This document shows positions 1 through 58,070 of a stretch of 58,070 nucleotides of DNA, piece by piece. The stretch's first letter is position 1, and the number at the start of each line of letters is the position of its first letter. Below the pieces are notes generated by a model. That model was not told where the DNA came from. It made no database searches and saw nothing but the letters and a program-made list of their open reading frames with translations. Made by a program: the position numbers and the translations under genes. This DNA comes from Burkholderiales bacterium (GTDB lineage: Bacteria > Pseudomonadota > Gammaproteobacteria > Burkholderiales > Ga0077523): contig JALHMS010000029.1 of the NCBI GenBank assembly GCA_022843925.1, positions 1 through 58,070 of the forward strand. Reading direction: 5' to 3'.

Positions 1-114
1 GCCCGGATCGTCCGGCACCGGTTCGTCGGCGACGATGCCGGCGAGGTAGACGGTCCCGTTGTGGATCACCACCTGCGAGAGGCGTTGGCGGACATGCTTG
101 CGGACGATGGTCAT
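1..114 (-). CDS. RidA (YjgF/L-PSP) family protein, N-terminal part only
   Basis: Only the first 38 codons lie inside the window; the gene runs off the left edge. The visible residues (MTIVRKHVRQRLSQVVIHNG then TVYLAGIVADEPVPDD) match the N-terminal beta strands of RidA-type proteins, which begin with a short strand, a 'R-S-QVVIHNGTVYLAG' segment and an acidic 'VADD/VADE' turn. RidA proteins are small trimeric enamine/imine deaminases or ligand binders. The start is well supported by AAAGGAG about 7 nt upstream of the ATG. It lies downstream of glutathione reductase and a small membrane peptide in the same direction. The active-site arginine would fall outside the window, so deaminase activity cannot be judged. 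Confidence 0.72.
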   Translation of the reverse strand, partial: MTIVRKHVRQRLSQVVIHNGTVYLAGIVADEPVPDDPG

Positions 115-153
115 CGTTGAGTCTCCTTTGGTTAGAGGGTGTCGAAGCGGTTG

Positions 154-273
154 TCAGGCGAACATCTTCGTCGGCTCGGTGACGAGCGACGGGATCACGA
201 AGCCGATGATGAACATCGCAGCCACCCACAGCAGTGTCACCATCCAGGCAGGCGCGTGCAGTGAGCGGCGCAT
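154..273 (-). CDS. Small single-span membrane peptide (39 aa) behind gor
   Basis: This open frame lies between gor and the RidA-like gene on the same strand. From the ATG it encodes 39 residues: a basic start (MRRSLHAPAW), one hydrophobic span (about residues 10-31, MVTLLWVAAMFIIGFVIPSLV) and a short polar tail ending KMFA. An in-frame GTG at 303 would add ten residues and begins 6 nt after the gor stop, which would fit translational coupling. No strong Shine-Dalgarno site precedes either start. I do not recognise a family. The clean amphipathic layout and tight position in the operon support a real gene, but it is short enough to be chance. Confidence 0.42.
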   Translation of the reverse strand: MRRSLHAPAWMVTLLWVAAMFIIGFVIPSLVTEPTKMFA

Positions 274-309
274 GTGCTTGTAGACAAGTACAGCGTGGCG
301 CACGGGATG

Positions 310-1683
310 TCAGACCTCGCGCCGCGCGTCGCGCGCAGTCTTCATGGTGACCATCTCTTCCGAGGCCGTCGGATGGATGGCCACCGTGTCGTCGAACTGT
401 CGTTTCGTCGCACCCATCTTCACCGCCACCGCGAAGCCCTGCAGCATCTCGTCCGCTCCCGGCCCGATCACGTGGCAGCCCACCACGCGCTCCTCCGACC
501 CGGCGACGACGAGCTTCATGGCCGTCTTCACGGTGCGCTGCGTGAAGCCGTGACTCATGGGGGTGAAGCGTGTCTCGTAGATCTTCACGTCGGCACCGTG
601 CCGCGCCACCGCCTGCGGTTCCGTCAGCCCGACGGTGCCGATCGGCGGGTGCGAGAACACCACCGTCGCGATGTTCTCGTAGTCGAGGTGACGCCCGGCC
701 ATGCCGCCGAACAGGCGGTCGGCCAGACGGCGGCCGGCCGCGATGGCCACCGGCGTGAGTTCGTGGTGCCCGGTGACGTCGCCCACCGCGTGGATGCCCG
801 GCACCGGGGTGTCCTGGAATCGGTCCACCGGGATCACGCCGTTGTCGTCGGTCGGCAGGCCGGCCGCCTCGGGGGCGAGGGCGGCGGTGACCGGCTTGCG
901 TCCGATCGCCCAGAGCACGCAGTCGAAGGGCCCGTGACGCGAGCGGTCCTCGCCGATCAACCAGAGGCCGGCGTCGTCGCGTTCGACGCGGGCGGGGTGG
1001 AAGCCGGTGACCTGTCGGATACCGTCCGCCAGCATGTGCTCCTGCAGATTCGTGCGGAGCATGGGGTCGAAGTCGTGCAGGACGTGGTCCCGACGGAGGA
1101 ACTGCGTGACCTCCGATCCCAGCGCACGCATGAGCCCGGCGACCTCGACGGCGATGTAGCCGCCGCCGACGATCGCCATGCGGTCGGGCTGCGTTTCGAG
1201 TTCGAAGTAGCCATCGGATGTGATGCCCAGCATCGCGCCGGGGATGTCCGGGATGCGCGGCGTTCCGCCCACCGCCACGAGAACGTGATCGGCCGTGATG
1301 CGCTCACCCTCGACTTCGACGGTGCGGGCGTCCACGAAGCGGGCGTAGCCACGGATGATCTCGACCTTGTTGCCACGCAGGTAGCGCTCGTAGGCGCCGT
1401 TCAGGTTCGCGACGTAGGCATCGCGCGCCGCCTTGAGACGGTCCCACCGGAACTCGTGGGGCGGCACCGAGAATCCGTACGCGGCGGCGTCCTCGATCGT
1501 GTGGGCCATCTGGCCCGCCGTCCACATGATCTTCTTGGGCACGCAGCCGACGTTCACGCACGTGCCGCCGAGCCGGCCGCCTTCGATCAGGGCCACCTTC
1601 GCGCCGTAGGAAGCCGCGCGGTTCGCGCTGGCCACGCCGCCGCTCCCGCCACCGATGCAAACGAGGTCGAAATGCCTTGTCAT
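310..1683 (-). CDS. gor: Glutathione-disulfide reductase
   Basis: NADPH-dependent flavoenzyme that reduces oxidised glutathione in the cytoplasm. The 457-aa product is close to the usual 450. It opens with an FAD Rossmann motif (GGGSGG, residues 11-16) and the redox-active disulfide motif [13 protein letters not shown] with Cys42 and Cys47. A second Rossmann motif ([11 protein letters not shown]) is followed by arginines suited to NADPH (FLRRDHVL). The C-terminal HPTASEE segment supplies the catalytic His. The open frame extends far upstream to 2592, but that part is only a shadow of hemD on the other strand; the ATG at 1683 matches the family N-terminus ([16 protein letters not shown]). It is probably co-transcribed with the small membrane peptide and the RidA-like gene that follow. 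Confidence 0.93.
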
Positions 1684-1837
1684 GCCTGTCCGTCCAGAAT
1701 GTCCGAGGCCGGAGTGTAAGTGCATCGGCGCGCGCCGCGGGTCCGATTTTCGGGCGTCGGACACCCTGCGGGCGCCGCGCTTGCCGCCCCGCTCGCACCG
1801 GACGATCATCGGTGCCGACCGTGTCCCCGGAGTCCCC

Positions 1838-2650
1838 ATGCAAGGTGAACGCATCGCCATCCTCGAGAGCCGCGCTGCCCAGCAGGTCGCCGCCCTCGTG
1901 GCACGCCACGGCGGGACGCCCGTGTCCGCGCCGGCGCTGGCCGAGGTGCCCGATGCCGATCCCGAGGCGGTGCGCGCGCTGATCGAACACCACGCCGCCG
2001 CGCCGCCTGCGCTTGCGATCTTCCAGACGGGGGTGGGCACGCGTGCCCTGTTCGAAACAGCCGCGGCGCTGAGCCTCGAGCGCACGCTTGAGGCGATGCT
2101 CTCCCGCACCGTCGTCGCGGTGCGCGGGCCCAAGCCCACCGCCGTGCTGCGCAGCCGGCGCATCCGGATCGATCGCGCCGCGGCGGACCCCTTCACGACC
2201 CACGAACTACTCGCGGCGATCGCCGATGTGCCGATCGACGGGGGCACGGTGCTCGTGCAGCGGTACGGCGAGAGCAACGAGGGTCTCGCGAAGGCGCTTG
2301 CCGCGCGGGGTGCTGCGGCCGTGGAGATTCCGACATATCGCTGGACCCTGCCGGAAGACACGGCCCCCTTGATCGACCTGGGCGAGCGGCTCCGGGCGGG
2401 CGCGATAGACGCGGTGGTGTTCACAAGCGCGTCGCAGGTCCGCAACCTGTTCACCGTGGCCGGGGCGCTGGCGGGAGACGACGCACTGCGGGCCGCGCTA
2501 CTGCGCTCGCGCCTCGTATCGATCGGGCCCGTGTGCTCGGACGCCCTGCGCGCCGCCGGCCTGCGCGTGGATGCCGAGGCACGTCCGCCCAAGCTGGGCT
2601 TCCTGGTGGCTGCGATCGAAGCGGCCCTCGCGTCCCGGTCGCCGGGTTGA
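1838..2650 (+). CDS. hemD: Uroporphyrinogen-III synthase family protein
   Basis: Closes hydroxymethylbilane to uroporphyrinogen III in tetrapyrrole synthesis. The 270-aa product has the HemD two-domain pattern: an N-terminal '[22 protein letters not shown]' type strand-helix (split by position in the family), a central '[12 protein letters not shown]' segment, 'VAVRGPKP' and '[17 protein letters not shown]', then '[15 protein letters not shown]' and '[16 protein letters not shown]', all diagnostic of this family. The frame is open well upstream, but the ATG at 1838 is the one that gives the family N-terminus. It stands alone, without hemC, and is divergent from gor. HemD sequences vary greatly and some stand-alone copies are fused to or partner with other proteins, so the role in haem synthesis is inferred from the family. 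Confidence 0.85.
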
Positions 2651-2715
2651 TCGGCCGCCGCGTCGGAATCGCGTCGCTATACTCGGCGCTCCCTCCCGAC
2701 GGCGTCCCCGACACC

Positions 2716-3411
2716 ATGATCGACCTCTACTACTGGACCACCCCCAACGGGCACAAGATCACCATCTTCCTGGAGGAAGCCGGGCTGCCGTACCGGGTCA
2801 TCCCCGTGAACATCGGCAAGGGCGAACAGTTCGACCCCGAGTTCCTGCGCATCGCCCCGAACAACCGCATCCCGGCCATCGTCGATACCGACCCCGGTGA
2901 CGGCGGCGCGGGCATCCCCATCTTCGAGTCGGGTGCGATCCTCGTGTACCTCGCCGCGAAGACCGGCCGATTCATGCCGCGCGACACCCGGGCATGGGTC
3001 GACGTGATGCAGTGGCTGATGTGGCAGATGGGCGGCCTCGGGCCGATGGCCGGGCAGAACCATCACTTCTCGCAGTACGCGCCCGAGAAGCTGCCCTATG
3101 CGATCGACCGGTACGTGAAGGAGACCAACCGCCTGTACGGCGTGCTGAACCGCAGGCTCGCCGACCGCGAGTTCGTCGCGGGCGAGTACTCGATCGCCGA
3201 CATGGCGTCCTATCCGTGGGTCGTCCTGTACGCCCGCCAGGGGCAGGACATCGAGGAGTTCCCCCACCTGAAGCGCTGGTTTGAGACGATCCGTGCGCGC
3301 CCTGCGGTGGTCCGCGCCTACGAGCTCGCGAAGGGTATCAACACGAAACCGACCGTGGACGACGAAGCGAAGAAGGTGCTGTTCGGGCAGACGGCGGCGG
3401 TGGTGAAGTGA
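2716..3411 (+). CDS. Glutathione S-transferase family protein, YfcG/YghU type
   Basis: 231-aa cytoplasmic protein with the two-domain GST fold. The thioredoxin-like N-terminal part (residues 1-85) starts IDLYYWTTPNGHKITIFLEE, the signature of the YfcG/Ure2-like nu-class, in which Thr and Asn of TxxN, not a Tyr or Ser, contact the glutathione sulfur. It continues with NNRIPAIVD and ESGAILVYLA (the usual ESxAI glutathione-binding turn). The helical domain has WLMWQMGGLGPMAGQNHHF and EYSIADMASYPWV, also typical of this subgroup. Family members act as disulfide-bond oxidoreductases with glutathione. It follows hemD by 65 bp with a possible -10 (TATACT at 2678-2683) between, so it may have its own promoter. 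Confidence 0.88.
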   Translation: MIDLYYWTTPNGHKITIFLEEAGLPYRVIPVNIGKGEQFDPEFLRIAPNNRIPAIVDTDPGDGGAGIPIFESGAILVYLAAKTGRFMPRDTRAWVDVMQWLMWQMGGLGPMAGQNHHFSQYAPEKLPYAIDRYVKETNRLYGVLNRRLADREFVAGEYSIADMASYPWVVLYARQGQDIEEFPHLKRWFETIRARPAVVRAYELAKGINTKPTVDDEAKKVLFGQTAAVVK

Positions 3412-3919
3412 GTTCTCAGGGGCCAGGGGCCAGGGAACACCACCGGGTTGCTAGCGGATCGCTGGATGCCCGCCCCGTATCCACGGCCCTGTCGCAGGGT
3501 GTACGAACAAGGGGAGGGCCCCTTGTGTATCCCCCGTGATTCAGCCGCGCGTCGTGGTTGTGATTCTGTAGGAGGGGCCCATGGCCCCGAAAGCGGTGAG
3601 CGCAAGGAAACGCATCGACCGGAACCGGCGCTGTCGCGGGCATGGCCGTCTCTCGGGCCACTGGCCCGAGGCGGCCAGGCCGCAGGGTGTACGAACAAGG
3701 GGCGGGCCCCTTGTATATCCCCCGTGATTCAGCCGCGCGTCGTGGTTGTGATTCTGTAGGAGGGGCCCATGGCCCCGAAAGCGGTCGATGCCGTGGAGGC
3801 GCGTCGACCGGAACCGGCGCTTTCGCGGGCATGGCCCGCTCCTACAAGAGCTCACCATCAGCAATCGCGGTCGTACCCATCTGCACGGCCGCGATACACC
3901 AGAGGGATTTCCCCAGCCC
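3412..3919. repeat. Non-coding spacer with REP pairs and a 105-bp direct duplication
   Basis: No gene is supported here. A 105-bp segment (3493-3597) recurs almost exactly at 3681-3785, 188 bp later. Each copy has a small palindrome (ACAAGGGG and CCCCTTGT around a short loop) followed by the left arm of a REP pair. Two REP pairs follow: one at about 3568-3656, whose right arm has decayed, and an intact one at 3756-3845 with a left arm of the GGGGCC-CAT-GGCCCC type and a right arm of the GCGGGC-CAT-GCCCGC type. Short open frames over this stretch run through the repeats on both strands and are not genes. Confidence 0.85.
3756..3845. repeat. REP pair (REPIN-like), arms type 3 and type 1
   Basis: Two imperfect palindromes in inverted orientation about 40 nt apart. 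Each arm begins with the GTAG tetranucleotide that is characteristic of REP elements mobilised by RAYT (TnpA-REP) transposases. The left arm stem is GGGGCC/GGCCCC, the right arm stem GCGGGC/GCCCGC. The overall length of 90 bp matches the other pairs in the window. No RAYT gene is present in the window. Confidence 0.8.
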
Positions 3920-5878
3920 CTAGCCCCTGCCGCCCGCCCCCGCCCTGTAGAACGTGATCGGCGCCGCCGGCACTTCGTTCGCGATCGACTTCCGCATGCG
4001 GCCGACGACGTGCATCTCGCAGGGCTTGCAGTCGAAGCGCAGCGTCAGGCGGTCGTCGCCGTGGGTGATCGTCAGAGGCTCCGCCCGCACCTGGCCCTGC
4101 ACACCCGTCACGCCCTTGGCCTGCTTCGGACACATCGACAGCGAGAAGCGCACGCAGTGCTTGGTGATCATCAGCGAGACCTCGCCGGTCTCCTCGTGGG
4201 ACTCGTAGGCCGACGCGATCACCTTCACCCCGTGCCTGGCGTAGAAGTCGCGGGCCTTGTGGTTGTACACATTGGCGAGGTAGGTGAGCGTGTCTTCGGG
4301 ATAGTGCGCCGGCGGATCCGCAGGGACGGCGCGCGGAAGGCGCTCCAAACCGGCAGCCCGGGCGGCTTCCACGGCAGCCACGGCGTCGCGCCGCAGGGCG
4401 TTCACCGCCGAGGCCGGCAGGAACCACGGTTGCGACAGGTCGATATCGATGCTCGTCGCCGAGAAGATCGTATTGCCCAGCTTCCCGAGGCTGTCGCGCA
4501 GCGCCGCTTCTGCGCCGTTCGCGTCGCGGGCGGGCTCCTTCGATCGGACCAGCGCGGCGGTGGCGCTGAAGCCATCCTCGTCGGTGGCCGACAGCGTGAA
4601 GCCGTCGTCGGATTCCGCAAGGCGCAGCGCGAGCCCGATGCGCCGGTCGGCCGTCTTGCGCTCCAGCAGGCGATCCCACGCGGTGTCGCTGTTCCTGTGC
4701 AGCGCGACGTCGGCGCGCAGGCCGGGGAGGTTCGCCACCGGCTCGTTCGGCTCGATGCGGTAGACCGTATGCGGCGCGGGACCGACCCCTTCGGCGCGGT
4801 TCACGCGGATACCCGCCAGTTCCCGCTTCGGCGTGTAGTACGTGAGGCCGTCACCGTTGTGGATCGGCGCCGTCGCTTCCATCTCGAACCAGTCGGGGCC
4901 GGTGCGCAGCACATGCCCCACCGGCAGCCCCACGTGTTTGGGGGAATCGAAGTTGCCGATGTCGTCCTTGCGGCCATTCACGAAATAGTCGGTGCCGCCG
5001 CGGTTGTAGTCGCGCGCGGGGTCAGGTGTGAACAGGAAGGTGCAGCGCCCGGAAGACGCCCGCGCCAGCGTCGGCGTGTCCTCGAGGATGGCGTCGAGCA
5101 GCTGCCGGTACTGGGCCGTGGTGTTCTTCACGTAGCCCATGTCCTTGTACCGACCTTCGATCTTGAACGACCGCACACCGGCGTCCACGAGGGCGCGCAG
5201 ATTGCCGCTCTGGTCGTTGTCCTTGAGCGACAGCACGTGGCGCTCGTACGCGACCACGCGGCCGTCGTTGTCGGTCACCGTGTACGGCAGACGGCACTCC
5301 TGCGAGCAGTTGCCGCGGTTGGCGCTGCGGCCCGTGTGGGCATGGCTGATGAAGCACTGCCCGCTGTACGCCACGCACAGCGCACCGTGGATGAAGAACT
5401 CGATCGTGGCGCCGGTCAGGACCGCCGAGATCGCGCGGATCTCCGGGAGAGACAGCTCCCGGGCCAGCACCATCTGCGAGAAGCCGACGTCCTGGAGGAA
5501 GCGGGCCTTCCCGGGCGTGCGGATGTCCGTCTGGGTGCTCGCGTGGAGCTGGATGGGTGGCAGGTCGAGTTCCAGCAGGCCGAGGTCCTGCACGATGAGG
5601 GCGTCGACGCCCGCCTCGTACAGCGTGTGGATGAGCCTCCGGGCGGGCTCCAGCTCGTCGTCGCGCAGGATGGTGTTGAGGGTGACGAAGATGCGGCTGC
5701 CGAACCGGTGGGCGTGCGCGCAGAGCCGCTCGATGTCGGCAACCTCGTTGCCGGCGTTCAGCCGGGCGCCGAAGGACGGCCCGCCGATATAGACCGCATC
5801 GGCACCATGGTTCACGGCCTCGATGCCGATGTCGGCGGTGCGGGCGGGGGAGAGCAGTTCGAGGTCGGGACGGGGCAT
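3920..5878 (-). CDS. rlhA: U32-family protein, likely 23S rRNA 5-hydroxycytidine C2501 synthase
   Basis: 652 aa, matching E. coli RlhA (YdcP, 653 aa), the U32-family enzyme that hydroxylates C2501 of 23S rRNA. The N-terminal TIM-barrel-like half contains ELLSPARTADIGIEAVNHGA and AVYIGGPSFGAR, then HASTQTDI, and the U32 signature GATIEFFIHGALCVAYSGQC. Cysteine motifs expected for an Fe-S cluster follow (SANRGNCSQECRLPY), and GRYKDMGYV is also typical. The C-terminal half ends with CPKQAKG and CKPCEMHVVG. The ATG at 5878 gives the conserved MPRPDLELLSPAR start; the open frame extends another 34 codons upstream without family resemblance. It is divergent from pdxH. YegQ/TrhP and UbiU/UbiV are shorter paralogues, so length favours RlhA. 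Confidence 0.85.
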   Translation of the reverse strand: MPRPDLELLSPARTADIGIEAVNHGADAVYIGGPSFGARLNAGNEVADIERLCAHAHRFGSRIFVTLNTILRDDELEPARRLIHTLYEAGVDALIVQDLGLLELDLPPIQLHASTQTDIRTPGKARFLQDVGFSQMVLARELSLPEIRAISAVLTGATIEFFIHGALCVAYSGQCFISHAHTGRSANRGNCSQECRLPYTVTDNDGRVVAYERHVLSLKDNDQSGNLRALVDAGVRSFKIEGRYKDMGYVKNTTAQYRQLLDAILEDTPTLARASSGRCTFLFTPDPARDYNRGGTDYFVNGRKDDIGNFDSPKHVGLPVGHVLRTGPDWFEMEATAPIHNGDGLTYYTPKRELAGIRVNRAEGVGPAPHTVYRIEPNEPVANLPGLRADVALHRNSDTAWDRLLERKTADRRIGLALRLAESDDGFTLSATDEDGFSATAALVRSKEPARDANGAEAALRDSLGKLGNTIFSATSIDIDLSQPWFLPASAVNALRRDAVAAVEAARAAGLERLPRAVPADPPAHYPEDTLTYLANVYNHKARDFYARHGVKVIASAYESHEETGEVSLMITKHCVRFSLSMCPKQAKGVTGVQGQVRAEPLTITHGDDRLTLRFDCKPCEMHVVGRMRKSIANEVPAAPITFYRAGAGGRG

Positions 5879-6075
5879 GATTTCTGGGGCTGGGGCGAAG
5901 GGTTGCGCGGCATGGCGGCGCGGGGGACGAACGCGTCGAGGCGTGGATGGTACAGCGTGCTGGTCCTTGATCCTCGGCAAGCCGCCGCGTCGCGATCGCC
6001 GATAGCATCGAACCGAAGCGAGAAGCGCGGCTCATACTCGCCCCAATTCGGCCCCCATCCTCCAGCCCCCGGAAA

Positions 6076-6711
6076 ATGACCATCTCCCATCTTCGCAAGG
6101 AATACTCCCGCGCCCGCTTCGACGAGGCCGATGCCTCGCCCGATCCGGTGGCGCAGTTCCGCCACTGGTTCGACGAGGCCGTGAAGGCCGAACTGCCGGA
6201 GCCGAACGCCATGACCCTCGCGACGGCCAACCGCGCCGGTGTTCCCACCGCCCGGATCGTGCTCATCAAGGCGTTCGACGCGCACGGTTTCGTGTTCTTC
6301 ACCAACTACGCCAGCCGGAAGGGTCGCGAGCTGGCCGAGAACCCCCGCGCCTGCCTGCTGTTCCACTGGGTGGAACTGGAGCGCCAGGTCCGCATCGAGG
6401 GCGCGATCGAGAAAGTCGCCGAGGCGGAATCGGACGCCTACTTCAAGGAACGCCCGCTCGGCAGCCGCCATGGCGCGTGGGCATCCACCCAGAGCGCCGT
6501 GCTGCCCGGACGCGAAGTCCTGGAACAGAAGGTCGCGCAGATCGCGCGCGAGATGGGCGACGATCCGCCCCGGCCACCCCACTGGGGCGGATACCGATTG
6601 AAGCCGACGCTGTTCGAGTTCTGGCAGGGCCGCCCGAGCCGCCTGCACGACCGGCTGCAGTACACGCCGGCGCATGGAGGTGGATGGAAGGTGGAGCGGC
6701 TGTCGCCGTGA
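6076..6711 (+). CDS. pdxH: Pyridoxamine/pyridoxine 5'-phosphate oxidase
   Basis: FMN-dependent enzyme that makes pyridoxal 5'-phosphate from PNP or PMP in the cytoplasm. 211 aa, family-typical (E. coli 218). Visible motifs include [25 protein letters not shown] (split barrel core), [17 protein letters not shown] for FMN phosphate binding, [22 protein letters not shown], the [12 protein letters not shown] segment, and the C-terminal [13 protein letters not shown] signature containing the substrate-binding Arg and His. The start has only a weak Shine-Dalgarno site (CGGAAA) but gives the usual N-terminus. PLP-dependent enzymes such as the aminotransferase at 41495 depend on this cofactor, but there is no operon link. 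Confidence 0.95.
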
Positions 6712-7195
6712 AGGGCGCCTGCGCCGGGTGGTGCGCGGGAAGCATCAACAAGGGGAGGGCCTCGCATGGAGGCGCCACCCGGTTCGAGAACGGGCGAGCT
6801 TCTGTAGGAGCGGGCCATGCCCGCGAAGGCGATCGTTCCGGTTGAAACGTTTCACGGCATTCACCGCTTTCGCGGCCATGGGCCGCTCCTACAGGGGCGG
6901 TGGACACGCCACCTGCCTGGGAATGGGCGAGCTTCTGTAGGAGCGGGCCATGCCCGCGAAGGCGATGGTTCCGGGTGGAGTGCATCCGCGGCACCGACCG
7001 CTTTCGGGGCCATGGGCCCCTCCTACAAGGCCCCCCGTGATGCACCACCCACCGCTGGAATGGGCCGCGCTTTCTGTAGGAGCGGGCCATGCCCGCGAGA
7101 GCGATCGTTCCGGGTGAGGCGTTTCCTTGCATCGACCGCTTTCGCGGCCATGGGCCGCTCCTACAAGGCCATGGGCCCCTCCTACAACGGCCGCG
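6712..7195. repeat. Non-coding spacer with three REP pairs
   Basis: No gene is supported in this stretch. A relic of the ACAAGGGG palindrome (6747-6763) is followed by three REP pairs at 6804-6892, 6937-7026 and 7076-7164, and by one extra right arm at 7168-7185. All three left arms are of the GCGGGC-CAT-GCCCGC type. The right arms are GCGGCC/GGCCGC, GGGGCC/GGCCCC and GCGGCC/GGCCGC, and the extra arm is GGGGCC/GGCCCC. The element lengths are 89-90 bp with 40-45 nt between arms. The stretch lies between the ends of pdxH and the isomerase operon, a typical convergent 3' location for REPs. Confidence 0.85.
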
Positions 7196-8032
7196 CTACT
7201 CCGCCTCGATCCGATCCCATAACGCCCGGATCATGTCCTTCATCATCAGCGCCTCCTGCCAGCGGTCGGACAGCTCGTAGCCGTCCGCGCCGGTGATCGC
7301 GTACTCCTTAGGGCCCAGTTCGCAGAGGAACGTGAAGGTGGCGTCCGGCGGCGCGCGGCGGCGCCAGCTGCGGAGGCCGTACTCCCACCATTGCATGAAG
7401 AGATCTACCCAGTGCTGCATGGTCGGGAAGCTGATCTGCACCTGGATCTGCTCGCGGCTCGCGACGCGCCCGTGGAAGCCCCAGCAGTGGTCGAGGACGC
7501 GGTGCATGAGCGCGTGGTTCTCGTCCGACACCGGATACCAGAACTCGCGGCCGACGAGGTAGTGCGAGAGGTCGCCCGTGAGCCGCAGATCGGGAAAGCA
7601 GTCGAGCAGTCGCAGCGTGAAGAAGAGGTCCGTCGTCATGCGGTCGCGGTGCGTCTCGATGTGCACCGGTACCTTCGCGTCGTGGGCGAGGCGCCGCCAG
7701 CCCTCGATGTACGGGATGCAGTCCTCGAGCGAGTACGGACGCACGTCGGGTTGCAGGTTCACGTGGTCCGCGCCGAACTCCGCGACGTACTCGAGCGTGG
7801 TCTTCAGATCGTCGACCGTCTTCGGATAGCACTGGGCCTGCCAGCTCATTCCGTGGGCACGCAGGAAGCTGGTGACTTCCTTCACGAAATCGCGCTCGAT
7901 GAACCGCACGCCGCACCCGTCGAAGCCGGCGTCGCGGATCATCGCCAGCTTCTCGTCGAGCGACCATTCGAGGCCGTCGGGACGGCGCCGCTCCATGGCC
8001 CACAGCGACTGGTAGATCAGCAGCTTCTGCAT
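7196..8032 (-). CDS. Sugar phosphate isomerase/epimerase-like TIM-barrel protein
   Basis: 278 aa, xylose-isomerase-like TIM barrel (AP endonuclease 2 superfamily). Candidate divalent-metal ligands are the Glu in VPVHIETHRDR, the Asp and His in LTGDLSHY, and the Glu in FLCELGP. DAGFDGCGVRFIE and GADHVNLQPD are typical barrel strands. The substrate cannot be read from sequence; family members isomerise or epimerise sugars, inositols or hydroxy-acids. It is the last gene of a five-gene operon, 23 bp after fghA, preceded by a GATCGCTCC stretch with a weak Shine-Dalgarno site. Its presence behind a dioxygenase suggests that it acts on the substrate or product of that enzyme. Confidence 0.75.
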   Translation of the reverse strand: MQKLLIYQSLWAMERRRPDGLEWSLDEKLAMIRDAGFDGCGVRFIERDFVKEVTSFLRAHGMSWQAQCYPKTVDDLKTTLEYVAEFGADHVNLQPDVRPYSLEDCIPYIEGWRRLAHDAKVPVHIETHRDRMTTDLFFTLRLLDCFPDLRLTGDLSHYLVGREFWYPVSDENHALMHRVLDHCWGFHGRVASREQIQVQISFPTMQHWVDLFMQWWEYGLRSWRRRAPPDATFTFLCELGPKEYAITGADGYELSDRWQEALMMKDMIRALWDRIEAE

Positions 8033-8055
8033 GGAGCGATCCTCCGGTGAACGAA

Positions 8056-8897
8056 CTACGCGCAGAGGGTCTGCGCGTGATGCCGCAGGTGGTCTTCCAC
8101 GAACGTCGCGATGAAGAAGTAGCCGTGGTCGTACCCGCCGTGGCGGCGCAGCGTGAGGCTCTGACCCGATGCGGCGCACGCTGCCTCGAACGCCTCCGGG
8201 TGCAGTTGCTCCACGAGGAATTTGTCCGCGAGGCCCTGATCGACGAGGATGCGGCCGCTGAACGGGCGTTCCCGCACGAGAACGGTCGCGTCGTACCGGG
8301 ACCACGGCTGCGAGTCGTCACCCAGATAGCCGCCGAACGCCTTCCGTCCCCACGGGCACTGCGTCGGCGCGCAGATCGGCGCGAAGGCCGACACCGACCG
8401 GTAGAGGTCGGGGTTGCGCAGTGCGCAGACCAGCGCGCCATGCCCGCCCATCGAGTGCCCGAAGATGCCCTGCCGATCGATGTCAGCAGGGAAGTTCGCC
8501 GCGATGATCGCCGGCAGTTCGCGCGTCACGTGGCTGTGCATGCGGTAGTGCGTCGACCAGGGCGCCGCGGTCGCATCGACGTAGAAGCCCGCACCGACGC
8601 CGAAGTCCCAGGCGTCGGACTCGCCGGGGATGTTCGCGCCGCGCGGGCTGGTGTCCGGGCACACGAGCATCAAGCCGAGCTCCGCCGCGACCCGCTGCGC
8701 GCCGGCCTTGATCGGGAAGGTCTCCTCGGTGCAGGTGAGGCCCGCGAGGTAGACCAGCACGGGCACGGGTCCGGACCGCGCCTGCGGCGGCTGGAACACC
8801 GCGAAGCGCATGTCGAGCCCGATCTCCGCGGAGGGGTGCGAGTAGTAGCCCTGCACCCCGCCGAAGCAGCGATGCTCCGAGATCACCTTCATCGTCA

Positions 8898-8898
<1 letters not shown>
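8056..8898 (-). CDS. fghA: S-formylglutathione hydrolase
   Basis: Serine esterase of the glutathione-dependent formaldehyde pathway; it hydrolyses S-formylglutathione to formate and glutathione. 280 aa, usual length. The family pattern is complete: LVYLAGLTCTEETF (oxyanion region), PDTSPRGANIPGE, the nucleophile elbow GHSMGGHGAL (Ser149), ILVDQGLADKFL with the acid and GYDHGYFFIATF with the catalytic His. The ATG at 8898 overlaps the frmA stop (TGATG), so the two are translationally coupled; a second in-frame ATG two codons later is possible. Position and coupling leave little doubt about the role. Confidence 0.95.
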
Positions 8899-10010
<1,112 letters not shown>

Positions 10011-10024
10011 GGTGGGCTCCTCGG

Positions 10025-10861
10025 TCAGGAAATGCGGCGTTTCAGTTCGGGCGGATTCGTGGACTTCTCGCGGAACTCGTCTGCAGAGCCGGCGAACCTC
10101 ACGCCGGCGCGCTTGATGGCGCCATTGTCGACCTTCTCGATGGGGGTGTAGAAGGGGTGATGGTGCTCGAGGTACGGGTTGTTGCGCGCCGCGTTGTAGC
10201 AGTGGAGCACCGTCCAGCGGCGATTCTGCGAGCGGTTCTGGTCGGACCGGTGCAGCACGTTGCTGTGGAAGAAGAGGCCGTCGCCGGGCTCCATCTCCGC
10301 GAACTCGATGGGCATGCGCTTCAGGATCTCTTCGACGCGCTTCGGATCCGCACCCACCTGCTCGCCCGGCAGCACGCCGTGCTCGATGCGGCCGCAGTGG
10401 TGGGACCCCTTCACGACCTGCAGGCAGCCGTTCTCGCGGGTGCTGCGGTCCAGCGCGACCATCACGCTCGCCATGTAGGGGAACACGCAGCCGTTGTGGT
10501 ACCAGTAACCGTAATCCTGGTGCCATTCCCACGCGCCGCCCTCGAGGGGTTCCTTCGCGGTGAGCTTCGAGTGGTAGTGGTACACCTCGCCACCCAGGAG
10601 GTCCTCCATGGTGTCGACCACGCGGTGCGATCGAGCGGCGAGACCGTACACGCTGTCGCCGGGATGGTTCCACGTCGCCATGCGCGTGGCCTTGCCGGAC
10701 GCGTCGTTCCGGTTGTACAGCCGGCTGCGCATGGATTCGTCGTTCTCGATGGCCGTGCGCAGGATGGCGATCTCCTCGTCGTCGAAGAGCTTGCGCACCA
10801 TCACGTAGCCGTCGCGTTCGTAGTCCGCGCGCTGCTGCGGGGTGAGGATGGATCCGGTCAT
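10025..10861 (-). CDS. Phytanoyl-CoA dioxygenase (PhyH) family Fe(II)/2-oxoglutarate oxygenase
   Basis: 278 aa with the double-stranded beta-helix fold of PhyH-type oxygenases. The iron-binding facial triad is visible: His114 and Asp116 in [10 protein letters not shown] and His204 in [10 protein letters not shown], with Arg215 eleven residues further on as the expected 2-oxoglutarate anchor, the same spacing as in human PhyH. Other supports are the N-terminal [15 protein letters not shown] and [18 protein letters not shown]. No signal peptide. Family members hydroxylate varied small molecules; hydroxylation of an N-, O- or S-methyl group would release formaldehyde. It sits 41 bp after the FadR-type regulator and 14 bp before frmA, so formaldehyde release is the simplest reading, but that is inference. 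Confidence 0.85.
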
Positions 10862-10902
10862 GGGGCCTCCGTCGTTCGTGTTGTCGTGTCCGGCGCGGGA
10901 CG

Positions 10903-11625
10903 TCAATGCGCGCCGGCAGTGGTGGCAAGGCGCGCCGCGGCGCCCGCCAGATGGGCGAGCACCGCCGCACGGGCGTCTTCCGGGGCGCGGCGGCGGATCG
11001 CGTCGACGATCCGCGCGTGCTCGGCGCGGACCTCTGCCTCGAAGGCGGGGGAACGCGCCTCGTTCGTGTGGGTGATATGGATGGCGCCCCGCAGATACTG
11101 TCCGAGAAACGACCACGTGGAGCACAGAAGCCGGTTGCCCGACGCGTCCGCGATGGCCTGGTGGAACGCGAGGTCCTCCTCGACCCCGTCGGACCCCCGC
11201 GAGGCGGCGTCATCGACGGCTCTCAAAGCGGACTGCACGGCGGCCATCGCGCTGCGGGTCCGACGCACAGCCGCGAGTGCCGCGATCTCGGTCTCCAGGG
11301 CGCGGCGCAACTCGTAGAGCTCCTCCAGCGTGGTGCTGGATTCATGGACCTTCGGATCCAGTCGCAGCGGAGTGAGTGGTCTGCCCTCGGGCACGAAGAG
11401 TCCCGACCCTTGCAACGAGACGACGAGGCCCTCGGACTTCAATCGGGAGACGGCCTCGCGCACCACGGCCCGGCTGACGCCGAAACCTTCGGCCAGCGCC
11501 GTCTCGGTGGGCAGGCGGGCGCCGGCGGGGAAGCGCTGCTCGGTGATCGCCGTGCGCAGCTCGTCTGCGACGCGCTCGGAGAGGCGTTGACCGCGGCCGA
11601 TGAACGGGAGGTCTGAAGCTTTCAT
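10903..11625 (-). CDS. GntR-family transcriptional regulator, FadR subfamily
   Basis: 240 aa. The N-terminal winged helix (about residues 14-78) has [47 protein letters not shown] and the wing GSGLFV. The C-terminal FCD ligand domain is all-helical, with [23 protein letters not shown] and EHARIVDAI, containing the metal-binding Asp/His pattern usual in FCD domains. It is the first gene of the operon and the likely sensor of the pathway substrate. The ATG at 11625 has no Shine-Dalgarno site, and the predicted promoter places the transcript start only a few nt upstream, so translation may be leaderless. A FadR-type operator overlaps the -35 element. Confidence 0.9.
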
Positions 11626-11635
11626 GCGCCGGATG

Positions 11636-11663
11636 CTATCAGACCCGGTCGGTTGTCTGACAA
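11636..11663 (-). promoter_or_regulatory. Promoter of the fadR-type/phyH/frmA/fghA operon
   Basis: Read on the minus strand: -35 TTGTCA (11663-11658), 16-nt spacer, -10 TGATAG (11641-11636). The predicted start point lies about 4-7 nt before the ATG at 11625. There is no other gene between, so this is the natural promoter of the five-gene operon. Confidence 0.55.
11653..11663. promoter_or_regulatory. FadR-type operator TTGTCTGACAA
   Basis: Perfect 11-bp palindrome with a central T, matching the TNGTNNNACNA pattern bound by FadR-subfamily GntR regulators (for example the LldR and PdhR sites). It covers the -35 element of the operon promoter, so binding would repress the regulator's own operon, with release by a ligand. 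Confidence 0.6.
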
Positions 11664-12026
11664 CTTTGCCGGGAGGTCTGGCGCCCCGGGCCCGCGGTTG
11701 GGAGCTTGCGTAGAGCACGAACAAGGGAAGGGCCCGTTGCATCCCCCCATGGATACGCAGCGCACGGTGGATCTGGTCCGGTAGGAGGGGCCCTTGGCCG
11801 TTGTAGGAGCGGGCCATGCCCGCGAAAGCGTTGGATGCAAGAAAGCGTGTCGACCCAAACCATCGCTTTCGCGGGCATGGCCCGGTCCTACAGAAGCTCG
11901 CCGACTGCCATGGAACGTGGCATATCCACCACCCCCTGTAGGAGGGGCCCATGGCCCCGAAAGCGGTGAGTGCGAGGAGACACCTGGACCGGAACCATCG
12001 CTTTCGCGGGCATGGCCCGCTCCTAC
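11664..12026. repeat. Non-coding spacer with two REP pairs
   Basis: No gene is supported from 11664 to 12586. This first part holds a palindrome relic (AACAAGGG and CCCGTT, about 11719-11741), a lone degenerate left arm at 11781, and two REP pairs at 11803-11891 (both arms GCGGGC/GCCCGC type, right arm with one mismatch) and 11938-12026 (left GGGGCC/GGCCCC, right GCGGGC/GCCCGC). Confidence 0.82.
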
Positions 12027-12563
12027 AGGAGCGTGACCATTCCCACGGCGACTGGCGCATCCACCGGGGGATCTACAAGGGGTCCTCCCCTTGTTGGTAC
12101 GACGTGCGGCCGAGCCGCCGCGGGCCTCCGGCCCGAGAGGCGGGCATGGCCCGCTCCTACAGGAGCGTGACCATTTCCACGGCGATTGGCGCATCCACGG
12201 GGGATCTACAAGGGGTCCTCCCCTTGTTGGTACGACGTGCGGCCGAGCCGCCGCGGGCCTCCGGCCCGAGAGGCGGGCATGGCCCGCTCCTACAGGAGCG
12301 TGACCATTCCCACGGCGACTGGCGCATCCACGGGGGATCTACATGGGGTCCTCCCCTTGTTGGTACGACGTGCGGCCGAGCCGCCGCGGGCCTCCGGCCC
12401 GAGAGGCGGGCATGGCCCGCTACTACAGGAATCACGCCCGCTTCAACGGTGAGTAGCGCATCCACGGGGGGATCTACAAGGGGTCCTCCCCTTGTTGGTA
12501 CGACCTGCGGCCGAGCCGCCGCGGGCGTCCGGCCCGAGAGGCGGCCATAGGCCCCTCCCACCA
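12027..12563. repeat. Tandem array of four 133-134-bp units
   Basis: Units begin at 12027, 12161, 12294 and 12427. The first three are nearly identical; the fourth has diverged at its start and end. Each unit contains a palindrome (ACAAGGGG then CCCCTTGT around TCCT), a G+C-rich stretch with its own inverted repeat (GCCTCCGGCCCGAGAGGC region), and a right REP arm of the GCGGGC/GCCCGC type ending GCTCCTAC; the fourth unit's arm has mutated. No left arm is present, so the unit differs from the paired elements. Open frames across the array follow the repeats and are not genes. Confidence 0.88.
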
Positions 12564-12586
12564 GGGCGTCGCCGCTTCGGTACGCG

Positions 12587-13351
12587 TCACCCCAACGCGT
12601 CGCGCAATCCGTCCAGGCTCGCGTGGTGCGTGAGATCGCTGCCCAGGGGCGTCACCGTCACCCACCCTTGCAATGCCGCGCCCACGTCGGTCGCCGGGTC
12701 GAGCCGGCCCCGGTCATGCCCGAAGCTCAGCCACGCGTAGGGGAACTGGCGCGGGTCGATCCTTTCGCTCACGTCGATCCACATGCGGTCCCAGCGACCC
12801 TGCGGTACGACGCGCACGCCCTTCACCTCGGTCGGCGCGACGTCGGGGATGTTGACGTTGTGGCACACGCCCGGCGGTACCGGTGCGGCCATCAGGCGCC
12901 GGATGAGATCCGGGCATACGGCTTCCGCGGTGTCCCAGCGCAGTTCGCGGCCGGGGTTGAAGCAGAGGCTGATCGCGAGGCCCCGGATCCCGGACTGCGC
13001 GGCCTGCATCGCACCGGCGACCGTGCCGGAGTACGTGATGTCGTCGCCCACGTTGTGGCCACGGTTCACGCCCGAGAGCACGAGCGTCGGCGGGTGATCC
13101 TTCATGAGGCTGCGCAGCGCGACGACCACGCAGTCGGTGGGTGAGCCCTTCACCAGCGAGAACCGCTTCTCCTCGAGCTGTCGCACCCGCACCGGCTCAC
13201 CCACGGTGACGGAGCGGCTGGCACCGGAGCGTTCGAAATCCGGGGCGACGATCCAGACGTCGTCGGAGATCGCGCGGGCGACGCGCTCCATGGCGACCAG
13301 GCCGGGGGCGTAGATTCCGTCGTCGTTCGTGATGAGGATGCGGAGGGACAT
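12587..13351 (-). CDS. surE: 5'/3'-nucleotidase SurE
   Basis: Divalent-metal-dependent nucleoside 5'- and 3'-monophosphatase, also active on short polyphosphate, linked to stationary-phase survival. 254 aa, almost the same as E. coli. The hallmark N-terminus is [15 protein letters not shown] with metal ligands Asp10 and Asp11, followed by [32 protein letters not shown] and [14 protein letters not shown]. The ATG at 13351 ([12 protein letters not shown]) is the family start. In many proteobacteria surE precedes pcm and nlpD; that context is absent here. It is divergent from the thiolase at 13568 across a 216-bp gap. Confidence 0.95.
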
Positions 13352-13567
13352 GTCGTGGGGACTCGGGAAGTGGGCGGGCCGGATCGCCGGATCCGTGCCG
13401 TCGCGGGGAGGGCGGAATCTAGCATGGTGCCGGACCCGATCCGGGCGATGCGTGTGCGGGGTCCGGCGACCGCAGTACACTCCCGGGTCCCGTGGAGCAC
13501 CGGCCATGCATGGCGGTCCGGCGCATTCGCACCCGTACCCACAAAGACCCGCACCGAGGAGCCAGTC

Positions 13568-14746
13568 ATGACCGACGCCGTCATCGTTTCCACCGCCCGC
13601 ACCCCGCTCGCCAAGTCATGGCGCGGCGCCTTCAACATGACCCACGGTGCGACGCTCGGTGGCCATGCCGTGCAGCATGCGGTGGCGCGCGCGGGCATCG
13701 ATCCGGCCGAGGTGGAGGACGTCCTCATGGGCTGCGCCAACCCCGAGGGCGCCACGGGTCACAACATCGCGCGCCAGATCGCGCTGCGGGCGGGGCTGCC
13801 GATCACGGTGTCCGGGGCCACCGTGAACCGCTTCTGCTCGTCGGGGCTGCAGACGATCGCGATGGCCGCGCAGCGCGTGATCGCCGGCGAGGCGGACATC
13901 TTCGTGGCGGGCGGCGTCGAGTCGATCTCGTGCGTGCAGAACGAGATGAACAAGCACATGGTCCACGACGGCTGGCTGGTCCAGAACAAGCCCGAGATCT
14001 ACTGGAACATGCTGCAGACGGCGGAGATGGTGTCCAAGCGCTACGGCATCGGCCGGGAACCCCAGGACCAGTACGGCGCCCGCAGCCAGCAGCGTGCCGC
14101 CGCCGCGGCTGCTGCAGGGTTCACGAAGGACGAGATCGTCCCGATCCGCGTCACCATGAAGACGGTCGACAAGGCGACCGGTCAGGAATCCACGAAGGAA
14201 GTCGTGTGCGACCGAGACGAAGGCATCCGCGCCGACACCACCTACGAGGGTGTGTCGCAGATCAAGCCGGCGGTGGAAGGCGGCGTGATCGCGGCAGGCA
14301 ACGCGAGCCAGTTCTCCGATGGCGCTTCGGCTGCCGTGGTGATGAACGCGAAGCTCGCCGAGAAGCGCGGCCTGAAGCCGCTCGGCATCTACCGCGGCTT
14401 CGCCGTCGCGGGTTGCGAGCCCGACGAGATGGGCATCGGCCCCGTCTTCGCCATCCCCAAGCTCCTCGCCCGCACCGGCCTTTCGATCGACGACATCGGC
14501 CTCTGGGAGCTCAACGAAGCCTTCGCCGTGCAGGTGATCTACTGCCGCGACAAGCTGGGAATCCCCGATGACCGCCTCAACGTGAACGGCGGCTCCATCG
14601 CCGTGGGCCATCCGTACGGCGTGACGGGCGCCCGGCTCGTGGGCCACGCACTCATCGAAGGCAAGCGGCGCGGCGTGAAGTACGTGGTCGTCACGATGTG
14701 CATCGGCGGCGGCATGGGCGCGGCGGGCTTGTTCGAGGTGGCCTGA
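13568..14746 (+). CDS. Thiolase family protein (acetyl-CoA C-acyltransferase type)
   Basis: 392 aa, full length. The acyl-accepting Cys90 lies in [13 protein letters not shown], the base His348 in [11 protein letters not shown], and the second Cys378 in [17 protein letters not shown] is also present. [12 protein letters not shown] insertion and [14 protein letters not shown] are typical of thiolases annotated as acetyl-CoA C-acyltransferase in beta-oxidation. The direction, degradative or biosynthetic, cannot be told from sequence. A GAGGAGCCAGTC stretch provides the ribosome site. It is followed by a second thiolase and an acyl-CoA dehydrogenase, forming a fatty-acyl or branched-acyl catabolic cluster, but without a local enoyl-CoA hydratase. 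Confidence 0.9.
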
Positions 14747-14753
14747 TGTTCAG

Positions 14754-14836
14754 CGGGGTCGGGGTCGAGACCCGGCCTCGCGTATCCCGAATGTCGACCG
14801 GGGTCACGGTCCAGACCTGACCCCGGGTTTCCCGAA
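14754..14836. repeat. Imperfect 45-bp tandem repeat with GGGGTC hairpin
   Basis: Two related segments (14754-14791 and 14799-14836), 45 bp apart, share CGGGGTC, a GAGACC/CAGACC core and a TCCCGAA end. The second contains a perfect 8-bp inverted repeat, CGGGGTCA (14799-14806) with TGACCCCG (14818-14825). GGGGTC-type repeats like this are scattered through many proteobacterial genomes. It fills the gap between the two thiolase genes. Confidence 0.6.
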
Positions 14837-14855
14837 ACCCCTCCGGAGAACCCCC

Positions 14856-16034
14856 ATGTCCGAAGCCTACATCGTCGCCGCAGGGCGCACCGCCGGCGGC
14901 CGTCGCGGCGGCCGTCTGTCCGGTTGGCATCCCGTCGATCTCGCCGCCGCCGTCATCGACGCGATCGTCGCGCGGGTCGGCTGCGATCCCGCGCTCGTGG
15001 AAGATGTCGTGATGGGATGCGTGAGCCAGGTGGGCGAGCAGTCCACGAACGTCGCACGGAACGCCGTCCTCGCCTCCCGTCTGCCGGAGTCCGTGCCTGG
15101 CACCTCGCTCGACCGCCAGTGCGGGTCGTCCCAGCAGGCGCTGCACTTCGCCGCCCAGGCCGTGATGTCGGGGACGATGGATGTCGTGATCGCGGGCGGC
15201 GTCGAGAGCATGACCCGCGTGCCCATGTTCACCTCGTCGGCGCTGCCCCAGAAGAACGGCATGGGGACCTACATGAGCCCCGCCATGCGAGTCCGGTATC
15301 CGGGGGTCGAGTTCAGCCAGTTCACCGGCGCCGAGATGATGGCCCGCAAGTACGACCTCCCGAAGGAGGCGCTCGATGCCTACGCCTTCCGCAGTCATCA
15401 GCGCGCCATCGAGGCCACGAAGGCGGGGCGATTCACCGAGGAGATCATTCCCGTCGAAGTGCGCGCCCAGGACGGCACGCCGCAGGGCGAGCAGCATCAG
15501 GTGGACGAAGGCATCCGCTTCGACGCGTCGCTCGAGGGCATCGCAGGCGTGAAGCTTCTGGCCGAGGGTGGCCGGGTCACCGCGGCCACCGCGAGCCAGA
15601 TCTGCGACGGCGCGACGGCGGTGATGGTCGTCAGCGCCCGCGGATTGAAGCAGCTGGGCGTCGAACCCATCGCCCGCGTGCACCACATGTCCGTGCTCGG
15701 TCACGATCCGGTGATCATGCTCGAAGCGCCGATTCCGGCGACCGAGCGCGCGCTGAAGAAGGCGGGGATGCACATCGGCGACATCGATCTCTACGAGGTC
15801 AACGAGGCGTTCGCGCCCGTGCCGCTCGCGTGGTTGCAGTCCCTCGACGCGGACCCCGACCGACTCAACGTGAACGGCGGCGCCATCGCCCTCGGGCATC
15901 CGCTCGGTGCCTCGGGCACCAAGCTCGCGACCACGCTGATCCATGCGCTGAAGCAGCGCGGCGGCCGCTTCGGGCTGCAGACGATGTGCGAAGGCGGCGG
16001 CATGGCGAACGTAACGATCTTCGAGCGGCTCTGA
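14856..16034 (+). CDS. Thiolase family protein (acetyl-CoA C-acetyltransferase type)
   Basis: 392 aa with nucleophile Cys89 (LDRQCGSSQQALHFAA), His348 (GGAIALGHPLGASG) and Cys378 (TMCEGGGMANVT). RQCGSSQQA rather than the more common NKxCGSG/ NRFCSSG places it in a different thiolase subgroup from its neighbour; this version is common in steroid- and lipid-degradation clusters. NEAFAPVPLAWL is the conserved substrate loop. A CCGGAGAACC ribosome site precedes the ATG. The two thiolases share little beyond the family motifs, so they are not a recent duplication. Confidence 0.9.
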   Translation: MSEAYIVAAGRTAGGRRGGRLSGWHPVDLAAAVIDAIVARVGCDPALVEDVVMGCVSQVGEQSTNVARNAVLASRLPESVPGTSLDRQCGSSQQALHFAAQAVMSGTMDVVIAGGVESMTRVPMFTSSALPQKNGMGTYMSPAMRVRYPGVEFSQFTGAEMMARKYDLPKEALDAYAFRSHQRAIEATKAGRFTEEIIPVEVRAQDGTPQGEQHQVDEGIRFDASLEGIAGVKLLAEGGRVTAATASQICDGATAVMVVSARGLKQLGVEPIARVHHMSVLGHDPVIMLEAPIPATERALKKAGMHIGDIDLYEVNEAFAPVPLAWLQSLDADPDRLNVNGGAIALGHPLGASGTKLATTLIHALKQRGGRFGLQTMCEGGGMANVTIFERL

Positions 16035-16111
16035 GCGGAAGGAATATCCCGCCGCGCCAGCGCTGACTCGTACCGCCCCGCTCGACCGCCCGAACAGGAA
16101 TTCCGCCCGCC

Positions 16112-17926
16112 ATGAGCATGCCCAGCACCATCGTCAATCGTCGCGATCTCGACTTCCTTCTCTACGAGCTGCTCGAGGTCGAGACGCTCTGCTTCCGTGA
16201 CCGCTTCCGGGAGCACTCCCGCGAGACCTTCGGTGCGGTGCTCGACACGGCGCTCGCCATCGCCACCGAGAAGTTCGCGCCCCACGCCCGGAAGGCGGAC
16301 GAGAACGAGCCGCGCTTCGAGGACGGGAACGTCGTGATGATTCCGGAGGTCGCCGAGGCGCTCGCCGCGTTCAACGAGGCCGGGTTCCTGTCGGCCGGAT
16401 TCGACGCGGAGCACGGCGGCATGCAGCTCCCGGCGTCGGTGTTGCAGGCGGCGCTGGCGGTGTTCCATGCGGCGAACGTCGGCACGGCCGCGTATCCGTT
16501 CCTGACCATTGCCAACGCGAACCTGTTGAGCCATTTCGGCACGCCGGCCCAGCGCGCGAAGTACCTCCCCCACCTGCTTTCGGGCCGGTTCTACGGGACC
16601 ATGTGCCTGTCCGAACCCCAGGCGGGTTCGTCGCTCGCGGACATCGTCACGCGTGCCGAACCGCAGGCCGACGGCACCTATCGCCTGTTCGGCCAGAAGA
16701 TGTGGATCTCCGCGGGCGACCACGAGCTGTCCGAGAACATCGTGCATCTCGTCCTCGCGAAGATCCCCGGCGGCCCGCCCGGCGTGAAGGGCATCTCGCT
16801 CTTCCTCGTGCCGAAGCGGCACATGAACGAGGACGGCACGGTGGGCGCGCGCAACGATGTCGCGCTGGCCGGTCTCAATCACAAGATGGGCTATCGCGGC
16901 ACCACCAACTGCGTGCTCAATTTCGGCGAGAAGGACGGCGCCGTCGGCGAACTCGTGGGCGAGCCGCACAAGGGCCTCGCGTGCATGTTCCACATGATGA
17001 ACGAGGCCCGCATCGGCGTTGGTCTGGGGGCGGCGATGCTCGGTTACACCGGTTACCTGCACGCGCTGGCCTACGCGCGCGACCGTGCCCAGGGCCGGCC
17101 GGTGCTCGCGAAGGACCCGACGCGTCCGCAGGTGAAGCTCGTCGAGCATCCCGATGTGCGCCGGATGCTGCTCGCGCAGAAGGCGTACGTGGAGGGCGGC
17201 CTCGCGCTGTGCCTCTACGCAGCGAAGCTGGTCGACGAGGCGAACACGGCCGAGGACGATCGCAAGCGCCGTGGCGCGAAGCTGCTGCTCGAAGTGCTGA
17301 CACCCATCGTCAAGGCGTGGCCGTCGCAATGGTGTCTCGAAGCCAACAACCTCGCCATCCAGGTGCACGGCGGCTACGGCTACACGCGTGAGTATCCGGT
17401 CGAGCGCTTCTACCGCGACAACCGGCTGAACCCGATCCACGAAGGCACGAACGGCATCCAGGCGCTGGACCTCCTCGGCCGCAAAGTTGGCATGGACGAC
17501 GGCGCGGCGATCCAGCGGCTCGCGATGGCCATCGACCTCACGGCCCGAGAGGCCCGCGCGTGCGAGTCGGCGGAACTGCGCGACTGCGGGCAGAAGCTGA
17601 CCGATGCGTTCGCCAACGTGATGGAGGTCGTCCGCAACACGCTGTGCGCCACGGACAAGGGACATGCGGAACTGGCGCTGGCGAATGCGCACGTGTTTCT
17701 CGAGATGACGGGGCACGTGGTCGTCGCGTGGATCTGGTTGCAGCAGGCGCTGGTGGCCGTGCGCCGCCTCAAGGACGCGACCGACGGCGACCGCGATTTC
17801 TACCAGGGCAAGCTGCAGGCGGCGTCGTACTTCTTCCGCTGGGAACTGCCGAAGACCGCGCACTGGTACCAGCTGATGAACGACATGGACAACACGTGCC
17901 TGGAGATGCAGGACGCGTGGTTCTAG
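16112..17926 (+). CDS. Acyl-CoA dehydrogenase, DmdC-like long form
   Basis: 604-aa flavoprotein, longer than the usual 380-aa acyl-CoA dehydrogenases. The core has YGTMCLSEPQAGSSLADI and FGQKMWISAGDHE (FAD and substrate loops), GYRGTTNCVLNF, IQVHGGYGYTREYPVERFYRD and the likely catalytic Glu in NPIHEGTNGIQALDLLGRKV. The extra C-terminal helical region (about 460-604) is the acyl-CoA-dehydrogenase-like C-terminal domain of the group that contains 3-methylmercaptopropionyl-CoA dehydrogenase DmdC. Substrate range in this group is broad, so DMSP metabolism should not be assumed. It follows the thiolase by 77 bp and probably works with it. Confidence 0.87.
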   Translation: MSMPSTIVNRRDLDFLLYELLEVETLCFRDRFREHSRETFGAVLDTALAIATEKFAPHARKADENEPRFEDGNVVMIPEVAEALAAFNEAGFLSAGFDAEHGGMQLPASVLQAALAVFHAANVGTAAYPFLTIANANLLSHFGTPAQRAKYLPHLLSGRFYGTMCLSEPQAGSSLADIVTRAEPQADGTYRLFGQKMWISAGDHELSENIVHLVLAKIPGGPPGVKGISLFLVPKRHMNEDGTVGARNDVALAGLNHKMGYRGTTNCVLNFGEKDGAVGELVGEPHKGLACMFHMMNEARIGVGLGAAMLGYTGYLHALAYARDRAQGRPVLAKDPTRPQVKLVEHPDVRRMLLAQKAYVEGGLALCLYAAKLVDEANTAEDDRKRRGAKLLLEVLTPIVKAWPSQWCLEANNLAIQVHGGYGYTREYPVERFYRDNRLNPIHEGTNGIQALDLLGRKVGMDDGAAIQRLAMAIDLTAREARACESAELRDCGQKLTDAFANVMEVVRNTLCATDKGHAELALANAHVFLEMTGHVVVAWIWLQQALVAVRRLKDATDGDRDFYQGKLQAASYFFRWELPKTAHWYQLMNDMDNTCLEMQDAWF

Positions 17927-17958
17927 ACTGGCGGCGATCCCTGCAGAGGAGTCTGGTC

Positions 17959-18570
17959 ATGTCACTGCAACCCGAGGTCCGCTACACAGAGGCCGAGTAT
18001 CTCGAGATGGAGCTCACCGTCGAGGAGAAGCACGAGTTCTTCGAGGGCGAGATCTACGCGATGGGCGGCGCGAGCTTCGCGCATGCGCTGCTCGCAGGGA
18101 ATGTCACCTATCAACTGCGAAGCCGCTTGCAGGGAGGCCGCTGCAGCGTGCTGTCGTCCGATCTCCGCGTGAAGGTGTCGGCCTCCGGTCTGTACACGTA
18201 CCCCGACGCCGTGGTCGTGTGCGGCGACCCCCAGCTGGAGAAGCCCGGCGACACGCTCACGAATCCGACGCTGCTCGTCGAGGTCCTGTCGCAGAGCACC
18301 GAGACCAAGGACCGCGGCTGGAAATTCCAGCAGTACCAGAAGATCCCGTGCCTGCAGGAGTACCTGCTCGTGTCGCAGATCACGCCGCGGCTCGAACTCT
18401 TCACGCGGCAGTCGGACGGGCGCTGGCTCTACACGGCGGCCGAGGGCTTGGAATCGACGGTGCCGCTGACCTCCCTCGGATGCGACCTGCCGCTCTCGGC
18501 CGTGTACGAGAAGGTGGAAGGCCTGCGCGAGCCCTCCGCCTGGTACGAGGCGGAGCCGGAGACCGCCTGA
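17959..18570 (+). CDS. Uma2 family restriction-endonuclease-like protein
   Basis: 203 aa of the Uma2 (DUF820) family, PD-(D/E)XK-like fold. The pattern is clear: YTEAEYLEMELTVEEKHEFFEGEIYAMGGAS at the N-terminus, SSDLRVKV, then YPDAVVVCGDP and NPTLLVEVLSQSTETKDRGWKFQQYQKIP, which hold the Asp and Glu-x-Leu/Val residues expected at the nuclease site, and EYLLVSQ. Function is unknown in the family; it is abundant in cyanobacteria and patchy in proteobacteria, which suggests transfer. It begins 33 bp after the acyl-CoA dehydrogenase (AGAGGAGTCTGGTC ribosome site) but is probably unrelated to it. Confidence 0.85.
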   Translation: MSLQPEVRYTEAEYLEMELTVEEKHEFFEGEIYAMGGASFAHALLAGNVTYQLRSRLQGGRCSVLSSDLRVKVSASGLYTYPDAVVVCGDPQLEKPGDTLTNPTLLVEVLSQSTETKDRGWKFQQYQKIPCLQEYLLVSQITPRLELFTRQSDGRWLYTAAEGLESTVPLTSLGCDLPLSAVYEKVEGLREPSAWYEAEPETA

Positions 18571-18750
18571 TCACTTCACGGGCGGCCGGCTCCTGGCTCT
18601 CGGCGCACCTGCCAGCGCGATCCAGAGTTCTCGCGCGTTCCGGAAGCCTTGTCGCCGTCCGCCTTTGACGGATTCGATCACGCCCTCGGCTTCACCGTGC
18701 CGGCCGGCGCGATACAGCCGCACCACGAACACCTTCGGCAGCTTCGTCAT
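18571..18750 (-). CDS. Small basic hypothetical protein (59 aa)
   Basis: A 59-aa product (MTKLPKVFVVRLYRAGRHG start, RPPVK end) with many Arg and Lys and no membrane segment. It has a good ribosome site (GAGGAGACC just before the ATG) and abuts the Uma2 stop codon in convergent orientation. I do not recognise the family. The N-terminal 'VFVVRLYR' strand followed by 'GxVExVxxGxRxxFxNxxEL' spacing resembles small conserved proteobacterial proteins, but no function can be assigned. Confidence 0.55.
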   Translation of the reverse strand: MTKLPKVFVVRLYRAGRHGEAEGVIESVKGGRRQGFRNARELWIALAGAPRARSRPPVK

Positions 18751-18805
18751 GGGGGTCTCCTCGTCTCCTTGCGCCGATGGTGCGACCCGCTGCACGACGG
18801 ATCGG

Positions 18806-21800
18806 TTACCGATCGCCGCCGCCACCATCGATCAGCGCCTGCAGCGCGCGTCGTGTGCGGTCGGACGGCTCGCGGTCCAGGGTGGTTGCGAGGGCGGCTG
18901 CCAGACGCCGATAGGCCGTCTCACCTTCGGCGACGCGGCCCAGCGCTGCGCAGCACCGCAGCACACCCTGCACGAACGATTCGTTGAGCAGGTCCGCCTC
19001 CGCGCACCGGCCGTACCAGGTCAGGGCTTCGTCCCAGCGCGCCGTTGCGGCGAGGCGCTCCGCGAGGCGCAGCGCGTGGCGCAGGTACTGGCTCAGGAGC
19101 TTCTCCCGCGGCGCAATGATCCACGCCGCCTCGTCACCGTCGAGCAATGGTCCATCGTGAAGCCGCAACGCCTCCGCGAGGACGTCGTCGGGTGCGTCGT
19201 CGACGACCGACTGCCGGAAGGCGAGAGCGTCCACCCAGACCAACTGCTCCGGCAACGACACCCGGCCTTCGTGCAGGACCACGAAGGCGTCGGACCCGAG
19301 CAGCTTGCGCAGGCGCTGCAGCGACACGCGCAGGGAGTCCTCGGCGACATCGGCATCCTGGTCGGGGAACATCGCGTCGGCCAGCCGATGCAGCGGGACC
19401 TCGCGTCCGCCCAGCGCGACGAGTGCCTTCAGCAGTTCGAGCAGACGCTTGGGGGACTTGCGGCCGCGGGGCAGCGGAGCACCGTCGATCTGCACGTCGA
19501 ACCTTCCCAGCGCGTGAATGCGCAGCGGCCATGGCCAGTGCGCGTCCAGCGGAGATCCGGGCGGGATGCGCCATTCGCGGATCAGGCGCTTCACGATCGC
19601 GGGTTCGATGCCCTCGCGCAGAGCGAGCGAGAAGAGCTGCGGAAGACTGTGTCGGAGCCAGCACAGCTTTGCCAGCTTCTTCCAGGGCTGGCGGCTGTCC
19701 AGCGCCATGCGCAAGGGCGGAAGGGCGGACTCGACTTCGCCCAAGGCGAGGTGACAGGATGCGACGACGCCTGCCATCAGTGCGTCGTAGGTCGTGCAGC
19801 TGGTGGCGCGCAGCATCCTGTCGGCCTGTTCCAGGCGGGTCCGGCACTCGTCCCGTCTGCCCAGCCCGGCAAGCGGCAGGGCGCCGAGCATCCGCCAGAC
19901 CGCCGTCACGACTTCGAATCCGGTGTAGTCGCTGCGCTCGAACGCGCCGTCGAGGTGTTCCAGGGCGAGCTGGTGGTCCCCCTCGTAGACCTGATGCATG
20001 CCCGACACCGCCAGCACGTAGGAGAAGGTGTAGGCCTTGTGCAGCTCCGCCGTCGCCATCAGCGCCTCGTCCAGGGCCAGTGCCTCGGTGCGGCGACCGA
20101 GCTGGTACAGCGAGTATGAGCGGTAGATGTCGGCGACGAACTCCATGATCGAGAGGCCGAATCTGCGGGCATCGTCGCTCGTCTGCGCCGCGCACTCCAT
20201 GCACCGCTCGAATTCGGCGAGCATGAACGTGGCCACCGTGATCCAGATGCCGGCCCAGGCGCGGGTCACCGGGGCGATCTCCTCCCGCCTTGTCAGTCGC
20301 TGGGTCAGCGGTAGGACCTCGCGCAGCATCGGCTCGTCGCAGCAGAAGTGCGCGTAGCCGAGCAGCACCGTGGCCGCCGCGACGCGCTGGGTATCGTCGA
20401 TGGCGGTCGAGAGCAGGTGCTCGTGGAGGTAGCGCACGCCCGTCCGCATCAACGGGTGTCCGAGGCGTCGATAGATGCAGGCGTCCACGAAAGCGGTCCA
20501 GGCACGCGTGCCTGCCGCCACCGACGGGAACTCCTGGCGCTTCTCGAGCAGCGGCGCGAGGCTGTCGATCCAGCGGTCGAGCGGCCGGAACGATTCGCCC
20601 AGGACGAACACGACCTCGGCCTGCGCCAGGGCGGCCGAGAACGCCCCATCCTCGTCGCCCGCTGCGGCGAACGCATCGAAGGCCTCGGTCAGGAGCGTCT
20701 GCGCTTGACGCGGATCCACCATGACGCGGCACGACGCCCACCAGAAGAGTACCCACGGCTCGGCCCGGATCTCGGCCTCCGGCATGCCGCCGAACCACGC
20801 CGACAGGGTCTGCCAGCGCCCGGCGGCGTAGAGGGCCGCGGCATTCTCGCGGATGAGCGGCCTGATGGCCGTCCAATCGCCGACCTGCCGGTACAGGACG
20901 ATCGCCGCATCGGGCGCGCCGGTGGCGGCGAGCAGCGCTGCCGCGCGCCGCCTGAGCGCGGCGAGCCCCGCGGCGTCGACCTCCTGTGCGAGCTTTGCCA
21001 GCAGGAATTCGCGGAACAGATCGTGATAGCGCCACGTCGGGATCGCGCCGACCCGGTGGTCGGTGAAGTACTGGCGTCGATGCAGATCCTCGAGCACGTC
21101 GGGCGCGTCGATCTGCCCGGTCAGCGCGATCGCGGTGTCCCGGGATACCTCCGGCAGCAGGGCCGTGCGCAACATGATCGCGCGGTGGGTCTCGGGAGCC
21201 CGGTCCAGGATCTCCCCGGCGAAATAGTCGAACACCGTCGGACCGGGAATGGAGGGCGCGTCCGTGTGGCGCGCTTCGCGATGGGCTTGTGCCGACAGCA
21301 GCACGAGTCCTGCAGCCCAGCCCCCGCTGCGATCGTGAACGACGGTCGCGTCGGTCACGCCATCCGCACGCAACGCCATCAGCGCGCAGCTCTCCTCCGG
21401 CTGGAAACGCAGGGTGTCCCATCCGACGCGCAGCACCTCTTCGCCGGCGGCGAGGCGGACCAGCGCCGGCGGGACCGGCTGCCGGCTGATCAGGACGAGG
21501 GTGATGCCGTGGGGGCACTCGCCGATGGCCTCGCGCAGCACGTCGAGGAGCCCGCCGCGTTGCACCTCGTGGAGGTTGTCGAGGACCAGCGCACCGCCCT
21601 CGGGCAACCGGGCGAAGAACTGCCGGAAAAAACGATGCGTGAAGCCTGCCAGGTCGTGCAGATGCTCCTGCGTCAGTGGCGGCAGACGGGCGGTCCGCGG
21701 TCCGCCCATTCTCGCCGCCAGCTCGGCGAGGAAGTAGAAGACCGTGGCCGGGTCTTCGTCGGAGCGGTCCACCTGGTACCAATCGAACGGCACCCGGCGA

Positions 21801-21976
21801 TCGTCGAGCCACGTGGCCACCGCCGTCGTCTTGCCGCTGCCGGGCGGGCCGTCCACCCAGAGCACCGATGCGCGGGCCCGGCCGGCGTCGAGCTGTCGGA
21901 AGACGCGCTCCCGAAGCAGGGGGGCATGCATGCGGGGACGGGTGAGCTTGGCGGGCAGCGAGATTCTTCTGGGCAT
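18806..21976 (-). CDS. MalT-like ATPase fused to a SARP/BTAD-type transcriptional activator
   Basis: 1056-aa cytoplasmic regulator. The N-terminus is a STAND-type NTPase like that of MalT, with Walker A GPPGSGKTTA (residues 43-52) and a Walker B-like stretch GALVLDNLHEV. A long helical TPR-like sensor follows (about 280-800). The C-terminus is not a LuxR helix-turn-helix but an OmpR-like winged helix (about 815-910, LRIHALGRFDVQIDG, EDSLRVSLQRLRKLLG) followed by a bacterial transcriptional activator domain (about 915-1056), as in SARP regulators. Such proteins usually activate nearby genes when a small inducer binds the NTPase-TPR part. It is divergent from the exported ADC-like gene at 22292. 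The open frame upstream of 21976 is shadow. Confidence 0.85.
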   Translation of the reverse strand: MPRRISLPAKLTRPRMHAPLLRERVFRQLDAGRARASVLWVDGPPGSGKTTAVATWLDDRRVPFDWYQVDRSDEDPATVFYFLAELAARMGGPRTARLPPLTQEHLHDLAGFTHRFFRQFFARLPEGGALVLDNLHEVQRGGLLDVLREAIGECPHGITLVLISRQPVPPALVRLAAGEEVLRVGWDTLRFQPEESCALMALRADGVTDATVVHDRSGGWAAGLVLLSAQAHREARHTDAPSIPGPTVFDYFAGEILDRAPETHRAIMLRTALLPEVSRDTAIALTGQIDAPDVLEDLHRRQYFTDHRVGAIPTWRYHDLFREFLLAKLAQEVDAAGLAALRRRAAALLAATGAPDAAIVLYRQVGDWTAIRPLIRENAAALYAAGRWQTLSAWFGGMPEAEIRAEPWVLFWWASCRVMVDPRQAQTLLTEAFDAFAAAGDEDGAFSAALAQAEVVFVLGESFRPLDRWIDSLAPLLEKRQEFPSVAAGTRAWTAFVDACIYRRLGHPLMRTGVRYLHEHLLSTAIDDTQRVAAATVLLGYAHFCCDEPMLREVLPLTQRLTRREEIAPVTRAWAGIWITVATFMLAEFERCMECAAQTSDDARRFGLSIMEFVADIYRSYSLYQLGRRTEALALDEALMATAELHKAYTFSYVLAVSGMHQVYEGDHQLALEHLDGAFERSDYTGFEVVTAVWRMLGALPLAGLGRRDECRTRLEQADRMLRATSCTTYDALMAGVVASCHLALGEVESALPPLRMALDSRQPWKKLAKLCWLRHSLPQLFSLALREGIEPAIVKRLIREWRIPPGSPLDAHWPWPLRIHALGRFDVQIDGAPLPRGRKSPKRLLELLKALVALGGREVPLHRLADAMFPDQDADVAEDSLRVSLQRLRKLLGSDAFVVLHEGRVSLPEQLVWVDALAFRQSVVDDAPDDVLAEALRLHDGPLLDGDEAAWIIAPREKLLSQYLRHALRLAERLAATARWDEALTWYGRCAEADLLNESFVQGVLRCCAALGRVAEGETAYRRLAAALATTLDREPSDRTRRALQALIDGGGGDR

Positions 21977-22291
21977 GGTCTGTCGTGTCCCGGGCTGACG
22001 GCGGATTGGGTCATATCGTGGGGAACAAATGGGGAACAGATCAACGCTTTTCGGGGGAGCGGGACCGGAGCACCCCATGCGAAAACGCAGGGAGCCGCTG
22101 CGTTCCGCTTTGCGCCTCCCGGTAGCCCTCGCAACGCATCGTCCGAATCTGTTCCTCATCGGTACGCCGGACGCCCACAGGATGCGCCACGCGATCCGGT
22201 CCTCGACATGGACGAGTCCGCTCGCAGCGCCAGGCGTCGGCTGTCCGGACGGCGCGGCGCTCCATCCAACGACATCAATGGAGGACGAACG
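21977..22291. other. Divergent intergenic region of the MalT/SARP-like regulator
   Basis: 315 bp between the regulator and the exported ADC-like gene. It contains the 11-bp direct repeat described separately. No gene is supported; a short plus-strand frame across it shows no family features. The plus-strand gene has a good ribosome site (GGAGGACGAACG) at its end. Confidence 0.6.
22019..22040. promoter_or_regulatory. Tandem 11-bp direct repeat, candidate SARP-type operator
   Basis: TGGGGAACAAA is followed directly by TGGGGAACAGA, an exact 11-bp period with ten of eleven bases kept. SARP-family activators bind heptamer direct repeats with an 11-bp period next to the -10 element. The site is 43 bp upstream of the regulator's start codon and about 250 bp upstream of the divergent gene. 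On the minus strand a TATGAC sequence follows within a few bases and could be a -10. Confidence 0.5.
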
Positions 22292-23032
22292 ATGAACAGG
22301 ACCTGGAATGCGAGAACTGCAGTGAGGGCGGCCGTGATCGCCATGGCTGCGGCGGGCGGTACGGTGGCGCAGGCGGACGACGGCAAGGTCCCGCCGCCCC
22401 CCTGGCAGGTGCACGTCAGCGACTATCTCATCGTCGGCGTCGTATGGAACGAGGCCGCGATCCGCAAGGCACTGCCGCCCGGCATCAAGGCGGTGGCCGG
22501 GATGACCGGCGGCATCGCGGTCTACAAGTCCGACGGCGGCTATGGCATCTCGCCTTACGACTCGGCCTACGGATATGTCGACATCGAGGGTTTCGACACG
22601 GCGCAAGGCGCGAAAGGGCGCTGGATCCTCCAGGGCATGTACGGTCCCGACGAGAAGGTCGCCGCCGCGATCCGTGGTGCGTACGGCTGGTCGGTCCGGG
22701 CGGGGACGGTGACGTTCACGGAGACGACGCGCGGGCGTCGCGGCGTCGCGGCGATCGGTGGACGCGACGTGCTCGATGTCGAGCTGACGCTCAGTGCCCT
22801 GCCCTGCACCCCTGTCGGCGGCATCAACCACTATGTGGCCGGGACGGCCGCGAAGCCGGTGGTGAACCAGATCCCGTTCGTCGGTCAATGGTGCGGCGGC
22901 GAACCGGTGAAGGCGAACGTCGTGGCCCCTGCCGACGATCCGTTCGCGGCATTCGTACCGGCGAAGATGATCTGGGCCGGCGAATTCCGCGACGGGGCCA
23001 TCGCCTTCACGAGGCCGGTCGCGAAGCCGTAG
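22292..23032 (+). CDS. Exported protein, possibly acetoacetate-decarboxylase-like fold
   Basis: 246 aa. A signal peptide is clear: a basic start (MNRTWNARTAVR), hydrophobic AAVIAMAAAGGTVA and cleavage near AQA-DD (about residue 28). The mature part has VWNEAAIRKALPPGIKAV, GYVDIEGFDTAQGAKGRW and GRRGVAAIGGRDVLDVELTLS, which resembles the acetoacetate decarboxylase-like superfamily in layout (ligand-exclusion 'P-x-G-L/I' start, long beta strands). I cannot place the Schiff-base lysine of true decarboxylases, so an enzymatic role is uncertain. Two Cys (in LPCTPVGG and QWCGGEP) could form a periplasmic disulfide. It is the natural target of the divergent regulator. Confidence 0.6.
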   Translation: MNRTWNARTAVRAAVIAMAAAGGTVAQADDGKVPPPPWQVHVSDYLIVGVVWNEAAIRKALPPGIKAVAGMTGGIAVYKSDGGYGISPYDSAYGYVDIEGFDTAQGAKGRWILQGMYGPDEKVAAAIRGAYGWSVRAGTVTFTETTRGRRGVAAIGGRDVLDVELTLSALPCTPVGGINHYVAGTAAKPVVNQIPFVGQWCGGEPVKANVVAPADDPFAAFVPAKMIWAGEFRDGAIAFTRPVAKP

Positions 23033-23165
23033 GGCGCTTGCCGCGCCGCAGGGCCCGTCCACCGTCGGGGCCGCATCCCGGCGGTGGTTCGTCGCCCGTC
23101 CCGCGTGATAACTTCGACGCTTCGACCGCGATCGTCGCGGCAGGCCGAAGTGCACGGGGGAAGTC

Positions 23166-23942
23166 ATGGATGTGAAGTCGTTGTTCGATCTGACGGGCAA
23201 GGTGGCGCTGGTGACCGGGGGCTCGCGCGGGCTCGGGCTGCAGATGGCCGAGGCGCTGGGTGAGCTGGGTGCGAAGGTCGCCATCACGGCCCGCAAGGCC
23301 GGCGAGCTGGCCGAGGCGCAGGCGCATCTCGCGGGGATGGGCATCGAGGTGATGACCCACGTGTCGGATCTCTCCGACCCGGCGGCATCGAAGCCGCTCG
23401 TGGACGCGGTGCTCGCGAAGTGGGGGCAGATCGACATCCTGGTGAACAACGCCGGTGCGAGCTGGGGTGCCCCTGCCGAACAGCATCCGCTCGAAGCGTG
23501 GCACAAGGTGATGAACCTGAACATCACCGCGCTCTTCGTGCTCTCGCAGGCCGTGGCCAATGCCACGATGATCCCGCGCCGGCAGGGCAAGATCATCAAC
23601 ATCGCGTCCATCGCCGGCCTGAAGGGTACCGATCCGCACTTCATGCCGACCATCGCCTACAACACGAGCAAGGGAGGGGTCGTGAACTTCACGCGCTCGC
23701 TCGCGGCCGAGTGGGCGCAGTACGGGATCCACGTGAACGCGATCGCCCCCGGCGTGTTCCCGAGCAAGATGGCGAAGGGGATGATCGACCGGTCGGAGGC
23801 GTACATCATCGACCACACGCCGATGAAGCGGCTCGGCGCCGACCACGATCTGAAGGGCACGATCGCGCTGCTCGCGTCGGCCGCGTCCGACTACATCACG
23901 GGCGCGACCATTCCCGTCGACGGTGGCTTCTCGGCCATATGA
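23166..23942 (+). CDS. SDR family NAD(P)-dependent oxidoreductase
   Basis: 258 aa classical short-chain dehydrogenase. Cofactor motif TGGSRGLG near residue 18, structural NNAG, catalytic Ser in IINIASIAGL, Tyr and Lys in YNTSKGG, and the C-terminal GATIPVDGGFSAI typical of gluconate 5-dehydrogenase/3-oxoacyl reductase-like members. TARKAGEL after the second strand, with Arg, suggests NADP(H). Substrate unknown. The stop overlaps the start of the thioesterase gene (ATGA), so the two are coupled and likely act on the same acyl or carbonyl compound. Confidence 0.92.
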   Translation: MDVKSLFDLTGKVALVTGGSRGLGLQMAEALGELGAKVAITARKAGELAEAQAHLAGMGIEVMTHVSDLSDPAASKPLVDAVLAKWGQIDILVNNAGASWGAPAEQHPLEAWHKVMNLNITALFVLSQAVANATMIPRRQGKIINIASIAGLKGTDPHFMPTIAYNTSKGGVVNFTRSLAAEWAQYGIHVNAIAPGVFPSKMAKGMIDRSEAYIIDHTPMKRLGADHDLKGTIALLASAASDYITGATIPVDGGFSAI

Positions 23943-24352
23943 GCATCGCGGGCGGGTTCGACATCGAGATCCCCTTCGCCGGACTGCTGGGCCTCAGAAA
24001 GCTCTCGGAGACACCGGGGTCCGTGACCGTGGGCCTCGCTGTCCGGCCGGAACTGATGAACAGCTGGCAGGTGGCGCATGGCGGTGCCGTGATGTCGCTG
24101 CTCGATGCGACCATGGGGATGAGCGCGAAGTCCCTCGACCCGCAATCCAATGGCGCGACGACGGTGGAGCTGAAGGTGAACTTCCTCGCGACGGCCAGCG
24201 GCGATCTGGTGGCGCAGGGCCATGCGCAGCGCGCCGGGCGGTCGCTGGTGTTCGTGGAAGGCGAGGTGCGAAACGCGGCGGGCGATCTGCTTGCGAAGGC
24301 GACGGGCACCTTCAAGCTGCGTCATCCGGCCGGGAGCCGCCCCGCCGGTTGA
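23939..24352 (+). CDS. PaaI-family thioesterase (hotdog fold)
   Basis: 137 aa, normal for the family. MNSWQVAHGGAVMSLLDATMGM carries the conserved HGG motif and the Asp of the hotdog thioesterase site, followed by GATTVELKVNFLATASGDL and the RSLVFVEGEVRNAAGDLLAKATGTFK strand pair that closes PaaI-type proteins. It hydrolyses acyl-CoA thioesters in the cytoplasm; the acyl group is unknown. The ATGA overlap with the preceding SDR gene shows translational coupling. The next gene is convergent, 7 bp beyond the stop. Confidence 0.9.
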   Translation: MSIAGGFDIEIPFAGLLGLRKLSETPGSVTVGLAVRPELMNSWQVAHGGAVMSLLDATMGMSAKSLDPQSNGATTVELKVNFLATASGDLVAQGHAQRAGRSLVFVEGEVRNAAGDLLAKATGTFKLRHPAGSRPAG

Positions 24353-24359
24353 GGTGTGG

Positions 24360-26228
<1,869 letters not shown>

Positions 26229-26253
26229 CGAAGGAGGCAGGGCTGCAGCGGCG

Positions 26254-26514
26254 TCACACCGGGCAGCGGACGACGGCCCGGGTTTCCTGCGGAGATGCGT
26301 CGATCGTGAGGAGTTCGTAGCCCTTGCGTCGGCACCAGGCCTTCACGTCCAGCTCGAAGGCCGGATCGTCGGCGACGGCCTCGAACAGCTCCCCCGCGGC
26401 CATCTGCCGCGTCTCGTTGTTGAGCGCGACGATCGGTGCCGGGCACTTCATGCCGCGGAGGTCGATCAGCCGCTTCGTCGATTGCGTTGTCTGCACCACT
26501 TGTGATGTCTCCAT
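26254..26514 (-). CDS. TusA-family sulfur carrier protein
   Basis: 86 aa. The sulfur-carrying motif is complete: LRGMKCPAPIVALN with Cys24 in CPxP, followed by the usual alpha-beta sandwich (GELFEAVADDPAFELDVKAWCRRKGYELL) and an extra Cys (Cys60 region) in AWC, common in these proteins. TusA-like proteins accept persulfide sulfur and pass it to partners such as DsrE. It starts 8 bp after the DsrE-like gene and precedes the kinase by 25 bp. A role in tRNA thiolation (TusA proper) is less likely given these neighbours. Confidence 0.88.
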   Translation of the reverse strand: METSQVVQTTQSTKRLIDLRGMKCPAPIVALNNETRQMAAGELFEAVADDPAFELDVKAWCRRKGYELLTIDASPQETRAVVRCPV

Positions 26515-26522
26515 GTTGGGTG

Positions 26523-27017
26523 TCACACGAACAGGGTGACGTTGCCGTCCGCGGCCATGTCCACGAACTGGGTGGCCCCGCAGATGCGCAGGTTGGGATA
26601 GTCGAGCAGTTCCTCCCTGCGGATGCCCATGAGGTCCATCGACATGCTGCAGGCGAGGATCTCGACGCCGGAGGACTTCGCCATCTCGATCATCTCGGTC
26701 AGGGCGGGGATGCCCTTGCGACGCATCTCCCGGCCGATCAGGGCGCGGCCGATACCCCCCAGGTGCATGCGCGAGAGCGACAGCTGGCGCGGTCCCGCCG
26801 GAAGCATCCAGCCGAACATGCGTTCCACGAGGCGCTTGCCTGCAGTCTGGGGCGCCTCCCGCCGCAGGAGCGTGGTGCCCCAGAACGTGAAGAACATCGA
26901 CACCTTCATTCCGCACGCCGCGGCACCCGTGGCGATGGAGAACGCGGCGAGCAACTTGTCGAGGTCGTTGCTGAACACGCACAGGGTCACCGCCTCGCGC
27001 GCCGCCAGCGTCTGCAC
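26523..27017 (-). CDS. DsrE/DsrF/DrsH-like family protein (DsrE2 type), N-terminus uncertain
   Basis: 164 aa from a GTG. EAVTLCVFSNDLDKLLAAF, GMKVSMFFTFWGTTLLRR and MIEMAKSSGVEILACSMSMDLMG are typical of membrane-associated DsrE2-type sulfurtransferases that pair with TusA and rhodanese. Cys in ILACSMSMD is the likely persulfide carrier. The frame continues upstream with a coiled-coil stretch (ELQRRIAELERR) that such proteins usually have, but no ATG, GTG or TTG is found before the TAG near 27195; an ATG at about 27186 is in another frame. So the GTG given here is the only standard start, or there is a frameshift or a rare start. Confidence 0.75.
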   Translation of the reverse strand: MQTLAAREAVTLCVFSNDLDKLLAAFSIATGAAACGMKVSMFFTFWGTTLLRREAPQTAGKRLVERMFGWMLPAGPRQLSLSRMHLGGIGRALIGREMRRKGIPALTEMIEMAKSSGVEILACSMSMDLMGIRREELLDYPNLRICGATQFVDMAADGNVTLFV

Positions 27018-27311
27018 GCGCCGCTCGAGCTCCGCGATGCGGCGTTGCAGTTCGACCGCGGTCGGTGCCTGGGCGTCGGTGAAAGGGGCTGTCGTGTCCA
27101 GAGTGCTGTCTCGGGGATCGTCGTTTCGTGTCGCCGCGGCGCGAGGTGATTCGCGCCGCGCCTGGCCGATGGCTTCTTGGCCGACATGACCCTAACGGGC
27201 GTCCGGTGTACGACTTGAGGGCGGCGGACGTCCAGGATGGGATTGGTGACCCGTCGTCGCTGCGTGCTATGGTCGCCGCCCGACTCCCCAACTCCATTGC
27301 CGAGACCGTCC

Positions 27312-28262
27312 ATGCCCCTCGATCCTCAGATCCAGACCGTGCTCCAGGCCGTGAAGGCCGCGGGCCTGCCCGAGTTCTGGCAGATCACCCCCGACCAGGC
27401 GCGCGAGCAGTACAAGATCCGCGTGAAGCGTGCCGACCCGGTGGAGGTGCCGCTGCACCGCGTGGAGGACAAGCCCATCGAAGGGCCCGACGGCGGGGCG
27501 CTGATGCTCCGCATCTACCGCCCCCGGGAGACCGCGGGCGGGGAACTGATGCCGGTGCTCGCGTGGTTCCACGGCGGCGGCTTCGTGATCGGGGACCTCG
27601 ACACCCACGACAACGCCTGCCGCCGGCTCGCCGCGGAGTCGGACTGCGTCGTGGTGGCCGTGCACTACCGGCTCGCACCCGAATCGCGTTTCCCGGCGGC
27701 GGTGGACGACTGCATGGCCGCGGTGCGCTGGCTCGCGACGAAGGGGCACACCATCGGCGTCGACCCCGACCGCATCGCGGTGGGTGGCGACAGCGCCGGC
27801 GGCAACCTCGCGACGGTGTGTGCGCTGATCGCGCGCGGTGAGGGCTATCCGCGGATCGCCTTCCAGCTCCTCATCTATCCGTGCGTGGCGCCGGAGCCCG
27901 AGACACCTTCGCACCACCAGTTCGCCGAGGGCTATCTGCTCTCCCGCAACAACCTCACGTGGTTCTACCGCCAGTACCTGCGCAATGCCCGCGACACGCA
28001 GGACTTCCGGTTCGGACCGCTCGAGGCCGACGACTTCTCGAACCTGCCGCCGGCACTCGTGCTCGTGGCGGGGTACGACCCGCTGCGGGACGAGGGCGTG
28101 CAGTACGCGACGAAGCTCATCAATGCCGGGAACCGCGTCACCCTCGTGAACTACGAGGGCATGGTCCACGGCTTCCTGCTGATGGCGGGCGTGGTCGATG
28201 CCGCGAAGCGCGCGACGACGGAGTGCGCGATGGCGCTGCGGGCCGCACTCCAGCGCCGCTGA
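27312..28262 (+). CDS. Alpha/beta hydrolase, hormone-sensitive-lipase (family IV) esterase
   Basis: 316 aa. The oxyanion motif HGGGF (VLAWFHGGGFVIGD), YRLAPESRFP, the nucleophile elbow GGDSAGGNLA, the acid in LVAGYDPLRDEG and the His in EGMVHGFL define a family IV esterase. No signal peptide with the ATG at 27312; an upstream start at 27237 would add 25 residues without resemblance. Substrates are usually short-chain acyl esters or lactones; the true one is unknown. It is divergent from the DsrE-TusA-kinase operon. Confidence 0.92.
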   Translation: MPLDPQIQTVLQAVKAAGLPEFWQITPDQAREQYKIRVKRADPVEVPLHRVEDKPIEGPDGGALMLRIYRPRETAGGELMPVLAWFHGGGFVIGDLDTHDNACRRLAAESDCVVVAVHYRLAPESRFPAAVDDCMAAVRWLATKGHTIGVDPDRIAVGGDSAGGNLATVCALIARGEGYPRIAFQLLIYPCVAPEPETPSHHQFAEGYLLSRNNLTWFYRQYLRNARDTQDFRFGPLEADDFSNLPPALVLVAGYDPLRDEGVQYATKLINAGNRVTLVNYEGMVHGFLLMAGVVDAAKRATTECAMALRAALQRR

Positions 28263-28271
28263 GCGGACCGA

Positions 28272-29171
28272 TCAGGCGACCGGCGGCGGGAGGCCGTTCG
28301 CCTGGCAGCGGGCCTCGATCAGGCCCGTCATGAAGCGGTCGCCGAATCCCCGCGCGACGGCATCGTCGATGCTGGCGAGCACGGCTTCGGCCACGGGTGT
28401 CGACAGGCCCTCGCCGGCCGCGAGCCGCCGGAAGTAGGTCATGTCCTTCCGCGCGTTCGACACGAAGAATTTCATGCGGTCCATCTCGCCGGCCGCGGCA
28501 CCGGCGACCACCATCTGGAAGAGACCCGAGTTCATCACGCCGGGCGTGACGAGTTCGATCCACTTCTCCACATCGATGCCCGTCTTCACGCAGGCGGTCC
28601 ACGCCTCGGCCATCACCGACAGCATCCCCATCGTCACGTAGTTGTTGATGAGCTTCAGCGTGTGCGCCTCCCCCACGCCGCCCACGTGGAAGAGGTTCTC
28701 GGAGAACGCCTCGATCACCGGCCGGATGCGCGCGAGCGTGGCGGACGTCGCACCGACCAGCACGTTGAGCCGGCCCGCCTCGGCCTCGGGCGGCGTGCGC
28801 GACAGCGGCGCGTCGGCGAAATCGATGCCGCGGTTGGCGAGGGCCGCGGCGAGGCGGCGCGTGAGATCGGGTTCACTCGTGGAGCAGTCGACGATCACGG
28901 TGCCCGGGGCCATCGTCGCGAGCAGTCCACGCTCCCCCAGCACGATGCTCTCGACCTGCGGTGCGCCGGTCACGCACAGGATCACGACATCCGCCGCTGC
29001 CGCCACCCCCGCGGGCGAGTCCGCCGCCGTGGCGCCGCGGGCGACGAGGTCTGCCAGGCTGTCCGCCTTGAACGGCTCGTGCACGACGAGCGGCCAGCCC
29101 TTCTCGACGATGTTCCTCCCGATGCCGTGCCCCATGAGCCCGGCACCGATCAATCCGATGCGTTCCTTCAC
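28272..29171 (-). CDS. 3-hydroxyisobutyrate dehydrogenase-like NAD(P)-binding oxidoreductase
   Basis: 299 aa of the beta-hydroxyacid dehydrogenase family. Rossmann motif IGLIGAGLMGHGIGRNI, substrate motif DAPLSRTPPEAEAGRLNVLVG (the usual DAPVSGG.. is changed to DAPLSRTPP), and the catalytic Lys in HTLKLINNYV. Members reduce or oxidise 3-hydroxyisobutyrate, tartronate semialdehyde or similar. The GTG start at 29171 is preferred because GGGAGG lies 8 nt upstream and the residues match the family N-terminus. It follows the enoyl-CoA hydratase gene by 34 bp. In valine catabolism these two activities act in sequence (via a CoA hydrolase), a plausible but unproved reading. Confidence 0.88.
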   Translation of the reverse strand: MKERIGLIGAGLMGHGIGRNIVEKGWPLVVHEPFKADSLADLVARGATAADSPAGVAAAADVVILCVTGAPQVESIVLGERGLLATMAPGTVIVDCSTSEPDLTRRLAAALANRGIDFADAPLSRTPPEAEAGRLNVLVGATSATLARIRPVIEAFSENLFHVGGVGEAHTLKLINNYVTMGMLSVMAEAWTACVKTGIDVEKWIELVTPGVMNSGLFQMVVAGAAAGEMDRMKFFVSNARKDMTYFRRLAAGEGLSTPVAEAVLASIDDAVARGFGDRFMTGLIEARCQANGLPPPVA

Positions 29172-29205
29172 CGCGTATCCTCCCGTGCGAGACTGCCCGG
29201 ACGAC

Positions 29206-29970
29206 CTACTTGCGGGCCGCCGCGAGCTTTGCCTGCAGCGCGTCGATGCGCGCGTGGTTGTCGTCCGAGCCGATGTACGTGCGGAACAGCCATTCCTGCG
29301 TGCGCATCGCGCCGTCGAGGTCCTGCCCCAGCACCTGATTGGAAAGCCGCTTCGTCTCGGCAAGGCATTGCCGATCGAACGCGGCCATGTCGCGCGCGAT
29401 GGTGCGAACGGCGGGGAGGAGTTCGCCCTTCGGATACACGCGGCTCACGAAGCCCATCCGCTCGGCCTCGTGCGCGTCGTAGATGCGGCCGGTCAGCGCG
29501 ACCTCCTTCGCGCGGCCGAGGCCGATGATGCGCCACAGGGGATCCATGATCGGTGTCAGCGACAGCACGATCTCGCGCTGGCCGAACTTCGCGCCCTCGG
29601 ACGCATAGCGGATGTCGCACATCATCGCGATGTCGAAGCCGCCGGCGATCGCGGGGCCGCCCACGGCGCCGATGACCGGTTGCTCGCAGAACAGGATCGC
29701 GCGGTAGGTGCGGTGGAAGAGGGCGATGTACGCCTCGTTCGTCGCCTTCTCGAGGCGGCGGATCTCGTCGAGATCGAATCCGGCGCAGAAGAACTTCTCG
29801 CCGCCGGTCAGCAGCACCACGCGCACGTCGGTGCGGCGGGCGATCGCCTCGAACGTCTCGGCGAGCAGGAGCAGCACCTGCGGCGACATGGCGTTGCCCT
29901 TCCCAGGGCGGTTCAGCGTGACGGTCGCGACGCCGTCCGCGACGTCGATGAGCAGGAGTTCCTCGGACAT
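29206..29970 (-). CDS. Enoyl-CoA hydratase/isomerase family protein
   Basis: 254 aa crotonase-fold protein. VATVTLNRPGKGNAM at the N-terminus, EKFFCAGFDLDEI for the CoA-binding/oxyanion loop, and IGAVGGPAIAGGFDIAMMCDIRYAS for the second oxyanion loop. At the usual catalytic Glu positions the sequence reads GAKFGQREIVLSLTPIMDPLW; the normal E-x-x-x-G pattern 'FGxPEVxLGLIP' is changed, so hydratase, isomerase or hydrolase activity cannot be assigned. First gene of a two-gene operon with the 3-hydroxyisobutyrate dehydrogenase-like gene and divergent from the LysR regulator. Confidence 0.85.
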   Translation of the reverse strand: MSEELLLIDVADGVATVTLNRPGKGNAMSPQVLLLLAETFEAIARRTDVRVVLLTGGEKFFCAGFDLDEIRRLEKATNEAYIALFHRTYRAILFCEQPVIGAVGGPAIAGGFDIAMMCDIRYASEGAKFGQREIVLSLTPIMDPLWRIIGLGRAKEVALTGRIYDAHEAERMGFVSRVYPKGELLPAVRTIARDMAAFDRQCLAETKRLSNQVLGQDLDGAMRTQEWLFRTYIGSDDNHARIDALQAKLAAARK

Positions 29971-30021
29971 TGGGGGCCTCGCGGGTCGGGTTGGGGGGCG
30001 CTCGCCGGACGATGGCGCGTA

Positions 30022-30034
30022 TGCTTGGGCAGCA
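30022..30034. promoter_or_regulatory. Possible LysR-type site TGCT-N5-AGCA
   Basis: A 13-bp inverted repeat of the T-N11-A form in the 155-bp space between the LysR gene and the divergent hydratase operon, 91 bp upstream of the LysR start. Position and form fit a LysR regulator site; short motifs like this also arise by chance. Confidence 0.35.
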
Positions 30035-30125
30035 CGCACCGATGCATGCCAGCGGTGCACCGAGTATCCCTCCGCCGCGCCGCCCGCGACAACGGCGGTC
30101 CGGCAGTCGCGCATGAGTTTTCCGC

Positions 30126-31043
30126 ATGATCTCGAAACGACGCTCCATCCCATCGCTCGCTTCACTGCAGGCCTTCGACAGCGCCGCCCGCCTGCTCAGC
30201 TTCACCCGGGCGGCCGACGAACTCGCGCTCACGCAGAGCGCCGTCAGCCGCCAGATCCAGACGCTCGAGGACGGGGTCGGACTGCCGCTCTTCCAGCGCA
30301 CCGGCAACCGGCTCGTCCTCACCGAGGCGGGCGAGAACTACCATGGCGAGATCGCCCCGCTGCTCGAATCTCTGCGCAGCGCGACGTTGCGTCTCATGGC
30401 GTTCAAGGGAGCGGGCGGCACGTTGCGGCTCGTGGTGCTGCCGACGCTCGGGATGAAATGGCTGGTGCCGCGCCTGCCGCGGTTCATCGCTGCGCACCCG
30501 GAGGTGCAGGTGAGCCTGAACACGCGCACCACGCCGCTCGACCTGCGCGACACGGAGTTCGACGCGGCCATCCAGCACGGCGAGCCCACGTGGCCGGGGT
30601 CCGTCGCGGTGCGTCTGATGGGCGAGGAACTGGTCGTGGTGGCGAGCCCGTCGCTGTTGCCGCGCGGAAAGGCGGCGCGCCGCGATGCGCTCCTCACGCT
30701 TCCGCTCCTGCAGCAGGGCACGCGCCCCGACGCGTGGGCCGAGTGGTTCCGCGCCGCGGGCGTGGCGCGCGAGGATGCCTACGGCGGGCTGCGCTTCGAG
30801 CAGTTCTCCCACGTGATCCAGGCCGCCACGGCCGGGCTCGGTCTCGCGCTCGTCCCGCGCTTCCTCGTCGCCGACGAGATGCGCGCTGGCCAGCTTGCCG
30901 AGGCGTCGGTGCATGTGCTGGCCGGACCGCGTCCGTACTGTCTCGTGTACGCCGAGCGGAAGGCGCACGACCCGGCGGTCACCGCTTTCCGGGTCTGGCT
31001 GCAGGCCGAGGCGGCGGCGTTCGAGGCGGCTCTGCCGGGCTGA
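30126..31043 (+). CDS. LysR-family transcriptional regulator, GcvA-like
   Basis: 305 aa. N-terminal winged helix SLASLQAFDSAARLLSFTRAADELALTQSAVSRQIQTLE, then LPLFQRTGNRLVLTEAG, and a periplasmic-binding-like effector domain (about 95-300) with LRLVVLPTLGMKWLVPRLPRF and FDAAIQHGEP, the pattern of the GcvA subgroup. It is divergent from the enoyl-CoA hydratase/dehydrogenase pair and most likely regulates it. The SDR gene at 31139 follows by 95 bp in the same direction. Confidence 0.93.
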   Translation: MISKRRSIPSLASLQAFDSAARLLSFTRAADELALTQSAVSRQIQTLEDGVGLPLFQRTGNRLVLTEAGENYHGEIAPLLESLRSATLRLMAFKGAGGTLRLVVLPTLGMKWLVPRLPRFIAAHPEVQVSLNTRTTPLDLRDTEFDAAIQHGEPTWPGSVAVRLMGEELVVVASPSLLPRGKAARRDALLTLPLLQQGTRPDAWAEWFRAAGVAREDAYGGLRFEQFSHVIQAATAGLGLALVPRFLVADEMRAGQLAEASVHVLAGPRPYCLVYAERKAHDPAVTAFRVWLQAEAAAFEAALPG

Positions 31044-31138
31044 CGTCCGCGGCAGGCGGTGCGTTAATCTTCGCCCTCCCTGCCGACGCCGCATCTCGAC
31101 TTCTGCAACGCGCGCGCGGCTCATCAACAGGAGACGAC

Positions 31139-31903
31139 ATGGGCAGTCTGGACGGAAAGGTGGCGTGGATCACGGGGGCGGGCTCGGGCATCGGACTCGC
31201 CGGTGCGCAGGCGCTCGCGGCGGCGGGCGCGACGGTCGTGATGTCCGGGCGGCGGACGGAGGTCCTCGAGGCCGAGGCGGGGGCGATCCGCGCCGGCGGA
31301 CATCGCGCCGAGATCGCGCCGCTCGACGTGAGCGATGCCGACGACGTCGCGAAGGTGTCCGCCGCGATCCTCGCGCGCCACGGCCGCGTCGACATCCTCG
31401 TGAACAGCGCCGGACTCAACGTGCCCAGACGGTTCTGGAAGGACCAGACGGTGCAGGGCTGGAACGAGGTGATGCGCATCAACCTCGACGGCAGCTACTA
31501 CTGCTGTGCGGCCGTGCTGCCCGCGATGCGTGCGCGGAAGGACGGCCTCGTCATCAACGTGTCGTCGTGGTCGGGTCGTTTCGACAGCTACATGACCGGC
31601 CCGGCTTACAACGCCGCGAAGCACGGGGTCGTCGCGATGACGGCGCACCTGAACCAGGAGGAGTGCGTGAACGGCATCCGTGCCTGTGCGCTGTGCCCCG
31701 CCGAGGTCGCGACGCCGATCATGGAGAAGCGTCCGGTGAAGCCGTCCGACGAGGACATCGCGCGGATGCTCCAGCCCGTGGACCTCGGCCGGACGATCCT
31801 CTGGATCGCGGAGCAGCCGCCGCACGTGTGCGTGAACGAGATCCTGATCAGTCCGACGTGGAATCGCATCTTCCTCGGGGCGTCCGACCTCGCCAGGAAG
31901 TGA
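31139..31903 (+). CDS. SDR family oxidoreductase
   Basis: 254 aa. Cofactor motif ITGAGSGIG near residue 12, SGRR after the second strand (suggesting NADP(H)), NSAG in place of NNAG, catalytic Ser in INVSSWSGRF and Tyr/Lys in YNAAKHG. The C-terminus (VNEILISPTWNR) lacks the VDGG end of the fabG-like group and is closer to the YdfG-like 'sulfoacetaldehyde/serine 3-dehydrogenase' group. AACAGGAGACGAC provides a strong ribosome site. Substrate unknown. Confidence 0.9.
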   Translation: MGSLDGKVAWITGAGSGIGLAGAQALAAAGATVVMSGRRTEVLEAEAGAIRAGGHRAEIAPLDVSDADDVAKVSAAILARHGRVDILVNSAGLNVPRRFWKDQTVQGWNEVMRINLDGSYYCCAAVLPAMRARKDGLVINVSSWSGRFDSYMTGPAYNAAKHGVVAMTAHLNQEECVNGIRACALCPAEVATPIMEKRPVKPSDEDIARMLQPVDLGRTILWIAEQPPHVCVNEILISPTWNRIFLGASDLARK

Positions 31904-31933
31904 TCGACCGACCGACGGGCGTCCGGCGGATGG

Positions 31934-34033
31934 TCAGGCCGCGATCTCCGGATACCGTGTGGCGAGCGAGTCGATGAGATCCGGCAGGCGTTGCGGTGCC
32001 ATGAAGTAGGTGCCCTGGAGCCGGTCGCAGCCGTGGGCGATGAGGAAGGCGGCCTGCGCCTCGCTGGTCACCCCCTCCGCGCTCGTCTTCAGGCCGAGTT
32101 TCGTGGCGAGCGCGATGATCCCGTCCGCGAGCGAGCGCGCTTCGTCGTCGTCGGGGAGTCCCGCCACGAATGTCGCGTCGAGCTTCACGGCGTTGAGCGG
32201 CAGCCGGTTGAGGTGGGTCAGCGAGGAGTGGCCCGTCGCGAACGCGTCGAGCGTGAGCTTCACTCCGAGGGCCGAGAGTTCCGTGAGCGTGCCCGCGATG
32301 ACCTTGGCGCTGCGCGAAAGCACGGCCGCCTCGCGCAGTTCCAGTTCGAGGTGGTCCGGCGGCAGGCCGCTCGCGCGAAGCGCGTCGGCCACGATCGCCG
32401 GGAAGTCGCCGTGGGCGAGCTGCCGGGCGGTGACGCTGACCGACACGCCGACGCCGTGCAGATCCGCCGCCTGCCAGAGCGCACAGTCGGCGCAGGCCGA
32501 GCGCAGCAGCCAGGAGCCCAACGCGGCGATCTGTCCGGAATCCTCCGCGACCGTCAGCAGTTCGTCGTGGCTGAGATTGCCCAGCCGCGGATGCGGCCAG
32601 TGGACGGTCGCATCGAAGGCGACGGCACGGCCGCGCAGCGCGTCGATCTGCGGTTGGTAGTGGACCTCCAGACACGCCTGCTCGAGGGCGGCTCTCAGAT
32701 CATGGGCAAGCCCGGCGCGCCTTTGCATGCCTGCGTCCAGCGCTGCGTGATAGAGCGCGACCTGCCCGCGTCCCTGGGACTTCGCCTGGTACATGGCCAC
32801 GTCGGCGTTCTTCAGCAACTGCTCGGGCGTCGACGCGTGCGTGCCGGTGAGGGCGACGCCGATGCTGGTGCCGGTGTGGATGACCCGGCCGCGCACCGTG
32901 AACGGCTGGAACAGGGTCTCCAGCAGCTTGGCCGCCGCGGAGAGCGCGCCATCCTCGTCGGGGACCCGGTCGAGAATCACGGCGAATTCGTCTCCGCCGA
33001 GGCGGTAGACCATGTCGCCTTCCCGGACCTGGTCTTGCAGTCGCGCTGCGACCGCCGCGAGCAGGGCGTCGCCCACGTCGTGGCCGAGCGTGTCGTTCAC
33101 CATCTTGAAGTTGTCGAGGTCCAGGAACATGAGGGCCGTCGGCACGATGCCGTCGGACTTCCGGACCAGCCTGGCTTCGAGGGCCTCGTTGAAGCTGCGC
33201 CGGTTGGGCAGACCGGTCACCGCGTCGTGGTGCGCCGTATAGGCGAGTTCCTCCTCGGCGTGACGGCGGACGGACAGCTCGCGTTCGAGCGCCATCTCGC
33301 GTTTCTGCATCTGGTCGAGCATCCCGTTGAACACCCGGCCGAGCTTCGCGATCTCGGCGGGGATGTCGTCGGTTCCGGCATCGGGCGCGCGCATCGCGTA
33401 GTTGCCGTGCGTCGCGATGCCGTCCATCACGGACTCGAGATGTGCGAGAGGACGCAGCAACCGCATCAGGCGCCAGGCAAGGAACATCAGGACGACCACC
33501 GATCCGAGGATGAGGATGCCGCCGCTGACGGCCATGCTGAGCCGCAGCCGCTCCGTGACCGGCGCGAGGGACAGGCGCGTCACGACGGTGCCCACCCGGG
33601 CGCCATGGTCCAGCACGGGCTCGCGCGTCTCGACGGCGCCCGGGATCCCGCGGGCACCCCGGACCGGGTCGGGCGGGGTGGCGCGGGCGTCGCCCGTCCC
33701 TTCGCTCACCGACGCGAAAAGCTGGTTCCGCTGATCGAAGACCCACACCCCGTCCATCCCGGGCCGCCGTCGAAGCGTGGCCAGAACGTTCTCGGCGCTC
33801 GCACGGTCGCGGAAGACCAGCGAGGCCGCGACCGTGTCGCCGATGAGGCGCGCTTCGATCGTGGCCGTGGCCTCGAAGTCGCGCATGGCAGCCCGGTACT
33901 CGAAGAACGCGAGGATGCAGAGGGTGATCACCATGCCCAGCAGGCTCGCGCCGGCATTGGCGCCGAGGATCCTCGAGCAGAGGGAGCGGTGCCGCGGCCC
34001 CCGCGATGCGGTTCGGGACGGATTGACGATCAT
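31934..34033 (-). CDS. Membrane GGDEF protein with a degenerate EAL domain
   Basis: 699 aa inner-membrane protein. Two membrane spans (about 28-46 and 166-188) flank a periplasmic sensor domain of CHASE8-like layout (VWVFDQRNQLFASVSEG). A HAMP linker (about 190-245) leads to a GGDEF domain with an intact active site (RLGGDEFAVI, 346-350) and a product-inhibition site RxxD at 337-340, so diguanylate cyclase activity is expected. In the C-terminal EAL domain the EAL signature is replaced by FDATVHW, the metal-binding Asp pair DDFGTG reads DAFATG, and a conserved Asn is Ser (VSVTARQ). Phosphodiesterase activity is therefore unlikely; the domain may bind c-di-GMP or partners. The ATG at 34033 is the best start by resemblance. 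Confidence 0.88.
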   Translation of the reverse strand: MIVNPSRTASRGPRHRSLCSRILGANAGASLLGMVITLCILAFFEYRAAMRDFEATATIEARLIGDTVAASLVFRDRASAENVLATLRRRPGMDGVWVFDQRNQLFASVSEGTGDARATPPDPVRGARGIPGAVETREPVLDHGARVGTVVTRLSLAPVTERLRLSMAVSGGILILGSVVVLMFLAWRLMRLLRPLAHLESVMDGIATHGNYAMRAPDAGTDDIPAEIAKLGRVFNGMLDQMQKREMALERELSVRRHAEEELAYTAHHDAVTGLPNRRSFNEALEARLVRKSDGIVPTALMFLDLDNFKMVNDTLGHDVGDALLAAVAARLQDQVREGDMVYRLGGDEFAVILDRVPDEDGALSAAAKLLETLFQPFTVRGRVIHTGTSIGVALTGTHASTPEQLLKNADVAMYQAKSQGRGQVALYHAALDAGMQRRAGLAHDLRAALEQACLEVHYQPQIDALRGRAVAFDATVHWPHPRLGNLSHDELLTVAEDSGQIAALGSWLLRSACADCALWQAADLHGVGVSVSVTARQLAHGDFPAIVADALRASGLPPDHLELELREAAVLSRSAKVIAGTLTELSALGVKLTLDAFATGHSSLTHLNRLPLNAVKLDATFVAGLPDDDEARSLADGIIALATKLGLKTSAEGVTSEAQAAFLIAHGCDRLQGTYFMAPQRLPDLIDSLATRYPEIAA

Positions 34034-34213
34034 CGGGCCGGCCGGTACCGATGCACGCCCGCGCGAGCAGCGCCCTCCCCGGATGCCGGGCAGGCGAGGG
34101 GTACGGCGGACGGCGATGGTTCGTGCATCTTCGGATGGGGTGTCGATCGTGGCGCGAAGGGAGCAACGGCGATCGCCGGAGCGACTTGAGGCGCGGCCCG
34201 CGGCGGCACCATG

Positions 34214-34237
34214 AAAAACACCCGCCGAAGCGGGTGT
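34214..34237 (-). terminator. Rho-independent terminator after the cyclase-family gene
   Basis: On the minus strand a perfect 8-bp stem (ACACCCGC with GCGGGTGT, 34237-34230 and 34225-34218) around a TTCG loop is followed by TTTTT. It lies 29 bp beyond the stop of the gene at 34266-35234. Confidence 0.9.
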
Positions 34238-34265
34238 CGAACCGGCGGGGCCTGCAGCCCCGGGA

Positions 34266-35234
34266 TTACTTGATCGCGATCGGGTTGATGATCGCCTGCA
34301 CTGCACCCGTCAGACGGGACGCACCGAGCGTGAACAGCACCTCGTAGGCACCGTCCTTGATGAGCGGCGCGACGTTCATCGTCTCGAGGATGAAGATGCC
34401 GTTCTGTTGCAGCAGGATCTGGTGCACTTCGAACACACCGACGTCCTTCTCGAACGGCACGGCCTCCACGCCCCAGGTGTCGGCACCGACCGCGGCCACG
34501 CCCTTTTCGACCAGGTACAGGGCGCCTTCCTTGCCCAGCCCCGGTTCGGCACCGCCGTAGCGTGCGTCTTCCTTGCCCAGCAGCTTCAGCCAGCCCGTGT
34601 GGAAGATGACGATGTCGCCCTTCTCGATGGACTTGATGCCCTGACGCTTCATCGCGCCCTCGATCTCCTTCGTGTTGATCGGGGTGCCTTCCTTCATGTA
34701 CTCGACGCCCATCAGCCCTGCGATGTCGAGGATGATCGCCTTCGTGGCGATCGGCGGGATCGTCTCGATGCCGAACTTCGTCAGACCTGTCACCTTGGCG
34801 AAGTCTTCACCGCGGTTGCAGTTGTAGTACATGCTGTCCATGCCGATGTGGCCGATCCCGTCGATCTGGGATCCCACGCCGTTCCAGCCCATCACGATGT
34901 CGTCGTTGTAGGTGAGCTTCGTGGGTCCGAGGCTCTGCCCGTTCACCTGGTTCGGCTGGAGGATCGTCACGGAGAAGCTCCGCGGCGGGAAGGCGGGCGT
35001 GGTGCGGTTCGTCTCGATGCCCAGGCTGTAGGACTTGCCCTTGGTGACCAGCTTCATCGCCGCCAGCGTCTTCTCGGGCGTGATGTAGTTCAGGTTTCCG
35101 ATCTGGTCGTCCTTGCCGAACTTGGACGGCTTGCACTCCTTGTGATGGTCGGCCATCGCGTTCGACGCAAACGTCAGCGCCGTGCACAGCGCCGTCAACC
35201 CCAGTGCTGTCTTCACTGCATGATTCTTCGACAT
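34266..35234 (-). CDS. Exported cyclase-family (kynurenine formamidase-like) protein
   Basis: 322 aa. A signal peptide is clear (MSKNHAVKTALGLTALCTAL then TFASNAMADHH, cleavage near residue 28). The mature part belongs to the cyclase fold: NYITPEKTLAAMKLVTKGKSYSLG at the start, then GVGSQIDGIGHIG in place of the GTHxDxPxH metal motif, and later DIVIFHTGW and WGVEAVP. The QIDGxGH form is common in exported members, which are metal-dependent hydrolases of amide or ester bonds with unknown substrates. A strong terminator follows. The gene is divergent from the SNF2 helicase across 276 bp. AGGAGAGAGCATTC precedes the ATG. Confidence 0.86.
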   Translation of the reverse strand: MSKNHAVKTALGLTALCTALTFASNAMADHHKECKPSKFGKDDQIGNLNYITPEKTLAAMKLVTKGKSYSLGIETNRTTPAFPPRSFSVTILQPNQVNGQSLGPTKLTYNDDIVMGWNGVGSQIDGIGHIGMDSMYYNCNRGEDFAKVTGLTKFGIETIPPIATKAIILDIAGLMGVEYMKEGTPINTKEIEGAMKRQGIKSIEKGDIVIFHTGWLKLLGKEDARYGGAEPGLGKEGALYLVEKGVAAVGADTWGVEAVPFEKDVGVFEVHQILLQQNGIFILETMNVAPLIKDGAYEVLFTLGASRLTGAVQAIINPIAIK

Positions 35235-35510
35235 GAATGCTCTCTCCTGACTCGCTCCCAGGAGGGTGCCGTATCCATGCATCCGCGTGTTCCGGGCTGC
35301 CCTGTCGTGATGGCGGCTTCCGGATACGGAGGCATCCCCATTCCCTCCTGATGTTTGTTCGGCGTTACTGAGGACGCCCGATGCTAGCAAACTATGCGCT
35401 GCGCGAGCGCACGATTCCGGTGTCCGGCGCGTTCCCCAGGAGCGCAGACAGCGGGCACGAAGCCCGCTACACTGCCCGGTTGCGTCTCCAGACAGGGCCC
35501 GCAGTCCTCC

Positions 35511-38500
35511 ATGAAGTCCGTTCGAATCACCCGCCGCGATCTGGATCGGAACCTGCCGCCAGAGTTCGTCAAGCGCGGCCTGGCGTATGCCCGCGAGGGG
35601 CGCGTATCCGGTGTCCGTGCCACGCCGGAACAAGGCCGTTTCGAAGCCCATGTGATGGGGTCCGAATCACGGCCCTACCGCGTCGAGGTCCAGGTGATGC
35701 CAGGCAGCGGCGGCTCACGGATCTACGGGCGCTGCACCTGTCCGGTGGGTGTCAACTGCAAGCATGTGGCGGCACTGCTCGCCTCGGTGTCGGAGGATGC
35801 CGGGTCGGCCGAGGACGATTCCGGTGCGCCGTCGTGGGGGCTGGCCACCGCGTTGGTGCGCCCCGAGGCGAAGCGTCCTGCGCCGGCGCCGCTCCCGAAC
35901 GAGTGGGTGCTGTGGCTGGAGGAGGCCGCGGAGGCGCTGGCACCCGTGGCTCCGCCCGAGGACGCAACCCAGGGCCAGCGGGTCCTGTACCTGCTGGACC
36001 TGACGTCGTCGTATCAGCGCCCGGGGCTGCGCGTGCGTCTCGTCACCGTGCGGCCGCGCAAGACCGGCGGCTACGCCAGCCCGCAGCCGTGGCGCAATGC
36101 CCGGAATGCCGTGAATGATCCGCCGCGCTTCGTCCGCCCCGAGGATGTCCGACTCGTCCGCCGCATGCTGGTGGACGCGAACATGCCCTTCGAATCGGAG
36201 TTCGTCCTGCGTGGCGAGGCCGGCGCGGAGATCCTCCCGGCACTGCTCGCCACCGGCCGCTGTCATTTCTCGGAGACCGATTCGCCGCCGCTCGCGTCGG
36301 GGGAATCGCGGCGCGGCCGGGTCCTCTGGACCCATGCACCGAACGGCGATCAGCAGGTCTCGTGGGAGACCGACATTCCGTTCACGCACCTGCTGCCCCT
36401 GTCGCCCCCCTGGTACGTCGATCTCGGACGCCACGAATGCGGTCCGCTGGACACCGGGCTGCCCGCACCGCTCGCCGGCCTGCTCGGCACGATGCCCGGC
36501 GTGTCGGCGGAGCAGGTCGGCGCCGTCCGCAGTGCCATCGAGAACCGGCTGCCCGAGACGCCGCTGCCGATGCCGGCCGTCGCCCGCGAGCAGGATGTCC
36601 GGGACGCGAAACCGGTTCCCTGCCTCCGGCTGGTGACGCTCGACGCCTCCCGGCGGGGCTACCGGCCCATCTCGGAACCGCTCAGCGTCGCGTCGCTGCG
36701 ATTCGACTACAAGGGCACGCGCGTGGGGCCGGGCGACCCCGGCATCGTGCGGCAGTTCCGCGATGGCGTGCTGCGACGCATCCGCCGCGATGCCGACGCC
36801 GAGATGCGCCTGCGTTCCGTGCTCGAGGCCGAGGGGTTCGTCGCCGTCGCCGACGGCAGCCATGTGGTCCCTGCCGAGTACGAACACGACTACGTGCTCG
36901 GGCGTCCGGACGACTGGATCCGCTTCGTGTGCGACCGCGTCGCCGGGCTCCGGGCCGGCGGGTGGGTGGTGGAGTACGACGACAGTTTCGACTTCCGTCC
37001 GGTGGAGGCCGGAGGCTGGTTCGCGGACGTCACCGAGTCGGGACGCGACTGGTTCGACGTCAGCCTCGGCGTCGAGGTGGAGGGGCGCCGCATCGACCTG
37101 CTGCCGGTCGTGATGTCCGTGCTGCAGAGCCGCCCCGGGATCGCAGCTGAGGGGAACGTCGACGGCGCGGTGGCGGTGCGACTGCAGGACGGTCGGATCC
37201 TGCCGGTGCCGCTCGAGCGCGTCCGACCGATCGTGGCGATCCTCGACGAGCTGCTCGACGCCGCCCCGGACGGTCGCGTCCGCGTGCAGAAGCTCGATGC
37301 GGCGCGGCTCGGCGAACTGGAGCGCAGCGGTGCGCTGACCTGGAGCGGCGGCGAGGCGCTGCGTACGTTCGCGGATCGCCTGCTCGGCTTCGACGGCATC
37401 GCCCCCGTGCCCGCACCCGCAGGATTCCGGGCGGTGCTGCGTCCGTACCAGGAGGCCGGTCTCGCCTGGCTGCAGTTCCTCCGCGAATACGAGGTCGGGG
37501 GCATCCTCGCCGACGACATGGGCCTCGGCAAGACCATCCAGGCGCTGGCCCACATCCTCACCGAGAAGCAGGCAGGCCGCCTCGACAGGCCGGCACTCAT
37601 CGTTGCCCCGACGAGCCTCGTGCCGAACTGGCGGGCCGAGGCCGCGAAGTTCGCCCCCGACCTCAGGGTGCACGTGTCCCACGGCCTGAAGCGCAAGGAG
37701 ACGCTGGACCGTATCGACGAGGCGGATCTCGTGATCACCACGTATCCCCTGTTGTCGCGCGATCGGGCCGAGCTGGCCGGGCACGAGTTCCATCTGCTCA
37801 TCCTCGACGAGGCGCAGCAGATCAAGAACGCGCAGACGCAGGCAGCCAACGTCGTCCGCGCGCTGAAGGCCCGCCATCGCCTTTGTCTCACCGGCACCCC
37901 GCTCGAGAATCACCTGGGCGAACTCTGGTCGCTCTTCCACTTCCTGATGCCGGGCTTCCTCGGCGACTCCGCCGGGTTCCGGCGCAGCTACCGCGTGCCC
38001 ATCGAGAAGCATGGCGACGAGGCCCGGCGCGCCGGACTCGAACGTCGCGTGCGCCCGTTCCTGTTGCGGCGGACGAAGGAGCAGGTGGCCGCCGATCTGC
38101 CGCCGAAGACGGAGATCGTGCGGCAGGTGGAACTGCATGGCGCGCAGCGCGAGCTGTACGAGGCCGTCCGATCCACGGTCGACGATCGCGTGCGCCGCGA
38201 GATCGCGAGCCGCGGCCTCGCGCAGAGCCAGATCGTGGTGCTCGACGCGCTGCTGAAGCTGCGTCAGGTGTGCTGCGATCCGCGGCTCGTGAAGCTCGAG
38301 GCCGCGCGCAGGATCGAGGGCTCCGCGAAGATGGAGCTGCTGTTCGAGATGCTGGACGACCTCATCGCCGAGGGGCGACGCGTCCTGCTGTTCTCGCAGT
38401 TCACCGAGATGCTGGGACTCATCGAGAAGGAGCTCGAGGTGCGCGGCATCCGCTACGTGAAGCTCACCGGCGACACCCAGGACCGCGAGCGACCCGTGCG

Positions 38501-38834
38501 CGAGTTCCAGGAAGGCAACGTGCCGCTCTTCCTCATCAGCCTCCGCGCGGGCGGCACGGGGTTGAACCTCACCGCGGCCGACACGGTGATCCACTACGAC
38601 CCGTGGTGGAACCCGGCGGTCGAGCGGCAGGCCACCGACCGCGCCCATCGCATCGGGCAGGACCGGCCGGTGTTCGTCTACAAGCTGATCGTGACGGGCA
38701 GCGTGGAGGAGAAGATCGCCGCCCTGCAGGCGCAGAAGGCGGCGCTGGCCGAGGCGATCCTGGGGGACCCCGGGAAGGTCGTCGCGCCGCTTTCCGCCGA
38801 CGACATCGCGGCGCTGTTCGAGCCCCTGGGTTGA
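35511..38834 (+). CDS. SWIM zinc-finger SNF2-family helicase (HepA-like)
   Basis: 1107 aa. The N-terminal SWIM zinc finger has the CxC...CxH pattern with Cys75, Cys77, Cys83 and His85 (GRCTCPVGVNCKH). A long unassigned middle part (about 130-640) precedes the SNF2 motor: motif I DDMGLGKTIQALAH, motif II LDEAQQIKNA, motif III CLTGTPLENHLGELWSLF, motif V RAGGTGLNLTAADTVIHYDP and motif VI ATDRAHRIGQDRPVF. Such proteins are ATP-driven DNA translocases with roles in transcription recycling or DNA repair; there is no nuclease or methylase gene next to it that would suggest a defence island. The ATG at 35511 gives the usual start before the SWIM domain. Confidence 0.92.
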   Translation: MKSVRITRRDLDRNLPPEFVKRGLAYAREGRVSGVRATPEQGRFEAHVMGSESRPYRVEVQVMPGSGGSRIYGRCTCPVGVNCKHVAALLASVSEDAGSAEDDSGAPSWGLATALVRPEAKRPAPAPLPNEWVLWLEEAAEALAPVAPPEDATQGQRVLYLLDLTSSYQRPGLRVRLVTVRPRKTGGYASPQPWRNARNAVNDPPRFVRPEDVRLVRRMLVDANMPFESEFVLRGEAGAEILPALLATGRCHFSETDSPPLASGESRRGRVLWTHAPNGDQQVSWETDIPFTHLLPLSPPWYVDLGRHECGPLDTGLPAPLAGLLGTMPGVSAEQVGAVRSAIENRLPETPLPMPAVAREQDVRDAKPVPCLRLVTLDASRRGYRPISEPLSVASLRFDYKGTRVGPGDPGIVRQFRDGVLRRIRRDADAEMRLRSVLEAEGFVAVADGSHVVPAEYEHDYVLGRPDDWIRFVCDRVAGLRAGGWVVEYDDSFDFRPVEAGGWFADVTESGRDWFDVSLGVEVEGRRIDLLPVVMSVLQSRPGIAAEGNVDGAVAVRLQDGRILPVPLERVRPIVAILDELLDAAPDGRVRVQKLDAARLGELERSGALTWSGGEALRTFADRLLGFDGIAPVPAPAGFRAVLRPYQEAGLAWLQFLREYEVGGILADDMGLGKTIQALAHILTEKQAGRLDRPALIVAPTSLVPNWRAEAAKFAPDLRVHVSHGLKRKETLDRIDEADLVITTYPLLSRDRAELAGHEFHLLILDEAQQIKNAQTQAANVVRALKARHRLCLTGTPLENHLGELWSLFHFLMPGFLGDSAGFRRSYRVPIEKHGDEARRAGLERRVRPFLLRRTKEQVAADLPPKTEIVRQVELHGAQRELYEAVRSTVDDRVRREIASRGLAQSQIVVLDALLKLRQVCCDPRLVKLEAARRIEGSAKMELLFEMLDDLIAEGRRVLLFSQFTEMLGLIEKELEVRGIRYVKLTGDTQDRERPVREFQEGNVPLFLISLRAGGTGLNLTAADTVIHYDPWWNPAVERQATDRAHRIGQDRPVFVYKLIVTGSVEEKIAALQAQKAALAEAILGDPGKVVAPLSADDIAALFEPLG

Positions 38835-38882
38835 ACCCGGCGGCCGGCGACGGGCGATGCCCGCGGCCGGCGACCGGTGGAT

Positions 38883-39452
38883 CTACTTGGCCGGTGCGGG
38901 AGCCGGTGCCGGCGCGGGCTGGCCCGGACCGGGGCCTTCGATCTTGATGCCCTTCTGTTCGAAGCGGGCCTTCAGCCGGGCATCGAGCTTCGGGCCGAGC
39001 GACTGCGCCCACTTCTGCCCGGTCATCATCGACTCCCGCGTGAGCGGCGGCAGCACCGAGACCAGCTTCTTGCCGAGCGGCGTGCCGTAGAACTGCAGCA
39101 GGCCCTTGATCTCGTCGTGGGTGAGGTACTTGCCGTACAGCGGTATCACCTGGTCCACGTAGCCGCCCTTGCGGGACATCTCCTCGGACACGACCTTGCC
39201 GACTTCCTCGGAGAGGATCGTGTAGGCCTCGGGGGGGAGGTCGGGGCGCTGCGCCTTCAGGGCCTTCGAGAACTGCATGACGATCGTCTGGGAGAGCATC
39301 TGCCCGAACTGGAGGGCGCCGGTCACCTCCATCAGCTTGCGGGTGTCGGCGATCTTCTCGGGCGAGGCGGCTTCCTCGGCAGAGGCGCCGCCGGCGACGA
39401 GGGTGCCCAGGGACAGTGCCAGGGCGAGGAGGGCTGCTGCGGGTTTCTTCAC
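38883..39452 (-). CDS. Exported DUF2059 family protein
   Basis: 189 aa with a signal peptide (VKKPAAALLALALSLGTLVA, cleavage near ASA-EE, residue 25). The body is helical, with KIADTRKLMEVTGALQFGQML and LTHDEIKGLLQFYGTPLGKKL, the pattern of DUF2059 periplasmic proteins, followed by a Pro-Ala-rich tail. Function unknown. The GTG start at 39452 is preferred over shadow starts upstream: an AGGA site lies 6 nt before it and it begins the signal peptide. Confidence 0.82.
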   Translation of the reverse strand: MKKPAAALLALALSLGTLVAGGASAEEAASPEKIADTRKLMEVTGALQFGQMLSQTIVMQFSKALKAQRPDLPPEAYTILSEEVGKVVSEEMSRKGGYVDQVIPLYGKYLTHDEIKGLLQFYGTPLGKKLVSVLPPLTRESMMTGQKWAQSLGPKLDARLKARFEQKGIKIEGPGPGQPAPAPAPAPAK

Positions 39453-39499
39453 GGGGAATCCTGAATTTGCGTGCGGTGTGGGCCGGCGCGATCGGCCGG

Positions 39500-40498
39500 T
39501 CAGACCAGCTTCACGAGTTGCTTGCCGAAGTTGCGACCGGCGAGGAGCCCGATGAAGGCCGTCGGCGCGTTCTGCAGGCCTTCGGCCACGGACTCGCGGT
39601 ACTTGAGGCGCCCGGAGGCGACGAGCTTCGCGAGTTTCGGGATCGCCTGCTGGTAGAGGTCCTGCCGGTCGAACACGATGAACCCCTGGAGCTTCACGCG
39701 GTTGACGAGCAGCGAGCGGATCATCTTCACGCCGTACGGATCCGTCAGGTTGTAGTCGGAGATGAGCCCGCAGAGCGCGACGCGGGAGAACGGATTCAGG
39801 AGACGGAACACGGTGTCCATCGTGGCCCCGCCCACGTTCTCGAAGTAGCAGTCGATACCGTCGGGGCAGGCCGCCTTCAGGTCTTCGTACATGTGTCCGG
39901 CCTTGTAGTCGATGCACGCATCGAAGCCCAGTTCCTTCACCACGTACTCGGATTTCGCCTTGCCGCCGGCGATGCCGACCGCGCGGCAGCCCTGCATCTT
40001 GGCGAGCTGCCCCACCACGGCGCCCACCGCCCCCGACGCCGCGGACACGACCACGGTTTCGCCGGCCTTGGGTTCACAGTGATGCAGCAGGCCGATCCAC
40101 GCGGTGCCGCCGGGCATGCCGACGACGCCGAGGTAGGTGGACAGTGGCACGAGATTCGGATCGACCTTGGCGAGGCCGTCGCCGGTCGACGCGGCGTACA
40201 ACTGCCACCCGAGGGACCCGACGACGAAATCGCCCACCTGGAACTTCGGGTTCTGGGATTCGATCACCTCGCCGACCGTGCCGCCGGTCATGACCTCGCC
40301 GATGTCGACCGATGCCGCGTAGGACTTCGATGCGCTCATCCGCCCGCGCATGTACGGGTCGAGCGACAGCCAGTGGTTGCGCACCAGCACCTGTCCCGGT
40401 CCGGCCTGCGGGATGTCGCGCTCCACGAGCTGGAAGTTCGCTTCGGTGACGGGGCCGGTCGGACGGCTGGCGAGGAGGATCTGCTGATTCTTGCTCAT
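39500..40498 (-). CDS. NADP-dependent medium-chain oxidoreductase, CurA/leukotriene B4 dehydrogenase type
   Basis: 332 aa zinc-independent MDR family member. LSLDPYMRGRM, the Rossmann motif VVSAASGAVGAVVGQLAK, GIAGGKAKSEYV (Gly-Lys for the NADPH phosphate), DCYFENVGG and LCGLISDYN are the hallmarks of the CurA/PTGR group, which reduces alpha,beta double bonds of enones with NADPH. E. coli CurA is 345 aa. It starts with MSKNQQILLASRPTG, as in the family. It lies 47 bp upstream of the DUF2059 gene in the same direction and probably has no functional link to it. Confidence 0.92.
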   Translation of the reverse strand: MSKNQQILLASRPTGPVTEANFQLVERDIPQAGPGQVLVRNHWLSLDPYMRGRMSASKSYAASVDIGEVMTGGTVGEVIESQNPKFQVGDFVVGSLGWQLYAASTGDGLAKVDPNLVPLSTYLGVVGMPGGTAWIGLLHHCEPKAGETVVVSAASGAVGAVVGQLAKMQGCRAVGIAGGKAKSEYVVKELGFDACIDYKAGHMYEDLKAACPDGIDCYFENVGGATMDTVFRLLNPFSRVALCGLISDYNLTDPYGVKMIRSLLVNRVKLQGFIVFDRQDLYQQAIPKLAKLVASGRLKYRESVAEGLQNAPTAFIGLLAGRNFGKQLVKLV

Positions 40499-40665
40499 GG
40501 AGTTGTCGCGAAGGAGAAGGACCCGCATTCTATCCCGCGGGCCGACGGCACCCGCGCGCATTCCTCGATGGCGGGCGTTGCAGGCCGGGGGCCCGGCCCG
40601 AGTTGCGTTGCCATCGCCCCCTGTACGAGTCCCCGCACCAGTCCCCGACCCCCCGGATTCACGCC

Positions 40666-41388
40666 ATGACCATCCAACCCCTCGTCCTCCTGAACGGCCT
40701 CCTCTGCGATTCCGCGATGTGGGCGTCCCAGACCGCGGCGCTGGCCGATGTCGCCCGGTGCGATGTTCCCGACCTCACCCGGGACGACACCATGGCCGCC
40801 ATGGCGGTGCGCGTGCTGGCCGAGGTCCCGTTCGAGCGCTTTGCGTTGGCCGGCTTCTCGATGGGCGGGTACTGCGCGCTCGAGATCATGCGCCAGGCGC
40901 CCGAACGCGTGACCCGGCTGGCGCTCATGGACACCTCGCCGCATCAGGACGACGACGAGCGGCGCGCCGAACGCGAGCGCTTCATCACGCTGGCGGGGCG
41001 CGGTGGATTCATGCCGATCACCCGGCTCATGGTGCCTTCCCTCGTGCACCCCTCCCGCGTGGATGACGAGGCGGTGGTCCGCGTGATCCGCGAGATGGGC
41101 GAACGGGTCGGGGCCGCGGCCTACGTCCGGCAGCAGAAGGCGATGATGTCGCGTGCCGACAGCGTCGCGACGCTCCCGTGCATCGCCTGTCCGACCCTCG
41201 TCCTGTGCGGCGAGCAGGACACGCGCACGACCCTGGCGCCCCACGAACTGATGGCGCGGGAGATCCCCGATGCGCGGCTGGTGACGGTTCCGGACTGCGG
41301 GCACATGGTCACACTGGAGCGGCCGGAGGCGGTGACGGCTGCGATGCGGGCGTGGCTGTCCGGGGACCAGGGGCTCCCGCCTCGTTGA
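40666..41388 (+). CDS. Alpha/beta hydrolase
   Basis: 240 aa. Elements of the fold are LVLLNGLLCDSAMW near the N-terminus (oxyanion region), the nucleophile elbow LAGFSMGGYCALE, ALMDTSP, TLVLCGEQD with the acid and VPDCGHMVTLERPE with the catalytic His. Family members include esterases and C-C hydrolases of aromatic degradation, but no specific group can be named. The ribosome site is poor. The stop codon overlaps the -35 of the next gene's promoter. Confidence 0.88.
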   Translation: MTIQPLVLLNGLLCDSAMWASQTAALADVARCDVPDLTRDDTMAAMAVRVLAEVPFERFALAGFSMGGYCALEIMRQAPERVTRLALMDTSPHQDDDERRAERERFITLAGRGGFMPITRLMVPSLVHPSRVDDEAVVRVIREMGERVGAAAYVRQQKAMMSRADSVATLPCIACPTLVLCGEQDTRTTLAPHELMAREIPDARLVTVPDCGHMVTLERPEAVTAAMRAWLSGDQGLPPR

Positions 41389-41414
41389 CCCGCCTTTTTC
41401 GCGCGTGCTATAAG
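41385..41414 (+). promoter_or_regulatory. Sigma-70-type promoter of the aminotransferase gene
   Basis: -35 TTGACC (41385-41390), 18-nt spacer, -10 TATAAG (41409-41414). This is the best promoter match in the window. The -35 includes the stop codon of the hydrolase gene. The predicted leader runs from about 41421 to the ATG at 41495. Confidence 0.65.
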
Positions 41415-41443
41415 CCCGCGCTCTTGGTTCCGGCATTTCAAGG

Positions 41444-41473
41444 AAGGCGGGCGCGCATGGCGACCCGCCTTTT
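41444..41473 (+). terminator. Terminator-like hairpin in the aminotransferase leader (possible attenuator)
   Basis: Stem AAGGCGGG (41444-41451) with CCCGCCTT (41464-41471), a 12-nt loop, and a short T run (41470-41473). It lies downstream of the promoter and 21 bp upstream of the start codon, so it could end transcripts from the hydrolase or act as an attenuator for the aminotransferase. The AAAGGAG ribosome site follows directly. Confidence 0.6.
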
Positions 41474-41494
41474 CGTTTCAGAAAGGAGCACCGC

Positions 41495-42697
41495 ATGCCC
41501 ATCGTCAGTGAACGCGCCGCCGACCTCGGCACCGAGAACGCCTTCGTCGTGCTCGCCGAGGTCAACGGTCTCATCCGCCAGGGCCGGGACATCATCTCCT
41601 TCTGCATCGGCCAGCCGGACTTCCCCACGCCGGTGAACATCCAGGACGCCGCGGTCAAGGCGATCCGCGACGGCCGGCACGGCTACACGCCGTCCGCGGG
41701 CATCGCCGAACTGCGCGAGGCCGTGGTCCGCGACGTGAAGCGCACGCGCGGTCTCGACGTCGACGCCGCCGATGTCGTCGTGGCGGCGGGCGCGAAGCCG
41801 TTCATCGGGTACACGGTCCTGTCGACGACGGATTACGGCCAGGGGCACGAGGTCATCGTCCCGAATCCGGGCTTCCCGATCTACGACTCCCAGATCCGTG
41901 CGAACGGTGCCGTGCCGGTGCCGCTGCACCTGCGCGAGTCGCGCAACTTCAACTTCGATCCGCAGGAACTCGCGGACCGCATCACCCCGAAGACGCGTCT
42001 CCTCATCCTCAACTCGCCGCACAACCCCACCGGCGGGATCATCCCGCGGCCGCAGCTCGAGGCCATCGCCGAGATCCTCCGCAAGCACGAGCAGGTCTGG
42101 GTGTTCGCCGACGAGATCTACGGGCGCCTCGTGTACGACGGCGAGTTCACTTCCATCGCGACGCTGCCGGGCATGCTCGAGCGCACGATCATCTCGGACG
42201 GCTGCTCGAAGACCTGGGCCATGACCGGCTGGCGCCTCGGCTTCGCGGTGAACCGCAAGCTCGCGCCGTACTTCACCACCTGGATCACGAACACGGAGTC
42301 GTGCGCCTCGCAGATCAGCCAGTGGGCCGGGGTCGAGGCCCTCGACGGCCCGCAGGACGACGCGAATCGCATGCGCGATTCCTTCCTCGCGCGGCGCAAT
42401 CTCATCGTCGGCCTGCTCAACCAGGTGCCGGGCGTCACGTGCCAGAGCCCGGGTGGCGCGTTCTACGTCTGGCCCAACGTCACCGAGGCGTGCCGGATGA
42501 TCGGAGCGCAGGACTCCGAGGAGTTTCGCAGGCGCCTGCTGAACGAGGCGGGTGTGGCGGTTCTCGCGGACATCCACTTCGGTCCGCGCGTGCCCGACGA
42601 AGGGCAGCACATCCGGTTCAGCTACGCCGCATCGAACGAGGCCATCGAGAAGGGCGTCGCCCGCATGGCCGACTTCATCCGGAAGAACACCCGATAG
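41495..42697 (+). CDS. Class I/II PLP-dependent aminotransferase
   Basis: 400 aa, fold type I. SFCIGQPDFPTP at the N-terminus, YTPSAGIAELREAV, NSPHNPTGGII, VFADEIYGRLVY with the pyridine-ring Asp, and the PLP lysine Lys239 in SDGCSKTWAMTGWRLG; the substrate Arg is in HIRFSYAAS. It resembles the aspartate/aromatic aminotransferases of the AspC-like I-gamma group. The exact amino donor is not readable. It has an AAAGGAG ribosome site, its own promoter and a hairpin in the leader, which suggests conditional expression. Confidence 0.92.
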   Translation: MPIVSERAADLGTENAFVVLAEVNGLIRQGRDIISFCIGQPDFPTPVNIQDAAVKAIRDGRHGYTPSAGIAELREAVVRDVKRTRGLDVDAADVVVAAGAKPFIGYTVLSTTDYGQGHEVIVPNPGFPIYDSQIRANGAVPVPLHLRESRNFNFDPQELADRITPKTRLLILNSPHNPTGGIIPRPQLEAIAEILRKHEQVWVFADEIYGRLVYDGEFTSIATLPGMLERTIISDGCSKTWAMTGWRLGFAVNRKLAPYFTTWITNTESCASQISQWAGVEALDGPQDDANRMRDSFLARRNLIVGLLNQVPGVTCQSPGGAFYVWPNVTEACRMIGAQDSEEFRRRLLNEAGVAVLADIHFGPRVPDEGQHIRFSYAASNEAIEKGVARMADFIRKNTR

Positions 42698-42771
42698 GCC
42701 CCCGCGCGCCGGCTGCCGCGTCGACGGCTGTTCGCGGTAGTCTTCCGCCTGGCATGGGCCGGGAGGCGCCG

Positions 42772-43221
42772 ATGGGCAGGAGCGGAAGGATGACGTCGCT
42801 GGCACTCGCGGTCGCCACCATCACGGGGTGCGGCGGGCTGCCGTTTGCCGACCACGAGGGCGAGCGGACGCTGCGGGCCTCGCGGTGGGAATGGATCGCC
42901 GGAGGCACCGCCGCCATGCCGCGGGCGGTCGCCCAGCCTGCCCGCTACACCGTCGAGTTCCAGCCCGAATATCGCGTCGCGGTGCGCGCCGACTGCAACC
43001 GTGGCATCGGTCCGTGGCGCCTCGACGGCGGCAACGTGTCGATCGGGCCGCTGACGATGTCGAAACGCATCTGCGGGGCGGACTCCCGCGGGCGGGAGTT
43101 CCAGGCGGGCCTCGAAGCGGTGCACCAGTGGTACCTGCTCGACGGAGCGCTGTTCCTGGAAATGCCGCACGATCGCGGCGTGCTGCGGATGGCGGCCCAG
43201 CCAGCGGAGGCGACCCCTTGA
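42772..43221 (+). CDS. META-domain lipoprotein (HslJ-like)
   Basis: 149 aa. The N-terminus is a lipoprotein signal (MGRSGRMTSLALAVATITGC) with lipobox ITGC, so Cys20 would be lipidated. The rest matches a META domain: ASRWEWIAGG, YTVEFQPEYRVAVRADCNRGIG, SIGPLTMSKRICG and a closing strand WYLLDGALFLEM. META proteins are outer-membrane or periplasmic proteins of unclear role. The ATG at 42772 is chosen because GGGAGG lies 5 nt upstream and gives a normal signal length; ATGs at 42754 and 42790 are possible. The stop overlaps the start of the next gene. Confidence 0.8.
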   Translation: MGRSGRMTSLALAVATITGCGGLPFADHEGERTLRASRWEWIAGGTAAMPRAVAQPARYTVEFQPEYRVAVRADCNRGIGPWRLDGGNVSIGPLTMSKRICGADSRGREFQAGLEAVHQWYLLDGALFLEMPHDRGVLRMAAQPAEATP

Positions 43222-43661
43222 AATCGCGCAGCATCACCTGTCAGGCCTTGGTCCTGGCAATGGCCCTCGCGGCGGCGCCGACCGATGCTGCCGACTGGGA
43301 TCACGATGCCAACATCGATGCGGCGGTACTGGAGGTGGTTTCCACGTATCGACTCGGCGGGATGGCCGGTCTCGAACGCTTGGTGGAGGGCTGCTACGGA
43401 CTGGTCGATGCGCACGACGACCCGGACGATCGCCTGAGACAGCTCGAGTACTGCGCGGGCATGGACTTCGCGGCACTGCGTCTCGCGCGGCTGGACGCGT
43501 CCGGCGTGACGCCCGTGACTGGCGGGTACTTCACGATCGAATCGCTCATCGGGCGCGTCGGAGGGCTCACCAGGTTCCTGGCCGATCCGAACGTCGGCAA
43601 CCAGGTGATCCGTGCCTGGTCACGCGCCGCCGAGGACGCCCTGCAGAGTCAGGGCTACTGA
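43218..43661 (+). CDS. Exported hypothetical protein, TTG start
   Basis: 147 aa. The TTG start overlaps the META gene stop (TTGA) and is preceded by GGAGG at 7 nt, a strong coupled site. The N-terminus is a signal peptide (KSRSITCQALVLAMALAAAP, cleavage near DAA-DW, residue 25). The mature part is acidic and helical, with GLERLVEGCYGLVD and LEYCAGMDFAALRLARLD; the two Cys may form a disulfide. I do not recognise a family. The coupling to the META lipoprotein suggests a shared envelope role. Confidence 0.72.
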   Translation: MKSRSITCQALVLAMALAAAPTDAADWDHDANIDAAVLEVVSTYRLGGMAGLERLVEGCYGLVDAHDDPDDRLRQLEYCAGMDFAALRLARLDASGVTPVTGGYFTIESLIGRVGGLTRFLADPNVGNQVIRAWSRAAEDALQSQGY

Positions 43662-43697
43662 TCTTGGCGCCCGGAGGCCCGGGAGGCCTCCCGGCGT

Positions 43698-43946
43698 TCA
43701 AACGCAGGGCGCATAGCCGGGTTCCCGTTCGATGGACGCGCGCTCGGCGCGCTTGCGGCTGAGTCGTTCGCACTGCGGGCACCACCGCCCTTCGATGGCC
43801 GACTCCACGGCCCAGAAGTAGGGCGGAATCTGCGTGGCCTGCACGGTGGCGCCGCACAACGCGGTGTCGGGCGTCGACTCCGCCGCCAGGTGGAATTCGA
43901 ATCCTTCGGACAGGGTGATCTGGGCGACGAGCAGTTCTTCGAGCAC
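43698..43946 (-). CDS. Small cysteine-containing hypothetical protein
   Basis: 82 aa from a GTG with a strong ribosome site (GGAGGAG about 6 nt upstream). Cys31, Cys56 and Cys59 (GRWCPQCE), with Cys81 near the end, could bind one zinc. TALCGATVQATQIPPYF and VESAIEGRWCPQCERLSRK look like a small zinc-ribbon-like protein. I do not recognise a family. It lies next to the DksA-type gene in the same direction and is convergent with the preceding pair. Confidence 0.6.
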   Translation of the reverse strand: MLEELLVAQITLSEGFEFHLAAESTPDTALCGATVQATQIPPYFWAVESAIEGRWCPQCERLSRKRAERASIEREPGYAPCV

Positions 43947-44034
43947 GGTCTTCTCCTCCGTTCAACATCGAAGTGTAGGCGAGCAAGGAGCGTACGCACA
44001 TCCGTCCCGATGCCCGGGTCAGCCTGCGGGAACC

Positions 44035-44421
44035 TCAGAGCCGGGGTGCGGCGATCATCCCGTGACCGTGCTCCAGTCGGGTCTGGCAGGGAACGCATCG
44101 ACGCGCCTCGGGCCATGCCTTGAGACGGGCGTCCGGAATCGGGGTTCCGCAGTCCTCGCACTGGCCGTATTCGTCGGCATCGAGTCGCGCGAGGGCGGCG
44201 TCCACATCGCGCAGCGCCTGCACGTGGCGGTCGGCGAGGGCGGCATCGACGTCGGCGAGCAGGTGCGCGAACGAGGTCTCGCCGGCATCGGGCACCTGCC
44301 CCGCGAGATCGATGAAGTGCTGTTCGCCGCTGGCGACGAGAGCGTCGCGGATCTCACGGGCCAGCGTCCGGCGTCGATCGACCAACTGTGTGCGCGCCTT
44401 GTGTCGTTGTTCGTGCGTCAT
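44035..44421 (-). CDS. DksA/TraR-type C4 zinc-finger protein
   Basis: 128 aa. The N-terminal two-thirds is a coiled-coil-like helix pair (HKARTQLVDRRRTLAREIRD, DAALARLDADEYGQC). The C-terminus holds the zinc finger with Cys88, Cys91, Cys109 and Cys112 (CEDCGTPIPDARLKAWPEA and RRCVPCQ). DksA-family proteins enter the RNA polymerase secondary channel and alter promoter output with ppGpp; the coiled-coil tip here (DVDAALADRHVQ) has no clear DxxDxA match to E. coli DksA, so ppGpp-linked action is uncertain. The ATG at 44421 is chosen for GGGAGGA just upstream; an earlier in-frame ATG at 44448 is possible. Confidence 0.85.
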   Translation of the reverse strand: MTHEQRHKARTQLVDRRRTLAREIRDALVASGEQHFIDLAGQVPDAGETSFAHLLADVDAALADRHVQALRDVDAALARLDADEYGQCEDCGTPIPDARLKAWPEARRCVPCQTRLEHGHGMIAAPRL

Positions 44422-44560
44422 GGGTCCTCCCGGGGTGGATGGCACCACTTTACGTTCGGCGACCGGTCCTCCGGATGATCCAGATCAACGGGCGGGATTC
44501 GCCCCCCGGTGAGGCGTCGCAAGCAGCTACACTCACGCCCCCGTCTGCCGCAGCCCCGCC

Positions 44561-45292
44561 ATGGAAAAGGTCCGACTCTCCAAACTGATGGCCGCCCAGG
44601 GCCTGTGCTCCCGCCGCGAGGCGGACACGTACATCGAACGCGGCCTCGTGCTGGTCGATGGCGTGGCTGTCACCGAGCTGGGCACGAAGATCTTTCCCCA
44701 CCAGAAGATCACGCTTGCGAAGGCCGCCCAGGCCAAGCAACAGGACCGCGTGACGATCCTGATCCACAAGCCGATCGGCTTCGTGTCGGCCCAGGCCGAA
44801 GGCGAGTACAAGCCGGCGGTCAGCCTCGTCAACGCGGGTACGCGCTGGACGGGTGATTCGCTGGATCGTGCGTTCAGCCCGGCGCACCTGATGGGGCTTG
44901 CGCCGGCAGGGCGCCTCGACATCGACTCCACCGGACTGCTGGTGCTCACCCAGGACGGCCGCGTGGCGCGCCGTCTCGTCGGCGAGGATTCCGATGTCGA
45001 GAAGGAGTACCTCGTGCGGGTACGTGGCCAGATGCGCGATCGCGGCCTGCAACTGCTCAACCACGGTCTGTCGCTCGACGGGCGCCCGCTGAAGCGCGCC
45101 CGCGTCGTGTGGCAGAACGAGGACCAGCTGCGCTTCCTGCTGTGGGAAGGTCGCAAGCGCCAGATCCGGCGAATGTGCGAGCTCGTCGGGCTCGACGTGA
45201 CCGGGCTGAAACGCGTGCGCATCGGTCACGTGAACCTGGGGGATCTTCCCGTGGGTCAGTGGCGATATCTGAAACCCGAGGAGGCGTTCTGA
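44561..45292 (+). CDS. Pseudouridine synthase, RsuA/RluF family
   Basis: 243 aa. An S4 RNA-binding domain (residues 3-50, [25 protein letters not shown] split here at VLVDG) precedes the catalytic domain with [10 protein letters not shown], the catalytic Asp120 in [24 protein letters not shown], and [18 protein letters not shown], a signature of RsuA/RluB/E/F enzymes that modify rRNA (or tRNA Tyr for RluF). RKRQIRRMC and length favour RluF- or RsuA-like members; the exact site is not readable. The stop overlaps the start of the S4 gene, so the two are coupled. Confidence 0.9.
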
Positions 45293-45552
45293 TGGCGAAG
45301 AAGACCGCGCCACCGATCGAGTTCGCCATCCGTGGGGAATTCATCCAGCTCGATCAGCTTCTGAAGGCCGCCGGTCTCGTGCATTCCGGCGGCGCGGCCC
45401 ATGCGGTCACGACGGCTGGCGATGTCACCGTCGACGGGCAACCCGAACTGCGCAAGCGCGCGAAGCTGCGACCGGGGCAGCGGGTGCGCTTCGGCGGTGC
45501 CGAGATTCTTCTGACGGGCGCCGAGCCCGTGGCCGATCCGACCGCGACCTGA
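45292..45552 (+). CDS. RNA-binding S4-domain protein, YbcJ-like
   Basis: 86 aa, almost entirely one S4-like domain: FIQLDQLLKAAGLVHSGGAAHAV then DVTVDGQPELRKRAKLRPGQRV, the pattern of YbcJ-family proteins, which bind RNA. It begins within the stop of the pseudouridine synthase gene (TGATG) with GAGGAG close by, so it is translated together with it and may assist in rRNA or tRNA handling. Confidence 0.88.
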   Translation: MAKKTAPPIEFAIRGEFIQLDQLLKAAGLVHSGGAAHAVTTAGDVTVDGQPELRKRAKLRPGQRVRFGGAEILLTGAEPVADPTAT

Positions 45553-45882
45553 GCGCGCATCCGCTTCCTGCTCCGAATACGGTCGTAGGGGGCCTGGAGC
45601 AGCACCCGCGTCGGCAGCGCGCGAGAGGAATCACCGGCGATCATCCAGTGACGAGTGTTCACTGCGTTTTCGGCAATCGTGTTGCGTCCGACTTCCCGCG
45701 TGTCGATGCTCGAACGGGAATGCTGCGCTGCGGTCGGCAAAGAGCTCCCTATGAAGTCTGTCGCCGAAGCGGACGCGCGTGCTGCACCCCGTCATCGCTG
45801 GTCCTCCCGGTTCGGGAGTTTCCCTGCGAATCCGCCCCCGATTCGTGCACTTGAAAAGCCGGGAAAACGAACCGAAACCACC
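45553..45882. other. Gene-free stretch before the PQQ dehydrogenase
   Basis: About 330 bp with no supported gene. The base composition is less G+C-rich than the flanks. An inverted repeat CAGTGA-N7-TCACTG (45646-45664) followed by CGTTTT may be a weak terminator for the pseudouridine synthase/S4 operon. Short frames here lack ribosome sites and family resemblance. Confidence 0.5.
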
Positions 45883-45910
45883 TTGTCGAAGTGCCGACGA
45901 TCGGTAGAAT
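45883..45910 (+). promoter_or_regulatory. Candidate promoter of the PQQ dehydrogenase gene
   Basis: -35 TTGTCG (45883-45888), 16-nt spacer, -10 TAGAAT (45905-45910), giving a leader of about 90 nt before the GTG at 46007. It is the best match in the gap. Confidence 0.5.
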
Positions 45911-46006
45911 CCACCTCGATGGAGCGGTAGCAGGGGGAGCACCGCGTCACCGGTCATCCACATGCAGCCGTGCTGTCGACACTTCAATCGTCGCAGGGAG
46001 GAGCAC

Positions 46007-47824
46007 GTGAAAAGATCCAATAGCTTTACGATGGCAGCCATCGGAGCCGGAGTCGCAGCAGCCATGCTGTCGACCGCCGTTTTCGCTGGTGATGTCACGG
46101 CCGATCGGCTGATCAACAGCGAGCGCGAGCCGGGCAACTGGCTCAACCACCATGGCAACCTGGAGGCCCATCGTTTCTCGGGGCTGGACCAGATCAACAC
46201 GAAGAACGTCAAGAAGCTGAAGGTCGCCTTCACCTGGGCGATGGGCGGCACGCAGGGCGGCGGCAAGGAAATCATCAAGTGGCCCTTCGCCGGTCTGGAA
46301 GGCACGCCGGTTGCCGAGAATGGCTTCCTCTACATCACCACGGGCTGGGGTGTGGTGACGAAGCTCGATACGCGCGGCGGTACGCCCCGGATGGTGTGGC
46401 AGTACAACCCGGCGCCCGATCCCGACTACGCGACGACGGTGGCCTGCTGCGGCATCAACAACCGCGGTGCGGTACTCGCCGGCAACATGGTGATCTCGCC
46501 CGTCATCGACGGCCGGATTATCGCGCTCAACAAGACCGACGGCACGAAGATCTGGGAAGCGCAGATCGCCGATCCCGGCAAGAGCGAAACCATCACGGGC
46601 GCTCCGCTGATCGTCAAGGACATGGTCGTCACCGGCATGGCGGGCGCCGAGTACGGCGTGCGCGGCTGGATCGAGGCCGTCGACATCAAGACCGGCAAGC
46701 GCCGGTGGCGCACCTACACGATCCCGGCGCCCGGCGAACCCGGCAGCGAGACGTGGAAGGACAAGCACGGCGCCTGGAAGACGGGCGGCGGCACGACCTG
46801 GGTCACCGGTTCGTACGATCCGGAGCTGAACCTCATCGTGTGGGGCACGGCCAACCCGGGTCCGGACTGGGACAACGCCTATCGTCCCGGCGACAACCTG
46901 TGGACCGATTCGACGATCGCCCTGGATGCCGACACCGGCAAGATCAAGTGGGGCTTCCAGCACACGCCGAACGATCCGTACGACTACGACTCGATCAACG
47001 AGAACACCTTCGTCGATACGCAGATCAACGGTGCGTTCCGTCGTGCGACGCTGCACGCGAACCGCAACGGCTACGCGTATGCCCTCGATCGCAAGACGGG
47101 CGAGCCGCTGTGGTGCACGCAGTTCGTGCACGAGTTGAACTGGTCGGGTGGCCTGGACGCCAAGTGCAAGCCGAAGTCCTACGACCCGAAGAAGGATGTG
47201 CAGACGTACATGCCGGGCACGGCAGCCCAGCGTGGTACCGCGACCAAGGGTCGGGGCACCATCGAAGGCGTGCTGAAGCCGGGTCACATGGGAGGCAAGA
47301 ACTGGCCGCCCACGTCCTACAGCCCGCAGACCAACATGTACTACATCCCGACGATCGACGGCTGCAACAAGGCGTTTGCCGAAGTGGCCGAGCCGGGGGC
47401 GTTCAAGCATCGCCAGTTGTTCCTGGGCGGTGCGCCGTTCTCGACGTTCGAGGATCAGGAATGCGGCCGTATCTGGGGTTCGATCACGGCGATCGATGTG
47501 GCGACCGGCAAGGTGACGAAGAAGCACACCACCAAGCACCCGCAACTGGGTGGCCTGCTGTCCACGGCTGGTGGTCTCGTGTTCGCCGGCTATGCTGAAG
47601 GCCAGGTCGTGGCGCTGGATGCCGAAACCCTCGAAGAGCTGTGGAAGTTCGAGACGGGGTCTGCCATCAATGCCCCGCCCATGAGCTACCTCGCCGACGG
47701 CAAGCAATACGTCGCCATCGAAGTCGGTCTGGGCGGCGCCTGGCCCCAGTGGTTCGTCAGCGCCACGCCGGAGCTGAAGTCCCAGGTGCCCAGCAACATG
47801 CTGTACGTGTTCTCGCTCGACTAA
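46007..47824 (+). CDS. PQQ-dependent methanol/ethanol-family dehydrogenase, lanthanide type (XoxF-like)
   Basis: 605 aa periplasmic quinoprotein. A signal peptide of about 27 residues ends VFA-GD. The eight-bladed propeller carries the family marks: the vicinal disulfide Cys147-Cys148 (VACCGINNRGA), tryptophan-docking repeats such as ALDADTGKIKWGF and AIDVATGKV, and the catalytic Asp326 in NDPYDYDSINEN. Asp328, two residues on, is the extra carboxylate that marks lanthanide-binding XoxF/ExaF/PedH enzymes; calcium MxaF has Ala or Ser there. The enzyme oxidises a primary alcohol and passes electrons to a c-type cytochrome, here encoded 122 bp downstream. The GTG has AGGGAGGAG close upstream. 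XoxJ and PQQ synthesis genes are not in the window, so methanol as substrate is likely but not certain. Confidence 0.9.
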   Translation: MKRSNSFTMAAIGAGVAAAMLSTAVFAGDVTADRLINSEREPGNWLNHHGNLEAHRFSGLDQINTKNVKKLKVAFTWAMGGTQGGGKEIIKWPFAGLEGTPVAENGFLYITTGWGVVTKLDTRGGTPRMVWQYNPAPDPDYATTVACCGINNRGAVLAGNMVISPVIDGRIIALNKTDGTKIWEAQIADPGKSETITGAPLIVKDMVVTGMAGAEYGVRGWIEAVDIKTGKRRWRTYTIPAPGEPGSETWKDKHGAWKTGGGTTWVTGSYDPELNLIVWGTANPGPDWDNAYRPGDNLWTDSTIALDADTGKIKWGFQHTPNDPYDYDSINENTFVDTQINGAFRRATLHANRNGYAYALDRKTGEPLWCTQFVHELNWSGGLDAKCKPKSYDPKKDVQTYMPGTAAQRGTATKGRGTIEGVLKPGHMGGKNWPPTSYSPQTNMYYIPTIDGCNKAFAEVAEPGAFKHRQLFLGGAPFSTFEDQECGRIWGSITAIDVATGKVTKKHTTKHPQLGGLLSTAGGLVFAGYAEGQVVALDAETLEELWKFETGSAINAPPMSYLADGKQYVAIEVGLGGAWPQWFVSATPELKSQVPSNMLYVFSLD

Positions 47825-47843
47825 CCGGCGAACTGGCAAGGTC

Positions 47844-47870
47844 GCGGGGCAGGCTTGCAGCCGGCCCCGC
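47844..47870 (+). terminator. G+C-rich hairpin between the dehydrogenase and cytochrome genes
   Basis: GCGGGGC (47844-47850) pairs with GCCCCGC (47864-47870). There is no T run, so it may be a processing or partial attenuation element that lowers cytochrome relative to dehydrogenase expression. Confidence 0.4.
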
Positions 47871-47946
47871 AGTTCGCTTCAGGGCACCGGGTCGACGCCC
47901 TCGATCCGGTGCAATTTTTGGTCACACTGCCAGGTAGAAGAAGTCA

Positions 47947-48327
47947 ATGAACATCCGCAACACAACCAGGAATCTCGGATCGGTGGCGCTGTGCGCCCTC
48001 GCTCTCTGGACGGGCCTGCCAGGGGGCGCGTCCGCCGAAACCGAAACGGGCGATCGTCCCGAGATCTACGTGCCCCGAGCGGGCGGGAGCGCCGCCTTCA
48101 ACAAGTACGGCTGCATCACCTGTCACATGGGCGACGGGCGTGGCGGGCAGAACGAAGGCGGCTACGGCGCAGACCTTCGGGTGACCAAGCTGACCGAGAA
48201 GGAATTGGGCGACGTGATCACGAACGGCCGGGCCGGCAAGGGGATGCCGTCGTTCAAGGGCATCATCGACGATGAAACCGTCGGGGTGCTCGCGAAGTAC
48301 ATCAAGGAAGACCTGCGGCTCAAGTAG
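47947..48327 (+). CDS. Periplasmic monohaem c-type cytochrome
   Basis: 126 aa. A signal peptide (cleavage near ASA-ET, about residue 30) is followed by one haem site CITCH and a methionine ligand in GKGMPSFKGIIDD, a class I cytochrome c. LTEKELGDVITNGRAGKGMPSF and VGVLAKYIKEDL are typical of small electron acceptors for PQQ dehydrogenases. Its position directly after the XoxF-like gene suggests the XoxG role, though it is shorter than the XoxG of Methylobacterium. Confidence 0.9.
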   Translation: MNIRNTTRNLGSVALCALALWTGLPGGASAETETGDRPEIYVPRAGGSAAFNKYGCITCHMGDGRGGQNEGGYGADLRVTKLTEKELGDVITNGRAGKGMPSFKGIIDDETVGVLAKYIKEDLRLK

Positions 48328-48339
48328 CCGGGGGAACGA

Positions 48340-48358
48340 GCCCGCCGCAACGGCGGGC
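48340..48358. terminator. Hairpin after the cytochrome gene
   Basis: A perfect 8-bp stem, GCCCGCCG with CGGCGGGC around CAA, 12 bp after the cytochrome stop. Without a T run it is a weak terminator candidate. The remaining 220 bp to the convergent gene hold no supported feature. Confidence 0.45.
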
Positions 48359-48580
48359 CATCGAAAGTCTTCGTGGCCCACGGCCATGACCATGGGCCGC
48401 ATGTCCTCCTCCTATGCCCTCCTCGTTCGAACGCGCCGCTGAGCGGGGCTGCCGGACGGTTGTTGTTCAGCCTGCGTCGTTCGGCCTGCGTCGTGCACAT
48501 CGCGCCCGGCTGGAGGGCGCGCATGTGTCAGGCGCTCGCAGCCCTGTCCGAACACACGTCCGCCATCCCGGCGAGGCTCA

Positions 48581-49057
48581 TTACTTCGGCTTCCTGGCCT
48601 CGGCGAGCTGTTCCGGTGTCATCCTCGCGGCGAGCTTGTCGCGCACCCACGCGAGGTCGAGTCGCTTGTAGGACTCCCCGGCGGCGATGTCCTCCTCGAT
48701 CCAGCGATATGCCTCGACGAAGTTCTTGTGTACGCCGAGACTCACCTGCACGTAGACGAACTTCATCAGTGCCTTGCCGTGCCTCGCGTCCTTGCGATCG
48801 ACGAGTTCGCGGGCGATTCTTCGCGCCTCGCCGAGATCACCGATCTCGCGGCCGCGATCGAAGGCATCCCGGCCCTGGATGAACAGACCGATGTTCCGAT
48901 TTTCGTCGTCGCACTTCTCCTGCGTCTCTTCCATGCAGACGAAGGCGTCGTCCTCGGCGGCGGCGGGCGCTGTCGCAAACACGCCAACCGCGACCGCGGC
49001 TGCGGCGAGCAAGGTCTTCACCCGCCCTGCGGCGGTCTGGAACTCTGGCGCAGTCAT
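48581..49057 (-). CDS. Exported hypothetical protein with Sel1-like character
   Basis: 158 aa. Residues 12-36 (VKTLLAAAAVAVGVFATAPA) form a signal peptide after a short N-terminal extension; a GTG in the same frame just before it is an alternative start. The mature part (FVCMEETQEKCDDENRNIGLFIQGRD, ALMKFVYVQVSLGVHKNFVEAYRWIEEDIAAGES) has spacing reminiscent of Sel1-like helical repeats (EAYRW). Two Cys near the mature N-terminus could pair. The ATG at 49057 lies 4 nt beyond the stop of the NTF2-like gene, so they are co-translated. Function unknown. Confidence 0.7.
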   Translation of the reverse strand: MTAPEFQTAAGRVKTLLAAAAVAVGVFATAPAAAEDDAFVCMEETQEKCDDENRNIGLFIQGRDAFDRGREIGDLGEARRIARELVDRKDARHGKALMKFVYVQVSLGVHKNFVEAYRWIEEDIAAGESYKRLDLAWVRDKLAARMTPEQLAEARKPK

Positions 49058-49061
49058 CGTG

Positions 49062-49550
49062 TCACCGGCCCAGGGCGGCGAGTGCCCCGGCCTTCGCCGA
49101 GTCGAAGTAGTAGGTCGCCGAACTGAACTGGCCGCTCGACCCGACCTCGAACAGGCCGACCATATCGATCTTGATGAAGTCGCCGGTCTTGCGGTCCTCG
49201 GCATTCCAAGTGAACGCGACCGCGGCCATGTTTCCCTGCACGATCACTTGTCTGATCTGGCAGGTTGCCTTGAACGCCTTGAATTCGGCATCGAAGTATT
49301 TGGCCAGATCCGCCCGGCCGGACTGCCGCGACAACGGCGACTCGCGCGTCGCGTTCGACGCGAAATACTTGGCGAAGCTCGCGCTGTCGCCCGTCTCCAT
49401 GGCGGAGTTGTATTCCTCCATCGCCTGCTTGACCAGGTGCTCCACCTGCATGGCGACGGAGCCGGCAGCGTGCGCCGTGGAAGCGGTGACCTGACCCAGG
49501 CAAAACAGCACCAGGGCAAGGTGAGGGAGGAGCGAAACGAGCCTGCGCAT
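49062..49550 (-). CDS. Exported NTF2-like (SnoaL-type) protein
   Basis: 162 aa. A signal peptide (MRRLVSLLPHLALVLFCLGQ, cleavage near AHA-AG, residue 28) is followed by a cone-shaped NTF2-like fold: VKQAMEEYNSAMETGDSASFAKYFA, RADLAKYFDAEFKAF and a closing strand pair (MAAVAFTWNAEDRKTGDF, KIDMVGLFEV). Such proteins are ligand binders or isomerases; no catalytic residues are evident. AGGAGATCCGC gives a strong ribosome site. First gene of a two-gene minus-strand unit, convergent with the dehydrogenase/cytochrome pair. Confidence 0.78.
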   Translation of the reverse strand: MRRLVSLLPHLALVLFCLGQVTASTAHAAGSVAMQVEHLVKQAMEEYNSAMETGDSASFAKYFASNATRESPLSRQSGRADLAKYFDAEFKAFKATCQIRQVIVQGNMAAVAFTWNAEDRKTGDFIKIDMVGLFEVGSSGQFSSATYYFDSAKAGALAALGR

Positions 49551-49914
49551 GCGGATCTCCTGTGCGTTCGAGTGTACGACTCCCGCCGACCACGTCCGCC
49601 GTTGTGCGTCCAGGTCATGAGGGCCGCGGAAACGTAGCACGTGCTTCCGGGGCCCTCAAGGGGAAGCGCAGCAAGGGCTGCGGCGCCGCGACGGGAAGGC
49701 GGGGACGCCTCCGGATTTCCGCCATTCGCGAATCGCGAATAGAATGCAGGCCTCAACGGGCGGGTGCGCTGCCCGCCGATGCCGAGGGAGTCCCGGTGCC
49801 CCGACCCGACCGATCGAAGAGCAGGGCATGCATCCATCCATGGGATTGTGGCTGCGAAGCTGCGTCCGCGCCCGCGTGTCGGGCGGCCCGCGGCCATCGT
49901 GCCGGGGAGTCGGC
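49551..49914. other. Divergent intergenic region before the winged-helix gene and parE
   Basis: 364 bp with no supported gene. It contains a perfect palindrome next to a -10-like TAGAAT (49740-49745), described separately. An in-frame ATG at 49828 could extend the winged-helix protein by 29 residues, but these have low-complexity Arg-rich character and no ribosome site. Confidence 0.55.
49725..49739. promoter_or_regulatory. 15-bp palindrome TTCGCGA-A-TCGCGAA, candidate operator
   Basis: Perfect 7-bp arms around one base, directly followed by TAGAAT, a good -10, on the plus strand. It lies 176 bp upstream of the winged-helix gene. An operator overlapping a promoter is the simplest reading, with the winged-helix protein as one possible binder. 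Confidence 0.45.
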
Positions 49915-50532
49915 ATGCTGAAGCCCCAGGACGTCTGCCTGCTGCTGAAGATGGTGGCTCGCGGGCCGGAACCGTGGAGCTACAGCCAGCTCGCCTGGGA
50001 GATGGGCATGTCCGCGTCCGAGGTGCACGCGGGCCTGCGGCGCGCATCGGAGGCGGGGCTCCTGGTGCTGGAGGATGGCTGGGGCGTCCCCGATGCGGCC
50101 GGTCTCGATGCGCTGCTCGTGCACGGCGTCCGATACGTCTGGAGCCCCGTACGCGGCGGCCTCGTGCAGGGCACGCCGACCGGCGCTGCTGCACCGGTGC
50201 TCGCGTCGCTGCTGCCGCCGAGCGACGAGCCCCCCGACGTCTGGCCCGATCCCGAAGGCGCGGTGCGCGGCCTTGCCTTCGAGCCGCTGTACAAGTCGAT
50301 GCCCGTGGCCGCGAAGCGCGACCCGGTGCTGCACGAACTTCTCGTGCTGGTGGATGCCATCCGCGGCGGACCCGATCGGGCCCGTGAGGTCGCCGTCCGC
50401 CAGCTTCGCCGTCGCCTCGGCACCGACGGCAAGGGGGTGCTGTCACAGATCTCTGCCGCGCGCACGCGGCAGTCCGCAAGAACCACGTTCACAGGCAGTC
50501 ATGGCAAAGAAAGGCAACGCGTACACCGCTGA
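49915..50532 (+). CDS. Winged-helix protein of unknown function, overlapping parE
   Basis: 205 aa. The N-terminal 60 residues form a winged helix (LKPQDVCLLLKMVARGPEPW, YSQLAWEMGMSASEVHAGLRRASEAGLLV). The middle (LHELLVLVDAIRGGPDRAREVAVRQL) is helical; HELLVLVDAIRGG resembles C-terminal parts of small MarR-like proteins linked to nucleotidyltransferases. The start at 49915 is favoured by GGGGAG 6 nt upstream. The last 32 nt overlap the start of parE in another frame, so the two are coupled and the protein may adjust parE expression. No family with a known function is recognised. Confidence 0.72.
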   Translation: MLKPQDVCLLLKMVARGPEPWSYSQLAWEMGMSASEVHAGLRRASEAGLLVLEDGWGVPDAAGLDALLVHGVRYVWSPVRGGLVQGTPTGAAAPVLASLLPPSDEPPDVWPDPEGAVRGLAFEPLYKSMPVAAKRDPVLHELLVLVDAIRGGPDRAREVAVRQLRRRLGTDGKGVLSQISAARTRQSARTTFTGSHGKERQRVHR

Positions 50533-52492
50533 AGACATCGAGATCCTCGAGGACCTCGCGCCGATTCTTCACCGCCCGGGCATGTACACCGACCCGGTCA
50601 ACCCGAATCACGCGCTGGTCGAGATCATCGACAACGCCGCCGACGAGGGTCTCGCCGGGTTCGCGAAGAGCGTCGCCGTCACGCTGCACGAGGACGGTTC
50701 CGCGGAGGTCATCGACGACGGCCGCGGCATCCCCGTCGACATCCACCCCGTCAAGAAGGTGCCGGCGGTGCAGGTGATCTTCACGACGCTCCACTCCGGC
50801 GGCAAGTTCCGGAAGACCGACCGCGAGGCCGTCTACCGCATCGCCGGTGGCCTGCACGGCGTGGGCGTGTGCGTGAGCAACGCACTCTCCACGAGGCTCG
50901 AGGTGGACGTGAAGCGCGACGGCGCCGCGTGGCGCATCGTCTTCGGCGACAACGGCAAGCTGCAGCAGCCGCTCGTGCAGACGGGCACCGTCGGTGCCCG
51001 CGAGAGCGGCACGCGCATCCGCTTCTGGCCCGACCCCGACTACTTCGACTCCCCCCGCATCGTGCCCTCGGACCTCGCGGCCCTGCTCCGCGCGAAGGCG
51101 ATGCTGCTGCCGGGCGTGAAGTTCACGCTGGCGATCGAGAAGGGCGGGAAGTTCGAGACGACGACCTGGCACTTTCCCGACGGCATCAAGGGCTACTTCG
51201 CCACGGCGGTCGGCGCGAGCGAGCCGGTGGCGCCCACCTTCCTCGGCGAGCGCTACATCACCGCGCAGTCCGAGTCCGACAGCTTCGCGGAAGGCGAGGG
51301 GGCGTTGTGGGCCATCGCGTGGACGCCCGAGGGCGAACTCGTCACCGAGTCGTACGTGAACATGATCCCCACGCGCCACGGCGGCACGCATGTCTCCGGC
51401 CTGCGGGAGGGCGCGTATCAGGCGATCCGCAATTTCATCGACCTGCATGCGATGGGGCAGCGGGGTCTGAAGGTCGTGCCCGAAGACGTGTGGTCGCGCG
51501 TGAACTACGTGCTCGCGGTGAAGATGCTCGATCCGCAGTTCAAGGGCCAGGTGAAGAACGAACTCATCTCGCGAGACGCTGTGAAGCTCGTGGCGCAGAT
51601 GGTGCGCGACCCGTTCGAGCTGTGGCTGAACCAGAACGTGGACGCCGGCAAGAAGATCGCCGAACTGGTGATCCGTCAGGCGATGGCCCGCACGCGCGCC
51701 GCGCAGAAGGTCGAGCGCCGCAAGTCGTCCGGCGTGGCCGTGCTTCCGGGCAAGCTCACCGATTGCGCGTCCGACGACCCCGATCGCAACGAACTCTTCA
51801 TCGTCGAGGGCGATTCCGCCGGCGGTTCGGCGAAGCAGGCGCGCGACAAGGAATTCCAGGCGGTGCTGCCGCTCAAGGGGAAGCCCAAGAACACGTGGCA
51901 GGATTCCTCCGACACGCTCTACGCGAACAAGGAGATCGAGGCCATCGCGCTCGCGATCGGCGTCGACCATCACAAGGCCGGTGAGAGTCCCGATCTCTCC
52001 GGGCTTCGCTATCGGAAGATCATCATCCTCGCCGACGCGGACGTGGACGGCTCCCACATCCAGGTGCTGCTGCTGACCCTGTTCTTCCGCCACTTCCCGA
52101 AGCTGATCGAGAAGGGCCACGTCTACGTCGCACAGCCGCCGCTCTTCCGCATCGACGTACCCGCGCATGGCAAGAACAAGCCCGCGCGAAAGCTCTACGC
52201 GCTCGACAAGCAGGAACTCGCGAGCCTCGAGGAGAAGCTCTCCGACGAAGGTGTGAAGGACGGCGCGTGGGCGGTGAGTCGCTTCAAGGGTCTCGGCGAG
52301 ATGAGCCCCGAGCAATTGTGGGAGACCACGCTGAACCCCGACACCCGGCGCATGCTGCCGGTGCTGGTGGACGACGGCGGCCTCGAGATGGCGCGCGATG
52401 TGTTCGACATGATGATGGCGCGCGAGAACGCATCACAGCGGCGGGAATGGATGGAGACGTACGGGAATCTGGTGGATGCGGATTTCTCGTAG
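50501..52492 (+). CDS. parE: DNA topoisomerase IV subunit B
   Basis: 663 aa ATPase subunit of topoisomerase IV, which unlinks daughter chromosomes. GHKL ATPase motifs are EIIDNAADEG (Mg-binding Asn/Glu), DDGRGIP and GGLHGVGVCVSNALS; the TOPRIM part has IVEGDSAGGSAKQARD, PLKGKPKNTW and DADVDGSHIQVLLLTLFFRHFP with its Asp cluster. It lacks the long insert of GyrB from Gram-negative bacteria and is close to E. coli ParE (630 aa). It overlaps the winged-helix gene. parC is downstream, with a small gene in between. Confidence 0.95.
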   Translation: MAKKGNAYTAEDIEILEDLAPILHRPGMYTDPVNPNHALVEIIDNAADEGLAGFAKSVAVTLHEDGSAEVIDDGRGIPVDIHPVKKVPAVQVIFTTLHSGGKFRKTDREAVYRIAGGLHGVGVCVSNALSTRLEVDVKRDGAAWRIVFGDNGKLQQPLVQTGTVGARESGTRIRFWPDPDYFDSPRIVPSDLAALLRAKAMLLPGVKFTLAIEKGGKFETTTWHFPDGIKGYFATAVGASEPVAPTFLGERYITAQSESDSFAEGEGALWAIAWTPEGELVTESYVNMIPTRHGGTHVSGLREGAYQAIRNFIDLHAMGQRGLKVVPEDVWSRVNYVLAVKMLDPQFKGQVKNELISRDAVKLVAQMVRDPFELWLNQNVDAGKKIAELVIRQAMARTRAAQKVERRKSSGVAVLPGKLTDCASDDPDRNELFIVEGDSAGGSAKQARDKEFQAVLPLKGKPKNTWQDSSDTLYANKEIEAIALAIGVDHHKAGESPDLSGLRYRKIIILADADVDGSHIQVLLLTLFFRHFPKLIEKGHVYVAQPPLFRIDVPAHGKNKPARKLYALDKQELASLEEKLSDEGVKDGAWAVSRFKGLGEMSPEQLWETTLNPDTRRMLPVLVDDGGLEMARDVFDMMMARENASQRREWMETYGNLVDADFS

Positions 52493-52503
52493 CCACGTGC
52501 CAT

Positions 52504-52531
52504 GTAGGAGGGGCCCATGGCCCGCTCCTAC
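52504..52531. repeat. Single REP palindrome after parE
   Basis: A lone element starting GTAGGAGGGGCC and ending GGCCCGCTCCTAC around CAT, nearly palindromic along its whole 28 bp; the two arms differ by one pair (GGGG against CCCG). It lacks the 40-nt core and second arm seen elsewhere, so it looks like a pair whose inner part was lost. It lies 12 bp after the parE stop. Confidence 0.8.
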
Positions 52532-52586
52532 GTAAACATCCTCCGGCCGTGCCACACGATCGAATGAACGAATGGAACTGGAATCG

Positions 52587-53072
52587 ATGACACGACACGC
52601 AATTCTCACCGCCCTGCTGATGCTGTCGGCGGGCTTCGCCCAAGCGGGCCCGAAGGCGAAGATCCTCGACTACGGCATCTTCTCCACCGAGCCTGTGCCT
52701 GCCGAGCAGGCGAAGGCCGGACCGCTCGGGCGGTACGCGCTGATCAAGCGCACGCGCAAGGTGCCGCTGCAGCTGGGGGTGCGCTTCGGCTTCTGCGCCG
52801 AGATCACGGGGGTCGAGGGCTTCGACGGCAAGGCGACGTTCACCGAGATCGTGCGTCACCCGGTGCTGACGCTGCCGAACGGCACCGAGGCCGCCGGCTG
52901 GAACGTCCCGCGCATGGTCACGGTGGATGGGGATCGCGCCGTCTGGTGCGGCGGACACCTGTTCCGTGAACCGCACGAACTCGTCCCGGGCAAGTGGCGT
53001 TTCACCGTGGGCGACGCCGACCGTGACTTCATCGTCGAGGAATTCGAGGCCGTCGCTCCGGCGGTCCGCTGA
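52587..53072 (+). CDS. Exported DUF3859-type protein
   Basis: 161 aa. Signal peptide MTRHAILTALLMLSAGFAQA, cleaved before GPKAK. The mature part has AKILDYGIFST, TRKVPLQLGVRFGFCAEI, EIVRHPVLTLPNGTEAAGW and LVPGKWRFTVGDADRDFIVEEF, the order of conserved blocks in DUF3859. Function unknown; the fold is likely a beta sandwich. ATG at 52572 would add five residues before the signal and is less likely. It sits between parE and parC and may be cotranscribed with them. Confidence 0.75.
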   Translation: MTRHAILTALLMLSAGFAQAGPKAKILDYGIFSTEPVPAEQAKAGPLGRYALIKRTRKVPLQLGVRFGFCAEITGVEGFDGKATFTEIVRHPVLTLPNGTEAAGWNVPRMVTVDGDRAVWCGGHLFREPHELVPGKWRFTVGDADRDFIVEEFEAVAPAVR

Positions 53073-53093
53073 ACGAACGTGATCAAAGACCGC

Positions 53094-55688
53094 ATGGAAG
53101 ACCAGCCCGATCTCTTTTCCGACGCGCCTGCCGGTTCGCCGAGCCCTGCCGGGGTGGACCGCCCGGCGATGATGGCGGCACCCGTGGCCGATATGCCGGC
53201 CGACGGGCCGGGGGACGCGCCAGACCCCGACGCGAACGGCGATGCCGCAGCCGTGAGCGCCGTTGGGGAGTCGTCCGCAGCCCCCGAGGCCACCGGCAAC
53301 GTCGATGACGTCGCCGTCGTCGACGCACCGCCCACGGCGCCGCCCGCCGCCGGCGGCGGTGGCGGCAGGCGCCCGCCGTCGCACTACGCGCCGATGGAGG
53401 GCGAGTTCGGCGAGACGCTGCCGATCGATCGCTACGCGTCGCTGCAGTATCTGCAGTACGCGATCGCGACGGTGAAGGACCGCGCGCTGCCGCGAGTGGG
53501 CGACGGGCAGAAGCCCGTGCAGGCGCGCATCCTCTACGCGATGTGGGAGATGGGCGGCCGGGCCGGCACGCCGCGGAAGAAGTCCGCGCGCGTCGTCGGC
53601 GACGTGCTCGGCAAGTTCCACCCGCACGGCGACCAGTCGGTGTACGACGCGCTGGTGCGGCTCGCACAAGACTTCACGCTGCGGTATCCGTTGATCGACG
53701 GCGAAGGCAACTTCGGTTCCCGCGACGGCGACGACGCCGCCGCGATGCGATACACGGAAGCGCGGCTCACGAAGTTCTCCGAGGTGCTGCTGGCCGAACT
53801 GGACCAGGGCACCGTCGACTTCATCCCGAACTACGATGGCTCCACGGTGGAGCCCGCTGTGCTGCCCGCGCGGCTGCCGATGCTGCTGCTGAACGGCGCG
53901 TCCGGCATCGCGGTGGGCATGGCGACCGAGATCCCGAGCCACAACCTCACCGAGGTCGCGCAGGCCGCGATCGCGATGATCCGCAACCCGGAGCTCGACA
54001 CCGCGGGCGTCCTCGAGCACATCCAGGGCCCCGACTTCCCCGGGGGCGGGCAGATCATCACGCCACGGCACGAGATGATCGCGGCGTACGAAGGCGGGCG
54101 CGGATCGGTGCGCGTGCGGGCACGCTGGACCATCGAGCGTCTGGCCCGCGGGCAGTGGCAGATGGTCGTGACCGAACTGCCGCCGGGCGCCTCCGCGCGG
54201 AAGGTGCTGGAGGAGATCGACGCCCTCACGAACCCGCAGCCGAAGCCCGGCAAGAAGTCGCTCACGCCCGAGCAGCAGCGCGAGAAGCAGCTGATGCTCT
54301 CGATGCTCGACAAGGCGCGCGACGAGTCCGACCGCACGCATCCCGTGCGCCTCGTCTTCGAGCCGAAGAGTTCGCGCATCGACGAGACCGAGTTCACGAA
54401 CCTGCTGCTCGCCAAGACGAGCCTCGAAGGCAACGCGTCGATCAACATGGTGATGGTCGGCCTCGACGGACGCCCCACCGGGAAGTCGCTGCGCGAACTG
54501 CTGAAGGAGTGGACGGAGTTCCGCCTGGGCACCGTCACCCGGCGCTCGCAGTTCCGCCTCGATCAGGTGCTCGACCGCATCCACGTGCTCGAAGGACGGA
54601 TGATCGTCCTGCTGAACGTCGACGCCGTGATCAAGGTGATCCGCGAGGCCGACGAACCCAAGGCCGATCTCATGGCCGCGTTCGGGCTCTCCGAGCGCCA
54701 GGCGGAGGACATTCTCGAGATGCGCCTGCGCCAGCTCGCGAAGCTCGAGCACTTCAAGGTCGAGAAGGAGCTGGAGGACAAGCGGAAGGAACAGAAGGAA
54801 CTCGAGCGCATCCTCGGCTCGCGCCGCGTGCTCGAGAACCTCGTGGTGCGCGAGATCGAGGCCGACATGAAGACCTTCGGCGATGCGCGCCGCACGATCA
54901 TCGAGGTGTCGGAGAAGGCCGTCGCCGCGAAGCCCGTCGTCGACGAACCGCTCACCGTCATCGTCTCGCGCAATGGCTGGGTGCGCGCGCGTCAGGGCTG
55001 GGAGGTCGAAGGTTCCGCGCTCACGTTCAAGGAAGGCGACGGCCTCGGCAGCCTGCTCCGCTGCCGCACGCCGGACCCGGTGGTCTTCATCGACACCGCA
55101 GGCCGCGCGTACTCCATCGAGGCCGCGAGCCTGCCCACGGGCCGGGGTGACGGCGTCCCGGCATCGTCGCTCGTCGAGCTGCAGAGCGGTGCGAAGCTGC
55201 TCCATTGCCTCGCCGGCAGACCCGACACCGAACTCGTCGTCGCTTCCACGGGCGGCTACGCTTTCCGCACGAAGCTGTCCGACCTCGTCTCGAACCGTCG
55301 TGCGGGGCGCGACTTCCTCACGCTCGAGGCGGGCGAGCTGCCGCTGCCTCCTGTCGTGATCGAGGATCGCCCCGGCACGTACGTTGCCGCGCTGTCCGAG
55401 GGGGCACGTCTGCTGCTCGTGCAGCTCTCCGAACTCAAGTACCAGGGCAAGGGGCGCGGCCTCGTGCTGATGGGCCTCGACAAGGGCGAGAAGCTGGTGG
55501 CCGTGGCGGTGTCCGATCAGCCGTTCCTCACGGTGCTCGGGGTCGGCCGTGCGGGCAAGGAGCGCGAGATCGATCTGAAGGCGAAGGATCTCGGCCACTA
55601 CGCCGCGAGCCGTGCGCTGCGCGGTCGCATCCTGCCCGAGAAGATGAAGCCCACGGGTTTGCGCACCCATCCCAGGCCCGCAGGCTGA
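53094..55688 (+). CDS. parC: DNA topoisomerase IV subunit A, with a long low-complexity N-terminus
   Basis: 864 aa. The catalytic part has [33 protein letters not shown] and [16 protein letters not shown] with the DNA-cleaving Tyr220. The C-terminal domain contains beta-pinwheel-like repeats ([33 protein letters not shown]) rather than a GyrA box, which fits ParC. The first 95 residues are rich in Ala, Pro, Asp and Gly and end in a Gly run ([11 protein letters not shown]); E. coli ParC has only a few residues before the core, so this is an extension of about 100. Residues aligned with E. coli Ser80 and Glu84 are Gln181 and Asp185. GTG at 53079 would add five residues; the ATG gives the [10 protein letters not shown] start seen in betaproteobacteria. 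Confidence 0.94.
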
Positions 55689-55857
55689 GTGACGGTTCGT
55701 CGATGTCGGCGGCGAGCTGTCGGACGACTGTCCCGCCCGCTCGCCTGGGCAGGGCGCAGAGGTCGGGTGCCATGCGCACGGGAACCTTCCCGCCGCCGAC
55801 GACGTCCGTCCCGGGTGCCCGCAGCCGCGAGCGCCCGACCACCGGAGGGGTGAATCC

Positions 55858-57363
55858 ATGAACCTGTTGACCGACGACGAACGGCGCGGCCTCGTGCCTG
55901 CGGAATCGCTGCCCTTCGATTCCCCCATCCCGACGCAGATCGTCGCGAGCGAGGAGTTCGTGCCGCCTCCGCAGACGCCGGCGCAGCGCGAGGTCCAGGC
56001 GAGGCTCGCACTCCTCGGCGACCGCCTCGCGGCGCACCAGGGCATGAGCCGCCGCGGCTTCTTCCGCACGGCGGCCGGCATGGCGGCCGCGTTCGTCGCG
56101 ATGAACGAGGTCTACGGGCCGTTGTTCGGCGTGTCCGAGGCCGAGGCGGCAACGCCCGACATGGCGAACGAGCGCGCCAACGGGCTCGCCGGCCAGTTCA
56201 TCCTCGACGGGCACACGCATTTCCTGCGCGACGACACCCGCCTCGACACGTTCGTCCGCATGCGCGAGGCGGTGGGGCGTGCCGGCTGGAATCCGGATCT
56301 CGCGGGCCGGCCGCAGTCGCTGGAGGACCTGAAGTTCGACAACTACATGAAGGAGATCTTTCTCGACAGCGACACGAAGATCGCCCTGGTGTCGAGCGCA
56401 CCGTCGGAGGTGAAGGAGGACTGGTTCCTCACCAATCCGATGATCGCCGCGGCGCGCGCCCGCGTGAACGCCGAGGCCGGTTCGCGCCGCCTGCTGAGCC
56501 ACGCGATCTTCACGCCCGGGCAGCTCGGCTGGGTCGAAGCCGTGGATCGGGCGATCGAGGAGGACAAGCCCGATTCGTTCAAGGGCTACACGATCGGCGA
56601 CAACACGCACAAGGATCTCAGCAAGCACCCGTGGCGTCTCGACGACGAGAAGCGCCTGTACCCGTTCTACGAGCGGCTGTGGCAGGTGGGCATCCGCAAC
56701 GTGTGCGTCCACAAGGGGCTGTTCCCGCCGTCGGTGGAGAAGCAGTATCCGCATCTGCGCGAGTTCTGCGACGTGCGGGATGTCGGTCGCGCCGCGAAGG
56801 ACTGGCCGATGTTGAACTTCGTCATCTACCACTCCGGCTATCGATTCCCCGGCGGTGGCACGCCCGAGGAGGCGCTCGCACAGTTCGATGCGACCGGGCG
56901 GATCGATTGGGTCACCGACCTCGCGGAGATCCCCGAGAAGTACGGCGTGACGAACGTGTACGGCGATCTCGGCCAGATCTTCGCCGTCACGAGCATCGCC
57001 CAGCCGCGCCTCGCAGCGGCCATCCTCGGCACGCTCGTGAAGGGCCTGGGCGCCGATCGCGTCGTGTGGGGCACGGACGCCGTGTGGACCGGCGCCCCGC
57101 AGTGGCAGATCGAGGCCCTGCGCCGGCTGGAGATCCCCGAGGACATGCAGTTGCGGCACGGCTTCGCACCGCTCGGCGACGCCACCGGCCCGGTGAAGAG
57201 CGCGATCTTCGGCCTCAATTCGGCGCGGCTGTACGACATCGAGCCGACGGCCTACGCGGGCATCGAGGACGGCATCACGCGCCGGAAGCATGAGTACCTC
57301 GCCGAGGGTGGGCATCGGAGCAATCTGCGATACGGGTACGCGGTGGCGAGCGAACAAGCGTAG
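55858..57363 (+). CDS. Amidohydrolase family protein with an internal Tat signal
   Basis: 501 aa of the amidohydrolase-2 (metal-dependent hydrolase) type. Metal-binding HTH in LDGHTHFLRDD (His119, His121), FVIYHSGYRFPG, and the later Asp in VVWGTDAVWTG mark the barrel. A twin-arginine motif SRRGFF (residues 64-69) followed by a hydrophobic stretch to about residue 82 is a Tat signal, but it begins 63 residues in. The start is firm: GGAGGGG lies 8 nt upstream. The 60-residue front (SEEFVPPPQTPAQREV) is hydrophilic. Folded cofactor-bearing export is implied. The substrate is unknown; related enzymes include gamma-resorcylate decarboxylase-like and exported hydrolases. Confidence 0.85.
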   Translation: MNLLTDDERRGLVPAESLPFDSPIPTQIVASEEFVPPPQTPAQREVQARLALLGDRLAAHQGMSRRGFFRTAAGMAAAFVAMNEVYGPLFGVSEAEAATPDMANERANGLAGQFILDGHTHFLRDDTRLDTFVRMREAVGRAGWNPDLAGRPQSLEDLKFDNYMKEIFLDSDTKIALVSSAPSEVKEDWFLTNPMIAAARARVNAEAGSRRLLSHAIFTPGQLGWVEAVDRAIEEDKPDSFKGYTIGDNTHKDLSKHPWRLDDEKRLYPFYERLWQVGIRNVCVHKGLFPPSVEKQYPHLREFCDVRDVGRAAKDWPMLNFVIYHSGYRFPGGGTPEEALAQFDATGRIDWVTDLAEIPEKYGVTNVYGDLGQIFAVTSIAQPRLAAAILGTLVKGLGADRVVWGTDAVWTGAPQWQIEALRRLEIPEDMQLRHGFAPLGDATGPVKSAIFGLNSARLYDIEPTAYAGIEDGITRRKHEYLAEGGHRSNLRYGYAVASEQA

Positions 57364-57373
57364 GAACCCTCCC

Positions 57374-58070
57374 GTTGCTGGAACGCGCCACGCTTTTCCG
57401 TAGGAGCGGCCCATGGCCGCGAAAGCGATTGCTCCGGTTGAATCGCTGCCACGGCATCGACCGCGTTCGGGGCCATGGGCCCCTCCTACAGGAACCGCTC
57501 GTTGCTGGAACGCGCCACGCTTTTCTGTAGGAGCGGCCCATGGCCGCGAGAGCGACTGTTCCGGTTGAATCGCTGGCATGGCATCGACCGCGTTCGGGGC
57601 CATGGGCCCCTCCTACAGGAACCGCTCGTTGCTGGAACGCGCCACGCATTTCTGTAGGAGCGGCCCATGGCCGCGAAAGCGACTGTTCCGGTTGAATCGC
57701 TGGCACGGCATCGACCGCGTTCGGGGCCATGGGCCCCTCCTACAGGAACCGCTCGTTGCTGGAACGCGCCACGCTTTTCTGTAGGAGCGGCCCATGGCCG
57801 CGAGAGCGACTGTTCCGGTTGAATCGCTGGCATGGCATCGACCGCGTTCGGGGCCATGGGCCCCTCCTACAGGAACCGCTCGTTGCTGGAACGCGCCACG
57901 CATTTCTGTAGGAGCGGCCCATGGCCGCGAAAGCGACTGTTCCGGTTGAATCGCTGGCACGGCATCGACCGCGTTCGGGGCCATGGGCCCCTCCTACAGG
58001 AACCGCTCGTTGCTGGAACGCGCCACGCTTTTCTGTAGGAGCGGCCCATGGCCGCGAGAGCGACTGTTCC
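57374..58070. repeat. 127-bp tandem REP array running off the window, with 254-bp higher-order repeat
   Basis: Units start at 57374, 57501, 57628, 57755, 57882 and 58009 (last cut by the window end). Each holds GTTGCTGGAACGCGCCACGC, then a REP pair with left stem GCGGCC/GGCCGC and right stem GGGGCC/GGCCCC. Units at 57501 and 57755 are identical and match the visible part of 58009; units at 57628 and 57882 are identical to each other but differ from the former at several positions (GCGAGAGC against GCGAAAGC, GGCATGGC against GGCACGGC, CGCTTTTC against CGCATTTC). The first unit is more diverged. Since 127 is not a multiple of three, the open frames across the array on both strands are not conserved reading frames. 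Confidence 0.93.

Follow-up and report, generated by a model that had tools for sequence, protein, structure and literature searches.

A probable FadR-type regulon linking PhyH oxygenases, glutathione-dependent formaldehyde oxidation and an isomerase-like protein in a Burkholderiales bacterium

The window analyzed here, a stretch of 58,070 nucleotides from a Burkholderiales bacterium (contig JALHMS010000029.1, positions 1 to 58,070), carries an operon of five genes, all on the minus strand, that spans positions 7196-11625 (Table 1). From the regulator through PhyH1, frmA and fghA to the gene of a TIM-barrel protein, termed Iso here, the intergenic gaps are 41, 14, -1 and 23 bp, which confirms the co-directional arrangement given in a preliminary description of this DNA. 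The span reported there, 10025-11663, is real but takes in the first two genes only; its endpoint lies 38 bases upstream of the regulator ATG and includes most of a palindrome. REP-like repeats (a label coined in the present analysis) sharing the core GTAGGAGCGGGCCATGCCCGC are found on both sides of the operon. Scans of positions 6900-12000 for consensus promoters and terminators found none.

Table 1. Features of the operon and its surroundings; positions are those of the window.
Feature	Position	Strand	Remarks
REP-like repeats, just downstream of operon	6933..7191		same core GTAGGAGCGGGCCATGCCCGC; copies of 42 and 45 nt
Iso (isomerase-like TIM-barrel protein)	7196..8032	-	AP_endonuc_2 PF01261 28.8 bits, below gathering cut-off of 31.1
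FghA, S-formylglutathione hydrolase	8056..8898	-	TIGR02821 464.6 bits, cut-off 281.7
FrmA, S-(hydroxymethyl)glutathione dehydrogenase	8898..10010	-	TIGR02818 611.6 bits, cut-off 543.95
PhyH1 (PhyH-family Fe(II)/2-oxoglutarate dioxygenase)	10025..10861	-	PF05721 124.9 bits, cut-off 22
GntR/FadR-subfamily regulator	10903..11625	-	GntR 74 bits, FCD 89.1 bits; ATG at 11625
Palindrome GTTGTCWGACAAC	11652..11664		probable FadR-type operator (putative); near edge 27 nt upstream of regulator ATG
REP-like repeat array, upstream of operon	11778..12598		core GTAGGAGCGGGCCATGCCCGC; 4 x 133 nt, 2 x 129 nt, 2 x 22 nt

Because FrmA and FghA both score above the curated cut-offs of their families, they are assigned to glutathione-dependent formaldehyde oxidation. 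Each has a single match in the source genome at the thresholds used (E<=1e-140 for frmA, E<=1e-40 for fghA), so these sole copies must serve general detoxification as well. The regulator combines a GntR helix-turn-helix domain with an FCD domain and is accompanied by a TKGT-3 nt-ACMA palindrome, features that place it, as predicted from sequence, in the FadR subfamily of GntR proteins. Identity with the fatty-acid regulator FadR is excluded by scores of 32.5 against a cut-off of 249.2 (TIGR02812) and 35.7 against 189 (NF003444). Iso stays below the gathering cut-off of PF01261; it matches no NCBIfam model at E<=0.001 and has no sequence relative in the PDB, searched either as a single sequence or as a 17-row profile. 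Its single-sequence structure model (pLDDT 55) is too poor to use. E126, D154, H157 and E238 are invariant in 17 homologues and H187 is nearly so (Gln in L185), a set that we take to resemble the metal site of isomerase and epimerase TIM barrels. Xylose isomerase-like TIM barrels have four metal-binding residues, Glu-Asp-His-Glu.

PhyH1 belongs to the PhyH family by its PF05721 score and its HxD...H triad. This iron triad (His114, Asp116, His204), described earlier as complete, is indeed the same in all 39 sequences aligned, that of the window included. The best Foldseek matches of an AlphaFold2 model of PhyH1 (pLDDT 91.5) are trans-3/4-proline hydroxylase H11, GriE and EctD, with 23-30% identity in the structural alignments, and its best PDB sequence matches are the same three proteins; the PHYHD1 structure 3obz stands behind them at rank 45. 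The closest folds are thus those of C-H hydroxylases of proline, leucine and ectoine, so the reaction of PhyH1 itself may be plain hydroxylation. As the demethylase it is a candidate at most.

Genome contigs were scanned for PhyH1 orthologues, and the best 80 loci (54-91% identity), 51 of them with flanks no shorter than 5 kb, lie outside the two species in which the operon is fused. Their neighbors are variable and few are fixed; frmA, fghA or Iso was found within 6 kb in none of these 80 (tblastn E<=1e-12). Among 12 genomes of the same genus, two of which are incomplete (G004, 79%; G011, 64%), the five-gene order occurs only in the source genome (G000) and the near-identical G006, and G005 (locus L038) has the FadR-PhyH1 pair without frmA. 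A neighborhood missing from relatives had been named beforehand as the observation that would speak against a demethylation operon, and for PhyH1 it is what was found; the expected association of PhyH, frmA, fghA and isomerase does exist for another PhyH, which precedes frmA, with Iso, in four other families. Sugar-acid dehydratase or threonate-dehydrogenase-like genes lie within 6 kb of PhyH1 orthologues in 11 of the best 80 loci, and none of these enzymes was found in the remaining 69. An arabinonate/galactonate-dehydratase-like gene of the enolase superfamily is present in L031, L032 and L035-L037, and on the opposite strand, with 35-36% identity, in L063 and L065. L046 and L050 have an L-arabinonate dehydratase (over its cut-off in L046) together with a galactarate-dehydratase-like gene. 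L-threonate-dehydrogenase-like genes are found in L066, along with a binding-protein-dependent permease, and in L074, along with two transketolase halves.

Since PhyH1 as bait gave no conserved operon, Iso and FrmA were taken as baits. As judged from gene order, frmA-fghA-Iso is the conserved block. It is found without PhyH1 in G001, G002, G007, G008 and G010 of the same genus (in G010 cut by the contig end). No oxygenase was detected at the block in five same-genus genomes (L139-L143, of which L143 is cut by the contig end and L139 ends 1.6 kb behind Iso) or in L164. A different PhyH, termed PhyH-A, immediately precedes frmA in the same orientation, with gaps of 11-252 bp, in 10 loci of 9 genomes from four other families (f3, f19, f24, f39). 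There Iso follows frmA or fghA, in L148 and L172 at a distance of a few genes, and several of these loci continue with another PhyH gene and a TRAP transporter. A PhyH tree of 35 rows separates PhyH1 from the Iso-linked PhyHs by a branch with support of 97/96, and the PhyH-A and PhyH-B of the source genome, both on contig C14, group with the latter. PhyH1 thus takes the place of PhyH-A here, and in five families overall a PhyH gene fills this position. The PhyH-A cluster on C14 consists of a cyclase-family gene, PhyH-A, an IclR-type regulator, a gluconolactonase-like gene, PhyH-B and a TRAP transporter; the names of the cyclase-family and gluconolactonase-like genes, PhyH-B and the TRAP binding protein derive from Pfam searches on homologues, and those of IclR, DctQ and DctM were assigned by eye.

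As a control, 67 FrmA genes were collected from 65 genomes (TIGR02818 E<=1e-140, 150 order-level genomes). A PhyH gene, among the best 150 PhyH rows, lies within 5 kb of 9 of the 12 Iso-linked FrmA genes (counting G009, whose Iso sits on another contig) versus 0 of the 55 others, with a Fisher value of 5e-9 that overstates independence because the Iso-linked genomes are related. Seven PhyH genes are among the matches listed for the 5.57 Mb genome, and at this density a chance PhyH before frmA is unlikely.

The surroundings of Iso were compared in 56 loci: 28 from the order-level search and one further, 17 from a phylum-level search and 10 from 96 plasmid records, these 10 picked by hand. A weak match in G047 (24% identity, E 1e-6) was left out. 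An oxygenase gene is present in the Iso cluster at 46 of the 56 loci, or 36 of 46 without the hand-picked plasmids. Within 6 kb of Iso, 15 of the 56 loci have a PhyH gene, 29 a gene similar to membrane di-iron hydroxylases/desaturases, and one (L195) a P450 with a 2Fe-2S ferredoxin (Fer2) and a reductase; at L157 the di-iron gene, annotated as a sterol desaturase, lies slightly beyond 6 kb. No oxygenase was found in 10 of the 56 loci, four of which (L143, L145, L162, L166) end at a contig edge. L192, whose Iso shows 38% identity, has a sulfotransferase-type neighbor, and no oxygenase was found there. Family scans confirm FA_hydroxylase in L156, FA_desaturase in L185 and p450 plus Fer2 in L195, and the other oxygenase genes were labeled by their BLAST or HMM similarity to seeds of these kinds. 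The scans also identify a MocE-family ferredoxin and an RbsB/MglB-like binding protein in L156; the Iso locus of Shinella, with an RbsB/MglB-like binding protein and a LacI regulator, has a sugar-type setting. An Iso tree of 45 rows is grouped by oxygenase type, with 7 changes over all groups versus a shuffled mean of 22.1; L148, L157, L172, L181, L193 and L196, which have no full-length called Iso, were left out of it, and L143, L145, L162, L166 and L169 (the second copy in G386) are also absent.

FrmA is encoded within 6 kb of Iso in 23 of the 56 loci and FghA in 14. Divided by oxygenase, FrmA accompanies 13 of 15 PhyH loci, 7 of 10 loci without an oxygenase and 3 of 30 di-iron loci (L157, L158 and L194, each on a rhizobial plasmid), so formaldehyde genes are closely tied to PhyH but only loosely to the di-iron sets. 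At the remaining 27 di-iron loci FrmA is absent from the 6 kb around Iso, and demethylation by these sets is therefore suggested by analogy to rhizopine catabolism.

The consensus of the FadR subfamily is described as TKGT/ACMA with 3 nt between GT and AC (PMC4494728, available text), and the palindrome of the operon fits it. GTTGTCTGACAAC lies 27 nt before fadR in the source genome, and likewise in G006 and G005. The 11-bp form, TTGTCNGACAA, is not enriched genome-wide, with 4 sites in the source genome versus 3 for the reversed-pattern control. The form GTTGTCNGACAAC has 2 sites in this 5.57 Mb genome and its control none; the second site starts 67 nt before the start of PhyH-A on contig C14. 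G006 has the same two sites, the second 66 nt before PhyH-A (control 0), and G005 has the site at fadR only (control 1). G010 and G011 contain one palindrome each, with a C/G center and no PhyH-A gene in the surrounding 4.5 kb. The other 13 of 18 genomes have no palindrome site, and one of them, G034, has a single reversed-pattern match. The regulator itself was found at E<=1e-40 in 3 of the 18 genomes (G000, G006, G005), with the palindrome at fadR in all three. When nine PhyH-A promoters from the genus are aligned, only those of G000 and G006, the species that have the fused operon, contain the palindrome. This distribution implies that the FadR-type regulator very probably controls both halves, the fadR operon and the PhyH-A cluster; another GntR protein could use the site instead.

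Taken together, it is somewhat probable that the operon is one half of a FadR-controlled regulon whose products oxidatively demethylate a sugar-like, perhaps acidic, methylated compound. The preliminary description had proposed a dedicated oxidative demethylation operon. Its general idea survives as the best reading, supported by PhyH-A before frmA in four families, the different oxygenase sets around Iso, the FrmA control, the sugar-type setting of some loci, the shared palindrome and the precedent of a PhyH-family demethylase in the available text of PMC12709175. Against it speak the PhyH1 orthologues, none of whose best 80 loci lies near formaldehyde genes or Iso, the nearest folds of PhyH1 and the frmA-fghA-Iso blocks at which no oxygenase was detected; a dedicated role is weakened by frmA and fghA being sole copies at the thresholds used. 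Its further suggestions, that the isomerase handles the carbon part and that the FadR-type protein senses the substrate, are retained within this reading. The FadR-type protein would repress its own operon and the promoter of the PhyH-A cluster on the other contig until relieved by a ligand, which is probably a carboxylate. The TRAP transporter would import the substrate, whose methyl group a PhyH enzyme (PhyH1 and/or PhyH-A) would hydroxylate in a reaction that depends on Fe(II), 2-oxoglutarate and O2. The resulting hemiacetal would then break down to the demethylated compound and formaldehyde, which FrmA and FghA would convert to formate via glutathione, and Iso would isomerize or epimerize the demethylated carbon skeleton. 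We infer that a PhyH-A-frmA-(fghA)-Iso arrangement was split in this genus, leaving frmA-fghA-Iso behind the FadR-PhyH1 pair.

A rearrangement might instead have put the general detoxification block frmA-fghA(-Iso) behind FadR-PhyH1 by chance or convenience, PhyH1 hydroxylating an amino or organic acid without release of formaldehyde. Several of the observations above fit such a fusion: the few fixed neighbors of PhyH1 orthologues, with frmA near none of the best 80, the FadR-PhyH1 pair without frmA in G005, the nearest folds among proline, leucine and ectoine hydroxylases, the REP-like repeats on both sides of the operon and the single copies of frmA and fghA at the thresholds used. We nevertheless consider it unlikely, since a PhyH precedes frmA in five families, a chance PhyH is improbable with seven matches listed per 5.57 Mb, and the second palindrome occurs at PhyH-A in only the two fused species. 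A variant of the demethylation reading has a considerable, though lesser, chance of being correct: demethylation would proceed via PhyH-A (or PhyH-B) on C14, and PhyH1 would oxidize that compound, or one related to it, in some other way. It is the PhyH-A type that accompanies frmA-Iso elsewhere and carries the palindrome here, and some PhyH1 orthologues lie near sugar-acid enzymes and none, in the best 80 loci, near formaldehyde genes; however, PhyH1 stands 14 bp before frmA in the same direction, the very place of PhyH-A elsewhere. Finally, FrmA and FghA could serve methanol oxidation, with formaldehyde supplied by a PQQ-type alcohol dehydrogenase encoded at 46064-47824, which exceeds the cut-off of the PQQ methanol/ethanol family (TIGR03075, 528.8 bits versus 480.05). 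This is very improbable, as the dehydrogenase gene is about 35 kb away, its family is broad rather than methanol-specific, and neither Iso nor PhyH would be explained.

Tentatively, and at slightly less than an even chance, the demethylation reading may extend beyond this genome. Iso would then mark an unrecognized group of pathways in which methylated sugars, sugar acids or cyclitols are oxidatively demethylated, with Iso constant, FrmA often present and the oxygenase exchanged among PhyH (two lineages), membrane di-iron hydroxylase/desaturase with or without MocE/MocF, and P450; here the pathway would be split over the genome and rejoined by a new FadR-type operator. Plants and algae commonly contain methylated sugars and cyclitols, and to our knowledge few pathways by which bacteria demethylate such compounds have been described. 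The association of Iso with oxygenases hints at a little-known way of using methylated sugars, and a constant partner gene with a changing oxygenase offers a handle for genome searches for demethylation routes. The shared palindrome indicates which PhyH genes belong together. If the interpretation is correct, catabolic O-demethylation of a growth substrate would be added to the roles of bacterial PhyH proteins, a large family most of whose members lack an assigned function.

Pathways that join oxidative demethylation to the removal of formaldehyde are a known kind of system. Neither the combination PhyH-FrmA-FghA-Iso, nor the varying oxygenase partners of Iso, nor the connection through a FadR-type regulator is described among the matches listed in the open-access literature (titles and beginnings of abstracts), and searches of the same scope on 4-O-methylglucuronate, methylated cyclitols, demethylation of methyl sugars and PhyH/isomerase clusters listed no match describing this gene set. 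MocDEF removes the methyl group of rhizopine. This compound, 3-O-methyl-scyllo-inosamine, is degraded through the genes mocDEF/mocC (PMC10107442, available text), and the rhizobial Iso homologues resemble this system in their MocE-family ferredoxin (TIGR02377, 185 bits in L156), MocF-like reductase, LacI regulator and sugar-type binding protein. The operon differs from it in that the window's regulator is not of the MocR family (NF052281, 30 bits versus a cut-off of 650) and PhyH takes the place of the di-iron enzyme. An identity of Iso with rhizopine MocC is conceivable but unsupported, as no Iso is among the called genes at six MocR loci, themselves without detected MocD/MocE; the isomerase-like gene at one of them, L208, is of the IolE type (TIGR04379, 347 bits).

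A P450 of marine Flavobacteriia demethylates 6-O-methyl-D-galactose to give formaldehyde, with a zinc alcohol dehydrogenase gene nearby (PMC10033563). That system uses a P450 and not PhyH, and its dehydrogenase is described, in the text available, as not acting in formaldehyde detoxification, whereas FrmA and FghA here constitute the glutathione pathway. Bacterial FJS and human PHYHD1 are PhyH-family, 2-oxoglutarate-dependent 2'-O-methylnucleoside demethylases that release formaldehyde (PMC12709175). FJS was obtained on a plasmid insert about 1,200 bp long, and no FrmA, FghA or Iso partner is named in the available text of that source; in the structural ranking PhyH1 is nearer to H11, GriE and EctD than to PHYHD1. 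The likeness lies in the PhyH family itself and would extend to O-demethylation, which FJS and PHYHD1 perform at a ribose methyl group with formaldehyde as product (PMC12709175, available text).

The only fixed context of PhyH1, the dioxygenase of the operon, is a conserved gene for a protein of ~269 aa together with an amidase-like gene, found at the loci L085-L105, which belong mostly to the SAR116 cluster. The ~269-aa gene and the PhyH1 orthologue lie tail to tail and overlap by 4 or 11 bp at 20 of the 21 loci; at L089, the exception, 4 bp separate them. The amidase-like gene (named by eye) comes next after the ~269-aa gene.

REP-like repeats lie to either side of the operon (see table below) and may have aided the rearrangement that fused its two halves, the FadR-PhyH1 pair and the frmA-fghA-Iso block. 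In genome G386 (L168, L169), the FghA gene call between FrmA and Iso is split into three pieces. A PQQ-dependent dehydrogenase in the window is a possible alternative supply of formaldehyde in the same cell.

Positions of repeats and dehydrogenase gene in the window
Feature	Position	Basis or remark
REP-like repeats, core GTAGGAGCGGGCCATGCCCGC	6933-7191 and 11778-12598	to either side of operon
PQQ-dependent methanol/ethanol-family dehydrogenase	46064-47824	TIGR03075 above cut-off

Contig C14 of the window's own genome carries a catabolic region rich in PhyH (L152, L153): four dissimilar PhyH genes, PhyH-A, PhyH-B and two more, lie within ~28 kb, accompanied by an enolase-superfamily-like gene, a TRAP transporter, and GntR- and IclR-like regulators named by eye.

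Iso homologues that look alphaproteobacterial (40-43% identity) immediately follow a desaturase-type gene in L185, L186 and L188-L191, confirmed as FA_desaturase in L185, and no MocE-like ferredoxin or MocF-like reductase gene was detected near Iso at these loci. The rhizobial-type Iso loci (L156, L158, L159, L180, L193, L196), four of the six plasmid-borne, share with minor losses the layout LacI/di-iron/MocE/sugar-binding-protein/MocF/Iso, and the sugar-type binding protein of L159 is called rhizopine-binding in its record.
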